Source of the DNA: Syntrophomonadaceae bacterium
GTDB taxonomy: Bacteria; Bacillota; Syntrophomonadia; Syntrophomonadales; Syntrophomonadaceae
Assembly: GCA_012520725.1 (NCBI GenBank)
Contig: JAAYNQ010000019.1
Coordinates: 1 to 53,478 of the forward strand
Reading direction: 5' to 3'
Length of the DNA stretch: 53,478 nt
Shown: positions 1 to 53,478 of the stretch, in pieces
Numbering within the stretch: position 1 is the stretch's first letter
How the letters are laid out: every line of letters starts with the position of its first letter
Program-made: the position numbers and the translations under genes
The notes under the pieces: generated by a model
The model's input: the letters and a program-made list of their open reading frames with translations, nothing else
Database searches by the model: none
What the model was told of the DNA's origin: nothing

Positions 1-335
1 CTTGATACAATGCCGTAGTCTCTGTTAGAGATATTGCTGAGTTCTGTACTTGATACAATGTCGTAGTCTCTGTTAGAGATATTGCTGAGTTCTGTACTTG
101 ATACAATGCCGTAGTCTCTGTTAGAGATATTGCTGAGTTCTGTACTTGATACAATGCCGTAGTCTCTGTTAGAGATATTGCTGAGTTCTGTACTTGATAC
201 AATGTCGTAGTCTCTGTTAGAGATATTGCTGAGTTCTGTACTTGATACAATGCCGTAGTCTTTGTTAGAGATATTGCTGAGTTCTGTTGCTGGTACAATG
301 TTGTAGTTCTGTTAGAAATATTGCTGAATTTTGTG
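1..335. repeat. 48-bp tandem repeat (minisatellite), six near-identical units plus one decayed unit
   Basis: Six head-to-tail 48-bp units begin at 1, 49, 97, 145, 193 and 241. They differ only at unit position 13 (C or T) and, in the sixth unit, at position 22. A seventh, diverged 47-bp unit covers 289-335, and still weaker copies continue to about 418. Each unit carries a small hairpin TCTCT-GTT-AGAGA. The C-to-T change in unit six keeps that stem as a U-G pair if the plus strand is transcribed. One minus-strand frame is free of stops through the repeats and would give the 16-residue period TELSNISNRDYGIVSS. It contains no ATG, GTG or TTG, and a stop at 312-314 closes it upstream. There are no unique spacers, so it is not a CRISPR array. 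The array may continue to the left of the window. Confidence 0.95.
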
Positions 336-474
336 CCTGGTTTAGTGCTTAAGTTCTGCTGTATAAATTGTTAAGTTTGTCCTGGTTTAGTATTAAATTT
401 TGCTGAATAAGTACTGCTTTTTTTTGCTTCTTAGGTCCCACCATGAGTGGTCAGGTCATATCAACTTAGTAATG
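336..474. other. Intergenic stretch with decayed repeat copies and a T-run
   Basis: No gene is visible. Degenerate eighth and ninth copies of the 48-bp unit begin at 336 and 381, each opening with CCTGGTTTAGT. They end in a T-run near 418-425, which could be a weak plus-strand terminator but has no clear preceding stem. Confidence 0.5.
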
Positions 475-588
475 TGTCTCAAGCAGTCCAGCTTAAAACT
501 ACTAAGGGGTACAGTATGGGAAATCAGATTTGAGGGGGTAAATCTGATCACTGGGTATATCTTATAATCAACTGTACTGCTTGAGACA
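475..588. repeat. 114-bp imperfect palindrome with terminal inverted repeats (MITE-like or structured RNA)
   Basis: The ends are perfect 13-bp inverted repeats, TGTCTCAAGCAGT at 475-487 and its complement at 576-588. Extended to 20 bp they match at 17 positions. Inside lie a 5-7 bp pairing (509-515 with 571-577) and a perfect 9-bp hairpin (523-531 with 540-548, 8-nt loop). This nested symmetry suits either a small non-autonomous mobile element or a structured transcript. No target-site duplication is evident and no transposase is nearby. I do not recognise the family. Confidence 0.6.
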
Positions 589-770
589 GAGTGGATTATT
601 TAATGCTGCATCTAATTCAATTATTATCTGCAGCTTTAAACCAAAAACTTTGACTACGGATTAAATGAGATCTTAAGCCTTCTATATCAGGTAACTGTCC
701 TTGGAAAATATGATAGTTATCAATGTGATATTTTTTTCTTTTCCTTAACAGCTACCTTTTGTATCCTCAT
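589..770. other. AT-rich intergenic DNA, no gene seen
   Basis: All six frames are interrupted. The only structure noticed is a short inverted repeat, GCTGCA at 605-610 with TGCAGC at 629-634, and a pyrimidine tract near 730-745. I see no promoter or RNA gene here. Confidence 0.4.
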
Positions 771-823
771 TGTAACCCTATTTGTAACCTGCCATGTTAC
801 CCTTTTGTCACCCGCTGTTACTT
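771..823. repeat. Five phased copies of a TGTNAC(C) motif
   Basis: TGTAACCC (771), TGTAACCT (783), TGTTACCC (795), TGTCACCC (806) and TGTTACTT (816) are spaced 12, 12, 11 and 10 bp apart, close to one helical turn. Such phasing is typical of iterated protein-binding sites, but decayed simple repeats can look the same. The array lies just past the 3' end of the small minus-strand gene at 855-1073, so it is not that gene's promoter. Confidence 0.5.
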
Positions 824-854
824 CTTGACTGTAGCTTCCCTATACGGCTAAAGA

Positions 855-1073
855 CTAAATGGCTTCAATATGCCTGGGTCTGGGAATAAGCTCGCAAAGT
901 TCTACGCATTCACCGGGTAACCAACCACTTATTTGTCCATCCAGCAACAATTTATATGAGTAGACCCTTTCGTTACCGCTACTTTGCTGTTCATCTCTTA
1001 CGGCAACGATAATGCCTATTCTCTCCGTAAACTTGCCCGTCGGGCTTTTTATTCTAGCTAATCTTTTTAGCAT
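855..1073 (-). CDS. Small hypothetical protein (72 aa)
   Basis: I do not recognise this protein. It is basic at the N-terminus (MLKRLARIKSPTGK) and has alternating hydrophobic residues with turn-rich spacing, which would suit a small beta-barrel or SH3/Tudor-like fold. There is no signal peptide, membrane segment or cysteine pair. The ATG at 1073 is preceded by AGGGGA at proper spacing, and a promoter with hexamers TTGGCA and TATAAG separated by 16 bp lies just upstream. Together these make it a believable gene despite its size. It is transcribed separately from gltX, whose terminator lies between them, and is followed by the phased TGTNAC repeat. Function unknown. Confidence 0.65.
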   Translation of the reverse strand: MLKRLARIKSPTGKFTERIGIIVAVRDEQQSSGNERVYSYKLLLDGQISGWLPGECVELCELIPRPRHIEAI

Positions 1074-1104
1074 GTGTACTTTCCCCTGACTTATTTGTGA
1101 TTTA

Positions 1105-1132
1105 CTTATACTTATAGCAAATTCTATGCCAA
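1105..1132 (-). promoter_or_regulatory. Probable sigma-A promoter of the 72-aa gene
   Basis: On the minus strand a TTGGCA (1132-1127) stands 16 bp before TATAAG (1110-1105), each one mismatch from consensus. Transcription would start near 1098, about 25 nt before the ATG at 1073. Confidence 0.5.
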
Positions 1133-1273
1133 CCTTTAGGGTAAAAGCTTCTCTTGGTAAATTACTCTTTCATCATCTTTAGCCTATTGATACTTAATAT
1201 ACCTATTTTAGGGCTATACTATCCCGGCCTAAACGGCTAGCTAAGCGGATTAGCCCTGACGTATGTTTTCTAA

Positions 1274-1311
1274 ATAAAAAAATGGTGCCACCCGAAAAAG
1301 TGAGCACCATT
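1274..1311 (-). terminator. Rho-independent terminator after gltX
   Basis: In the minus-strand transcript GAATGGTGCTCAC pairs with GGTGGCACCATT around a short U-rich loop, followed by a run of T. It lies 30 bp beyond the gltX stop and probably ends the ispD-ispF-gltX transcription unit. Confidence 0.85.
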
Positions 1312-1340
1312 CTCCAAGCAAGTAATTGTTTACTGGCCTG

Positions 1341-2789
1341 CTAAGGGTTCAAATGTTGCAAGGTCTGCTTAATTCTCTTAACAGTCTCTTCCTTCCCCCA
1401 AATATATAAAAGACTTGGAAGATCGGGACCATGTACTTTTCCACTTACCGCACAGCGTAAAGGCATAAAGACGTTTTTGGCTTTAACCTGGTTTTGCTTG
1501 ATCATGGCTTTTAAATACTGTTTTATATCCTCGGGGCTATCACTATCGGGAAAATTATCCGCCAGGATCTGGAGTATCCTGGCTGTTCCTTCTTGCTTCA
1601 GTACTTGAAGGGCTTCTTCCTCATATTCCAGTTCATCGAATACCACCCCTACCTCCCGGCATATATCACTCAAGGATACTAAATGATCCCTTAGCGTTTC
1701 GATCAGCAATTGGTACCTGTCTTTATCCATTTCCTTTATGGCTTCACCATAAGGGGAACGGTCAAGAAAAGGCCTCACTTTAAGTGCTAGTTCCTCACTA
1801 TCCAATTTCTTTATGTACTGCTGATTTATCCAGTTCAGTTTATCCATATCGAAAACAGCCGGACTTTTGGCTAGCCGATCCAGGCTAAAGGCTCTAGCTA
1901 TCTCGCTGGGAGACAGCAACTGTTCCTCCCCTTCCGGGGACCATCCCATTAAGGCTAGAAAATTAAACATAGCCTCGGGTAAATAGCCCATTTCTCTATA
2001 TTGAATCAGGGAAGTGGCTCCATGTCGCTTGCTCATCTTCTGCCGGTCACTACCCAATATTAAAGAAATATGGGCAAATGCCGGAGTTTTAAAGTTTAAG
2101 GCGTCATAGATCATAAGCTGGCGCGGGGTATTGGACAGGTGTTCTTCTGCTCTTATCACATGGGTAATGCCCATCAAAACATCATCAATGACCACAGCAA
2201 AATTATAGGTAGGCAATCCGTCCGATTTTATTATAATAAAATCACCTATGATGCTGCTGTCAAAGCTAACCCGTCCTCTAACTATGTCATCCACCAGATA
2301 TATCTTGTGAGCCGGAACTTCAAAACGAATGGTAGGTTTAATTCCCTGGGCCATTTTTTCCTCTCTTTGATCCGGGCTGAGGTGCCGGCATCTGCCCAGA
2401 TAACGTGGGGTCTCCCCTCGGGCTATCAATTCCTGTCGCTCTTGTTCCAATTCTTCTTCAGTACAAAAACAATAATAAGCCTGACCTGAGTCAAGTAACT
2501 GCTGAGCGTATTCCTGGTAGATACTTTTCCTTTCCGTTTGCCGGTAAGGTTCCTGGGGCCCCCCCACTTCTATTCCTTCATTCCACTCAATACCTAACCA
2601 ATGCAGGGATTCAATAATTTCCTGCTCATATTCAGCTTTGGACCGATCCAGATCAGTGTCTTCCATACGCAAGACTAGATCCCCTTCTACACTTAACGCG
2701 TATAAATAATTAAACAAAGCTGAGCGGGCTCCCCCAATATGCAGCGGTCCGGTAGGACTGGGGGCGAACCTGACTTTAATTTTACTCAC
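1341..2789 (-). CDS. gltX: Glutamyl-tRNA synthetase
   Basis: This cytoplasmic class I synthetase charges tRNA-Glu with glutamate using ATP, for translation and often also for tetrapyrrole synthesis. The 482-aa length is normal for bacteria. The catalytic Rossmann domain carries the HIGH-type motif HIGG at residues 17-20 and KMSKR at 251-255. C107-x-C109 and C134-x-H136 match the zinc ligands of E. coli GluRS. The start is GTG at 2789, preceded by GGGAGGG at about 7 nt. It lies downstream of ispD, ispF and a DUF1002 gene, in the same order as Bacillus apart from the insertion. Whether it is discriminating, or also charges tRNA-Gln for a GatCAB pathway, cannot be read from this window. Confidence 0.97.
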
Positions 2790-2844
2790 TATTTATCCCT
2801 CCCTTAAGACAAAGCTAATTATAGCATTCATTCATCCTCCCGGG

Positions 2845-3750
2845 CTAGGCTCCCAACAGCTTTTTAATCCCTTGGAGCAGATTGTCCCAGACCCCTTTAA
2901 GCTGTTTAAACCAGCCTAATGCCTCTTCTCCCCGGTTTTGCATCTCATCCAATCTCCGTTCCAGGCTCTGCATTTGGCTTCCTAGTTGCCCGACACTGAG
3001 ATCCAGTTTTTGGATCTTTTGCATTAACTCTATGATTCTGTCCAGGTCCCGTTCTGACAACTTTATATTAAGATCTGCACTAGTCTCCACTATAATTTTA
3101 CGAATTGCTTCAGCATCATTGATATCTTCTGCCGCCACTTTTTTTTTGACTTCATAAATCAGTATTTCCGCCTGATCCTGACCGATACGCTTACCCAAGT
3201 CTGAAGTTTGTGCCATTTCCTCATGGGCTATATATTTATTAGCCTCTTTTAAGCTTTCCCCACTAGCCTCTTCAAAGGCCTTTATTATTCCGGTTAAAGC
3301 TGCAGTTCCTGAAACCTCGACCGGCGCTGCCACCACCACCCTGGCATCTTCAATTCCGGCTGTTATCAGGGCATTGGCATACATAAAGGGGGTAATAGCA
3401 TTAATGTTTTCTGTCTGCACTTCTATCCCATTACCCTCATCCAACAACTCACAATAAGCCGATGATATGGCCCGGCTGCCGATGAGGTTTTCGTCCACTA
3501 CCCCCTCCAGGTACTTTCTTTCTTCTTCATTGCTAACACTAATGTAGTGCAGGGTCTTACCTTTGGTCCAATCCTTAAAATATTCCATGACCCGATCTTT
3601 TTGTACTGGAGTCAAATCTTCTCCCAGACTGATAACAGCTTCAGCAGGTTTCGCACCGGTTAAAGTAGTAATTATCGGGCTCCTCAAACATATTACTGCT
3701 AAACCGAGTCCCAAAATTACAAGCCAAATGAGTCTATTATTTTTAAACAC
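2845..3750 (-). CDS. Secreted DUF1002 (YpuA-like) protein
   Basis: The 301-aa protein begins with a lysine/arginine-led hydrophobic segment (about residues 8-24), so it is probably exported or membrane-anchored. The mature part opens with the SLGEDLTPVQ stretch that I associate with the DUF1002 family, which includes B. subtilis YpuA. The C-terminal third (about 220-275) is heptad-like and probably forms a coiled coil. No enzymatic motif is visible, and the role of the family is not established to my knowledge. GTG at 3750 is the likely start, with AGGGGGA upstream. The in-frame neighbours ispF and gltX are adjacent in Bacillus, so this gene is an insertion into a conserved pair. Confidence 0.75.
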   Translation of the reverse strand: MFKNNRLIWLVILGLGLAVICLRSPIITTLTGAKPAEAVISLGEDLTPVQKDRVMEYFKDWTKGKTLHYISVSNEEERKYLEGVVDENLIGSRAISSAYCELLDEGNGIEVQTENINAITPFMYANALITAGIEDARVVVAAPVEVSGTAALTGIIKAFEEASGESLKEANKYIAHEEMAQTSDLGKRIGQDQAEILIYEVKKKVAAEDINDAEAIRKIIVETSADLNIKLSERDLDRIIELMQKIQKLDLSVGQLGSQMQSLERRLDEMQNRGEEALGWFKQLKGVWDNLLQGIKKLLGA

Positions 3751-3843
3751 CTGTACTCATCCCCCTACATTTTTTTTAGCTTGCCTCATGCAGGAGGTAA
3801 ATATTTATATTTCCGGCTACGAAAATAGTACTACATATGGTGT

Positions 3844-4317
3844 TTATATCTCATCGATTAAAGCTATGGCCTGAGCCGAAATGCCTTCCCCCCGACCTTC
3901 AAACCCTAGCTTCTCACTAGTAGTAGCCTTCACATTGACTCGGTTGGGACTTATACCCAGCTGAGACGCTATATTGTTCTTCATGGCCTCCAAATATGGA
4001 GAGAGCCTGGGTTCCTGGGCGATAATGGTGCTGTCTATATTCTTAACCCGGTAGCCTGCCTCAACTAAACGCAAATTCACCTGGTTCAAGAGCAACAGGC
4101 TCTCTATATTCTTATAAGCCGGATCGGTGTTGGGGAAATGTTGGCCGATATCCCCCAAAGCAGCTGCCCCTAACAGGGCATCACATATTGCATGTAACAA
4201 GACATCCGCATCTGAATGTCCCAGCAAACCCCGGTCAAAGGGTATATGGACTCCGCCCAAGACCAGTTTTCGACCCGTCTGCAGACTATGTACGTCATAT
4301 CCGATTCCTATGCGCAA
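3844..4317 (-). CDS. ispF: 2-C-methyl-D-erythritol 2,4-cyclodiphosphate synthase
   Basis: IspF catalyses the fifth step of the MEP isoprenoid pathway, cyclising CDP-methylerythritol 2-phosphate to MEcPP with release of CMP. The 157-aa size is standard. The metal ligands D8, H10 (GYDVH) and H42 are present, as are the [19 protein letters not shown] region and the C-terminal [16 protein letters not shown] motif. The start is a TTG at 4317 behind GGGAGGGTAGG, since no ATG fits. It follows ispD by about 40 bp and the two act in the same pathway. The intermediate enzyme IspE is not in this window. Certain. Confidence 0.97.
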
Positions 4318-4355
4318 GGACCTACCCTCCCTTAATGGCCATCAGCGGCCCATTT

Positions 4356-5039
4356 TTACAACAATGCTTCTGCCACTCTTAGGTCTTCCGGAGTGGTTAT
4401 CTTAAGATTACGCGGGTCGCCGGCCACCACTTTAACCCGACCTGCATAGCGCTCAAATATACTGGAATCATCAGTGCCATAAATCCCATCGGCATAAGCC
4501 ATCCGATAGGCATTTATGAGCAGGGGCAGGTCAAAGACCTGGGGTGTCTGAACCGCCATTATCTTAGATCGGTCTAGAGTATTCATCACCCAAGCTTCTG
4601 AATCCACTACCTTCAAGGTATCCCGAGCCCATAGGCCGGGAATGGCAGCTCCCCACCTCCTGGCTGCCTGCAGCAATTCCTGTAATAAAGCAGGGGTCAG
4701 AAAAGGGCGGGCTCCGTCATGAATTGCCACCCATCCTTCCTGATTTCCCAGAGCCATCAGGCCGTTCCAAACCGAATCCTGTCTTTCCCGGCCACCGGGA
4801 ATGATGGCGGTAACTTTCTTATAGGCATACTTTCGAATTATTTCTTCCTGGCAGTATTCAATTTCAGCAAAATTAGCCACCACAACTATCTCCGTAACCG
4901 CCGGAAAAGCATCCAGTATATCCAGGGAATAGGCCAGTACCGGCCTGCCTTTAATCAGCATATAGGGCTTGTTTATCTTGCTGTTCATTCTGCGACCCAA
5001 GCCGGCAGCCGCGACAATCACCTTTACTGCTTTATCCAC
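4356..5039 (-). CDS. ispD: 2-C-methyl-D-erythritol 4-phosphate cytidylyltransferase
   Basis: IspD transfers CMP from CTP to methylerythritol 4-phosphate in the MEP pathway. The nucleotide-binding motif AAAGLGRRM lies near the N-terminus. GGRERQDSVWNGL, AIHDGARPF and the C-terminal GTDDSSIFE motif follow in family order. I place the start at GTG 5039 because GGAGGT lies 6 nt before it. The upstream in-frame ATG at 5063 would put that ribosome site inside the gene and add eight residues (MGKRGGNG) not typical of the family. It sits between yacL and ispF, as in Bacillus. Confidence 0.95.
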   Translation of the reverse strand: MDKAVKVIVAAAGLGRRMNSKINKPYMLIKGRPVLAYSLDILDAFPAVTEIVVVANFAEIEYCQEEIIRKYAYKKVTAIIPGGRERQDSVWNGLMALGNQEGWVAIHDGARPFLTPALLQELLQAARRWGAAIPGLWARDTLKVVDSEAWVMNTLDRSKIMAVQTPQVFDLPLLINAYRMAYADGIYGTDDSSIFERYAGRVKVVAGDPRNLKITTPEDLRVAEALL

Positions 5040-5104
5040 CCCATTACCTCCCCTCTTACCCATAGCAGGCTACCTAAAAAAGGACCGAGCTTATTTTATA
5101 TAAT

Positions 5105-6223
5105 TTAACCGTATAAGTTTATCCCTGCTGAATCACACAGGTTGCTGGCCACCCCTGCCTCACTCTTAGCTTCTTTGGCTTTACGGGTAAATATCATGCG
5201 CCCGGCTGCGGTCTGGAATACACTGGTCACTACCACATCCAAATCCTGTCCTATTTCCTGGCTGGCCTCTTCGACTACCACCATGGTACCATCCTCCAGG
5301 TATCCAATTCCTTGCCCGTATTCCTTACCCTCCTTGATGATAGCTACCTGCATGGTTTCCCCCGGGTAGACTATTACTTTTACCGCGTTGGCCAGTTCGT
5401 TAATATTTAAAACGCTAATCCCCTGTAATTCTGCTACCTTATTAAGATTGTAGTCAATGGTGATAATGCTGGCTTTTAATTGTTTGCATAAGACTAGCAG
5501 CTTGCCATCTACATCTTTTTCACCTTCAATGTCCGTCTCAATTATATCAATTTTTATATTGGGATGTTTCTTCATTTTAGACAAGAGTTCCAATCCCCGG
5601 CGGCCTTTATTGCGCCTGATAGCATCAGATGAGTCTGCTATATGTTGAAGCTCCTCTATGACGAAGGTAGGAACCACAATGGGCCCTTGTAGAAATTTAC
5701 TCAAACATACGTCATATATGCGTCCATCGATAATAGCACTGGTATCCAGAACCTTATAACTTTCCTGCCCTTCCTGATTTGGACTTGAGATCTGCTGCCC
5801 TGCTCCCGGCCGGGAAAGGCTGTTAAAAACATCAAAAGCACGCCGGGTGCCTATTTTCAATCCTAGCCAAACGCATAGTACAAATACCACCAAGGCCAGG
5901 TAGCTTCCTACGCCCCTCAGGACTGAAAGAGGGAAACTGCAGAGTAGCCCCACCAGCATACCCATGAGCAAACCCGCCATTCCTCCCATGATTACTTCAA
6001 TGGCGATATCATCAAGCCTTTGATTCAAAGTTCTGGTCAGTCTCTTTCCCGCTCCTAAAAGCCAACTCCCTGCCAGATAGGATATGCCCGCACATACTAA
6101 CCCGACAGCTGCCAACCAGTGAAGGCCGGGCCTCAATATTACCTGTATAGTATAGGCCGCCCAGGCTCCAATAAGCAAGGACATGACAAATAAGTTCCTG
6201 GAAATTAATAGTTTATTATACAT
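5105..6223 (-). CDS. PIN/TRAM-domain membrane protein (YacL family)
   Basis: The 372-aa protein has an N-terminal membrane region with about four hydrophobic segments (residues 8-125). A PIN-type nuclease domain (about 157-275) carries the acidic residues D160, E190, D239 and D257. A TRAM domain (about 287-345) is expected to bind RNA. PIN domains cleave RNA in a metal-dependent way, but the substrate of YacL-type proteins is not established. The start is ATG 6223, preceded by GGAGGTG, and gives a length close to the 366 aa of B. subtilis YacL. An ATG 132 bp upstream lacks a ribosome site. It lies between disA and ispD as in Bacillus, apart from the plus-strand gene at 6416. Confidence 0.9.
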   Translation of the reverse strand: MYNKLLISRNLFVMSLLIGAWAAYTIQVILRPGLHWLAAVGLVCAGISYLAGSWLLGAGKRLTRTLNQRLDDIAIEVIMGGMAGLLMGMLVGLLCSFPLSVLRGVGSYLALVVFVLCVWLGLKIGTRRAFDVFNSLSRPGAGQQISSPNQEGQESYKVLDTSAIIDGRIYDVCLSKFLQGPIVVPTFVIEELQHIADSSDAIRRNKGRRGLELLSKMKKHPNIKIDIIETDIEGEKDVDGKLLVLCKQLKASIITIDYNLNKVAELQGISVLNINELANAVKVIVYPGETMQVAIIKEGKEYGQGIGYLEDGTMVVVEEASQEIGQDLDVVVTSVFQTAAGRMIFTRKAKEAKSEAGVASNLCDSAGINLYG

Positions 6224-6348
6224 ATTATGCACCTCCATACTTATATTCTGGTGTTCTATGCCAGCTATTATACATAGGAATAAAATTGCAAACTTAGTAA
6301 AAAGTCGAATTAACTGGGAAGAACAGAGAGCCTTAGAGCAAGGCCAAA

Positions 6349-6378
6349 TTGACAAACATTCTCCACCAGAGCTATAAT
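6349..6378 (+). promoter_or_regulatory. Consensus sigma-A promoter of the Cys-rich gene
   Basis: TTGACA (6349-6354) and TATAAT (6373-6378) are both perfect, separated by 18 bp. Transcription should begin near 6385, about 30 nt before the GTG at 6416. It fires away from yacL and gives this plus-strand gene a promoter of its own. Confidence 0.85.
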
Positions 6379-6415
6379 TAATAAAATCACAAAAATAAAG
6401 GGGGGCAGGTCTTTA

Positions 6416-6814
6416 GTGAAGGACTTGATTTGTGATGAATTTCAGAATGTAGTAGGGGACTTACTGATAAGGCACCGAAGTATCCTGGACATCCTTTCCA
6501 AATTATCTGAATCTGCCTGCCGAGTAAATAGAGCAGTAGTTAAATCCATCACCGATTGCGGTTGTGTCTCCATTAATGCCGAGAAAGTTCAAATTCCAGA
6601 ACATATTGATTCCTTTGAAGAATTGAAAAAATGTCTGGATAATCATCTTCGGGGAGAGTTGTGTTCCAATTGTGAAGATGTAATAGTAACAGAGATGGGC
6701 AAACTGCTATTTTATTCAGCGGCTTTATGCAATACCCTTGACTTAAACCTCTATGATGTATTCCTGGAAGAGTATAAAAAGGCCAGTACCCTGGGAGTAT
6801 TTAATTTGACTTAG
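6416..6814 (+). CDS. Conserved Cys-rich protein next to disA (possibly the group annotated DUF1573)
   Basis: The 132-aa protein is one of the few plus-strand genes. It has an N-terminal helical region (FQNVVGDLLIRHRSILDILSK), then C48-x-C50 (DCGC) and C83-x2-C86 (CSNC), which together could bind one zinc or an Fe-S centre. A C-terminal helix (LFYSAALCNTLDLNLYDVFLEEYKK) resembles the last helix of MazG-type NTP pyrophosphatases. I recall similar proteins beside disA/yacL in Moorella-like Clostridia, sometimes labelled DUF1573, but that label is uncertain. The start is GTG 6416, with a GGGGGGCAGG ribosome region and a consensus promoter. A two-way terminator follows. No function can be assigned. 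Confidence 0.8.
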   Translation: MKDLICDEFQNVVGDLLIRHRSILDILSKLSESACRVNRAVVKSITDCGCVSINAEKVQIPEHIDSFEELKKCLDNHLRGELCSNCEDVIVTEMGKLLFYSAALCNTLDLNLYDVFLEEYKKASTLGVFNLT

Positions 6815-6880
6815 TTCTTGCGTAGCTGATCTCTAGCAGAGAATGGTCTTAATAAGGATCAAACTATAGTTTATGTATAA

Positions 6881-6926
6881 TTAAAAGGCTCAACTATCCT
6901 TTGCCGGTGATAGTTGAGCCTTTTAA
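6881..6926. terminator. Bidirectional terminator between the Cys-rich gene and disA
   Basis: A perfect 18-bp stem (6881-6898 with 6909-6926, 10-nt loop) is flanked by A4 on one side and T4 on the other. It can therefore end the plus-strand gene at 6416 and the minus-strand radA-disA transcript. Confidence 0.9.
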
Positions 6927-6960
6927 GTTCACTTAAGTAGCCAGGCCCCTTAAGTGAACT
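6926..6960 (-). terminator. Second hairpin just after the disA stop
   Basis: AGTTCACTTAAG (6926-6937) pairs perfectly with CTTAAGTGAACT (6949-6960) across an 11-nt GC-rich loop. It lies 3 bp past disA and stacks against the bidirectional terminator, giving tandem hairpins at the 3' end of the disA mRNA. Confidence 0.65.
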
Positions 6961-6963
6961 CTT

Positions 6964-8034
6964 CTACATCATATATTCCAATAAGAGTTGTTCCTGCATG
7001 CGTTTTAAACCATCTTTAATGTATTTGGCCCTTACCTCGCCGATTCCTTCAACATCATCCAGTTCGGCTATGCTAGCCTTCAGCACATCACTGAGAAGAT
7101 TGAAGCGGCCCATCAGATTATCGATAACCGACACCGGCAGGCGGGGTAGTTTCTGTAACATCCGATATCCCCGGGGAGAAATGGGCTGTTCCATATGACT
7201 GCTGGTTGTACCTAGAGCTAAATTCCTGGATATAAAAATAGAATCCGATATATCTTCTTCAAAAGCCTTTAACAGGCTATCCATGATTTCCCGGGGGGTT
7301 TTATCCGTATTTTTTGAGTAGTCCTGAATAATATATAGTGCTTCTTCTTCTACATTGGCGGTCATTTCATCCAGTTGCATTTTTACCAGCCGTCCTTCGG
7401 TTCCTAATTCGGCGATATAGTTTTCTATTTCTTTAGCTATATTTAATACTCTGACTCCTCTTTTTAGCACTTCACATACCTCGGATACGGTGACCATGTC
7501 TTCAAACTCCAGTCCCCCTAGCCGCTGCAGTTCTTTAAACAAGACATTGCGATATTTCTCCAAGGTTTGCAGGGCCTGGTTGGCTTTGATCAAAATGGGC
7601 TCTATTTCACGCAAGCGAAAAGTTATATTACCCTGATAGAGGGTTACTACTTTACGCCGCTGGGATATGGCTACTACCAATTGTCCGGTCTGCAGGGCAG
7701 TTCTTTGCGCTGTTCGATGCCTGATTCCAGTTTCGTTAGACGGCAGCTGAGGATCGGGGTCTAGCTGAGCATTGGCTATTAGTATGCGTGAAGCGTCTGA
7801 GTTCATGATGATGGCTCCATCCATTTTGGCCAGTTCATATAAACGAGCCGGAGAATATTCACAGTCTATGTAAAACCCACCGCTTACCAAATTCATCAAT
7901 GCCGGTGAATCACCCACCACCACCAGTCCCCCGGTGTTGGCCTGCAAAATATTTTCCACCCCTATCCTAAAAATACTGCCCGGTGCCAGCATTTTCAGAT
8001 ATTTGCGGAATTCTCCTTTATAAATTTCTTCCAC
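6964..8034 (-). CDS. disA: Diadenylate cyclase DisA
   Basis: DisA condenses two ATP into c-di-AMP and scans DNA for branched structures, linking genome integrity to growth and sporulation. The N-terminal DAC domain holds the catalytic DGA (72-74) and RHRTA (105-109) motifs. A helical spine follows. The C-terminus (about 315-350) has a helix-hairpin-helix DNA-binding motif, LDDVEGIGEVRAKYI. The 356-aa length is normal. The GTG start at 8034 has AAGGAG upstream, which overlaps the radA stop region. The gap to radA is only 6 bp, so the two are co-transcribed and probably translationally coupled. RadA is known in Bacillus to modulate DisA, which fits the pairing. Confidence 0.97.
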   Translation of the reverse strand: MEEIYKGEFRKYLKMLAPGSIFRIGVENILQANTGGLVVVGDSPALMNLVSGGFYIDCEYSPARLYELAKMDGAIIMNSDASRILIANAQLDPDPQLPSNETGIRHRTAQRTALQTGQLVVAISQRRKVVTLYQGNITFRLREIEPILIKANQALQTLEKYRNVLFKELQRLGGLEFEDMVTVSEVCEVLKRGVRVLNIAKEIENYIAELGTEGRLVKMQLDEMTANVEEEALYIIQDYSKNTDKTPREIMDSLLKAFEEDISDSIFISRNLALGTTSSHMEQPISPRGYRMLQKLPRLPVSVIDNLMGRFNLLSDVLKASIAELDDVEGIGEVRAKYIKDGLKRMQEQLLLEYMM

Positions 8035-8040
8035 CCCAAA

Positions 8041-9384
8041 TCACTCCTTGTTGATAAATTCTATTAAATCACCCAATGCTGCCAATGGATAGAGTTCAAT
8101 ACCATTATTGATATTATGGCTGCCCCCGGCAGGAACTACAGCCCTTTTATATCCCAATCTTATGGCCTCTTTCAAACGGGATTCCAAAAAGGCAACTGAA
8201 CGTACCTGCCCTGATAAACCCAGTTCCCCAATAAAAATGGTATCGGCAGGAAGAAGACGATTTTCATAACTTGATATAATGGCGGCGGCAATCCCCAGGT
8301 CAGCGGCCGGATCCTTTATAAACAGCCCCCCGCTTATCCGAAGGTATACATCCTGCTCCGATAAACGATATTTATGTAACTTTTCCAAAACCGCAATAAT
8401 TAAGGATAAACGATTTTGGTCAATACCTGATGCCATCCGACGGGAGTACCCGGGACCGGATAAGGACACCAAAGCCTGAGCCTCTATCAACAAAGGTCTA
8501 CTTCCTTCATAGCTGGAAGTAATGGCAGTACCCACAGCATTTCCTGAACCCAACAATAGATCAGCAGGATCCAAGACCTCAACCAAGCCCTCACTTCTCA
8601 TCTCCATCAAGGCTATCTCATTGGTGGATCCAAAACGGTTCTTTATACCTCTGAGCAGGCGGAAATAGTGGTTCTTGTCCCCCTCAAAATATATAACCAC
8701 ATCAACCATATGTTCCAGTACCCGGGGTCCGGCAATGACACCATCTTTGGTTACATGCCCGATCAGAAAAAAAGCTTTCTCCGTTCTCTTGGCTATCTCG
8801 ACTATACGAGCGGTACACTCCCGGAGCTGAGCTATACTCCCCGGAATAGAAGTTATGCTGCTGGAATATACGCTTTGTATAGAATCAACTATAATCAGGA
8901 CTGGATCAATTTCCTTTATATATTCCTCCAGCAATTCTATCTCTTGTTCATTTAATAAATAAATATTGGGGTTGTTTATATTAAGCCGCAGTGAGCGTAA
9001 GCGAATCTGTTTTAGGGATTCTTCCCCGGACAGATAAATGAGCTTTTCTCCCCTTAGACCAATCTTGTCAGCTACCTGCAATAAAAGGGTAGACTTGCCT
9101 ATCCCCGGATCTCCTCCCAGAAGCACTATGGAACCTGGAACTATGCCCCCTCCCAGAAGTCGATTCAATTCTTCCACTCCACTGCTAAACCTTTTAATAT
9201 CCTGACGGGAAATAGCGGTAAGGGGAACTGCCTCGATAACTCTGCTTTTCTTCCGATCCGCTTTTTTCTCCACTATGCTTTCCACCATAGTGTTCCAGGA
9301 CCCGCATCCGGGACATTTGCCCAGCCATTTCAGGCTTTCATAGGCACATTCATTACAGATAAATTTACTATTAATTTTACCCAT
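8041..9384 (-). CDS. radA: DNA repair protein RadA (Sms)
   Basis: RadA is a RecA-like hexameric ATPase that promotes branch migration during homologous recombination. The order is a C4 zinc finger (C10, C13, C24, C27), a Walker A GGDPGIGKST (90-99), the diagnostic KNRFG motif around residue 250 and a C-terminal Lon-like domain (about 340-447). The 447-aa size is standard. ATG 9384 has AAGGAGAG upstream. A terminator separates it from clpC, and a TATAAT lies close upstream, so radA-disA probably has its own promoter although it follows the ctsR operon. Confidence 0.97.
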   Translation of the reverse strand: MGKINSKFICNECAYESLKWLGKCPGCGSWNTMVESIVEKKADRKKSRVIEAVPLTAISRQDIKRFSSGVEELNRLLGGGIVPGSIVLLGGDPGIGKSTLLLQVADKIGLRGEKLIYLSGEESLKQIRLRSLRLNINNPNIYLLNEQEIELLEEYIKEIDPVLIIVDSIQSVYSSSITSIPGSIAQLRECTARIVEIAKRTEKAFFLIGHVTKDGVIAGPRVLEHMVDVVIYFEGDKNHYFRLLRGIKNRFGSTNEIALMEMRSEGLVEVLDPADLLLGSGNAVGTAITSSYEGSRPLLIEAQALVSLSGPGYSRRMASGIDQNRLSLIIAVLEKLHKYRLSEQDVYLRISGGLFIKDPAADLGIAAAIISSYENRLLPADTIFIGELGLSGQVRSVAFLESRLKEAIRLGYKRAVVPAGGSHNINNGIELYPLAALGDLIEFINKE

Positions 9385-9404
9385 ATTGCTCTCCTTATTA
9401 GAAC

Positions 9405-9410
9405 ATTATA
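9405..9410 (-). promoter_or_regulatory. Possible -10 box of radA-disA
   Basis: A perfect TATAAT on the minus strand lies 20 bp before the radA ATG, at the position expected for a short leader. No convincing -35 hexamer stands 16-18 bp upstream. The call rests on the -10 box and on the clpC terminator that isolates radA. The rest of 9411-9583 shows no gene. Confidence 0.4.
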
Positions 9411-9583
9411 CCCTAAAGCCCCACAACAATTATGTAGAATTTAAGCGTATCCGAACAACAACACCACAACATAATAATTTACACTCTCATGGAAGGCCAA
9501 GAGTCCTTATATTATCTGCTGCCTTCAGCTTCATTTAGTAGGGGCTACAGGCTGATAGCTTACCCTATAGTATCCAATTTAAA

Positions 9584-9608
9584 AGGGACCGCATTGATTG
9601 CGGTCCCT
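9584..9608 (-). terminator. Rho-independent terminator of the ctsR-clpC operon
   Basis: AGGGACCGCA (9584-9593) pairs perfectly with TGCGGTCCCT (9599-9608) around a 5-nt loop. A T-rich tail follows in the minus direction, about 20 bp past the clpC stop. Confidence 0.88.
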
Positions 9609-9627
9609 GGCTTGCACTGATAATTTC

Positions 9628-12108
9628 CTATGCTTTAGTAATGATAATTTGCTCATCCACCGCATCTACCAGCAGCTTGTCTCCCGGAACTACTGTCTTT
9701 TTCAAAATCTCTTCCGAGATACTGTCTTCCACCAGTTTTTGCAGAGCTCTTTTCAGGGGTCTGGCTCCATAGCTGGGATCATGTCCCTCTTTCATTATAA
9801 GTTTGCGAGCTCCTTCCCTTATTTCCATCTCATAGCCATTGTCTTTAACTCGCTTTTCCAAATCCTTCAAAAGCAGATCCACGATTTGAGCCAATTCCTG
9901 GTCAGACAGGTTTTGGAAAACTATTATTTCATCCAAGCGGTTAATAAACTCAGGCCGGAAGGTATGCTTCATTTGCTCCATCACCCGGTTTTTCATCTGC
10001 TGGTAATTCTGGGCTTCATCGATGGCACGATTAAAACCTACCTGCTTGTTTTGCTTGATGGATTCTGCCCCTACATTGGATGTCATAATAACCACCGTAT
10101 TCCTAAAGTCTACGGTTCTTCCCTGTCCATCGGTTAAACGCCCATCTTCCAAGACCTGCAGTAAAATGTTGAAAACATCCGGATGGGCTTTTTCTATTTC
10201 ATCCAGCAGAATAACTGAATAAGGTTTTCTTCTAACTCGCTCAGTAAGTTGGCCTCCTTCATCGTAACCTACATATCCGGGAGGAGATCCAATCATCCTG
10301 GAAACGGCATGTTTTTCCATGTACTCCGACATATCCAGGCGTATAATGGCATCTTCACTGCCAAACATGGCTTCCGCCAATGCCCGAGCCAGTTCAGTCT
10401 TACCTACTCCGGTGGGCCCCAGGAAAACAAACGAACCGATAGGACGTTTGGGATTTTTTAGCCCCGCCCGGGCTCTTCTAACCGCCCGGGCTACGGCCTT
10501 GACGGCTTCATCTTGGCCCACCAGCCTCTGATGCAGCACTTCTTCCAGGTTAACCAATCTTTCACTTTCCTCGGCCGCTAATTTGCTTACCGGTATACCG
10601 GTCCAACTGGCAACTATCTGGGCTATTTCCTCTTCCCCGACTAAACCAAATTGCCTGCATCTCTGATTCAACCACTCCTTGCGCTCGTTATCCACTTCGT
10701 TTTTGAGTTTTTGTTCTTCATCCCGCAATTGAGCTGCTTTTTCGTATTCCTGACCCGTGATGGCTTCTTCTTTTTCTTTTATTAATTCCTGCAAACGCAG
10801 TTCTTTTTGCTTTAGCTCCTCGGGTAAAACATAGTTGGCCAGGCGCACCCGGGAAGAGGCTTCGTCAATAAGGTCTATAGCCTTATCCGGCAGGAAGCGA
10901 TCACTTATATAACGGGCAGACAGCCTGGCTGCTGCCTCTATAGCTTCATCGCTAATCTTTACTCCATGATGGGCCTCATAACGATCCCGCAACCCTTTTA
11001 ATATCTCTATGCTTTCTTCAATTGTGGGCTCATCCACCGTAATAGGTTGAAATCTTCTTTCCAGAGCAGCATCTTTCTCGATGTGTTTCCGGTATTCATC
11101 AAGGGTGGTAGCCCCCACACATTGGAATTCTCCCCGGGCCAAAGATGGCTTAAGGATATTGGCAGCATCTATGGCTCCTTCGGCAGCACCGGCTCCAACT
11201 ATGGTATGCAATTCATCAATAAATATTATTACATCCCCAGCCGTCTTTATCTCATTAACGATTTTAGTCAAACGATCTTCAAATTCACCCCGGTATTTAG
11301 TACCGGCAATCATAGAGGATAAATCCAGGGCTACCACCCGTTTATTGGCCAATATCTCAGGAACCTGGTTTTCATTGATACGTTGAGCTAATCCTTCTAC
11401 AATGGCGGTTTTACCCACCCCAGGGTCCCCGATTAAAACCGGGTTGTTTTTAGTGCGCCGCGACAAAATCTGAATTACTCTTTCAATTTCTCCAGCTCTC
11501 CCGATCACCGGATCCAGTCTTCCTTCTCCGGCATCTCTGGTTAAATCCCGGCTGAAAGAATCCAGGGTAGGTGTCTTGCTACGCTGTTTCCGCTTGATTG
11601 GGCCGCCCCCCCCTGTTTCCTGCTGATTATCTCCCAGGTGGTGATTATCGTAAGCTGAAGGAGCATCTCCACCCATCATGATCAGCACTTGTTCTCTTAA
11701 GTCATCCAGTTTTACTCCCATGGATAACAACACCTGTCCTGCCACCCCATCTTTTTCATGTAATATGGCCAGGAGTAAATGCTCGGTTCCTACATAATTG
11801 ACTCCTTGTAATCTAGCCTCCTCAAAAGATAGATTAAAAACCTTTTTCGCTCCTGGAGTGATGGGTAAATCTCCTACTGCTGCTTGAGGGCTGTCACCTC
11901 TTTCTCCAATCAATTTGGTTACTTCTGCTCTTACCTTTTCCAGGTCCGTGCCCATGCTCATCAAGGCTTTTGCTCCCACCCCTTCTCCTTCACGCAAGAC
12001 TCCTAATAATATATGTTCGGTTCCAATCGCCGGGTGATTAAGCTGCCTGGCCTCTTCCTGGGCATGGATAACCGCATTTCTAGCTCTTTGAGTAAATCTT
12101 CTGAACAT
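9628..12108 (-). CDS. clpC: ATP-dependent Clp protease ATP-binding subunit ClpC
   Basis: ClpC is an AAA+ unfoldase that feeds substrates to ClpP and, in Bacillus, recognises phosphoarginine-tagged proteins through its N-domain. The 826-aa chain has two Clp N-repeats (about 1-145), AAA-1 with Walker A GDPGVGKT (227-234), a middle domain with a UVR-type segment (about 448-480), and AAA-2 with GPTGVGKT (564-571). It lacks a ClpA/B-type middle domain, which fits ClpC. The start is ATG 12108 behind AAAGGAGG. An in-frame codon 30 bp upstream has no ribosome site. It begins 1 bp after the mcsB stop, so the two are coupled. CtsR represses the operon. Confidence 0.97.
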   Translation of the reverse strand: MFRRFTQRARNAVIHAQEEARQLNHPAIGTEHILLGVLREGEGVGAKALMSMGTDLEKVRAEVTKLIGERGDSPQAAVGDLPITPGAKKVFNLSFEEARLQGVNYVGTEHLLLAILHEKDGVAGQVLLSMGVKLDDLREQVLIMMGGDAPSAYDNHHLGDNQQETGGGGPIKRKQRSKTPTLDSFSRDLTRDAGEGRLDPVIGRAGEIERVIQILSRRTKNNPVLIGDPGVGKTAIVEGLAQRINENQVPEILANKRVVALDLSSMIAGTKYRGEFEDRLTKIVNEIKTAGDVIIFIDELHTIVGAGAAEGAIDAANILKPSLARGEFQCVGATTLDEYRKHIEKDAALERRFQPITVDEPTIEESIEILKGLRDRYEAHHGVKISDEAIEAAARLSARYISDRFLPDKAIDLIDEASSRVRLANYVLPEELKQKELRLQELIKEKEEAITGQEYEKAAQLRDEEQKLKNEVDNERKEWLNQRCRQFGLVGEEEIAQIVASWTGIPVSKLAAEESERLVNLEEVLHQRLVGQDEAVKAVARAVRRARAGLKNPKRPIGSFVFLGPTGVGKTELARALAEAMFGSEDAIIRLDMSEYMEKHAVSRMIGSPPGYVGYDEGGQLTERVRRKPYSVILLDEIEKAHPDVFNILLQVLEDGRLTDGQGRTVDFRNTVVIMTSNVGAESIKQNKQVGFNRAIDEAQNYQQMKNRVMEQMKHTFRPEFINRLDEIIVFQNLSDQELAQIVDLLLKDLEKRVKDNGYEMEIREGARKLIMKEGHDPSYGARPLKRALQKLVEDSISEEILKKTVVPGDKLLVDAVDEQIIITKA

Positions 12109-12109
12109 C

Positions 12110-13210
12110 TTATTCCTCCTTTTCTGATTGAATTTCACTCTGCTTGCTTTTCAACAGGATTTCCTTGATAACTTCGGCTCTTTTAACATCCCGCATGAAA
12201 GCCTCCATTTCATCACCTGATCTTTTCTGCAAGTGTCCCGGTTTTATGGCAACTACCAATTGATTTATGAGGTAGGGATTAATTCCTTTGATTATCCCCA
12301 AGTCCATTCCCAGACGAACATCGGAGAGCAGGGTTAAGGCTTCATTGGAATTAATAACTCTGGCATTGGTCAAAATTCCATAAGCTCTTCCCACCCGATC
12401 TTCTAATTGGTACCTCATTTCCTGCTGCAGGCTTTTACGCAATATCTTTTCCTGTTCTACCATCTGTCGGGTTATTAGGCCCAGGTTGGTGATGATTTCA
12501 TTTTCACTTTGACCCAGGGTAATCTGATTGGATAACTGCACATAGTTTCCAATAATCTCTGTTCCTTCCCCATACAGCCCTCGTACCGCCATCCCCAACT
12601 GATGAATATTCTGGAATATCCTATTTCTCTGTCCACTGATGGCTATACCAGGCAGATGTAACATAACTGAAGCCCTCATTCCGGTTCCCACATTGGTGGG
12701 ACAAGAGGTCAGATAACCTCGTTCTTCGTCAAAGGCGAAATTCAGTCGCTTTTCCAAGGCATCATCAATTTTCTGGGCTAGATCATAGCATTTCTCCAGC
12801 TGTAAACCTGGTAGCATAACCTGTATCCGCAGATGGTCTTCCTCATTTATCATAATGGCAATAGATCCATCTTCACTAAGCAATAAACCACGATAAGCCT
12901 CTTCTGCTGTTCCATGCTCCGGGCTTATTAGGTGCTTTTCCACCAGTATCTGCCTATCCCAGGCCGAAGTATTGTCAAAGCTTAGTAGTTCCAAGGAGGA
13001 TAATAACTGGTCTTCGCTCTGCCTCCAGGCCTCCCTTATCTCCTGCATGGTTTTATTACCTTTTTCGGCATTCATAAAATAGGGAAAGCTTATATCTTGA
13101 AGATTGCGTGCTAAACGAATCCGGCTGCTGATTACTATATCCGATTCCGGTCCTTTTTCAGCATCCATCCAGGCTACAAAGTGCCCATTCAGTAAATCGT
13201 TCTTGCTCAC
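12110..13210 (-). CDS. mcsB: Protein-arginine kinase McsB
   Basis: McsB phosphorylates arginine residues on proteins, including CtsR, marking them for ClpC-ClpP. The 366-aa chain shows the phosphagen-kinase fold with VISSRIRLARN (26-36), the NEEDH loop (122-126) and the catalytic-type cysteine C170 in TSCPTNVGTG. GTG 13210 overlaps the mcsA stop by 4 bp (GTGA) and has GAGGAGG upstream. It sits in the standard ctsR-mcsA-mcsB-clpC order. With the YwlE-type phosphatase at 29819-30295, both writer and eraser of protein-arginine phosphorylation are in this window. Confidence 0.97.
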   Translation of the reverse strand: MSKNDLLNGHFVAWMDAEKGPESDIVISSRIRLARNLQDISFPYFMNAEKGNKTMQEIREAWRQSEDQLLSSLELLSFDNTSAWDRQILVEKHLISPEHGTAEEAYRGLLLSEDGSIAIMINEEDHLRIQVMLPGLQLEKCYDLAQKIDDALEKRLNFAFDEERGYLTSCPTNVGTGMRASVMLHLPGIAISGQRNRIFQNIHQLGMAVRGLYGEGTEIIGNYVQLSNQITLGQSENEIITNLGLITRQMVEQEKILRKSLQQEMRYQLEDRVGRAYGILTNARVINSNEALTLLSDVRLGMDLGIIKGINPYLINQLVVAIKPGHLQKRSGDEMEAFMRDVKRAEVIKEILLKSKQSEIQSEKEE

Positions 13211-13731
13211 TTGCTCTCCTCCTCATTAATCTGCTTTTCCAAGAGCTTGATTTGATCTCTAATCTCCGCTGCTTGCTCATATTTCTCTTCTTTGACGCTC
13301 TGCTGCAACTTGGATTTTAGTTGATCCAACTCCTTTTTTAAAAAGGCCTTCTGACCTCCCCGCAGGGGGATTTTGCCTACATGGCGACTGTTGCCGTGTA
13401 TACGCCTCAGGGTAGGTTCCAGTTCCGTATCAAAAGCCTTATAACACTGGGAACATCCTAGCTTCCCGGTCTGTTTAATATCCGAAAAAACCATGCCGCA
13501 GTTTTGGCAACGGCTATCATGAGTCAGAGAATGCATATCCTGCAGGTTAAAACCGCCTCCCAGGAAACTGCCTAGAAAATTGGGTATGGAAAACTTTTTA
13601 TCTTGATCAAACAATAGAAAACCCTTTTTGGCAGCGCATTCAGAACATAAGTGTACATCAAATTTCTTTCCATTAACCAGCTGGGTTAAATGAACCGTAG
13701 CTGGTTTATGTTTACAATCATCACAAAACAT
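13207..13731 (-). CDS. mcsA: McsA, zinc-binding activator of McsB
   Basis: McsA binds and activates McsB and helps control CtsR in heat and metal stress. The protein opens with MFCDDCKHKPATVH, and further CxxC pairs (LCSECA, RCQNCG, GCSQC) give the usual paired zinc sites. The C-terminal 40 residues form a UVR-type helical hairpin (KEEKYEQAAEIRDQIKLLEKQ). I use ATG 13731 because AGGAGG directly abuts an ATG 6 bp upstream, leaving that codon no spacing, while 13731 has 6 nt. The MxCxxC opening then matches B. subtilis McsA. It follows ctsR by 17 bp and overlaps mcsB. Confidence 0.93.
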   Translation of the reverse strand: MFCDDCKHKPATVHLTQLVNGKKFDVHLCSECAAKKGFLLFDQDKKFSIPNFLGSFLGGGFNLQDMHSLTHDSRCQNCGMVFSDIKQTGKLGCSQCYKAFDTELEPTLRRIHGNSRHVGKIPLRGGQKAFLKKELDQLKSKLQQSVKEEKYEQAAEIRDQIKLLEKQINEEESK

Positions 13732-13748
13732 ATCCATCCTCCTAAAGC

Positions 13749-14186
13749 TTAGTGATTCAGATTCAAATACTCGTTCAAGGCTCTGGCTACCGAATTATAA
13801 AGGTTTTTCCTCTCTTCATCGTTAAGGGTGCTGGAGGCAGATGCTACAATATGTTTTAACATACTGCCCTCATTAAGCTCTAATATCTTCTTTTCTACCA
13901 GTTCATTGATGAAATGAAATAATTTGTCGGCATCATTAATAGTAGCGATATCGCTGGTGACGGCAAAACGGGTAATACGCACAAAACCCTTGCCTCCTCG
14001 ACGACTCTCAGTACGATAACCGAATTTCTCTTGAAATCTGGTGGAAATAACATAAGTAACCTGTGAAGGTACACAGGAAAAGGTTTCGGCCAATTCAGCC
14101 CTCTGTATCTCTATCTGTTTCCCTTCACTTCTATCTATCAGTACCTTTAAATATTGTTCAATCTTATCTGCCAGGCTTTTTTTCAC
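13749..14186 (-). CDS. ctsR: Transcriptional repressor CtsR
   Basis: CtsR represses class III heat-shock genes such as clpC and clpP, and is inactivated by heat and through McsA/McsB. The 145-aa protein has an N-terminal winged helix-turn-helix with the glycine-rich wing RRGGKGFVRI, whose tetraglycine-like loop is the known heat sensor region. A C-terminal helical dimer domain ends in SSTLNDEERKNLYNSVARAL. The GTG start at 14186 has AGGAG upstream. It is the first gene of its operon, and its own operator lies at 14199-14215, so autorepression is expected. Confidence 0.96.
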   Translation of the reverse strand: MKKSLADKIEQYLKVLIDRSEGKQIEIQRAELAETFSCVPSQVTYVISTRFQEKFGYRTESRRGGKGFVRITRFAVTSDIATINDADKLFHFINELVEKKILELNEGSMLKHIVASASSTLNDEERKNLYNSVARALNEYLNLNH

Positions 14187-14198
14187 AGCTTTCTCCTA

Positions 14199-14231
14199 TT
14201 TGACTTTATTTGACTTTCTTGTATTATTATA
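14199..14231 (-). promoter_or_regulatory. CtsR operator and -10 box of the ctsR operon
   Basis: On the minus strand AGTCAAA-TAA-AGTCAAA (14215-14199) matches the published CtsR heptad repeat RGTCAAA-NAN-RGTCAAA exactly. A TATAAT lies just upstream at 14231-14226, with only a weak -35. Bound CtsR would sit at the transcription start and block the ctsR-mcsA-mcsB-clpC operon. Confidence 0.9.
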
Positions 14232-14303
14232 TTATCAAAAGAAAAAAAAATAAACCCTTAGTTAAAAGGATTTATTTTTTTGAAGCTACTTATACCCAAG
14301 CAA

Positions 14304-15041
14304 TTACTTTCCCGGTAGGTATTTATTCTTTAAGACCTGCAACACAAATAGGGGTAAGTTGACCTGTCTTTTTATACGAGCCGGTTCGGAAAGCAAACGA
14401 TATAACCACTCCAGATTAAGCCTGATAAATAATTCCGGAGCCCGCTTTTTCTCCCCCGCAAGAACATCCAGGCTTCCACCTATCCCAATACATACTTTGA
14501 CCTTTAAGTTATTTTTATGTTCATGAATCCAGAACTCCTGCCGGGGTGCCCCCAAGGCTACCAATAGAATATCGGGTTGAAGCTGATTGATTTTCTCAAT
14601 TACCGCTGGCATTTCCTGACTACTATGGTAACCATGATCCTGACCCACAATTTGTAGCCCGGGAAGGGATTTCTGCAGGCAATCTGCGGCCTGATCGGCT
14701 ATGCCGGGTAGAGCTCCCAGCAAAAAGACCTTCCACCCCTGCTTTGCTGCCTCCTCACTAAGTCGATATGTCAATTCAATCCCGGTTACCCGCTGCCTGA
14801 TTTTATAACCTTGAAGCCGTGCCGCCCATACAATGCCTATTCCGTCCGGCGTTACTAAATCCGCTGAGTTGATGATAGCTTGCAAAGAATGGTCTCGCTG
14901 GGCTAAATAAGCAATCTCTGCATTTAGAGTTACTACCTGCTGGGTACTATGGCCTTCGACCATGGCTCCAAGCTTTTCCATTACCCCGTTCATGTCTAAT
15001 AAATCTACATAAGACCCCAGAACTTTTGCTCTCTCCGGCAT
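14304..15041 (-). CDS. WecG/TagA/CpsF family glycosyltransferase
   Basis: Members transfer an N-acetylhexosamine (ManNAc in TagA) to a lipid-linked precursor, starting wall teichoic acid or a related surface glycan. The 245-aa protein carries the family motifs VTLNAEIAYLAQ, the active-site region ADLVTPDGIGIVWAA and GAPRQEFWI, then a C-terminal basic amphipathic stretch (LSEPARIKRQVNLPLFVLQVLKNKY) likely to touch the membrane. I chose ATG 15041 because GAGG lies 6 nt before it. Two ATG codons 6 and 12 bp upstream are badly spaced. It lies between mbl and the ctsR operon, among wall and shape genes. The exact sugar and acceptor are unknown. Confidence 0.9.
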   Translation of the reverse strand: MPERAKVLGSYVDLLDMNGVMEKLGAMVEGHSTQQVVTLNAEIAYLAQRDHSLQAIINSADLVTPDGIGIVWAARLQGYKIRQRVTGIELTYRLSEEAAKQGWKVFLLGALPGIADQAADCLQKSLPGLQIVGQDHGYHSSQEMPAVIEKINQLQPDILLVALGAPRQEFWIHEHKNNLKVKVCIGIGGSLDVLAGEKKRAPELFIRLNLEWLYRLLSEPARIKRQVNLPLFVLQVLKNKYLPGK

Positions 15042-15121
15042 ATTCATCCTCATTTCTGTATATAATATTTCCCCTACACCTAGCCGGATTGGGTATTATT
15101 TACCTTCTATGTACTATCCCA

Positions 15122-16153
15122 CTATCTCAGTCTCTTGATTCCTTTTTTCTTAGTTTGCCTTATAATCGCCATCTGGTCCAGGGCTTTCCCCGTGCCTATG
15201 GCTACACAGGAGATGGCATCTTCAGCCACATGGACTGGCAGGTTGGTTTCCTGAGAAAGCAGTATATCCAATCCATGCAGCAATGAGCCCCCACCGGTCA
15301 TTACTATACCATTGTTGACTATATCGGCAGCTAATTCCGGGGGAGTTATTTCCAAGACCTTCTTTACCCCTCCGATTATTGCTTCCACTGGCTCTTTCAA
15401 GGCTTTATAACTCACTTCTGAGTTTATTTCAATATTTTTGGGAAGTCCGGTCAATAAGTCTCTTCCTCTTACTTCCATGGATCGATTCCGGTTCTCATCC
15501 GTCACCCATGCGGTCCCGATCTTGATCTTAATGTCTTCTGCAGTGGGCTCTCCTATCAATAAATTATATTCCCGCCTGATATATCGAATAATAGCTTCAT
15601 CAAACTTGTCCCCCCCCATGCGAAGGGAAGAATCACAAACAATACCGCCCAGAGAAAGAACCGCTATATCAGTAGTTCCTCCGCCAATATCCACAACCAT
15701 ATTGCCACTGGCATCCGATATGTTTATTCCTGCCCCTAAGGCCGCCGCTAGTGGTTCCTCCACTATATATGCCTGCCTGGCACCGGAAGAAATAGTAGCC
15801 TGGTTAACCGCTCGCTCTTCCACGTCAGTGGCTCCACCGGGTATACATACAATGACCCGGGGTTTGAAAAAAATTCGTTTTCCCACTACTTTTTTAATAA
15901 AATAAGTAAGCATTTTCTCGGTTGTATCATAATCGGCAATAACTCCGTCTTTAAGCGGTCTAATAGCCACTATATACCCTGGGGTCCTTCCTAACATTTG
16001 CCGCGCAGCTTCTCCTACCGCAATGACTTTATTAGTATTACAATTTATAGCTACTACCGAAGGTTCGTGTAATACAATACCTTGACCTTTTTTGAATATT
16101 AATACGCTAGCCGTTCCTAGATCAATCCCAATATCCTCGCTGACGAAAAACAT
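15122..16153 (-). CDS. mbl: MreB-family rod-shape protein (Mbl-like)
   Basis: This bacterial actin forms membrane-bound filaments that guide lateral wall synthesis. The ATPase fold is seen in phosphate-1 (IGIDLGTASVLI), phosphate-2 (VVDIGGGTTDIAVLSLGG) and the adenosine motif (IVMTGGGSLLHGLD). The location just after spoIIID is the arrangement of B. subtilis spoIIID-mbl, so I call it Mbl rather than MreB. The start is debatable. ATG 16153 gives the usual family opening MFFVSEDIGIDLG with GAGGAGG 12 nt upstream. A codon 24 bp earlier would add a short basic stretch containing that ribosome site. Confidence 0.92.
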   Translation of the reverse strand: MFFVSEDIGIDLGTASVLIFKKGQGIVLHEPSVVAINCNTNKVIAVGEAARQMLGRTPGYIVAIRPLKDGVIADYDTTEKMLTYFIKKVVGKRIFFKPRVIVCIPGGATDVEERAVNQATISSGARQAYIVEEPLAAALGAGINISDASGNMVVDIGGGTTDIAVLSLGGIVCDSSLRMGGDKFDEAIIRYIRREYNLLIGEPTAEDIKIKIGTAWVTDENRNRSMEVRGRDLLTGLPKNIEINSEVSYKALKEPVEAIIGGVKKVLEITPPELAADIVNNGIVMTGGGSLLHGLDILLSQETNLPVHVAEDAISCVAIGTGKALDQMAIIRQTKKKGIKRLR

Positions 16154-16223
16154 GCTTGGCAAGGCCCTCCTCGACATTTTTCATAATTATACCATTATTA
16201 ATCCCTAATAATGTTATTTTTTC

Positions 16224-16487
16224 TTATAGTGTTACTTCTTTGCTGCCTGCATATTTCTGTCGAGTGGCTTCTCCACCTCTAATGTGCCTTTCAGCCTTGT
16301 TTTTTTCTAATATTTCCTTTACCTCCTGGGCTAGTTTCATATCAATCCGAGGCAGCCGCTCTGATACATCCTTGTGCACAGTGCTCTTGGATATTCCAAA
16401 TACCTCCGCCGTCTGTCTTACGGTGTTAGATGTTTTTATAATGTATTGGGCCACCTTAACCGCTCTTTTTCTAATATAGTTTTGCAT
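16224..16487 (-). CDS. spoIIID: Sporulation transcription factor SpoIIID
   Basis: SpoIIID acts in the mother cell after SigE, activating and repressing many sporulation genes. The 87-aa chain has a helix-turn-helix (TVRQTAEVFGISKSTVHKDV) and a basic C-terminal tail (NKAERHIRGGEATRQKYAG), both characteristic of the family. ATG 16487 has GGGAGGA upstream. It lies between spoIID and mbl as in Bacillus, and marks the host as an endospore former. I could not identify a clear SigE promoter in 16488-16593. Confidence 0.96.
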   Translation of the reverse strand: MQNYIRKRAVKVAQYIIKTSNTVRQTAEVFGISKSTVHKDVSERLPRIDMKLAQEVKEILEKNKAERHIRGGEATRQKYAGSKEVTL

Positions 16488-16593
16488 CCCAGTCCTCCCG
16501 CCAATGAAATTACTTAAATATATTCAATTGCTCTGCGGGAGAGAACAATCAGATGCTTTTTTGAATTTTTTCCCGTTTGACCAAAGTATGGCT

Positions 16594-16773
16594 CTATTGT
16601 GAAAAGCTATATTCCTCGGGTTTGGATACAGCAATACTTAGATTCCGATCCAGAGCCATGAAAGGGACATCAGGGCCTAAGAATCCGTCCATCCGCCTTG
16701 CTATACTATCCAGAGTGCGTGTTTTTATGCATCCAACGTAATTTGGATGGGGTTTATCCAGGTGAGCAAGCAT
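16594..16773 (-). CDS. Possible 59-aa protein coupled to spoIID (doubtful)
   Basis: The ATG at 16773 overlaps the spoIID stop as TGATG, a layout typical of translational coupling, and the frame stays open for 59 codons with natural-looking composition. I recognise no domain, signal or membrane segment. In Bacillus the membrane peptidase SpoIIQ lies between spoIID and spoIIID. This ORF is not SpoIIQ. It may be a small real gene or chance. Confidence 0.3.
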   Translation of the reverse strand: MLAHLDKPHPNYVGCIKTRTLDSIARRMDGFLGPDVPFMALDRNLSIAVSKPEEYSFSQ

Positions 16774-17702
16774 CAATAATTCAATTTCTTTATACGAATG
16801 TTCTTATAATAGTGAGATAATATCTGCTGGTAGTCTTTGCCTTGCTGAGCCAGGCCGTTAGCTCCATATTGGCACAAGCCTACTCCATGACCATACCCCC
16901 TGCTATTGACAATTATCCCTTGTTCCTGCCGGCTTAATTCCCAGTTAGTAGATGGCAGATTGAAGAGCTGCCGAAAGCTACCGGCAGATATGACCTGCTC
17001 ATTAACTCTTAGCTGACGCACTCTGCCGCTATCACTTTTTTGACTTATTTCAATATCGGCATTCCCGTTAACGGTCAGCTTTTCCTGTAGCGATCCCAAT
17101 GAAATGACCTGAGTGCTTTCATAATAAGCAGATTCCCTGCAATAATTGCACTTAACACTTTGCAAATAGGGTATATTGGATCCCCAGGCTGCTACTGCAC
17201 TTTCAGTATGGCCTCCACAGGTAGAATGGTATAAAGCATCAATAGGCGAATTCTGGTAAGTGATTAATTCCCCCCGGGTATCCTCTACCGCTGACTGTAT
17301 TTTTTCTTTAAGCTCTTGATATTTGGCTGGATGCAGTTCCTGAAATTTATCCCAGGAAACATAGGCTTGACAAGAGCTTATGTCATCTGATAGATCGGCA
17401 TTTAACGGATAAGGCTTCCCGTCCAAAATCTTTTTACAGGCATAAGTGCGGGCACATACTGCCTGAGCCTTTAATGCTTCCAGCTCAAAGGAAGCCGGCA
17501 TTTCAGCGGCCACAACTCCAGCTACATATTCTTCTATCTCCAGTTCAATGATCTGCCCCGATTGATGCAGGTATAGTTTAACCATAGGTTGGGGTATTGT
17601 TTCTGGCAGGGGTTTATTGAGATTGACAGCAAGAACTGTAAGCAACAGCAATAAAAGAATCACTAAGGCTAGTTTTCTGATGAATATTATTTTGCTTTTC
17701 AT
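16773..17702 (-). CDS. spoIID: Stage II sporulation protein D
   Basis: SpoIID is a membrane-anchored lytic transglycosylase of the engulfment machinery. It cleaves glycan strands from which stem peptides have been removed. The 309-aa chain has a short cytoplasmic tail, one transmembrane helix (about 10-27) and an extracytoplasmic domain with the catalytic-region motif EEYVAGVVAAEMPASFELEA (58-77) and ALKAQAVCARTYA. The conserved STCGGHTE and SRGYGHGVGLCQYGA motifs follow. No ribosome site is visible before ATG 17702, which is unusual in this window. It follows murA by 42 bp, in the murA-spoIID order of Bacillus. Confidence 0.95.
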   Translation of the reverse strand: MKSKIIFIRKLALVILLLLLLTVLAVNLNKPLPETIPQPMVKLYLHQSGQIIELEIEEYVAGVVAAEMPASFELEALKAQAVCARTYACKKILDGKPYPLNADLSDDISSCQAYVSWDKFQELHPAKYQELKEKIQSAVEDTRGELITYQNSPIDALYHSTCGGHTESAVAAWGSNIPYLQSVKCNYCRESAYYESTQVISLGSLQEKLTVNGNADIEISQKSDSGRVRQLRVNEQVISAGSFRQLFNLPSTNWELSRQEQGIIVNSRGYGHGVGLCQYGANGLAQQGKDYQQILSHYYKNIRIKKLNY

Positions 17703-17744
17703 GTATTAATTCTATTAAAGGAGTAAAGTAATTATGACCAGGTC

Positions 17745-18986
17745 TTATCCTCTGCAGATTTTGGCTCCTACAGCATTTAATTTTTCCACTATTCTTTCAT
17801 AGCCCCGATCAATATAGTGGCTATTGGCAATACAGGTAGTCCCCTCCGCCATCAGTCCAGCAATCAGCAAAGCAGCTCCGGCTCTTAAATCACTGGCTTT
17901 TACATGGGCTCCCCCCAGGCCCTCTACTCCTTTAACAATGGCGGTTCTGCCTTCAATTTTTATATTGGCCCCCATTCGCGCTAATTCCTGGGCATGCATA
18001 AAACGATTTTCAAAAACCGATTCCGTTATTACACTGCTGCCTGAACAATGACTTAAATAGGCCATGAATTGAGCCTGCATATCGGTGGGAAATCCTGGAT
18101 AAGGAAGGGTCTTGATATATATGGGCTTTATTGGCCCTGATCTTTCCACCCTTATTGATTTATCCCTTTCCTCCACCTGGGCTCCACTTTCCAATAACTT
18201 GGCGGTGGTAGCTTTTACATGTTCAGGAATTACATTTTTTATTAGCAGATTACCACCGGTAGCAGCGGCAGCTACCATATAGGTTCCCGCTTCAATCCGG
18301 TCCGGAATCGGAGTATAAGTACATCCATAAAGCCTTTTCCGTCCTTCTATTTTGATCACATTGCTTCCGGCAGCATGAACACTCCCCCCCATTCGGTTGA
18401 TAAAGTTGGCCAGGTCCACTACTTCTGGTTCCAGGGCAGCGTTTTCTATATAGGTAGTGCCGTGGGCCAGGGCTGCGGCCATCATTAAGTTTTCCGTAGC
18501 ACCTACACTGGGAAAGTCCAGGTAAATATGACTTCCTTTTAATTCTTTGGCTTGGGCTATTACATTGCCTCCGCTCAATGTGATCCTGGCACCCAGGGCT
18601 TCAAAGCCCTTAAGGTGCAGGTCGATAGGCCGAGTTCCTATGGCACATCCGCCCGGCAAGGAAATTTTAACCGTTTTTCTGGTAGCCAAAATAGGCCCCA
18701 TAAGCAACAAGGAGGCTCTAATCTGCCGTACCAGCTCATAATCAGGATATATATTGCTGATAAAGCTTTTTATACTTAATTGTCCTTCTTGCTGCGATAA
18801 AGTAGCCCCCAGGTTTATTAGCAACTTTTTTACGATTTCCACATCATTGATCTGGGGCACTCCGTTGATATAAACCTGGTCTTCACTTAAAAGAGCGGCA
18901 ATCAGAATTGGGAGTATGGCATTTTTGGAGGTACTGATTTCTACCTCCCCCCGCAAGGTAGCCTTGCCTTCTACCAATAATTCCAT
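17745..18986 (-). CDS. murA: UDP-N-acetylglucosamine 1-carboxyvinyltransferase
   Basis: MurA transfers enolpyruvyl from PEP to UDP-GlcNAc, the first committed step of peptidoglycan synthesis and the target of fosfomycin. The 413-aa chain has K21 in the SKNA motif. The active-site cysteine C114 lies in LPGGCAIGTRP, so the enzyme has the fosfomycin-reactive residue. The start is ATG 18986, with AGGTG at 6 nt. A GTG 9 bp upstream is less well placed, and the numbering from 18986 agrees with the family. It lies between ywmB and spoIID as in Bacillus (murAA position). No second murA occurs beside fsa, where Bacillus has murAB. Confidence 0.97.
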   Translation of the reverse strand: MELLVEGKATLRGEVEISTSKNAILPILIAALLSEDQVYINGVPQINDVEIVKKLLINLGATLSQQEGQLSIKSFISNIYPDYELVRQIRASLLLMGPILATRKTVKISLPGGCAIGTRPIDLHLKGFEALGARITLSGGNVIAQAKELKGSHIYLDFPSVGATENLMMAAALAHGTTYIENAALEPEVVDLANFINRMGGSVHAAGSNVIKIEGRKRLYGCTYTPIPDRIEAGTYMVAAAATGGNLLIKNVIPEHVKATTAKLLESGAQVEERDKSIRVERSGPIKPIYIKTLPYPGFPTDMQAQFMAYLSHCSGSSVITESVFENRFMHAQELARMGANIKIEGRTAIVKGVEGLGGAHVKASDLRAGAALLIAGLMAEGTTCIANSHYIDRGYERIVEKLNAVGAKICRG

Positions 18987-19004
18987 TACATTCACCTGCT
19001 TGTT

Positions 19005-19736
19005 CTAATAATCACCCATTATCAAAGGCTGTCCAATATATACTATGGCTTCCCGCTGCTGCTGGTTGCTTCTAGCTGCCACCTGCACATTATACTTTTC
19101 TTGCTGTACCTTAATACTATTATCAAACAAAGGGGTATAGGCAGCCATGCTGCTGGCATTATCATCTTCATATAATTCTCCCCCTTCAGCCCCCAGGTTC
19201 TCAAGTATTACTTGTATTATGGCCCTTCTTGATTCCTTATCCATATGATGATTTATTTTACCAGTGTACAAGTAATAATACTGCCAATCTAATCTATCCC
19301 GGTGCAATCTTTTTTCAATCTGGCTTAAATCTACTTTGGATTCCGGGCTTACCACATTAAGCAGAAAATAACTCTCGTTTTTCCTGCTGTCTGTTTGTCC
19401 TGAAATATAATAACTGAGCTGCTGATCCTGAAAAGTATAGCTAAGCAGTAAATCCCCGGAGCTTTTCTTTTCAGTAGCTATTGAAGATACCCCGTCTATA
19501 TCCAAGGCCCGTACAATTTCCAATAATCTTTGTTCCAGTTCATCCTCTTCCAGCCTATACTTTATTTTGGCCCAGCAATCAAGTCGTGATTCCAGTGAAA
19601 TTGCACCGATTGATGCAAAAGATAGGTAATAAGGTGATGGTGGCTTCATTTTCTGCTCAAGTTCTTTTTCGATGAGGTAGGAACTTAAACTGCAAAGAGC
19701 AACAAATATACTTAAATAGATAATTACTTTTTTCAT
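19005..19736 (-). CDS. YwmB-family protein
   Basis: The 243-aa protein starts with a hydrophobic segment (about 4-20, IIYLSIFVALCSLSSYLI), suggesting export or anchoring. The rest is soluble with mixed alpha/beta character. I assign it to the YwmB family, annotated in databases as TATA-box-binding-like by fold, mainly from its position directly before murA-spoIID and from size. No catalytic motif is visible and its role is unknown. ATG 19736 has GGGGGAG upstream. It is separated from the upstream small-protein genes by a hairpin at 19939-19959. Confidence 0.75.
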   Translation of the reverse strand: MKKVIIYLSIFVALCSLSSYLIEKELEQKMKPPSPYYLSFASIGAISLESRLDCWAKIKYRLEEDELEQRLLEIVRALDIDGVSSIATEKKSSGDLLLSYTFQDQQLSYYISGQTDSRKNESYFLLNVVSPESKVDLSQIEKRLHRDRLDWQYYYLYTGKINHHMDKESRRAIIQVILENLGAEGGELYEDDNASSMAAYTPLFDNSIKVQQEKYNVQVAARSNQQQREAIVYIGQPLIMGDY

Positions 19737-19938
19737 TTGACTCTCCCCCGATTTTACTTATAAAAATTCTTGCCCAGGACTCAGGGTTTTATTCCGGGGA
19801 GTATTCTTTAGAACCGCTAAGTATATTTAAGATCTTAATTTACCTATGAATAAGTAAAGCACTTTGGCAGCATAATCAAGCAGCAGCCATTGGCCCCAGG
19901 ATCATTCTTCGAAGCTGATCTTAAAGTATAAAACAGAA

Positions 19939-19959
19939 AATCCTGACTCAGTCAGGATT
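19939..19959 (-). terminator. Probable terminator after the small membrane-protein gene
   Basis: AATCCTGAC pairs with GTCAGGATT across a 3-nt loop, and T-rich sequence follows in the minus direction. A related TGACTCAGCCAGGA segment lies at 19987-20000. The remainder of 19737-20034 holds no gene that I can see. Confidence 0.6.
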
Positions 19960-20034
19960 ACAGATCAGTCTTATGCGCTGTCATTCTGACTCAGCCAGGA
20001 CATTTTCTTATCATCAATTATCTAATGGCCAGGC

Positions 20035-20271
20035 TTAGGCCTGATCAGGCTCAGCTGCATCAGCCAGTTCAGCCCTCCGTTTTTCCTCTTCTGCTCTTTT
20101 CCTCTCTTCTTCTGCTTTGAGAGCCAGGTATTCTTTAATATACTCTTCTTGCCTTTGTTTAGCCTTAAGGGCCTTTTTCTCGAAAGATCCAAATTGCCTG
20201 ATGATTAGAAATCCAAATAAAATGGTAACTATAAATACCGCAGCTATCACCATGGTTAATGCGCTGCTCAT
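20035..20271 (-). CDS. Small membrane protein with charged coiled-coil tail
   Basis: I do not recognise this 78-aa protein. Residues 5-25 form one transmembrane helix (LTMVIAAVFIVTILFGFLII). The rest is strongly charged, with an alternating Lys/Arg/Glu stretch (KAEEERKRAEEEKRRAE) that should form a cytoplasmic helix or coiled coil. ATG 20271 has GGGGGGAT upstream. It follows another small membrane protein, and both lie directly downstream of the atp operon. They might be a small envelope or assembly pair, but that is inference from position only. Confidence 0.7.
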   Translation of the reverse strand: MSSALTMVIAAVFIVTILFGFLIIRQFGSFEKKALKAKQRQEEYIKEYLALKAEEERKRAEEEKRRAELADAAEPDQA

Positions 20272-20312
20272 AATTCTATCCCCCCATTGCCGATCTATAG
20301 TAGCCTTTTCTA

Positions 20313-20510
20313 TTAATAATCCTCATCCTCATCCTCAATGTACCATCCATCTTTTCCCCGTTTAAACTTCTTCGGTTTAGCCCGCTGTTTGCTTTCCCTA
20401 GCCTTCTCCTCCACCTTTTTGGTAGCCTGCCATAATATTAAATATATTAGTCCTTTAACTAAATAATAACACAAGGTTATGATAATCAGATATTTTAACA
20501 TATCATTCAT
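20313..20510 (-). CDS. Small membrane protein with acidic C-terminus
   Basis: This 65-aa protein, unrecognised, has one transmembrane helix (about residues 4-24, MLKYLIIITLCYYLVKGLIY). A very basic stretch (RESKQRAKPKKFKRGK) and an acidic tail (EDEDEDY) follow. The start is placed at ATG 20510 because AAGG lies upstream at workable spacing. A TTG 63 bp earlier lacks a ribosome site and would add a non-membrane leader. It is about 100 bp past a hairpin that follows atpC. The two small genes here may form their own short unit. Confidence 0.6.
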   Translation of the reverse strand: MNDMLKYLIIITLCYYLVKGLIYLILWQATKKVEEKARESKQRAKPKKFKRGKDGWYIEDEDEDY

Positions 20511-20574
20511 AGATATATACCTTATTCCTCTTTTATTATGGTATTGGCTACGAGGTAAATCCAGAAGTGGCAAT

Positions 20575-20613
20575 CAAGCCGGAAGAAGCTGATTAAAGCT
20601 TACTTCCGGCTTG
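20575..20613 (-). terminator. Hairpin after atpC (terminator or mRNA 3' stabiliser)
   Basis: CAAGCCGGAAG (20575-20585) pairs perfectly with CTTCCGGCTTG (20603-20613). No T-run follows in either direction. It may therefore terminate weakly or protect the atp mRNA end rather than act as a standard terminator. Confidence 0.5.
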
Positions 20614-20637
20614 CTATTAATTGACTAAATCCATGGA

Positions 20638-21048
20638 CTACTCAGCTCCAGCTGCTCTTATTCTAGCTATAGCTCTTTTTAGGGCTTGTTCAGCCCGGAT
20701 AGCATTGATGGTTTCATCTCTTTGCGCCAACCTCCGCTCAGCCCGTTCTCTAGCGGCTTTGGCTCGAAGCACATCAATGTGTTCCCCCAATTCTGCTGTT
20801 TCAGCTAGTATGCGTCCTGTGTTATCAATAATCTCCATAAATCCGCCGCTGACTGCTACTCTCTTTTCACTCCCTTTAGAGTCTTTGTAGCGTAAAACCC
20901 CAATTTTCAGGGCTGCCACCAGCGGGGCATGGTTCCTCATTACGCCTATTTCACCGTCTACAGCAGGGGCCACCATAAATTCAACTTCATCCTTAAAGAG
21001 AATTTTTTCTGGGGTGACTATCTCCAGCATGAAGGTGTTGTCTGCCAT
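20638..21048 (-). CDS. atpC: F1 ATP synthase subunit epsilon
   Basis: Epsilon is part of the central rotor stalk and couples and inhibits F1. The 136-aa chain has an N-terminal beta-sandwich (about 1-85, with GEIGVMRNHAPLVAAL) and a complete C-terminal two-helix domain (about 90-134, rich in Ala, Arg and Glu), which in other bacteria can block ATP hydrolysis. It starts at ATG 21048, 3 bp after the atpD stop, and is the last gene of the operon. The intact C-terminal helices suggest ATPase inhibition is possible. Certain identity. Confidence 0.96.
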   Translation of the reverse strand: MADNTFMLEIVTPEKILFKDEVEFMVAPAVDGEIGVMRNHAPLVAALKIGVLRYKDSKGSEKRVAVSGGFMEIIDNTGRILAETAELGEHIDVLRAKAARERAERRLAQRDETINAIRAEQALKRAIARIRAAGAE

Positions 21049-21051
21049 AGG

Positions 21052-22485
<1,434 letters not shown>

Positions 22486-23370
22486 CTACTTTCCTCCTTT
22501 ATTCAGAGCTTCAGCTCCACCGACGATATCCAGGATTTCATCCGTTATGGCTGCCTGTCTGGCCTTATTCATAGCCAGGGTCAGGGATTCGATGATTTCT
22601 CCTGCATTATCGGTGGCGTTGCCCATGGCGGTCATCCTGGCACCATGCTCACTGGCTTTGCCCTCCAGCATGGCGTTATAAATCAGACTTCCTACATATC
22701 TAGGCAACAAAGTTAGCAAAATCTCCTCTGCACTTGGTTCGTAAATATAATCTATAAGATGCTGTCCTTCAGTTTGCTCAGCAGTTGGCGTTTCTATGGG
22801 TAAGAGCTTAACTATGGTCGGAACCTGCCGCAAAACATTAATGAATTTGGCATATACCACATATACTTCATCAACTTCTTCATTTTCATAAGAGTTCATG
22901 ATAAACTGCCCAATTTCCCTGGCGTCTGCATAACTTATTTTATCACCCAGGTTGACAAATTCTGCATCCAGTCCGCCCCGTTTGCGGTAATAGTCCCGGG
23001 CTTTTCTTCCTACCGCTACAATACCGGTTTCCAAATTCCGCTCATCTTCTTCAACGGCTGTTACGGTAGCTCTGATCAGGTTGGAATTATATCCGCCGCA
23101 TAGGCCTCGGTCAGCAGTTATCACCACATAACCAACTTTTCTAACCTCTTCCCGCTTCTCCAACAGGGGATGTTTTACATCATAGGCTACTCCAGCTAAG
23201 CGGGCCAGAGTACCCTGAAGGGTTTCGGTATATGGTCGAGAAGCTTCAGCTGCCTCCTGGGCACGACGCAGTTTAGCTGCCGATACCATTTTCATCGCCT
23301 TGGTAATCTGCTGAGTATTCTTAACGCTGCGTATTCTACGTTTATACTCTCTTATTCCTGCTCCTGCCAT
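22486..23370 (-). CDS. atpG: F1 ATP synthase subunit gamma
   Basis: Gamma is the rotating shaft inside the alpha3beta3 hexamer. The 294-aa protein has the two long terminal helices that form the coiled coil. The N-terminal one contains IRSVKNTQQITKAMKMVSAAKLRRAQ and the C-terminal one ARMTAMGNATDNAGEI. Between them is the conserved ITADRGLCGGYNSN motif. ATG 23370 follows the atpA stop by 13 bp, with AGGTGG upstream. Canonical gene order H-A-G-D-C. Confidence 0.98.
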   Translation of the reverse strand: MAGAGIREYKRRIRSVKNTQQITKAMKMVSAAKLRRAQEAAEASRPYTETLQGTLARLAGVAYDVKHPLLEKREEVRKVGYVVITADRGLCGGYNSNLIRATVTAVEEDERNLETGIVAVGRKARDYYRKRGGLDAEFVNLGDKISYADAREIGQFIMNSYENEEVDEVYVVYAKFINVLRQVPTIVKLLPIETPTAEQTEGQHLIDYIYEPSAEEILLTLLPRYVGSLIYNAMLEGKASEHGARMTAMGNATDNAGEIIESLTLAMNKARQAAITDEILDIVGGAEALNKGGK

Positions 23371-23383
23371 TTTAATTCACCAC

Positions 23384-24898
<1,515 letters not shown>

Positions 24899-24920
24899 TT
24901 ATGTGCTCACCCCTATCACA

Positions 24921-25469
24921 TTAACTTATCTTTACTTGTTTGAGTTTTTCTTTCAGCATCTCTAGCCGCTTAGCCACGGTGGCATCAATTATCTGGTCCT
25001 GCATTCGTATTTTGATGCCTCCTATTAAAGCTGGGTCTACTGTTTGCTGAAGCTGTACTGTTTTCCCCGTAGAGACGGAAAGCTTCTCAGCCAGTACTTT
25101 CATCTCATCAGCAGATACTTCCTGAGCTGATATCAGCTGAGCCTTCATAATATTTCTTGCTTCATCAGCCAGCTCTTTATATTCTTCAACTATTACTGGA
25201 ATATAGGCTTCACGTCTTTTGTCAATAATCATCATGAGGAAATTGAGAGTAACCTGGCTAATGTTGCCTGCGAATATCTTGCCGATAACCTCTTTTTTGG
25301 CCTTGGCGGGAATCAGCAGATGAGCCAGATAATCCTTCAGGTTTTCTGTACCCTCGATGATTTCCATTACCTTGTCCAATTCCAATTCGAACTCATCCAC
25401 TTGCTTAGCTTCCCTGGCGATGCTGAAGAACGCTTCGGCATAGCGCCTGGCGACGCTCTTGTTTAACAT
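24921..25469 (-). CDS. atpH: F1 ATP synthase subunit delta
   Basis: Delta clamps the top of F1 to the peripheral stalk. The 182-aa chain opens with the family signature SVARRYAEAFF, has a six-helix N-terminal domain, and ends in a beta-containing C-terminal domain with VDPALIGGIKIRMQDQIID. ATG 25469 lies inside the end of atpF, overlapping by 7 bp, so translation of the two peripheral-stalk subunits is probably coupled. Canonical. Confidence 0.97.
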   Translation of the reverse strand: MLNKSVARRYAEAFFSIAREAKQVDEFELELDKVMEIIEGTENLKDYLAHLLIPAKAKKEVIGKIFAGNISQVTLNFLMMIIDKRREAYIPVIVEEYKELADEARNIMKAQLISAQEVSADEMKVLAEKLSVSTGKTVQLQQTVDPALIGGIKIRMQDQIIDATVAKRLEMLKEKLKQVKIS

Positions 25470-26083
25470 AACAGATCGCCTGCCTCGTTAACAAATTCAT
25501 TGACCATGTTCTTGTGATCCGCTTCGGTAATCGCTCTTTTCAAGACCTTTTCTGCCGCCATAATGGCTAGGGCAGCTGCAGTATCCTTTAGTTCTGCTTT
25601 GGCCTGGGCGGTAGCTGATTCAATTTCAGCGGTAGCTTTAGCCTTCATATTGGCCGATTCCTGCTGGGCCTTTGCTAATATCTCATTCTTGGCCTCCTCG
25701 GCTGCTTTGGTAGCCCGGGCTACTATTTCCTGAGCTTCCCGCCGTGATTCAGCCAAATTAGCTTGAGCTTCTTTCTTCAACTCATCAACCTCAACCCTAA
25801 CCTCTTCTGCATGTTTCAGTGATCCTTCAATACTTGCTGTACGTTCATCTAGCATCTTATAAATAGGACCATAGGCGAATTTATACAGCAAAGCTAAAAG
25901 TATGAAGAAGTTTACCGCAGACCATCCGATGACATATAGATTTCCAAATGCCGGGGTATGTCCTGTCGGTGCTTCTATTGGCATAGAGCCTCCACTTGAA
26001 GCCAAGCAGAAGGTGGCAAATCCCATAATCATAGCCATAGTTAAAAGGAGGATTGATGCATAATATCTTTTATTCCTTTTCAC
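25463..26083 (-). CDS. atpF: Fo ATP synthase subunit b with signal-like N-terminal extension
   Basis: Subunit b forms the peripheral stalk linking Fo to F1. At 206 aa this protein is longer than the usual 160-170. Residues 1-30 (basic start, hydrophobic core, then FCLASSGG) look like a secretion signal. The canonical b membrane helix follows at about 52-70 (SAVNFFILLALLYKFAYG), then the long charged, alanine-rich helix. The GTG start at 26083 has GGAGGT at 9 nt, and I see no good internal start, so the extension appears genuine. It either adds a second membrane helix or is removed by signal peptidase. The identity as b is certain; the fate of the extension is inferred. Confidence 0.95.
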   Translation of the reverse strand: MKRNKRYYASILLLTMAMIMGFATFCLASSGGSMPIEAPTGHTPAFGNLYVIGWSAVNFFILLALLYKFAYGPIYKMLDERTASIEGSLKHAEEVRVEVDELKKEAQANLAESRREAQEIVARATKAAEEAKNEILAKAQQESANMKAKATAEIESATAQAKAELKDTAAALAIMAAEKVLKRAITEADHKNMVNEFVNEAGDLLC

Positions 26084-26123
26084 GGATGTGCTACCTCCAA
26101 TCTCTTAGAGCAAATAGTATTTG

Positions 26124-26155
26124 GGGCGATAGAGCCGATAATTGCCCTATCGCCC
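26124..26155 (-). promoter_or_regulatory. Intercistronic hairpin between atpE and atpF
   Basis: GGGCGATAG (26124-26132) and CTATCGCCC (26147-26155) form a perfect 9-bp stem with a 14-nt loop in the 108-bp gap. No T-run follows. A stem just 3' of atpE could protect an upstream mRNA fragment and help make the many c subunits needed per complex. That role is inferred. Confidence 0.6.
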
Positions 26156-26191
26156 GCAATCATTAGTCTACCTGTATTTTTCTTAGTTTAC

Positions 26192-26410
26192 TTAAATCTT
26201 ACCAACTAACATAAATGCAATCAGCAGACCGTAAATAGTCAGGGTTTCAATAAAAGCTAGAGTTATGAAGAGCAGAGTTCTTACATCCCCTCCAACTTCA
26301 GGCTGCCGGGCGATGGCTTCAAAAGCTTTGCCTCCGGCTACACCCATACCAATACCGCCGCCTATACCAGCAATTGATACAGCAAGACCAGCACCTAATG
26401 CTACTCCCAT
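26192..26410 (-). CDS. atpE: Fo ATP synthase subunit c
   Basis: Subunit c forms the rotor ring that carries ions across the membrane. The 72-aa hairpin has a glycine-rich first helix, the RQP loop (35-37) and a second helix with the ion-binding carboxylate E55 in [10 protein letters not shown]. The residue aligned with the sodium-ligand glutamine of Ilyobacter c subunits is M22, while T56 and Y60 resemble the sodium type. Loss of the glutamine favours proton use. ATG 26410 has GAAAGGAGG upstream, and the preceding U-rich leader may enhance translation. An ATG 18 bp earlier overlaps that site and is rejected. Confidence 0.97.
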
Positions 26411-26464
26411 CTTTTTCCCTCCTTTCAAGCTCTAAAAAAGCATGAGCAAAATTAAACTAAATTT

Positions 26465-27148
26465 TTAATGACCCTCTCCAGCTGCAGCTGCTATATAGCT
26501 AGCTGACAAAATGGTAAATACTATCGCTTGGATAGCACCCAACAACAAACTTAAACCCATGATCGCCGCCGGAACTACAAATGGTGCCATGAACAGCAAA
26601 AATGCTATAACCATTTCTTCACCAAAGATATTCCCAAATAGACGGACGGTAAGGGAAAGTGGATGTGCCACTTCTTCTACCAGATTCAGTGGTAACATGA
26701 GCGGGCTTGGGCTCACGAAGTGATGTAAGTAATGTCCTCCATGTTCAGAAAATCCTGCAACATGAACTGAAAAGAACGTAATTATTGCTAATGTCATAGT
26801 TACGTTCCAGTTGCTGGTAGGAGGTTGGAACCCCGCAATATGAGCGGCTCCTGGGATGAGACCGCTGTAGTTGCTTATCAGGATAAACAGGAAAAATGCA
26901 GTAAGCAAAGGTGCCCACTTTTTAGCGACATGCTCTTCGTCCATTAACTGGGTAAAAAAGTCTTTGGTGAATATGATTATTGCTTCAAAGGCGTTTTGTA
27001 ATCCTCGCGGAACTCTTTGCATGTCCCGAGTAGCCAAAAACGAAATGATTCCTATCAGTGCTATGATTACCCATTCAGTAACTACCAGGTGGTCTACTGG
27101 AATTGGCCCAATGTGAAAAAAGGCACCATCCCACATACCAAATATCAT
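26465..27148 (-). CDS. atpB: Fo ATP synthase subunit a
   Basis: Subunit a provides the ion half-channels beside the c ring. The 227-aa membrane protein has five to six hydrophobic segments. The essential arginine R169 lies in LSLTVRLFGNIFGEE, and the C-terminal helix ends in TILSASYIAAAAGEGH. An unusual histidine-rich loop (HGGHYLHH, about 137-144) precedes the R169 helix. ATG 27148 has GGGGGGAG upstream. Gene order atpI-B-E-F is canonical. Confidence 0.97.
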   Translation of the reverse strand: MIFGMWDGAFFHIGPIPVDHLVVTEWVIIALIGIISFLATRDMQRVPRGLQNAFEAIIIFTKDFFTQLMDEEHVAKKWAPLLTAFFLFILISNYSGLIPGAAHIAGFQPPTSNWNVTMTLAIITFFSVHVAGFSEHGGHYLHHFVSPSPLMLPLNLVEEVAHPLSLTVRLFGNIFGEEMVIAFLLFMAPFVVPAAIMGLSLLLGAIQAIVFTILSASYIAAAAGEGH

Positions 27149-27234
27149 TCTTTTCTCCCCCCTTCCTGCAGTGGCGTTTGATAATTAGTTTCTTCTTCTC
27201 TCCTGTTATCCGAGCTGTCACCTAAAACGTAAAT

Positions 27235-27257
27235 CAAAGCCCTTTAGGCAGGCTTTG
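27235..27257 (-). promoter_or_regulatory. Small hairpin between atpI and atpB
   Basis: CAAAGCC (27235-27241) pairs with GGCTTTG (27251-27257) about 15 bp after the atpI stop, with a loosely T-rich tail. It could be a partial terminator or processing site inside the atp leader region. Confidence 0.4.
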
Positions 27258-27271
27258 ACTGCTAACAAGGA

Positions 27272-27523
27272 TTATTTGGTTTCCTTTTTATGCTGATCTG
27301 TTTTTTTACGCTGCTCTGCGTTCATGCGATCCCACATTACTTTGATAGCGGTGGCCATCCCCAATAGCACACCAATTGCAGTAAACTTGGGCCCGGTACC
27401 ATATTTTTGATCCAACCACCATCCGCCGTATCCGCAAAATCCTACCGCAGCGGCTATGGTTGTAACCAGATTAATAGCTTCACTGAGGCTTTTGGCCCAG
27501 TTTTTCTTCTTTTTTTCTGACAT
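27272..27523 (-). CDS. AtpI/AtpZ-type small membrane protein of the ATP synthase operon
   Basis: This 83-aa protein has two transmembrane helices (about 17-37 and 47-64) joined by GYGGWWLDQKYGTGP, the typical short motif of the AtpZ/AtpI family, and charged ends rich in lysine. Members help c-ring assembly or may move magnesium. It is the first gene of the atp operon, with ATG 27523 about 140 nt after the proposed promoter. The larger AtpI found in some operons is not seen. The family is confident; the exact role is not. Confidence 0.85.
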   Translation of the reverse strand: MSEKKKKNWAKSLSEAINLVTTIAAAVGFCGYGGWWLDQKYGTGPKFTAIGVLLGMATAIKVMWDRMNAEQRKKTDQHKKETK

Positions 27524-27661
27524 GATTTACACCTTTTTGTAGGTCCTCACATTCCCTCTTCTCTATTCGGCATAAAAATCCAAAATCCTTCTAGCTAAAT
27601 TTATACACTCTTACTCAAGTATAATAAACTTCGAGGGTGAAGACACAAAATCCTTTCGTGA

Positions 27662-27691
27662 ATTATACATTTTATTGAGATTTATTGTCGA
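27662..27691 (-). promoter_or_regulatory. Probable promoter of the atp operon
   Basis: On the minus strand TCGACA (27691-27686) and an extended TG-TATAAT (-10 at 27667-27662) are separated by 18 bp. The site overlaps the region just past the MazG-like gene. It would give a leader of about 130 nt before atpI. Confidence 0.6.
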
Positions 27692-27703
27692 AAATTTCTT
27701 CCG

Positions 27704-28015
27704 TTATCGGGACAAGTACCCCTTTTGTCTTAACTTGGCCAAGTGCGCCTCCAAGGCGCTATCGATATCAACCCCGAACTCTTCCTCCATAACGAACATC
27801 ATGGTAACCGCAGTCTGGGCTACATCCAGCAATTCCCGGGCAATTTCCTCCACAATGGTATTGTGGTCCATCTTAATTTTTTCTCCGCTAAGACCCCGAT
27901 ATTTTCCTATAACCTGGGCCAATTCTCCTGTTTCTTCCATAAGTTTCAAGGCGGTGGATTCCAGAGTAGGTGATAACTGATTGAGTTTTGGTAGTGACAG
28001 GGTTTTACTATCCAT
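27704..28015 (-). CDS. MazG-like nucleotide pyrophosphohydrolase
   Basis: All-alpha NTP pyrophosphatases of this type hydrolyse (d)NTPs to monophosphates and may clear damaged nucleotides. The 103-aa protein has the metal-binding EExxE motif (E27-E28-x2-E31 in KLMEETGELAQ) and the second acidic motif in IARELLDVAQ, in a single-domain layout. The start is put at ATG 28015, with GGGAG at about 8 nt. The open frame extends 57 bp further, without a good ribosome site. It lies between glyA and the atp promoter. The substrate cannot be deduced. Confidence 0.8.
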   Translation of the reverse strand: MDSKTLSLPKLNQLSPTLESTALKLMEETGELAQVIGKYRGLSGEKIKMDHNTIVEEIARELLDVAQTAVTMMFVMEEEFGVDIDSALEAHLAKLRQKGYLSR

Positions 28016-28095
28016 TCTAAATGCTCCCATCCTAGTATAGTGAGAAAGCGGGAATTCCAATTCCCTTGACACAGGGGCTTAAATAATTTTCGGAT

Positions 28096-29340
28096 CTAGT
28101 ACAGTGGGTATTTTTGGCACAATTCTTTAACCATCAGGCGTACTTCAGCCAGTACTGTCTCCTGCCTGGCATTGCTTAAAGCCTGGGCAATAGCCAATCC
28201 CACTTGTTTCATATCATCGGGGGTAAAGCCCCGACTGGTAAGAGCAGGAGTCCCCAGGCGAATTCCACTAGTAATGAAGGGGGTTTCCGGATCAAAGGGA
28301 ATGGTGTTTTTATTTACTGTAATGTTAACCGATTCCAAAATAGCTTCAGCTTCTTTGCCGTTGAGGCTTTTGGGGCGAACATCCACCAGCATCAGATGAT
28401 TGTCAGTTCCTCCTGATACTAGTCTCAAGCCGTTCTCCACCAAAGATTGGGCCAGAGCCTGGGCATTTTGGACAATATTTTCTTGGTATTGTTTAAACTC
28501 TTCCGAAAGGGCTTCTTTAAAGCAAACAGCTTTGGCGGCAATAACATGCATCAATGGCCCCCCCTGAATACCCGGGAAAACAGCGCTATCTATCTTTCTG
28601 GCCCATTCCTGAGCGCAAAGAATAATCCCCCCCCGAGGACCGCGCAGGGTCTTATGGGTGGTGGAACTGACAAAATCAGCATACTCAACTGGGTTGGGAT
28701 GTAATCCTGCTGCAACCAGACCAGCAATATGAGCCATATCTACAAAGAGGTATGCTCCCACCTCATCGGCTATTTCCCTGAACTTTTTAAAGTCAATAAC
28801 ACGAGGATAGGCACTAGCTCCCGCCACAATCATGCGGGGACGTGTTTTTATGGCCAGGTCCCGCAAGTGATCATAATCAATGGTTTCGCTTTGGGGGTCT
28901 ACCCCATATTCAACAAATTTATAATTCTTGCCGGAAAAATTGACCGGGCTGCCATGGGTGAGATGTCCCCCATGGCTGAGGTTCATTCCCATAACCGTAT
29001 CACCGGGGTTCAAGGCGGCAAAGTACACGGCCATGTTGGCTTGAGCCCCTGAGTGGGGTTGAACATTGGCGTGTTCAGCCCCGAACAATTCCTTAGCTCT
29101 CTGCCGGGCCAATTCTTCCGCCACGTCAACGTATTCACAGCCTCCGTAATAACGCTTGCCCGGATACCCTTCCGCATATTTATTGGTCATCACACAGCCC
29201 TGGGCGGCCATTACTGCTCGGGATACGAAATTCTCCGAGGCTATAAGTTCCAGTTTATTATTTTGCCTCAATTCCTCTTGTCGAATAGCCTCCGCTATCT
29301 CCGGATCAACCGGCTGAACATACTTATCAATATAATCCAC
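28096..29340 (-). CDS. glyA: Serine hydroxymethyltransferase
   Basis: This PLP enzyme interconverts serine and glycine while charging tetrahydrofolate with a one-carbon unit. The 414-aa chain has the PLP lysine K230 in [14 protein letters not shown], plus QPHSGAQAN and [10 protein letters not shown]. The GTG start at 29340 has GGAAGGGAG upstream and overlaps the rpiB end by 14 bp, so the two are co-translated. The ywl-glyA order resembles Bacillus. Certain. Confidence 0.98.
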
Positions 29341-29797
29341 TGGCTTGACTCCCTTCCTGACATTTTATTTCCAGACTACCTATTTTTTCTATTCTAAGTT
29401 GGTGTCTACCTCCTTGAAACTTGGTATTGATAAAAGTTTTTATCATGGCTAGAGCAATGCCACTACCACTTACCCGGGATCCAATAGCTATTATGTTGGC
29501 GTCATTGTGTTCCCGGGCCATGGCCGCTGAATAAGGATCATGGCACAGAGCTGCTCTTATTCCCCGTATTTTGTTGGCAGCTATGGAAATTCCTATACCG
29601 GTCCCACAGATCAAAATACCCAGGATATTTTCCTCCAGTACCTTATGAGCTACTTTTTCTGCAATATCAGGATAATCAACGGATTGGCTGCTATAAGTAC
29701 CACAATCAATAAGCTGGTGGTTTTCCTGCTGAAGTGCGGTGATTATTTCCTGCTTCAGAGAAAAACCGGCGTGGTCACTGCCTATCGCTAATATCAT
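29327..29797 (-). CDS. rpiB: Ribose-5-phosphate isomerase B
   Basis: RpiB interconverts ribulose 5-phosphate and ribose 5-phosphate in the pentose phosphate pathway. The 156-aa chain has the GSDHAGF opening (D8, H9), the catalytic cysteine C64 in ILICGTGIG, and the anion-binding GTGIG loop. The length is slightly above the family average because of a short tail overlapping glyA. ATG 29797 has GGGGTG upstream. The position between ywlE and glyA matches B. subtilis ywlF. A sugar other than ribose, such as allose, is possible but unlikely here. Confidence 0.95.
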
Positions 29798-29818
29798 CAG
29801 CTAATTTCACCCCTTTTA

Positions 29819-30295
29819 TTATTTGAGACCCCGGGATAACTTTTTTATTACTCCCTCCAGCATGGACTCTAGCTGTTCAGCACTTCTTTTATAAGATTCT
29901 TTACCCATTCCGAATGGATCCGATACTTCCTGTCCCTGGTATCCAGCCCATTCACTGAGGATAAAAGTCTTATCCCTACTGCTTTGATATCTTTCCACCA
30001 TCTGATGGTAGTGATCCCGAGTCATAACCAGTATCAAATCTGCCTCATCCACCAGCTCTTGATTTAGCCGCCGGGAACGGTGCCCGGACAAATCGATAGC
30101 ATATTCTTCCCTCATTACCTCCAGGGCCTCTGGAGATGCAGGCAATCCATCCGCTGCCCATATTCCGGCTGAACTGGCCTGGTATTCATAGGCCAGGCTT
30201 CCCCCTTCCCGGCAGCTTAAGAATCGGGTGAAAAGCTCCTTGGCCATTGGACTTCTGCAAGTGTTTCCACTACATACAAAAAGAACCTTTTTCAC
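29819..30295 (-). CDS. ywlE: Low-molecular-weight protein-arginine phosphatase (YwlE type)
   Basis: The 158-aa protein has the LMW-phosphatase loop C8-S-G-N-T-C-R14 and the general-acid loop SDPFGMG. Thr12 sits at the position that in YwlE confers phosphoarginine rather than phosphotyrosine specificity, so I predict an arginine phosphatase reversing McsB. I choose GTG 30295 because GAGGGGGAG lies 5 nt before it and the protein then opens VKKVLFVCSGNTCRS like its relatives. An ATG 18 bp upstream overlaps mntP and contains that ribosome site. The neighbours are mntP and rpiB, as in the ywl cluster of Bacillus. Confidence 0.9.
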   Translation of the reverse strand: MKKVLFVCSGNTCRSPMAKELFTRFLSCREGGSLAYEYQASSAGIWAADGLPASPEALEVMREEYAIDLSGHRSRRLNQELVDEADLILVMTRDHYHQMVERYQSSRDKTFILSEWAGYQGQEVSDPFGMGKESYKRSAEQLESMLEGVIKKLSRGLK

Positions 30296-30309
30296 CTTGC
30301 TCCCCCTCT

Positions 30310-30897
30310 TCATAAAACAATTTTAATAGCCAGCAGGATCAATATAACCCCACCTATCATTTGAGCATAACGGCCCACCAGAGTTCCTAATGCCTTACCG
30401 CTTCTGAAACCGATCAAGGTCATAGCCCCAGCCGTTATTCCCATTATCGATACGCTCAATAATAATGGTATTTGCTCAGTACCCAAACTAAAACCTATGG
30501 CCAGGGCATCCATACTTACCGAGGCAGTCAACAGCAAAAAATTGCCGGGGGCAGATGCTTCTCTTTTTTCCTCTGATTTCAATAGTTGATGGGCTTGTTT
30601 AAAGCTCAGTGACTGCTTTTTCACTTCTCTATAGCCTTCCCGGATAAAAGATACCCCCACATAGGCCAGAACCAAGGCCCCTAGCCAGCTGGCCCATAGA
30701 CCTAGTATTTTACCCACAGTATAACCAAGGGTTAAGCCTATGATGGGCATGAGCACGTGAAATACTGCTACTGCCAAGGCAAACTTGTATTCATAGCTTC
30801 TGCTGCTCCCCTTTAAACCCATGACCAAAGCCAGGGAAAAGGCATCCATTCCTAATACCAGAGCCACCAGTAATACGGTTATCACTTGACCTGACAT
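30310..30897 (-). CDS. mntP: Manganese efflux pump, MntP family
   Basis: MntP exports excess Mn2+ across the cytoplasmic membrane. The 195-aa protein has six predicted transmembrane helices in two repeats, each with the family aspartate motif (GMDAFSLALVMG near 16-27 and SMDALAIGFSLG in the second half). A charged cytoplasmic loop rich in Lys and Glu (about 92-116) separates the halves. ATG 30897 has AAGGAG upstream. It is in the place of B. subtilis ywlD. No yybP-ykoY-type manganese riboswitch is apparent in the short 47-bp gap upstream. Confidence 0.9.
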   Translation of the reverse strand: MSGQVITVLLVALVLGMDAFSLALVMGLKGSSRSYEYKFALAVAVFHVLMPIIGLTLGYTVGKILGLWASWLGALVLAYVGVSFIREGYREVKKQSLSFKQAHQLLKSEEKREASAPGNFLLLTASVSMDALAIGFSLGTEQIPLLLSVSIMGITAGAMTLIGFRSGKALGTLVGRYAQMIGGVILILLAIKIVL

Positions 30898-30944
30898 ATA
30901 GTCACCGCTCCTTATTCTATATAAGATAAGGTTTTAGCAATCTT

Positions 30945-31928
30945 TCAATCCTGGGATGATGCTGCTCTAACAATCCTATCAATAATAGTAGCTGCTATTC
31001 CGCCTATAGGGGAGGGCAACGGAGCAAATACCAGCTGATCAATGCCTTCGGCTTCACACTCCCTGATGATAGAATAGAGTTGAACCCCACCCTGCTCCAT
31101 ATCCAGCTCATATTCCAAGTCCAAGGGCAGATGGTGGGTATAGTTTTGTCCGGTATAATTCACCATAGCGGTTTTCTTTTGCTTCGAAGCGGCCTCCTGC
31201 AAGATCAAGTCCAATTCCTTGAAATCATGGGCCAGGTATATAGCCAGGGTGGTTAAATAAGGCCGGGCTCCTTTAACCTCCTGAGCCCCCAGCCTTTTGC
31301 CTAAAACCCTTTCAATTCTTTCCAGGGGGATTCCTCCCCGCCTCAGTAACTTATACTCCTCATCCTGCATATCAATTATAGTAGATTCCAGACCTATTCC
31401 AGTGGGGCCGGCATCCAATACCGCTGCAATCCTTCCATCCAGCTCCTCTTTAACATCCTGGGCGGTAATGGGACTAGGCCTCCCATACCGGTTGGCACTA
31501 GGAGCCGCCAGAGGACCGGTCTGATCAATTAAACCCAGGGCTACTCTATGATCCGGCATGCGGAGTCCCACTCCTCTTAACCCCCCTCGAACTATATCCG
31601 GTATGGCTTGAGATGCCGGTAATATTATAGACAAAGGCCCAGGCCAAAATTCCCGCATTAGTTTAAGGGCATCATTGGGCAGCTCTTCCACCAGGGGGTA
31701 GACCTGCTCCAGATTGCTTATATGAACCAGTAAAGGATGCTCGGGTGGTCTTCCTTTGGCCTTAAATATTTTTCCTACTGCCTCCAAGCAGAAGGCATCG
31801 GCACCCAGACCATAAACGGTTTCAGTGGGAAAAGCTACCAGTTCCCGGCTTTTTATCAAGCTGGCTGCCATGTCAATTAATTTTTGCTCTGGGTTAAGGG
31901 GGTCAATCTTAATATAGTGGGTTTTCAT
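30945..31928 (-). CDS. L-threonylcarbamoyladenylate synthase (Sua5/YwlC type)
   Basis: The enzyme makes threonylcarbamoyl-AMP from threonine, bicarbonate and ATP for the t6A modification of ANN-decoding tRNAs. The 327-aa chain is the long Sua5 form. It has an N-terminal YrdC domain (about 1-205, with FPTETVYGLGADA, KAKGRP and APSANRYG) and a C-terminal Sua5 domain (about 230-320). ATG 31928 lies 4 bp after the prmC stop. Bacillus has spoIIR between ywlC and prmC; it is absent here. Confidence 0.93.
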   Translation of the reverse strand: MKTHYIKIDPLNPEQKLIDMAASLIKSRELVAFPTETVYGLGADAFCLEAVGKIFKAKGRPPEHPLLVHISNLEQVYPLVEELPNDALKLMREFWPGPLSIILPASQAIPDIVRGGLRGVGLRMPDHRVALGLIDQTGPLAAPSANRYGRPSPITAQDVKEELDGRIAAVLDAGPTGIGLESTIIDMQDEEYKLLRRGGIPLERIERVLGKRLGAQEVKGARPYLTTLAIYLAHDFKELDLILQEAASKQKKTAMVNYTGQNYTHHLPLDLEYELDMEQGGVQLYSIIRECEAEGIDQLVFAPLPSPIGGIAATIIDRIVRAASSQD

Positions 31929-31932
31929 TGCT

Positions 31933-32778
31933 TCAACCCTTCCTGGCCTTCAGTATACGATCTCGACCGGCCATATCCTTGATGATCTCCACCTGCTGGA
32001 AGCCACTGGCCATCTCTTGGGCCGGCATTCCCTGATGGTAGCCAATTTCTGCAAATAAATAACCGCCGGATTTAAGTTTATCCAGAGCCTGGGGCAATAA
32101 GCGCCGATACAGGTCCAAACCATCGCCGGGAGCCAGTAAAGCCTGGACCGGCTCATAGTCTCTCACCCCGGGGTCCAAAGCCCTATATTCATCAATGGGT
32201 ATGTAAGGCAAATTGGCTACAATTAGGTCCAAGGGCGGATAATCCTGCAGGGGAGCCAATAAATCACCCTGATGAAAATCGATCTCCACCTGATTAGCAG
32301 CTGCATTTAGCCTGGCTATCGATAAGGCTTCTTCTGATATATCAGTGGCCACTACTCGGGATGAAGGAAGATAATGAGCCAGACTTACTGCAATAGCTCC
32401 GGACCCGGTTCCTACATCACATATATGCAGGGATCGCCCCCGACATAAATCCAGAATCTTTTCCACCATGGTCTCGGTATCGGGACGAGGGATCAGTACC
32501 CTGGAATTAACCTGAAATCTCAAGGACATAAATTCCCGGTATCCAACTATATAAGCTACCGGCTCTCCCCTTACCCTTCTTTGAATCAGCTCTTTAAACC
32601 CTTGTCTCTCTTCTTGATTGACCGGTCGGTCATAATCAGCGTAAAGCTGCACTCGATCTTGCCCCAGAGTATGGGCTAAAAGCAACTCCGCTTCCAGCCT
32701 GGGATTGTCCATACCCCGCTCCGAAAAATACCTGGTGGTCCATACCAATAGTTCTTTTATATTCCATCTATTCTCCAC
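31933..32778 (-). CDS. prmC: Release factor glutamine methyltransferase
   Basis: PrmC methylates the glutamine of the GGQ motif in release factors RF1 and RF2. The 281-aa chain has an N-terminal helical domain and a SAM-dependent Rossmann domain with GTGSGAIA (123-130) and the NLPY motif (189-192). GTG 32778 follows the prfA TAA with no gap, and no strong separate ribosome site is visible. Coupling to prfA, its own substrate, is likely. Certain. Confidence 0.96.
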   Translation of the reverse strand: MENRWNIKELLVWTTRYFSERGMDNPRLEAELLLAHTLGQDRVQLYADYDRPVNQEERQGFKELIQRRVRGEPVAYIVGYREFMSLRFQVNSRVLIPRPDTETMVEKILDLCRGRSLHICDVGTGSGAIAVSLAHYLPSSRVVATDISEEALSIARLNAAANQVEIDFHQGDLLAPLQDYPPLDLIVANLPYIPIDEYRALDPGVRDYEPVQALLAPGDGLDLYRRLLPQALDKLKSGGYLFAEIGYHQGMPAQEMASGFQQVEIIKDMAGRDRILKARKG

Positions 32779-33846
32779 TTATTCCACCTGTTTCATACGT
32801 TCGGCCTGATCATGGGCTATCAAAGCCTCTATTATCTCTTTCAGGTCTCCCTCCAATATGCTGTCCAGTTTATGCAGGGTCAGGTTAATTCTATGGTCAC
32901 TAACTCTCCCCTGGGGAAAGTTATAGGTGCGAATACGTTCGCTGCGATCACCGGTACCCACCTGACTACGGCGGGCTCCTGCCAACTCAGCATTTTTCTC
33001 TTCTTCCAGCACTTCCTTTAAACGGGCTCTTAAGACCCGTAAAGCTTTAGCTTTATTCTTATGCTGGGATTTTTCGTCCTGACAGGTTACTACCAGACCG
33101 GTAGGTAGGTGCGTTATGCGCACCGCTGATTGAGTGGTATTCACTGACTGCCCCCCAGGTCCGCTGGAACAATATACATCCACCCTAAGCTCATTGGGGT
33201 CGATTGCCACCTCCACCTCTTCCGCTTCCGGCAGTACTGCCACAGTCGCCGCCGAAGTATGGATCCTGCCCCCGGATTCAGTAGTTGGTACCCGCTGAAC
33301 TCTATGCACCCCTGATTCATACTTGAGTTTGCTATAAACCCCGGGGCCATCCACTACAAAAATAAGTTCCTTAATACCCCCGATATCAGTGAAATGGGAA
33401 TCCATTATATCAATTTTCCAACCCTGGGATTCAGCATAGCGTGAATACATGCGAAACAGATCGTTAGCAAAGAGGGCTGCTTCTTCCCCTCCCGTGCCGG
33501 CTCGTATTTCCATTATTACACTTTTATCATCATCCGGATCCTTGGGCAAGAGCATAATTCTTAATTTTTCTTCCAGTTGTTTTTTCCTATCCCGTAATGA
33601 ATCCATTTCTTCTTCCAGCATCAGCCGAAATTCATCTTCCTGTTCTTCAGCCATCATCTCCCGGGTATCTTTAATCTGCTCCAGTACCGATTTATATTCC
33701 CGGTATTGTAAGACAATTTCATCTAATTCGGAGTGGGCTCGGGCGTACTTTTGAAATTGGCTGGGATCCCCTATTATCTCCGGTTTGCTCATCAATTCCG
33801 TAATTTCATTATACTTTTCTTCTAGACTGTCCAGCTTTTGCAGCAT
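32779..33846 (-). CDS. prfA: Peptide chain release factor 1
   Basis: RF1 reads UAG and UAA and triggers peptide release. The 355-aa chain has the codon-recognition tripeptide region [10 protein letters not shown] (P-T-T at 187-189, the PxT type of RF1) and the catalytic GGQ at 231-233 in [12 protein letters not shown]. No frameshift element like that of prfB is present, as expected. ATG 33846 has GGAGGT upstream. The order rpmE-prfA-prmC is that of Bacillus, without tdk. Certain. Confidence 0.98.
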
Positions 33847-33861
33847 GGTTTTACCTCCGTA

Positions 33862-33993
33862 TCAATAAGTTCTTAATTCAAAAATAACTTCCTGGGGGAC
33901 GGCCTTAAGCTTGGGGCTGAAATCTTTTTCTATTCTTTCCGTTGCTGCTATACTTTCATACTCTGTACCCAGCCAGCTTAGGCCCTGCGTCAA
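33862..33993 (-). pseudogene. Possible short ORF or gene remnant between rpmE and prfA (doubtful)
   Basis: A frame is open from the stop at 34015-34017 to TGA at 33862. From a TTG at 33993 it would give 43 residues, including EYESIAATERIEKDFSPKLK, with protein-like composition. There is no good ribosome site and no recognisable domain. It may be the tail of a lost gene, since tdk sits here in Bacillus, but I see no thymidine kinase similarity. Confidence 0.2.
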
Positions 33994-34029
33994 TCTCTGC
34001 AGCCTGGTCCAATCTCATTTAATAGCAAA

Positions 34030-34055
34030 ATAGCAGGAACTTCCGCCCCTGCTAT
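34030..34055 (-). terminator. Terminator after rpmE
   Basis: ATAGCAGG (34030-34037) and CCTGCTAT (34048-34055) pair around a GC-rich 10-nt loop. TTTT follows in the minus direction, 4 bp past the rpmE stop. Confidence 0.8.
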
Positions 34056-34058
34056 CGA

Positions 34059-34262
34059 TTATTGCAAACCGTACTTTTTTTTGAAACGCTCTACTCTTCC
34101 TGTGGTATCTACTACTCTGCCTTTATTACCTGTATAAAAGGGGTGGCATTTGGAGCAAATTTCTACTCGAATGTTTTCTTTGGTGGACCCAACCTCAAAT
34201 TCATTCCCACAGGCACACCGAGCTGTAGCCTTAAAGTATTTGGGGTGTATCTTTTCTTTCAC
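34059..34262 (-). CDS. rpmE: Ribosomal protein L31 (zinc-binding form)
   Basis: L31 bridges the ribosomal subunits. The 67-aa protein has C16, C18, C36 and C39, so it is the zinc-containing form that many bacteria replace with a cysteine-free paralogue under zinc starvation. It contains the signature [17 protein letters not shown] and CHPFYTG. GTG 34262 has AGAGGTG at 5 nt. It lies downstream of rho, as in Bacillus, although four minus-strand genes and a plus-strand island now separate them. Certain. Confidence 0.97.
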
Positions 34263-34395
34263 TGTTTCACCTCTTTTCAGGCCGCTTTATGATTAAATTA
34301 TGCTTTGTTAAGTCCAGCAGCCAAATAAACTGCAAAAGAAATTATATCAATAAAACGGACAAAACACAAGAATATATTGAATTCCTAGCATTTTT

Positions 34396-34437
34396 CACTT
34401 GAACTGGTCTACCAAGTGTATCATTATAATTAATACA
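34396..34437 (+). promoter_or_regulatory. Promoter and candidate operator of the GntR-ABC unit
   Basis: A perfect TATAAT (34425-34430) lies inside an inverted repeat TGTAT-N11-ATACA (34417-34437), the kind of spaced TGTA/TACA palindrome expected for YtrA-type GntR repressors. TTGAAC at 34399-34404 is a -35 candidate but with a long 20-bp spacer. A second inverted repeat, CACTTG-N11-CAAGTG (34396-34418), overlaps it. Autoregulation is inferred. Confidence 0.5.
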
Positions 34438-34460
34438 GTAGGTTTTAGGTGGTGTATTAA

Positions 34461-34856
34461 GTGTTGTGGTTTAAACTAGAATATCATTCCGGCCAAGCTG
34501 TTTATAAACAGATTTTGAATAATCTGAAAAGGCTTATTATCAGCGGGCAGCTGAAAGCTCATGACCCCCTTCCCTCCATACGGGAAATGGCCCGGGAGTT
34601 GAATGTTAACCCCAATACTGCAGCCCGTGCCTACCGGGAATTGGAACAGCAGGGCTTGATTTATTCCCGGGCTGGAATTGGCAGCTTTATTGCTGAAACC
34701 AAACCGGGTACCCTGGAAGAAAAAGCCCGTGAAACAGTTTATCCCCAATTAAAGCAGCTTATAAGCCTTTCCCACAGCCTTAATCTTTCTTCGGAAAGTC
34801 TAACCCGATTGTTTAATGAGATAGTGCAGGAAATTTATGGAGGTGATAAGCCATGA
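34461..34856 (+). CDS. GntR-family transcriptional regulator (YtrA subfamily)
   Basis: The 131-aa protein has an N-terminal winged helix-turn-helix (LPSIREMARELNVNPNTAARAYRELEQQGLI, about 34-65). Only a short C-terminal helical tail follows, instead of a ligand-binding domain. That size and layout define the YtrA subfamily, which usually represses an adjacent ABC transporter. The GTG start at 34461 has AGGTGG upstream. The gene overlaps the ABC ATPase by 4 bp (ATGA), and a TGTAT/ATACA palindrome covers its -10. The inducing signal is unknown; in related systems cell-wall antibiotics are inducers. Confidence 0.9.
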   Translation: MLWFKLEYHSGQAVYKQILNNLKRLIISGQLKAHDPLPSIREMARELNVNPNTAARAYRELEQQGLIYSRAGIGSFIAETKPGTLEEKARETVYPQLKQLISLSHSLNLSSESLTRLFNEIVQEIYGGDKP

Positions 34857-35746
34857 CGGTACTGCAAGTGGATCAGCTAATAAAAACTTATCCCAGGAGC
34901 AATTTTAAGCTGCAGCTTGATCACCTGGAAGTGGCTGAGGGTAGCATTCTGGGTCTATTAGGAACCAACGGGGCTGGGAAAACCACTCTTTTAAAGCTGA
35001 TGCTGGGTCTGGCTTTTCCCCAGTCTGGCACCATAACTTGGACCAAAAACTACTCTTCTGAGGCTGACTTTGTAATCAAGAATGTCACTTATATGCCGGA
35101 GTACAAAAACTTATATCCTCATTTTAGTGTAGGCCACATGCTGAAATTAGCTTCCACTTCTATTCCTGGCTGGAGTGAAAAGAAAGCCAAGCATTTGCTC
35201 CCTATTTTTCCCGTGGATCTGAGCAAGAAGATCTCCACTCTATCCTATGGAGAAAAGACCAGTTTATATGCTCTTATCACTTTGGCCAAAGATGTTCCTT
35301 ATATTATACTGGATGAACCTTCCAGAGGCCTGGATCCGGTCATACAGGAAAGATTGTTGAAACAAGTAAAAATGGCCAGTCAGGATGGTAAAACAGTGAT
35401 TTTTTCTTCCCATAACTTGGCCGAGATAGAAGAATGTGCGGATTGTACGGCTATAATCAAGGATGGCCGCATTATTATCCATGACTACCTGGATAATTTA
35501 AAGTCTTCTCTATTTATGCTGGTATTAGCCGGGAACCAGGAATTGCCGGCCGGAGAAGGTTCAGAATATTTCTTGCTGGCTCATAGCAGTCAGCCGGGGC
35601 AAAATGCCTTTTTGTGTCAGGCGGATGAATCTGTTCGCTTTTCCCTTAACGGAAGGTTCACGATATATGATGTTAGCTTGAAGGATATTTTTTTATCTGT
35701 CAACGAAGGGGGGATGCAATATGAATCTTTTAATCAAAGAGTTTAG
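34853..35746 (+). CDS. ABC transporter ATP-binding protein
   Basis: The 297-aa ATPase has Walker A GTNGAGKTT (37-45), a divergent signature LSYGEK in place of LSGGQ, Walker B YIILDEP, and the switch histidine in SSHNLAEIEE. The Q-loop region reads YMPEYKNLYPHFSVG. A C-terminal 80-residue extension is typical of drug or antimicrobial-peptide exporters of the ABC-2 type. ATG 34853 has GGAGGTGAT, a near-perfect ribosome site. It partners with the permease that overlaps its 3' end by 26 bp. The substrate is unknown. Confidence 0.93.
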   Translation: MTVLQVDQLIKTYPRSNFKLQLDHLEVAEGSILGLLGTNGAGKTTLLKLMLGLAFPQSGTITWTKNYSSEADFVIKNVTYMPEYKNLYPHFSVGHMLKLASTSIPGWSEKKAKHLLPIFPVDLSKKISTLSYGEKTSLYALITLAKDVPYIILDEPSRGLDPVIQERLLKQVKMASQDGKTVIFSSHNLAEIEECADCTAIIKDGRIIIHDYLDNLKSSLFMLVLAGNQELPAGEGSEYFLLAHSSQPGQNAFLCQADESVRFSLNGRFTIYDVSLKDIFLSVNEGGMQYESFNQRV

Positions 35747-36509
35747 CGAATTGAAGAACCGCTTTTTGGTACTGGCTTTGCTAATTATTCTTATGGGTTA
35801 TTTTATCCTGGCCTATTACGATTTTTTCCTGTCCTTGATAGATATCAACAGCATCAGAGAAGGGCTGGCAGCTTTTCCTTTAAGCCGGTATATGGATACC
35901 GCAGCCTTGATTGAACAGTTGAACCTGATGCTCAATGATATGGATTTTTATCTCTGGTCACAGTGGATGGGTAAAAATCTCTACCAGTTGATTATTCTGA
36001 GTACCATTCTCTTAGGCTTTTCCTCCTTCGCCCGGGAAAGGGAACAAGAGACCATGAGTTTTCTGCTCAGCAACTTCAGCCGCCGGCATATATTCTTAAG
36101 CAAGATCCTGGCTGGGGGCATACTTTTACTCGGACTAACCGCCATCGGCTGTGGATTCCCTTTTTTTATGGCTTCCAGCTCTACTTATTCTTATACCTGG
36201 CCTTTGGCCTGGGCCTATTTTTGGCATCTGGGAATAGCCGCCATTTTCTTGTACTCGGGGATTATACTCTTTTCCCTTTTATCCCAGGATATAGTTAAAC
36301 CACTGATTCTATCGATATTTTTCTTGATACTATTATCATTGCCCAAATTTAACGAAGCACTGGCTTCATGGTATCTATATCGGTATATGACCGGGTTCGA
36401 TATTTTTGTTGGCCATGGCATCCTTTATCAAGCCTTGCTGATAATAGCACTGCTGTCAACCGCCCTTTTTACATTAAGCTGGCGGATATTCAAGCAGCAG
36501 GATTATTAA
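35721..36509 (+). CDS. ABC-2 type permease
   Basis: The 262-aa membrane protein has about six transmembrane helices (first at about 13-32, last at about 232-250). A large extracytoplasmic loop follows the first helix, the usual form of ABC-2 permeases. The segment SSFAREREQETMSFLLSNFSR resembles the coupling helix found in this family. ATG 35721 lies inside the ATPase gene behind AAGGGGGG. Together the regulator, ATPase and permease form a complete YtrA-type exporter operon. Confidence 0.88.
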   Translation: MNLLIKEFSELKNRFLVLALLIILMGYFILAYYDFFLSLIDINSIREGLAAFPLSRYMDTAALIEQLNLMLNDMDFYLWSQWMGKNLYQLIILSTILLGFSSFAREREQETMSFLLSNFSRRHIFLSKILAGGILLLGLTAIGCGFPFFMASSSTYSYTWPLAWAYFWHLGIAAIFLYSGIILFSLLSQDIVKPLILSIFFLILLSLPKFNEALASWYLYRYMTGFDIFVGHGILYQALLIIALLSTALFTLSWRIFKQQDY

Positions 36510-36561
36510 TATAAAATACGGAGATAAGACAAATTGCCTAAAGTATAAGGAGGAATGCTGA

Positions 36562-36882
36562 ATGATTATTTGCACCGCTGAAAGTGTAGCCGGTTACCGG
36601 ACGGTAGAAACCCTGGGTTTAGTACAGGGCAGTTGCATTAAGTCTAAACACCTGGGCAAAGATATCGGAGCGGGCCTAAAATCCCTGGTAGGGGGAGAAC
36701 TAAGGGGTTATAGTGAGCTATTGGAAGAATCCCGGCAAGAAGCTATCAGCAGAATGATTGAACAGGCCGACCGTTTGGGAGCAGATGCCATAATTGCCAT
36801 GCGCTTTGGCAGTTCCCAGGTCATGAGTGGGGCAGCCGAATTTGTAGCCTATGGTACAGCTGTAAAGCTGCTTAAAGCTTAG
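36562..36882 (+). CDS. YbjQ family (UPF0145) protein
   Basis: The 106-aa protein shows the family features ETLGLVQGSCIKSKHLGKDI near the N-terminus, a central GGELRGYSELLEESR helix and the C-terminal ADAIIAMRFGSS and AYGTAVKL strands. Members form pentameric rings of unknown function. ATG 36562 has AAGGAGG upstream and lies 52 bp after the permease, so it may belong to the same transcript. Several Clostridia and Bacilli pair YbjQ proteins with envelope stress genes, but no role can be assigned here. Confidence 0.88.
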   Translation: MIICTAESVAGYRTVETLGLVQGSCIKSKHLGKDIGAGLKSLVGGELRGYSELLEESRQEAISRMIEQADRLGADAIIAMRFGSSQVMSGAAEFVAYGTAVKLLKA

Positions 36883-36904
36883 CCCCAGAACCCGCCCAAA
36901 CCAA

Positions 36905-36943
36905 AGCCTCCAGCCAATTTGATTCTCCCCGGGGCTGGAGGCT
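36905..36943. terminator. Terminator between the converging ybjQ-type and yhaM-type genes
   Basis: AGCCTCCAGCC (36905-36915) pairs perfectly with GGCTGGAGGCT (36933-36943) around a 17-nt loop. In the minus direction a T-rich tail follows; in the plus direction the tail is A-rich. It lies between convergent stops at 36882 and 36953. Confidence 0.7.
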
Positions 36944-36952
36944 AAACACTGC

Positions 36953-37939
36953 TCATTCCTCCTGCTCTGAATAACGATAGCGGGGGGTATAAAACTGCTG
37001 GGCATGAAAGGAATCATAAGGGGTAAAGGGATTATCATTATCTTCATGCTCCTCAATTTTATTAAAAAATACATAAAGCTTGGCATCCAGATCATCCATG
37101 GCATGTAAGAGCAATGCTTCAGGAAAGAGGGGCAAGACCGGGGATCCGAATTCCAGACTGCCATGATGGGATAGAAGCATATTCTTTAACATCTTCTCCA
37201 ATAGTTCCGGAAAAGGTAGTCCTTCCTCCCGCATGTTCTTGATTTCCTGGGACAGCAGTTCATAAGCTAAAACAATATGTCCCACCAGCTTTCCGATTTC
37301 GGTATAGTCAGGCAATACTCCGATCTGGAATTCCTCAATCTTGCCGATATCATGCAATATAGCGCCGGTAATCATCAGGTCCCGATTAATATTGGGATAC
37401 AAGCCGGCGGCTCTATCACATAACTCTGTTACCATAAGGGTATGTTCAATCAATCCTCCAATATAATTATGATGAACTGCTTTAGCCGCCGGAGCTTTGG
37501 AAAATAATTCCCAGCGAGCAGAAGTGAATATCCTTTCCAGAAGCTTTTTCATATGGGGATCGCTTATGCTAGCTATCTTGGCTTCCAAATCACGCCTGAG
37601 TTCTTGGATTTTACGGTCCGGGCTTTTCATATAGGCCTGAGGATCTTCCTCCAATACCTTGATGCGCTTGGCGGTAACCTGGACTTGTTGGTTGTAAATG
37701 CCCATGTCTCCTAACAGGCCAATTACTGCGCCGGTCTCCACCACCCCCGCCTGCTGGCAGCTATCCCACACTACTGCTTTCATTTCACCGCTCTTATCGC
37801 TAATCTGCAAATGGGTTATATTTTTACCTTCCCTGGTTTTGCGGATGCTTTTATCCTTAACCAGATATTTACCCCAAAACTGGGTTCCGGCAGGTAATCC
37901 TTTGATTTCCTTGATGGTAAAAGGTCCTTTGTTTTTCAA
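36953..37939 (-). CDS. yhaM: YhaM-type 3'-5' exoribonuclease (OB fold + HD domain)
   Basis: The 328-aa protein has an N-terminal OB-fold nucleic-acid-binding domain (about 10-100, with ITHLQISDKSGEMKAVVWD). A C-terminal HD phosphohydrolase domain has H166 in GGLIEHTLMV and HDIGK at 196-200. YhaM trims short RNA or DNA 3' ends. The length is close to the 314 aa of B. subtilis YhaM. The start is TTG 37939, with AGGGGA upstream. It lies 25 bp after the radical SAM gene, in the same direction. Confidence 0.9.
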   Translation of the reverse strand: MKNKGPFTIKEIKGLPAGTQFWGKYLVKDKSIRKTREGKNITHLQISDKSGEMKAVVWDSCQQAGVVETGAVIGLLGDMGIYNQQVQVTAKRIKVLEEDPQAYMKSPDRKIQELRRDLEAKIASISDPHMKKLLERIFTSARWELFSKAPAAKAVHHNYIGGLIEHTLMVTELCDRAAGLYPNINRDLMITGAILHDIGKIEEFQIGVLPDYTEIGKLVGHIVLAYELLSQEIKNMREEGLPFPELLEKMLKNMLLSHHGSLEFGSPVLPLFPEALLLHAMDDLDAKLYVFFNKIEEHEDNDNPFTPYDSFHAQQFYTPRYRYSEQEE

Positions 37940-37964
37940 TATTCCCCTACTCCTTTAGTTTGCT

Positions 37965-39218
37965 TTACTCCGTTACAGTCTTGGGATGAGAATAAGATCC
38001 CAGCTTTACCTGGGGAAGCTCTTTTTTTATGATTTCTAAAAAAGAGACAATTCCCATTCCAACACCATCTCCTGCTATGTTTTGCCATAAGTATTCGGGA
38101 TCAATGTTTAGGTTTCTTAATTGTATCATGTCCACCGGGTTCTGTTGTACGAAAGTTAAAAGGGCTTCCAGCTCTTGCTCCCGATCAGTAAAGCCGGGAT
38201 AAACCAGAAGATTTAGCGATACCAGTACTCCTTGCTCTTTGGCATAGTTAATGGACCTGCTTAAATCCGACCAGGTATAATTCCGGGGTCTGTGATAGCG
38301 CAGGTAGTTTTCCTCCCAGCAAGAAAATATAGTTACTCGCATGGAATCCAAACCCGCATCACAAATCTTTTTTATGCCCTGGGTGTAGCCGGCATTGGTA
38401 TTCATATTGATGGTTCCCAATCCCGTTTTATTCCGTATTATTCTAATGGCTTGGGACAGGGTAGCTGCATTAAGACTGGGCTCTCCTTCACAGCCCTGTC
38501 CAAAACTGATAATGGCTTCCCGGGCTTTGGCCAGGTGTTCCCATCCAAGCTGGGCAATCTCCTCCACATCGGGTCTAAAGTTCAAACGATTCTGCGGAGA
38601 AGCGAAAGGACCGTGCTTTTCAGATATACAGGCCAGGCAATCGGCATTGCACAGGGGCATGGAGGGTATTCCCCCTTCCCAGCGCTGGTAAAAAATATTC
38701 TGAGCCGTATAACAACCATATTCCAGGGAACATTTGGCTAACTGTTGCAAAACCCGATTGCCGGGGTACTTTTTTTGCATCCGTTGGATTTTGGCAGGCA
38801 GGTCCTCGCTATTATAGTTTTTGGGATGCCATTTCCGGTGTTCATCCGATTGTATGGCTGCTACATAAATTTTATCCTGGTGCCAGGCTACTGCGGCATA
38901 TCCATATAAAGGCAGTTGGACATCTTTTTGCTGACGTACTGCAGCTGGAAGCAAGGTGCGGGTAAAGCCCTGGGGTAATAAGGCGGCTACTGCACTAATG
39001 CTCGAACCGCCCGGATACTCCAGCAGTTTAAGCTGATTCTCTTCATCCAAACCCACGGGCAAGTATCCGGGTAAAGAAAGGAGACTGGCTCCCGGGGGAA
39101 GCGGCATCATTTCTGCTCTTTCTGGTTCCACCCATTGAGATCCGCTCTGTCCCAGCATGGTCAAGGTTGGACAATCCAATAGATTTCCTTCCTGGTCGGC
39201 ATATAAAGTATAATACAT
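37965..39218 (-). CDS. Radical SAM protein with unusual 190-residue N-terminal region
   Basis: The 417-aa protein carries the radical SAM cluster motif C190-x3-C194-x2-C197 (LCNADCLACIS). GQGCEGEPSLN supplies the glycine-rich SAM-binding stretch, and a TIM-barrel-like C-terminal half follows. The first 190 residues are not part of the core. Residues 1-125 look like a beta-rich domain, followed by a helix and C163-x5-C169 just before the cluster motif. I do not know the substrate. It sits between the LysM/M23 endopeptidase and the YhaM-type exonuclease, with ATG 39218 behind AGGAG. There is no nearby precursor peptide or partner enzyme that would indicate a RiPP or cofactor pathway. Confidence 0.85.
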   Translation of the reverse strand: MYYTLYADQEGNLLDCPTLTMLGQSGSQWVEPERAEMMPLPPGASLLSLPGYLPVGLDEENQLKLLEYPGGSSISAVAALLPQGFTRTLLPAAVRQQKDVQLPLYGYAAVAWHQDKIYVAAIQSDEHRKWHPKNYNSEDLPAKIQRMQKKYPGNRVLQQLAKCSLEYGCYTAQNIFYQRWEGGIPSMPLCNADCLACISEKHGPFASPQNRLNFRPDVEEIAQLGWEHLAKAREAIISFGQGCEGEPSLNAATLSQAIRIIRNKTGLGTINMNTNAGYTQGIKKICDAGLDSMRVTIFSCWEENYLRYHRPRNYTWSDLSRSINYAKEQGVLVSLNLLVYPGFTDREQELEALLTFVQQNPVDMIQLRNLNIDPEYLWQNIAGDGVGMGIVSFLEIIKKELPQVKLGSYSHPKTVTE

Positions 39219-39331
39219 TATCTTCTCCTATCCACGTTCTTGTTTAATGGTGAAAGGTAAACTACATTAAAAAGCCTGCTTAATTATTGCCCTGGGTTCT
39301 CTATACTATAGGTTATATTATCCCTGGACAT

Positions 39332-39355
39332 AAAAAAAGCCCCTTTTTAAGGGGC
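39332..39355 (-). terminator. Terminator after the LysM/M23 gene
   Basis: In the minus transcript GCCCCTT pairs with AAGGGGC around a 3-nt loop, followed by seven T. It begins 8 bp past the stop of the M23 gene. Confidence 0.9.
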
Positions 39356-39363
39356 AAGAGCTG

Positions 39364-40227
39364 TTAATAGCGCAGGTATTTTATGGGGTTGTCGTTTTCA
39401 CCGTCGATCTTAACTTCAAAATGAAGATGGGGGCCGGTAGTTCTCCCGGTCATACCGATGGTAGCTATAGGCTGTCCTCGGACCACATAATCGTTCTTGT
39501 TTACCAAAATTTTTTGACAATGTGCATACATACTCTCTTTGCCATCCGGGTGTTCGATTACCACTGTTTTGCCGTAAATGGCTTGATTGCCTGTAAAGGT
39601 CACCTTTCCCGCTGCTGCTGCCTTGATGGCATCTCCTATATCGCCGGCAATATCAATTCCGTGATGAAAGCCAGATTTTCGCCAGCCATAAGGGGAAGTA
39701 ATGCTTCCTGTTACCGGCCAGGCCATCATTACGGTGCTGAAACCAGCATAGCTGCGGGAAGGCTGAACGGCCAAGGCGCTAACACTGCTGGTGCTGTCCG
39801 GAACCACTATTCTCTTGCCGATTTGCAGATTACGGGGATTTATATCCGGATTGGCCTGGGATAATTGGCTCAAGGATACCTCATAGCGAGCGGCAATTCC
39901 CCACAGAGTATCTCCGGCTTTTATTGTATGTACCCGGGATCTATGATAGGGAATCTCCAGTATCTGTCCTACAGATAGGGCACAGTTTCTATCCAGCCCA
40001 TTGATAATTCTCAGCATTTCCAAATCGACTTTGAATTTCCGGGATATGTCCCACAGGGTATCCCCTTTGCTAACCTGATACATTCTCATTTTGCTGTCGG
40101 TAGGTACACTCCGGGGGCTACCAGAAGGCATAAAGTTTCCCGGATTCAATGCTGCCATAACCGGAGCCACCAGGCAGGTTAAGATAAGGAGACAGATCAC
40201 CAGCGAACTTATCCACCTATTATTCAC
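39364..40227 (-). CDS. LysM-M23 peptidoglycan endopeptidase
   Basis: The 287-aa protein is a secreted or anchored wall hydrolase. A signal peptide (about 1-26, ending PVMA) is followed by two LysM peptidoglycan-binding domains (about 48-93 and 98-143) and a LytM/M23 metallopeptidase domain (about 172-285). The zinc ligands are visible as H188-x3-D192 (FHHGIDIA) and H267-L-H269 (GPHLHFEV). All catalytic residues are present, so it should be active rather than a regulator. GTG 40227 has GAGAGGTG upstream. It is separated from rho by a terminator. A sporulation role is possible, since no spoIIQ was found in its usual place, but it lacks the SpoIIQ layout. Confidence 0.92.
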   Translation of the reverse strand: MNNRWISSLVICLLILTCLVAPVMAALNPGNFMPSGSPRSVPTDSKMRMYQVSKGDTLWDISRKFKVDLEMLRIINGLDRNCALSVGQILEIPYHRSRVHTIKAGDTLWGIAARYEVSLSQLSQANPDINPRNLQIGKRIVVPDSTSSVSALAVQPSRSYAGFSTVMMAWPVTGSITSPYGWRKSGFHHGIDIAGDIGDAIKAAAAGKVTFTGNQAIYGKTVVIEHPDGKESMYAHCQKILVNKNDYVVRGQPIATIGMTGRTTGPHLHFEVKIDGENDNPIKYLRY

Positions 40228-40255
40228 TTATTTTCACCTCTCATTTCCGTAGACA

Positions 40256-40278
40256 CAAAAAAAGGGCCTACTGACCCT
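40256..40278 (-). terminator. Rho-independent terminator after rho
   Basis: AGGGTC pairs with GGCCCT (one T-G pair) in the minus transcript, followed by seven or more T, about 40 bp past the rho stop. Confidence 0.75.
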
Positions 40279-40318
40279 AATTTTTCACATAAATGGAGGC
40301 TTTTATTCATTAATATTT

Positions 40319-41596
40319 TTAGTAAGCTTTATGGGCATAATCTTTTTTGCCGAATACAATAGGAGCGGCCCGGATCAAATCCTCATTGGAACTGGTTTTC
40401 TTAATAGTATCCAGAATGATCTGCATGGTTTCCACTTGATTATAATCATTAAACATATTGCGTAAGTTCCAGGTTAGATCCATTTCTTCCGGAGTGAAGA
40501 GCAGTTCTTCCTTCCTGGTTCCGGAGCGTTTGACCTCAATGGCCGGGAAGATCCGGCGCTCAGCCAGTTTCCGGTCCAGATACAGATCCATATTGCCGCG
40601 GCCTTTAAATTCTTCGAATATAACATCATCCATCCTGGAGCCGGTCTCAACCAGGGCGGTAGCAATGATGGTCAGGCTGCCACCTTCTTCAATATTCCGC
40701 GCCGCACCGAAAAAGCGCTTGGGTTTATCCAGAGAAGCCGGGTCAATACCCCCGGACAGGGTACGCCCACTGGGGGGAACTACCAGGTTATGGGCCCGGG
40801 CTAAACGGGTTACACTGTCCATAAGTATAACCACGTCCTTTTTGTGCTCTACCAGGCGCTTGGCCCTTTCCAATACCATTTCCGTTACCTTAACATGATT
40901 TTCCGGCGGTTCATCAAAGGTGGAGGCTACTACCTCGGCTTTGGTGGAACGCTGCATATCGGTAACCTCTTCCGGTCTTTCATCTACCAGCAAGATAAAT
41001 AAATCAATTTCCGGATGATTAGCACTGATACCCTGGGCTATCTTCTGCAATAGCATGGTCTTGCCCGCCTTAGGAGGAGCCACAATCAACCCCCTCTGAC
41101 CTTTTCCTATAGGGGATATTAAGTCGATGACCCGGGTGGATATTTCTTCACTACTGGTTTCCAGGATAATTCTTTCAGTAGGATAAAGGGGGGTTAGAGT
41201 ATCAAAGTGGACTCTTTTGATAGACTCTTCCGGTGGAAATCCGTTGACTTCTTCTACCCTCAATAAGGCAAAAAACTTTTCGTTATCTTTGGGTGGTCTT
41301 ACCTGTCCCGCCACTTTATCGCCGGTTTTTAACTCAAATTTTCTTATCTGAGAGGGTGAAACATATATATCCTCGTGGCTGGGCAGATACCCAAAAGGCC
41401 TTAAGAAGCCATAACCGTCCTGCATTATCTCCAACACACCCTGGGCTTGCAGTAGTTGGTCCGATTTGGTCAGAACCTTGGTAATTTCAAATATCAATTC
41501 CTTCTTCCTGAGTTTAGAATAGCCAGTAAGATTATTTTCCCGCGCTATCTGATATAGTTCCAGCATAGTCTTATGTTCCAATTCGGATATATTCAT
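40319..41596 (-). CDS. rho: Transcription termination factor Rho
   Basis: Rho is a hexameric RNA helicase that terminates untranslated transcripts. The 425-aa chain has an N-terminal Rho_N helical bundle (about 1-45), an RNA-binding cold-shock-like domain with the RNP1-like GYGFLRP (61-67), and an ATPase domain with Walker A APPKAGKT (173-180). It is compact, without the large N-terminal insertions of some high-GC species. ATG 41596 has AGGGGGA upstream. The 269-bp leader before it is long for this window. The neighbour glpX upstream is as in Bacillus. Confidence 0.98.
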
Positions 41597-41865
41597 TTTA
41601 TCCCCCTTCCACGCTAATCACCGGCTATTGATTGCCCATCTCCGCTATGGTTGAGCATTAACGCGCCATTGGCTTAGCGCTAACATACCATTAAATAGTT
41701 CTTTATTAATATCAATTATCAATTGTGACTAAAATTGAATTTGCCCAAGACATGAATTTGTGTGCTACATCAGCGGCAGGCTGGCTCACTGATATGACTA
41801 ACCATGTTGAGTGCTCAATAATAAGTATACCATCATTTTGCAAAAATAATCCTAAAATTTTATCT
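41597..41865 (-). other. Long rho leader / intergenic region
   Basis: No ORF is visible. I noticed short symmetries such as TTGAG-CA-CTCAA at about 41809-41820 and several TTGATA-like hexamers, but no clean promoter, terminator or known RNA motif. A long leader suits autoregulation by Rho, which is inference. Confidence 0.35.
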
Positions 41866-42861
41866 TTAATCTAATCTTAACTTGATTCTTTGGTCCTTGA
41901 AAAGAGGTTTTTTATCCAGATGATGGTCGGCGGTAATATGCCTAATAGTTCCGGATAGGCTTCTCATCACCAAAGTCTCAGTAACCGCTCGACGTTGATG
42001 ATATCTGACTCCTTTCAGCAAAAAGGAATCGGTAATACCAGTAGCCACAAATATAACATCTTCCGATTGTATCAAATCATCCATGGTGAACAGCCGGTTA
42101 ACGTCCTTAACGCCCATCTCATGACAGCGCCGGATTTCTTCTTTTGCTTCTTCTCCTTCCGGATACAGCCGGGCCTGAAAATCCCCCCCCATACACTTTA
42201 GAGCGGCAGCGGTTATAACTCCTTCTGGAGCTCCGCCAATTCCCATCAATATATCCACCCCGGAATCCGGATATGCTGCTGCTACTCCCGGAGATACATC
42301 CCCGTCACTTATCAATTTGATTCTGGCTCCTGCTCGCCTGACCTCTTCAATAATGTTTTCATGCCGGGGCCGGTCCAGAATTACTACTGTAATTTCACTG
42401 ATCAATTTATGTAGAGCCCTGGCTGCCTGCTGCAGATTCTCTTTTATGGGGGCATCCAAAAATATTCGTCCTTTGCATTCCGGACCCACAGCAATCTTGT
42501 TCATATACATATCGGGGGCATGCAACATGGTACCTCTTGGGGCAGCAGCCAATACGGCAATGGCACCAGTACCTCCTTTAGCCACAATATTGGTACCTTC
42601 CAATGGATCTACCGCTATGTCTACCTTGGGAGGTACCCCTATACCTACTCGTTCCCCTATGAATAACATGGGGGCTTCATCCATTTCTCCTTCGCCGATC
42701 ACTACTACCCCGTCAATGGAAACGGTATCAAACATTACTCTCATGGCAGTTACTGCAGCATCGTCAGCCGCTTCTTTATCTCCCTTGCCAACCCAACGAG
42801 CAGCAGCCAGAGCTGCTGCTTCAGTTACTCTAGCAAACTCAAGCGCTAATTCTCTTTCCAA
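41866..42861 (-). CDS. glpX: Fructose-1,6-bisphosphatase class II (GlpX)
   Basis: GlpX hydrolyses fructose 1,6-bisphosphate to fructose 6-phosphate in gluconeogenesis. The 331-aa chain opens with LERELALEFARVTEAAALAA and has the metal-binding GEGEMDEAPML region, DPLEGTN and GIGGAPEGVITAAAL. I take TTG 42861 as start because GGAGGG lies 6 nt before it and the protein then begins as its relatives do. A further 42 bp upstream are open but overlap the end of fsa. Present together with fba, it implies a gluconeogenic flow. Bacillus has murAB between fsa and glpX; it is missing here. Confidence 0.95.
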   Translation of the reverse strand: MERELALEFARVTEAAALAAARWVGKGDKEAADDAAVTAMRVMFDTVSIDGVVVIGEGEMDEAPMLFIGERVGIGVPPKVDIAVDPLEGTNIVAKGGTGAIAVLAAAPRGTMLHAPDMYMNKIAVGPECKGRIFLDAPIKENLQQAARALHKLISEITVVILDRPRHENIIEEVRRAGARIKLISDGDVSPGVAAAYPDSGVDILMGIGGAPEGVITAAALKCMGGDFQARLYPEGEEAKEEIRRCHEMGVKDVNRLFTMDDLIQSEDVIFVATGITDSFLLKGVRYHQRRAVTETLVMRSLSGTIRHITADHHLDKKPLFKDQRIKLRLD

Positions 42862-42880
42862 ATCAAACCCTCCGTTCCAA

Positions 42881-43522
42881 TTAAAAGACCTGTTTCCAAT
42901 CATTTATGAATCTTTCGATACCGGCCTCAGTCAGTGGGTGTTTTATCATTTGTTTTATGACCTGGTAAGGAATAGTGGCAATATGAGCACCTAAGCGGGC
43001 ACACTCCAGTACATGCAGGGGGTGTCTGATACTGGCGGCGATAACTTCGGTTTCCAGAGCATACTGCTTAAACACCGTCATAATATCCTCCAGCAGAATC
43101 AACCCGCTGTTACCGATATCATCCACCCGACCTAAAAAGGGACTGACGAAACTAGCTCCAGATCTAGCTGCCAGCAAGGCTTGATGGGCAGAAAAAACCA
43201 GGGTGGCATTAGTAGCTATACCTAAACCTTTAAAAGCATGAATAACCTTTAATCCCGTTTCTGAAAGAGGCACTTTGATAACTACATTAGGGTGGATGGC
43301 TGCTAATTCCCGTCCTTCCCTTACCATATCATGGTAATCCAGGCTTATTACTTCTGCACTTATGGGTCCGTTCACAATGCCGCAGATTTCCTGTATTACT
43401 TGGTGATAATCCCTTCCTTCCTTGGCTATCAAGGTGGGATTGGTAGTGACCCCGGCCAAAAATCCCATCTCATTAATCTCCTTGATTTCCTCTATGTTGG
43501 CGGTATCAATAAATATCTTCAA
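42881..43522 (-). CDS. fsa: Transaldolase / fructose-6-phosphate aldolase-like protein
   Basis: The 213-aa enzyme belongs to the small transaldolase group (TalC/FSA, like B. subtilis YwjH). The Schiff-base lysine is K83 in [12 protein letters not shown], and the opening [14 protein letters not shown] is diagnostic. Whether the reaction is transaldolase or fructose-6-phosphate aldolase cannot be decided by sequence reading alone. The start is TTG 43522, with AAGGAGG upstream. It lies 37 bp after fba and 19 bp before glpX, so these three carbohydrate genes are co-transcribed. Confidence 0.9.
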
Positions 43523-43559
43523 TAACCATCCTCCTTTCCATAACTACTGCTTACGCTAT

Positions 43560-44417
43560 TTACCATGCTCTTTCACTGCTGCCGAAGACCCTTATTTTTT
43601 GGCGTATGGTCTCTATCGCTACTTCCCGGGCTGGCCCCAATATCTGGCGAGGATCAATTTCCTTGGGTTTTTCTGACATTACCTGGCGCATAGCACCCAC
43701 AAAGGCTTCGCGAATATTAGTATCAATATTCACCTTACGCACTCCCAGTTTAATGGCTTGCTGTATGGTTTCATCCGGCACTCCAGAAGAACCATGCAGT
43801 ACAATTGGAATATTGACCAGGCTCTTGATTTTTTGAAGTCGTTCCAAATCCAGCCTTGGTTCTCCTTTGTATTGTCCATGAGCGGTACCGATAGCAACAG
43901 CCAGGCTTTTAATACCGGTCTGTTCTACAAAATACTTAGCTTCCTCGGGGTCAGTATACATGGCTTCTTTTTCACTTACATGAATATCATCCTCGGTTCC
44001 ACCTATTTTGCCCAATTCTGCTTCTACCGAGACCCCTATCGGCCGGGCGATTTCCAGTACTTTTTTGCTCATAGCAATATTTTCTTCCAGGGGCAGCTTG
44101 GATCCGTCGTACATTACGGAAGTAAAGCCGCTACGAATACATCTTATCACCTGCTCAAAATCAGTGCCGTGATCCAAATGCAAAGCGATGGGAACCCGGC
44201 TGGACTCTGCCGCTAATTTGACTAAACCGGTCAAAAAGGTCAGCCCGGCATATTTTATAGCTCCCTGACTGGCTTGCATGATAACCGGAGCCTGTTCTTT
44301 TTCTGCCGCCGTCATTATGGCCTGTACTATCTCCATGTTGTTGGCATTAAAGGCTCCTACGGCATACCCGCCTTTTTCCGCTCGTTCCAGCAGTTCATCC
44401 ACTGTTACCAGTGCCAT
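43560..44417 (-). CDS. fba: Class II fructose-bisphosphate aldolase
   Basis: This zinc enzyme cleaves or forms fructose 1,6-bisphosphate. The 285-aa chain carries the zinc and catalytic motifs LHLDHGTDFE, VEAELGKIGG, GTAHGQYKG and VLHGSSGVPD. The start is ATG 44417, with AGAGGTG at 7 nt; a GTG 9 bp upstream overlaps the ribosome site. It is followed by fsa and glpX and preceded by spo0F, the order seen in B. subtilis. A tagatose-bisphosphate aldolase is the only close alternative and is unlikely in this context. Confidence 0.96.
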   Translation of the reverse strand: MALVTVDELLERAEKGGYAVGAFNANNMEIVQAIMTAAEKEQAPVIMQASQGAIKYAGLTFLTGLVKLAAESSRVPIALHLDHGTDFEQVIRCIRSGFTSVMYDGSKLPLEENIAMSKKVLEIARPIGVSVEAELGKIGGTEDDIHVSEKEAMYTDPEEAKYFVEQTGIKSLAVAIGTAHGQYKGEPRLDLERLQKIKSLVNIPIVLHGSSGVPDETIQQAIKLGVRKVNIDTNIREAFVGAMRQVMSEKPKEIDPRQILGPAREVAIETIRQKIRVFGSSERAW

Positions 44418-44450
44418 GAAAATCACCTCTTCAATTAATTATAATTATTT

Positions 44451-44813
44451 TTATCTTCCCGCCAGTTTATTTACAATGTCTTTTAAGTTCATAATATCGA
44501 AGGGTTTAGTAACGCATTTTTTAACCCCTGCTTCCAATGCATTTTTGATTACGTCCATTTCTCCATAGGCGGTCATCATTATTATGGACATATCTGGATG
44601 CAGGGAGAGAATCTGTTTTGAGGCTTCCAGACCATTAATATTCGGCATCTTCATATCCATTAAAATAATATCCGGCTGAAATTCTCCCACCTTGTTAATG
44701 GCTTCCCGTCCATCAGCTGCAGTGTTTACTATCCAGTTGTCCTTTTTAAAAAGTTCTTCCAGTAGTCTGCGAACTCCTTTCTGATCATCTACCACCAATA
44801 TCTTCATCTGCAT
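44451..44813 (-). CDS. spo0F: Spo0F-type response regulator
   Basis: A single receiver domain of 120 aa with acidic pair D9-D10, phosphoacceptor D53 (LMDMKMP), T81 (TAYGE) and K103 (TKPFD), and no output domain. In Bacillus, Spo0F passes phosphate from sporulation kinases to Spo0B and then Spo0A. Many Clostridia lack Spo0F or Spo0B and phosphorylate Spo0A directly, so the partner here is uncertain. The assignment rests on length, motifs and the conserved pyrG...spo0F-fba neighbourhood. ATG 44813 has AGGGGA upstream. Confidence 0.88.
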   Translation of the reverse strand: MQMKILVVDDQKGVRRLLEELFKKDNWIVNTAADGREAINKVGEFQPDIILMDMKMPNINGLEASKQILSLHPDMSIIMMTAYGEMDVIKNALEAGVKKCVTKPFDIMNLKDIVNKLAGR

Positions 44814-44867
44814 TAAACTTCCCCTCTCTTTACTGGATACTATCTAATTACCCTAAGCCTGGAATTA

Positions 44868-45446
44868 TTAAATCATCATGCCCGACACCAATAAAGCCAG
44901 AGACAAAAAGGCAATCAGTACCAGAATAAAAAATACCGCTCCCGGCAGAATAAACAAGAAAAAGGCCTGGCTGCTTTGAATCAAAAGGGATTCCCTTATC
45001 CCTATGACTTGTAGTATTACAACCCACAAAAAAGCCAATACAGAAATAGCAGCATTAAAGTTGTTCAGATTTAACAGAGTCAAAGCATACTGTAATGGAG
45101 GAGACAGTATGCCCGGAACAAAAGCAAAAGCCAAGCAGGTCAGAATCCCACGGCCATTGGCTTGCCTATACAACAGTTCTCCCAGCAGATTATATATGGC
45201 TGCTGCAGCTGCCAAAGCCAGCAGAGAAAACAGCAGTCCTAATCCTAAATATACTCCTATATATCCCTGGGGTAAAGGTACCCCCGGCCCCTGATGCAAA
45301 TTAATCCCCAGCTTGATAAGCATATTTCCCAGCACGGTGACGATAAAGGCGGTCAAAGCCATAAGCAAGGGTTGGCTGCTGCTCAAATATCTTAAGGTAG
45401 CCAGGGGCTGAAATACTATACCGTACAAGATCTCAGTAGCGGTCAA
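44868..45446 (-). CDS. Yip1-family membrane protein
   Basis: The 192-aa protein has about five transmembrane helices spread over its whole length, with the FQPLATLRYL opening and polar LLGELLYRQANGRG loop common in bacterial Yip1-domain proteins. Its function is unknown. The start is TTG 45446, overlapping the sppA stop by 4 bp with GGAGGG upstream, so translation is coupled to SppA. It closes the femX-alr-sppA-yip1 cluster; a 54-bp gap then leads to spo0F. Confidence 0.8.
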   Translation of the reverse strand: MTATEILYGIVFQPLATLRYLSSSQPLLMALTAFIVTVLGNMLIKLGINLHQGPGVPLPQGYIGVYLGLGLLFSLLALAAAAAIYNLLGELLYRQANGRGILTCLAFAFVPGILSPPLQYALTLLNLNNFNAAISVLAFLWVVILQVIGIRESLLIQSSQAFFLFILPGAVFFILVLIAFLSLALLVSGMMI

Positions 45447-46381
45447 CCTTGAACCCTCCCTGGATAAATATATTTTAGTCCCGGATAGCCTAAATCCAAC
45501 CTGCCGGAGTTAAGTACCTGTCCGCCCGGTACTAATCTTTTAATAAACTGGTCCCAGTAAAGGCTGCCATTTAATACTTCGATTCTGCTGTTTGAGTCCA
45601 AGCCGGCAATGGAGCGAGCTACATCAATAGCATCATAATAATTGCCCAGGCTATCCACCAAGCCCATTTCCAATCCCATACGCCCGGAAAAAATCCGTCC
45701 ATCTGCAATTTGCATCAATTTATCCTCTTCTATTTTACCTCGACGCCCACGTCGAACCTGGTCTAAAAATTGCTCATAGGAATCGTCTACTATATCCTGT
45801 AATAATTTTCTCTCCTCAGGGGTCATATCCCGATAGGAAGATCCGATATCCTTATGGGGGGCACTTTTGATCACCTCTTGTTGAAGGCCTAGTTTTTCAT
45901 ATAAACCTTCTATATTGGTTAATTCCATAATTACCCCGATACTGCCAGTCAAGCTGCCTCCATTGGCTACTATATGATCACTGCTACAGGCAATCCAATA
46001 CCCCCCGGAGGCACATACCTCTCCCATGGATACTACAACCTTTTTACCGGCACTACGCAACTTATCCAATTCTATTCCTATTTCCTGGGAAGCTACGGCG
46101 GTACCTCCAGGACTATTTATCCTCAATAACAGCACTTTAATATCTTCTCTTTCCCGGGCCGTTTTTATTGCATCCATTATATCATCGGAACTGGCCCCGG
46201 CTGAGCCAAAAAGATTGGTGGGTGATTCAGCACTTATGGCTCCGTTGATTTCAATTACACCTACGGTATCAGGACCATAAGCTGCAGCAGGCCCCCCCTT
46301 TTCTTGAACCTGCCATATGGACAGACCGGCCATGGCCAAGAAGAATAAGGCCAGCAAGAGCACCACTATCTTTTTATGCAT
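45443..46381 (-). CDS. sppA: Signal peptide peptidase SppA (serine protease)
   Basis: SppA degrades leftover signal peptides in the membrane. The 312-aa protein has one N-terminal transmembrane helix (about 5-24) and a ClpP-like fold with INSPGGTAVASQEI, the nucleophile region SMGEVCASGGYWIA and LTGSIGVIMEL. The general-base lysine is expected in the next segment (EVIKSAPHKDIG). It is the short Gram-positive form with a single domain. The start is ATG 46381 with GGGGGGAG; a TTG 18 bp upstream would contain that ribosome site. It overlaps the racemase gene by 8 bp and yip1 by 4 bp. Confidence 0.94.
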   Translation of the reverse strand: MHKKIVVLLLALFFLAMAGLSIWQVQEKGGPAAAYGPDTVGVIEINGAISAESPTNLFGSAGASSDDIMDAIKTAREREDIKVLLLRINSPGGTAVASQEIGIELDKLRSAGKKVVVSMGEVCASGGYWIACSSDHIVANGGSLTGSIGVIMELTNIEGLYEKLGLQQEVIKSAPHKDIGSSYRDMTPEERKLLQDIVDDSYEQFLDQVRRGRRGKIEEDKLMQIADGRIFSGRMGLEMGLVDSLGNYYDAIDVARSIAGLDSNSRIEVLNGSLYWDQFIKRLVPGGQVLNSGRLDLGYPGLKYIYPGRVQG

Positions 46382-47576
46382 AAATTCTCCCCCCAACAAT
46401 TTGTTCAGCTCTAATGGGATCCAGGTCTTCCTCTTTAATATACCTTTCCCGGCACCGGTAATATCTGGGAATCAGCTCCCCGGCCAGGGTCTTGCGCAGG
46501 GGAACCTCTACCTCATCCTCCAATGCCAGGGGGTCCTCCTGGGGAACCTCAACCAGCGCCATTTGCATGAAAACCTTGCCTCGAAGCGGATAGCTTTTTC
46601 CATTGATCACCACGCTGCGAATAAATCTATTCCAGCCTAGAAAAGCCAGTATGTTCTTCAATAAAATTTTAATCAAGTCCAGCCATCCGCTGGGTGGGTT
46701 TCCCACCTCCAGGGCCAAGCCATTAATGAAACCCACTGGAATTACGGCAATTTGAGCATCCCGCATTAAACGGTAGGTGCCATAATAACCTAAAGTGCTT
46801 CCTTTTCTAACTTTTTTTATGGATATTATTCGACACTTATATTTAAAAGGATCCATTAAATTCAAAGCTCCTGACACTCCGACCGGGTAATGCCCGGAAA
46901 GCAAAGTGCCAATCCGAACTGCATTCATTTGCATATGGGGGTAGAGGGCCAGTACCGCGCTGCTGGCACAGTGTTGCCAGGAAAAATGATATCCATGAGC
47001 TTGCAATTCCTCTATGGCAGCCTGGAATAAGCTGAATTGGCGCTGGCAGCTTTGATGGGATAAGGCTTTGGCCATATGAGTATATATACCATCCATTTTA
47101 ATCAGTGGATTTTGACTTAAATTGTGGCATATCTCCAGTGCTTGCCGGCATTCCAGGCCAAAGCGTCCCAGGCCGGTTTCAATTTTTAGGTGTACCTTCA
47201 GGTTTAGCCCGTATTCTTTTGATACCCCATCAAGCAGTGAGGCATCGTGGAAGGAAGCCAGGGTAAGGGTTATTCCCTGAGCGGCCGCTAACCTCACCTC
47301 TTCTTCCCCGATCACCGGACTCAAGATCATTATTTCGGATTTAATGCCCCTCTTTCTAAGTTTTAAGGCTTCCTCCAGATAGGTCACAGCAAAAAAATCC
47401 ACTCCCTGGCTTTCCAGGATACTGGCTGTGCCGGCTGCCCCGTGTCCGTAAGCATTAGCCTTTACAACTGCTATCAGCCTTACCCCGTCCTTGATCAGGG
47501 TTCTAACCTCCCGCAGATTCTGCACAATTGCTTCCACATCTACCTCTACCCATTGCTCCCTTGGCTTGTACTCCAC
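46374..47576 (-). CDS. Alanine racemase-like PLP enzyme with divergent C-terminal half
   Basis: The N-terminal barrel has the PLP lysine K39 (AVVKANAYGHG) and R138 (LGRFGL). The C-terminal domain keeps the catalytic-type tyrosine Y265 (YYGTY). Other conserved parts are changed. The substrate-side CMDQ motif reads FMQM (336-339), GYADG reads GFING, and a leucine-rich insert of about 25 residues (about 295-320) separates two strands. It probably racemises an amino acid, but alanine is not assured. GTG 47576 lies 2 bp after the femX stop, with AGGAGG upstream. The link to FemX suggests a D-amino acid for the wall. The 400-aa length is slightly above average. Confidence 0.8.
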   Translation of the reverse strand: MEYKPREQWVEVDVEAIVQNLREVRTLIKDGVRLIAVVKANAYGHGAAGTASILESQGVDFFAVTYLEEALKLRKRGIKSEIMILSPVIGEEEVRLAAAQGITLTLASFHDASLLDGVSKEYGLNLKVHLKIETGLGRFGLECRQALEICHNLSQNPLIKMDGIYTHMAKALSHQSCQRQFSLFQAAIEELQAHGYHFSWQHCASSAVLALYPHMQMNAVRIGTLLSGHYPVGVSGALNLMDPFKYKCRIISIKKVRKGSTLGYYGTYRLMRDAQIAVIPVGFINGLALEVGNPPSGWLDLIKILLKNILAFLGWNRFIRSVVINGKSYPLRGKVFMQMALVEVPQEDPLALEDEVEVPLRKTLAGELIPRYYRCRERYIKEEDLDPIRAEQIVGGRIYA

Positions 47577-47578
47577 TC

Positions 47579-48658
47579 CTATTCCTCCTGACCCCTTTTT
47601 TTAGCCGATCTGCTTATGTTCTGATAGAGGGGCAGAAAATTGTTCCACAGCCAATAAAAAAAGGGCGAATAGACCTGGTCCCATTCCCCAATAAATTCGG
47701 TCATTTGACCTCCAAAACCCTTTTTAAAACGATATAGCCCGTAAAGGGGATTGCTTTCATCCAAATCCCCGGATACTCCTCTAAAGTCATAAAGAGAACA
47801 ACCCTTTTCTTTGGCCCATTGAATCATAGCCCATTGGATTAGATAGTTGGGCATGTAACTTCTTTTATTATTACTGGAAGCCCCATACAGGTACCATACT
47901 TTATTCCCGGTAATCATAGCCAGGGTGGCAGCTATCAGATCTCCCTCATGTTCGGCTAAAAAAATTTGAGCAAATCCATTTTCAAGCAGGTAATCCCATA
48001 TCCATTCAAAGTATTCATAACCTCTAATCAAAAATTTATCCCGGCGGGCGGTTTCCAGCAGAATATCATAAAAAGCCTGCAAGTCACCTTTGTCCGTGGC
48101 TATACGGATCTTTACCCCTTTTCTGCCGGCCAAACGCAGGTTGTACCTCCACTTGCTATGCATATTTTCTAATAGTTTTATTTCGCTGGGGGTGATATCC
48201 AGACGAAAGACAAAGCGGGGTTGTACTCCTTCAAAATTAAAACCGGTTTCGTTTTCCTTGAACCCACATTCCCTTAAAATATTGCTATATTGGGTATTAT
48301 CCTTAATAATATCGGGATCAATTTTAAGGAAAATAGCTCCGTGTTCCCGGGCTACTTTTTTAGCTCCTTCAAAAAGATGGTGGTTTAAAACCGGCTGGTC
48401 GATATCCACAACTGGCCCCCGAGGTGAATAGAAAATACTTTTTTTTAAACCAGGTATGGGTAGTTTCCTTTTCAGTATCAGTAAGGAAGCTTTTATCTCA
48501 CCATCTTCCTCCAAGACCAGGGGCAGCTTTTCCCAGCCCATACCCTCTTTTACCTGACCCCATTCCCACAATTGCAGGAAATGTCCCCGGGGATGATGGA
48601 TAACAAAAGCATTATATCTATCCTTTTCTTTTTCATCTATAACCCTGGTAGTAAACAT
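47579..48658 (-). CDS. FemA/FemB-family aminoacyltransferase
   Basis: Fem enzymes use aminoacyl-tRNA to add amino acids to the stem peptide of lipid II or to proteins. The 359-aa chain has two GNAT-like halves with FLQLWEWGQVKEGMGW near the N-terminus, KWRYNLRLAGRKGV in the middle and YLIQWAMIQWAKEKG with YDFRGVSGD near the C-terminus, all typical of the family. No long coiled-coil arm of the FemA type is obvious, so it is closer to FemX or MurM-like lone enzymes. ATG 48658 has AAGGGAG. It leads a tightly packed cluster with a racemase. The amino acid added is unknown. Confidence 0.92.
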   Translation of the reverse strand: MFTTRVIDEKEKDRYNAFVIHHPRGHFLQLWEWGQVKEGMGWEKLPLVLEEDGEIKASLLILKRKLPIPGLKKSIFYSPRGPVVDIDQPVLNHHLFEGAKKVAREHGAIFLKIDPDIIKDNTQYSNILRECGFKENETGFNFEGVQPRFVFRLDITPSEIKLLENMHSKWRYNLRLAGRKGVKIRIATDKGDLQAFYDILLETARRDKFLIRGYEYFEWIWDYLLENGFAQIFLAEHEGDLIAATLAMITGNKVWYLYGASSNNKRSYMPNYLIQWAMIQWAKEKGCSLYDFRGVSGDLDESNPLYGLYRFKKGFGGQMTEFIGEWDQVYSPFFYWLWNNFLPLYQNISRSAKKRGQEE

Positions 48659-48756
48659 TTTTTCGCTCCCTTGTCCATATTATCTTAGTCTCACCATAAG
48701 CGGGCCTCGATATCCTCCAATACATACTTTGACCACCACTCTCCAGAACCATCAGG

Positions 48757-48776
48757 CAAGTGTCTATCTACACTTG
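48757..48776. terminator. Hairpin between pyrG and femX (weak terminator candidate)
   Basis: CAAGTGT (48757-48763) pairs with ACACTTG (48770-48776) around a 6-nt loop in the 150-bp gap. There is no T-run, so it may be a processing or regulatory hairpin. Nothing else stands out in 48659-48809. Confidence 0.35.
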
Positions 48777-48809
48777 AAATGAGGGCTAAGAAGGATCATG
48801 CCCTGATAT

Positions 48810-50471
<1,662 letters not shown>

Positions 50472-50486
50472 TTACTACTCTTATTC

Positions 50487-51137
50487 TTAAACGGTCAACC
50501 GACTGCTGTAATCCAAGACAATTATTTCCATGGTCTCAGGAAGATTATCAGCCTTTATCTCCAGATACGCTTTTTTGATCACCTGATCAAATTGACAGGT
50601 AAACGCCTCCAGCGGAGCTAATTCAAAACAGAGATGGGGAGTATTATAATGCATGGGAATCACTATCCGGGGCTTGATGGACTGGACAATATCATAGGCT
50701 TCCCTGGCATCCACGGTATACACCCCTCCTACTGGAACCATCAATATATCTATTTTACCCAGGGCTGCAGATTGTTGGGTATCCAGCTTATGACCCAAGT
50801 CTCCCAGGTGTAATAGGGTAATGCCTTCGACTTCGATTTTAAATATGATGTTGGGGCCCCTTTCCTTACCTTTTGATTTATCATGGTAAGTAGGAAAGCC
50901 GCTTATCTTAAAGCCCTCCGCCTCGAACTCTCCTGTTGTCTGAACCTTGACCGGATTGCCCTTTAAGCGGTCCACGGCGCAGTGATCCCAATGCCCATGG
51001 CTAACGGTAGCCAGCTCAACTTCTTCTTCTGCTACCGGATATCCCAGGCTTTCATCAAAAGGGTCAGTGATTAATTTCTTACCCCCACTCTCAATCAAAA
51101 ATGAAGCATGTCCCAACCAATAAATTCGCATAAGCAC
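50487..51137 (-). CDS. UPF0173 metallo-beta-lactamase-fold hydrolase
   Basis: The 216-aa protein has the metal-binding HGHWDH motif (about 47-52), the opening RIYWLGHASFLIES and the C-terminal IPMHYNT, all typical of UPF0173 (YtkL-like) hydrolases. The substrate is unknown. The start is GTG 51137 directly after the rpoE-like stop; an ATG two codons later is also possible. It is inserted between the rpoE-like gene and pyrG, which adjoin in Bacillus. Confidence 0.92.
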   Translation of the reverse strand: MLMRIYWLGHASFLIESGGKKLITDPFDESLGYPVAEEEVELATVSHGHWDHCAVDRLKGNPVKVQTTGEFEAEGFKISGFPTYHDKSKGKERGPNIIFKIEVEGITLLHLGDLGHKLDTQQSAALGKIDILMVPVGGVYTVDAREAYDIVQSIKPRIVIPMHYNTPHLCFELAPLEAFTCQFDQVIKKAYLEIKADNLPETMEIIVLDYSSRLTV

Positions 51138-51371
51138 CTAATCCTTTCCCTTTACTCTTTTAGTATCCACATACCAATAACCATCTCCCTGGTATTGTAG
51201 GCGATGGTCCAGGTTTAAACGAGAGTATATAGGTACCAGGGTTGAAATCTGCTGATCCCGGCCCATACGTTGCGCAATCTCTTTTAGCAAGGTCTCATAA
51301 TACATTGGCTCCTGATGTTCCAAGAGTATCTCTACCGCCAAATCTGCTTCCGTCTTTTTTCTGCTAAGCAT
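51138..51371 (-). CDS. rpoE: RNA polymerase delta-like protein lacking the acidic tail
   Basis: The 77-aa protein matches the N-terminal HARE-type helix-turn-helix domain of the RNA polymerase delta subunit (ADLAVEILLEHQEPMYYETLLKEIAQRMG and a terminal GDGYWYV strand). B. subtilis delta is about 170 aa and ends in a long disordered acidic tail. Here the protein stops after KRVKGKD, with no acidic tail and no downstream continuation in other frames. Delta promotes RNA release and recycling of polymerase partly through that tail, so the role may differ. The location just after argS matches argS-rpoE of Bacillus. Confidence 0.78.
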   Translation of the reverse strand: MLSRKKTEADLAVEILLEHQEPMYYETLLKEIAQRMGRDQQISTLVPIYSRLNLDHRLQYQGDGYWYVDTKRVKGKD

Positions 51372-51381
51372 GATTTACCTC

Positions 51382-53064
51382 CTACATATACTCAGGTGCA
51401 CTTACACCCAGAATCGATAGTGCATTCTTAAGGGTTATCCCGGTAGCCTGCATCAACAGCAGTCTAGCTCCCTGCAATTGGGCTTCTACATTTATTACCC
51501 GGTGACGATTGTAAAAACTGTGGAATAATCCGGCCAGATCCAAGACGTATCTGGCTATACGATGAGGAGCCAGGGTGGCCGCCGATAAGCGTATTTCTTC
51601 CGGAAAATCAGCTATCTTCCTTAGCAAGGCCAGTTCCTCCTCCTCTTGCAAAAGACTGGTATTAATGGCATCCAGGGGAGGCCTGCTGATTCCGGCGGCA
51701 GCAGCCTGACGAAATATACTGCATATACGGGCATGGGCATATTGAACATAGTAAACCGGATTATCCTGGCTTTGCTCAGCCGCCAGGCGAAGGTCAAAAT
51801 CCAATTGACTGTCGGGACTGCGCATGACAAAAAAGAAACGGGCTGCATCTTTTCCCAACTCTTCTATCAGTTCGTCCAGTGCTATGGTAGTGCCGGTCCG
51901 TTTGGACATGCGGACCAACTCTTTACCTCGATACAGCCTTACCAATTGCATTAGTAATACATCCAGCATATCCCTTTTATATCCCAGGGCTTCGATAGCA
52001 TCCTTCATACGATTAACATGTCCATGATGGTCAGCCCCCCAGACATTAATCACCCAATCAAAACCCCGCTGGTATTTATTCTGATGATAGGCAATATCGG
52101 CGGCAAAATAGGTAGGCAGTCCATTGGCGCGCAATACCACGTTATCTTTATCTTCCTCTGAGCTCTGGGTCTTAAACCACCAAGCCCCTTCTTTTTCATA
52201 AATATAACCCTTTTCCTGCAGACTTTTTATCACCTTTTGCACCGCACCTGATTCATGCAGTTCCTTTTCACTGAACCAGACATCGTATTCAACTCCAAAG
52301 CTCTTTAGGGTTCGTTTTATATAAGATATTTTTTCCTCCAGGGCAAAGTCTACAATAATCTTCCTTCTTTTCTCCTTGGGCATATCGATTAAGCTGTCAC
52401 CATATTGATGGATAATGTTTCTTACGGTTTGGATTAAATCCTGTCCCGCATATCCATTATGCGGGAATTCTACGTCATGCCCGGTTAATTGCATATACCT
52501 GGCTTCCAATGAATCCGCAAAAATCTCAATCTGGTTACCAGCATCGTTTATGTAAAATTCCCTTTCTACTTCATAGCCGGCATATTTTAATATGTTGGCC
52601 AGGGTATCGCCTATAGCCCCTCCACGAGCATTTCCCATGTGCAGGTTACCGGTAGGATTAGCGCTGACAAACTCCACCTGTACTTTGCGTCCTTGCTCTT
52701 CATTGTAGCCGAAGCGTTCCCCCATTTTTTCCACGATAAAAGGTATTTGGTAAAGCCATTTATTATTAAGAAAAATGTTTATAAATCCCGGTCCGGCAAT
52801 CTCTATCTTTTCAATTTGCTCCTTCTCGCCTAAATCCATGGCATTGACAATTATCTCAGCAATCCGGCGTGGAGCCATTTTGGCTTCTTTGGCCATAAGC
52901 ATGGCTAGATTGCAGGCGAAATCCCCATGTCCTTTTTCCCGGGGTACCTCTACTATGAATTCCGGCAACTGCTCATAATTTATCAAACCTTCTTCTCGAG
53001 CTGATTCCAATGCTGCAACTATTTTCTGGCTAATCAAGTGCTTGATCTCATGAATGGGATTCAT
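51382..53064 (-). CDS. argS: Arginyl-tRNA synthetase
   Basis: This class I synthetase charges tRNA-Arg. The 560-aa chain has the N-terminal Add1 domain (about 1-95), the HIGH-type motif HMGN at 142-145 within [13 protein letters not shown], the KMSKS-type RMSKRTG in the catalytic domain, and a C-terminal anticodon-binding helical domain ending [11 protein letters not shown]. The start is ATG 53064 with GAGGAGG upstream; the frame extends 15 bp further without support. The 116-bp divergent gap contains no T-box. Certain. Confidence 0.98.
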
Positions 53065-53180
53065 TGTTTTCCTCCTCAAATTTGCTTCTTAACCTAGATA
53101 TATTTTATCCCATTATGGGAAAAACTTAAAAAGAACCGGCGGGCTTATTTTTCATCACTATCGATTGAAGGAGGTTTCTC

Positions 53181-53478
53181 ATGCAACTCAATCCTGGCGA
53201 AAAATCAATTCTGGCCTATTTCCATGAAGCAGAACAGGCTCAGCAAGCTGTTCAAAGCTTACAAGCAATGGGTTATCAGGATCTTGAGATCACTTCCCTA
53301 TCTCCTTATTCTCGCCGTCCCCTGCCCAGGTCCTCATCTTCCTATTTATCCAGCCTGGTTTTGGGAAACCGGGGCGATGGGGAATATAATCCCGGTCATG
53401 GCCCCCTCATGGCTGCCGATCCAGCTGTTAGCGGCATGTCCTCCCCTGATCCGGCCGTAGCTGAACCCACCTGCCTGC
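53181..53478 (+). CDS. Hypothetical protein, 3' end beyond the window
   Basis: ATG 53181 is preceded by GAAGGAGG at good spacing, and the frame stays open to the window end (99 codons). The N-terminal 45 residues (ILAYFHEAEQAQQAVQSLQAMGY) look like the small alpha/beta domain of general-stress proteins such as YflT/GsiB-adjacent families. The next 50 residues are rich in Pro, Ser, Gly and Ala and probably disordered. It is divergent from argS. I cannot name it. The gap 53080-53180 contains a 13-nt palindrome TCCCATTATGGGA at 53108-53120. Confidence 0.7.
   Translation, partial: MQLNPGEKSILAYFHEAEQAQQAVQSLQAMGYQDLEITSLSPYSRRPLPRSSSSYLSSLVLGNRGDGEYNPGHGPLMAADPAVSGMSSPDPAVAEPTCL

Follow-up and report, generated by a model that had tools for sequence, protein, structure and literature searches.

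AlrX, a conserved, probably active subfamily of racemases with a putatively rebuilt substrate gate and a link to FemAB

Alanine racemases (Alr) such as those of C. difficile (4LUS/4LUY), Thermoanaerobacter (4Y2W) and Geobacillus (1SFT) are two-domain, fold type III PLP enzymes. Excerpts of two reports describe the substrate entryway of M. tuberculosis Alr as layered, with a middle layer of Arg316', Ile362, Arg296' and Asp177 and an inner layer of Tyr271', Tyr364, Tyr290' and Ala176 (PMC3485190, PMC4517790). According to the same excerpts, Alr is restricted to alanine by the gap of about 2.7 A that two inner tyrosines (Tyr265' and Tyr354 of Geobacillus) leave between them; Tyr354 is in addition a ligand of the PLP phosphate, and its position is occupied by Thr in Lyr, Ala in Bar and Asn in VanT (PMC3485190, PMC4517790). 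AlrTt, which has Gln at that position, is still an alanine racemase (excerpt of PMC4517790), so a single change there does not by itself alter the substrate. Further excerpts describe Asp313' as acting through a water on PLP and substrate, with Asn natural at its position in broad-spectrum racemases (PMC10288493), and the wide site of BsrV as able to accommodate stem peptides, for which there would be clashes in Alr (PMC7890096).

We describe a related protein, AlrX, encoded in the window, by which we mean the whole 53,478-nucleotide stretch of DNA that was analysed. The alrX ORF begins with GTG at 47576 and its stop ends at 46374, within a minus-strand run of genes that we take to be argS, metallo-hydrolase, pyrG, femAB, alrX, sppA, Yip1-like, response regulator, fba, tal, glpX and rho; alrX, femAB, sppA, Yip1, the regulator and the hydrolase were scanned with profiles, and the remaining neighbours are named from their protein sequences. 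A scan of 43400-48900 for promoters and terminators returned no more sites than shuffled sequence. The features discussed below are as follows.

46374..47576, minus strand: alrX, a 400-aa alanine-racemase-fold protein (Pfam domains, NCBI models, predicted structure)
47460..47462, minus strand: Lys39 codon; the residue is the PLP lysine and a catalytic base (aligned to Alr Lys39; 138/138 AlrX)
46785..46787, minus strand: Tyr264 codon; the residue is the second catalytic base and corresponds to Tyr265 of Geobacillus Alr (138/138 AlrX)
46719..46733, minus strand: GFING, residues 282-286 (GYADG in canonical Alr; exact GFING in 2/138)
46620..46694, minus strand: family insert, residues 295-319, with a predicted helix at 298-312 that includes Asp300, Lys303 and Lys307
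46560..46571, minus strand: FMQM, residues 336-339, in place of canonical CMDQ with its Met unchanged (alignment)
46476..46499, minus strand: deletion site of the canonical Ile352/Tyr354 segment, about residues 360-367 (alignment and control model)
47579..48658, minus strand: femAB-family gene, 359 aa, ending 2 bases before the alrX start

The genome that holds the window (2.64 Mb, 212 contigs, 99.99% complete) contains one racemase match besides AlrX, a canonical Alr of 374 residues (L002) with CMDQ, GYADG and INYEI. A first-pass annotation, which had read the gene as a racemase with altered substrate-side motifs, had proposed looking for just such a second alr.

To count residues we used an alignment of 157 distinct racemases, 138 AlrX and 19 canonical, with identical proteins counted once. 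The canonical proteins are a chosen set of fetched sequences, and the alignment omits racemase ORFs shorter than 360 aa (truncated or frameshifted, for example L082, L084 and L119) as well as a VanT-like fusion (L038:1395-3572). Lys39, Tyr43, Arg136, His166, Ser204 and Tyr265 are invariant in all 138 AlrX. Met312 is kept in 132, and the carbamyl-lysine position is Lys in 129. Arg219, which contacts the PLP pyridine nitrogen in Alr, is kept in 134 of the 138; Ser replaces it at four loci (L068, L201, L202, L210), where altered cofactor electronics are possible. The first-pass annotation had listed K39, R138 and Y265 as retained in the window's protein: the lysine and the arginine are at those residues, and the tyrosine is residue 264, aligned to Geobacillus Tyr265, with residue 265 itself variable across the family.

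Arg290 of Geobacillus, which we take to be Arg296' of M. tuberculosis Alr in keeping with the alignment, is present in 19/19 canonical proteins and 0/138 AlrX. The reported replacement of CMDQ by FMQM was correct and reflects a family-wide loss of Cys and Asp, the Met (Met312) being retained in 132: Asp313 occurs in none of the 138, its position being Gln in 123 and Glu in 8, and Cys311 likewise in none, its position being Gly in 61, Phe in 51, Ala in 12 and Ser in 11. GFING, which the first-pass annotation also reported, is indeed present and is no family trait: the Asp of GYADG is retained in 121/138 AlrX and is Asn in 3, and the exact motif is confined to the window's protein and one congeneric relative. 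The largest change had been missed, namely loss of the C-terminal segment with Ile352 and Tyr354, accompanied by that of Arg290. This segment measures 29-30 residues in canonical Alr vs 8 in 137 AlrX; the remaining AlrX, with 0 residues, is a protein cut off by a contig end. Tyr354 and Ile352 are present in 18/19 and 19/19 canonical proteins, respectively, and absent from 138/138 AlrX, a count that is true by definition as the short Tyr354 segment set AlrX membership; the insert and the Arg290 and CMDQ changes are traits separate from that criterion.

The gain of about 25 hydrophobic residues noted at first pass corresponds to an insert at about residues 295-319 that is 25 residues long. Inserts of 18-33 residues (25 in 104 proteins) occur in 138/138 AlrX vs 0/19 canonical proteins, far beyond chance, so that an altered racemase with an insert is a real and family-wide type. 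Of the 44 AlrX ORFs from the first loci, 43 have an insert of 25 residues and one an insert of 26, and the Tyr354 segment is missing from all (L031 is cut off by the contig end). Charges are conserved at three positions of the insert: Asp300 in 120/138, Lys or Arg303 in 128/138 and Lys or Arg307 in 129/138.

An AlphaFold2 model of AlrX (37 AlrX sequences; pLDDT 89.9) places a 15-residue helix at 298-312 of the insert, where blocks score 74-86, a moderate confidence. The predicted helix is charged and amphipathic and lies just after C-terminal-domain entryway residues; we infer that it lines or covers the entryway in the dimer. It is short and charged for a transmembrane span, which makes the membrane association raised at first pass unlikely in the form of a transmembrane anchor; the helix may make peripheral membrane contact. 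The canonical Alr of the same genome, modelled as a control (pLDDT 90.7), has no helix at the insert position and has helices 347-354 and 358-363 around residues 357 (Ile352) and 359 (Tyr354), both of which are absent from the AlrX model. The best 50 solved-structure matches to the AlrX model are all racemases of Alr fold, and Foldseek agrees; the model matches C. difficile Alr 4luy_A (mutant K271T) with Z 39.0 and an rmsd of 2.3 over 355 residues, Thermoanaerobacter Alr with Z 38.0 and VanTg with Z 34.4.

Profile searches gave a divided answer. AlrX has the two-domain Alr fold by Pfam (Ala_racemase_N, 189 bits; Ala_racemase_C, 53 bits) and scores 240.8 bits against the TIGR00492 alanine racemase equivalog, above its cut-off of 168; six other AlrX (L086, L097, L045, L068, L192, L216) score 175.4-281.8 bits. 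Since all seven exceed the cut-off, automatic annotation would call them alanine racemase. The match does not run along the whole profile: the best stretch is 1-292 of 369 in the window's AlrX vs 1-368 in canonical L002, and it ends at position 287-295 in all seven AlrX tested. These whole-profile results and the entryway residues indicate that AlrX should not be filed as an alanine racemase proper. Most matched parts share 31-36% identity with the canonical Alr of relatives. AlrX resembles Alr in fold, in keeping Lys39, Tyr265, Arg136, Arg219 and Met312, and in its best structural matches, and differs from it in lacking Arg290 and the Tyr354/Ile352 segment, in its changed CMDQ, in the extra helix and in the company of FemAB.

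AlrX differs from other named racemases as well. VanT (the C-terminal domain of vanT-G, 4ECL) is an Alr-fold protein of wall function with a changed Tyr354 position, Asn in the excerpted accounts; AlrX, in contrast, lacks a membrane domain and is missing the whole Tyr354 segment, not one residue. Its scores against VanT models are 149.9-201 bits with cut-offs of 460-900 (vanT-G: 201 vs 460), and at 400 aa, with the barrel starting at residue 8, it has no VanT N-terminal membrane domain. BsrV, Bar and Lyr are similar to AlrX in a widened entryway (predicted in AlrX), a replaced Tyr354 and a changed Asp313 position, which is Asn in Bsr according to excerpts. Unlike AlrX, they keep the helix that it deletes, and BsrV is periplasmic; the AlrX position of Asp313 is Gln in 123/138. 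The first barrel strand of the AlrX model, at 8-13, leaves no room for a Bsr-type export signal peptide. Proteins of the YggS/PLPBP type consist of the barrel only; AlrX has, by Pfam match and in the model, the C-terminal Alr domain that they lack.

AlrX is widespread and appears as a coherent group. A match at E <1e-70 was found in 45 of 61 genomes (the window's own and relatives), and 102 of the 299 genomes sampled from the phylum gave matches to the C-terminal alignment (E up to 1e-8). Scanning named genomes with one AlrX pattern yielded 55 loci, mostly in Syntrophomonadaceae, including Syntrophomonas wolfei, S. zehnderi and Thermosyntropha lipolytica, with some in Peptococcaceae and Clostridia MAGs. 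A tree of 80 AlrX (<62% mutual identity) and the 19 canonical proteins was built from barrel columns before GYADG, which exclude the traits described above, by a quick search without bootstrap; AlrX and canonical Alr fall on opposite sides of one branch (SH-aLRT 99), and AlrX as one clade depends on the midpoint root. The dN/dS of AlrX in four pairs is 0.16, 0.17, 0.17 and 0.23, one of these pairs having a high dS (1.49); with that proviso the values reject decay without function. In one pair (G000 vs G003), FemAB has a dN/dS of 0.08 and canonical Alr one of 0.13. AlrX diverges faster than FemAB (79% vs 90% identity in one pair), which counts against the reading favoured below.

The femAB gene ending 2 bases upstream of alrX encodes the only FemAB match in the window's genome. 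Members of the FemAB family attach amino acids to the stem peptides of peptidoglycan precursors, FemAB being a lipid II branching transferase. The window's protein belongs to the family by Pfam (204.5 bits; gathering cut-off 24), and its best named NCBI model is FemX (NF047883), where 167.9 bits against a cut-off of 500 leave it outside the equivalog; it differs from FemAB/FemX/MurM in sitting in a genome whose MurE bears the meso-DAP motif. In 43 of the 44 AlrX loci of relatives FemAB lies upstream on the same strand (exception, L043). Across the 299 phylum genomes, 100 have both proteins, 2 AlrX only, 17 FemAB only and 180 neither. FemAB is thus found in 100/102 AlrX genomes vs 17/197 others (Fisher p 2e-58, not a true probability given that the genomes are related), and by family code in 36/37 AlrX families. 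Judged by the best FemAB match per genome, 88 of these 102 have FemAB within 2.5 kb of AlrX and on its strand. Of the 14 non-adjacent genomes, 12 have FemAB elsewhere and none was found in the other 2, which are 75% and 86% complete; at least 3 of the 14 (G072, G188, G317) have AlrX at the end of a contig and are uninformative on adjacency.

At L160, L180, L192 and L193, AlrX lies apart from FemAB, which is elsewhere in the same genome, and is located downstream of pnp between genes that are presumably polysaccharide deacetylase- and dUTPase-like. AlrX precedes FemAB in G053 and G097. Because FemAB persists elsewhere or in reversed order in such genomes, the link survives rearrangement. G053 is among the 17 FemAB-only genomes, and there a diverged lid-less racemase that the AlrX search missed adjoins FemAB. 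Within the window's family and order, the four FemAB-less genomes (G014, G020, G042, G023) are without a full AlrX, G023 (67% complete) having part of one where a contig ends; in G032 a FemAB (46% identity) occurs in the absence of AlrX. The FemAB upstream of AlrX in G006 is split into two open frames (L030:535-1486, plus strand), indicating a frameshift or sequencing error.

A separate racemase was found in 65/65 AlrX genomes searched with the canonical protein; these were hand-picked from the 102 AlrX genomes, are all at least 98% complete and do not include every such genome. The match extends to query residue 370-374 in 64 genomes and to 350 in G077, and in G198 the matches lie in open frames of 725 and 843 residues. 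AlrX as the sole racemase of its genome is therefore rejected for the genomes checked; in G021 (93% complete, outside that set) we found AlrX only.

Walls of the meso-DAP type are usually cross-linked without a bridge. The MurE of the window's genome has DNPR, given in an excerpt as the motif of meso-DAP MurE enzymes (PMC3829189), and this counts against a role for AlrX in a peptide branch. DapF and MurI are both present in that genome, and MurI is found in 58 of the 61 genomes. No DapF match was obtained in 12 of these (G007, G016, G017, G019, G020, G022, G024, G025, G026, G031, G054, G060), for which another route to meso-DAP, or an LL-DAP wall, is possible. The MurE motif and the presence of DapF and MurI do not say what the window's FemAB adds.

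Sequence and predicted structure together show that AlrX has kept the fold of alanine racemase, with which it probably shares its origin, and the two catalytic bases, along with most residues of the PLP-binding set and those contributed by the partner subunit. As the catalytic set is kept and the gate residues are lost, AlrX would retain the chemistry and lose the size filter. The reading we favour, and give somewhat better than even chances, is that AlrX forms a catalytically active dimer, a PLP-dependent racemase whose gate has been opened, which acts on another or a larger amino acid and works with FemAB at a peptide-branch step. With the lid segment (Tyr354, Ile352) gone and Arg290 and Asp313 replaced, the narrow, alanine-only entryway would stand open and admit such a substrate. 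Co-occurrence and gene order suggest the partnership with FemAB, in which AlrX might, for example, supply or set the D form of the residue used there, stem-peptide D-alanine presumably coming from the separate canonical Alr. The different substrate proposed at first pass thus gains indirect support: excerpts of published work connect the lost residues Tyr354, Ile352, Arg290 and Asp313 with specificity for alanine, with the entryway or with the water network of PLP and substrate (PMC4517790, PMC3485190, PMC10288493), and every AlrX genome checked has a separate racemase. The loss of dimer-dependent activity suggested alongside it is disfavoured by retention of the partner-subunit residues Tyr265 and Met312 and by the low dN/dS of all four pairs.

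That AlrX is simply a second ordinary alanine racemase, delivering extra wall D-alanine near the FemAB/lipid II machinery with its specificity unaltered, would accord with the full set of catalytic residues and the score above the equivalog cut-off. We consider this unlikely, since a canonical Alr is already present, the profile match stops at about position 295 of 369, and the changes are uniform in 138 sequences of many families, not scattered. Constant FemAB company, together with the lost Asp313 and Tyr354-PLP phosphate contact, could suit a racemase-like pseudoenzyme serving FemAB as a structural or sensing partner; such a protein would not need the two catalytic bases that all 138 AlrX keep, nor the Arg219 kept by 134, and we regard the idea as distinctly doubtful. 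Very improbable is substitution for another wall racemase or epimerase, DapF (diaminopimelate) or MurI (glutamate). DapF-less genomes with AlrX do exist, including the single-contig, at least 98% complete G007 and G025, but the window's genome has both enzymes, MurI is nearly ubiquitous, and three of the 12 DapF-less genomes (G020, G054, G060) also lack AlrX; we rejected a stand-in role on these grounds.

FemAB relatives take L-aminoacyl-tRNA, which makes it hard to see why a racemase would be needed. A bolder reading, which we rate as improbable, is that AlrX acts on a carrier-held aminoacyl group of the FemAB pathway, the charged helix docking so that FemAB and AlrX build a D-configured branch. 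The carrier would be lipid II or UDP-MurNAc-peptide, bearing the branch residue, or else the aminoacyl-tRNA of FemAB, and the lid would be gone for this purpose. We know of no such step, a D-configured branch built by FemAB and a racemase, in peptidoglycan synthesis.

AlrX is, then, a conserved and distinct subfamily of racemases, probably active, whose substrate gate is rebuilt and which is tied to FemAB; its company with FemAB in many bacteria suggests an unrecognised cell-wall building step. Automatic annotation hides a widespread racemase paralogue behind the label 'alanine racemase', and counting 'alr' genes overstates the number of alanine racemases. If the favoured reading is true, the bacteria concerned have an undescribed way of setting or using chirality in a peptidoglycan branch, and their genomes yield a specific, testable prediction on the wall chemistry of poorly studied anaerobes. 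We found no paper describing the AlrX-FemAB pair, or peptidoglycan and alanine racemase in Syntrophomonas, in the open-licence PMC literature, a partial source that is no proof of the pair being unpublished.

The fusion omitted from the alignment (L038:1395-3572, plus strand) is a 725-aa VanT-like protein with a membrane part and a racemase, encoded on contig G037:C63 in the same stretch as that genome's AlrX. It scores 574.5 bits against the VanT-G catalytic model (cut-off 460) and 689 against vanT-CELN (cut-off 900).
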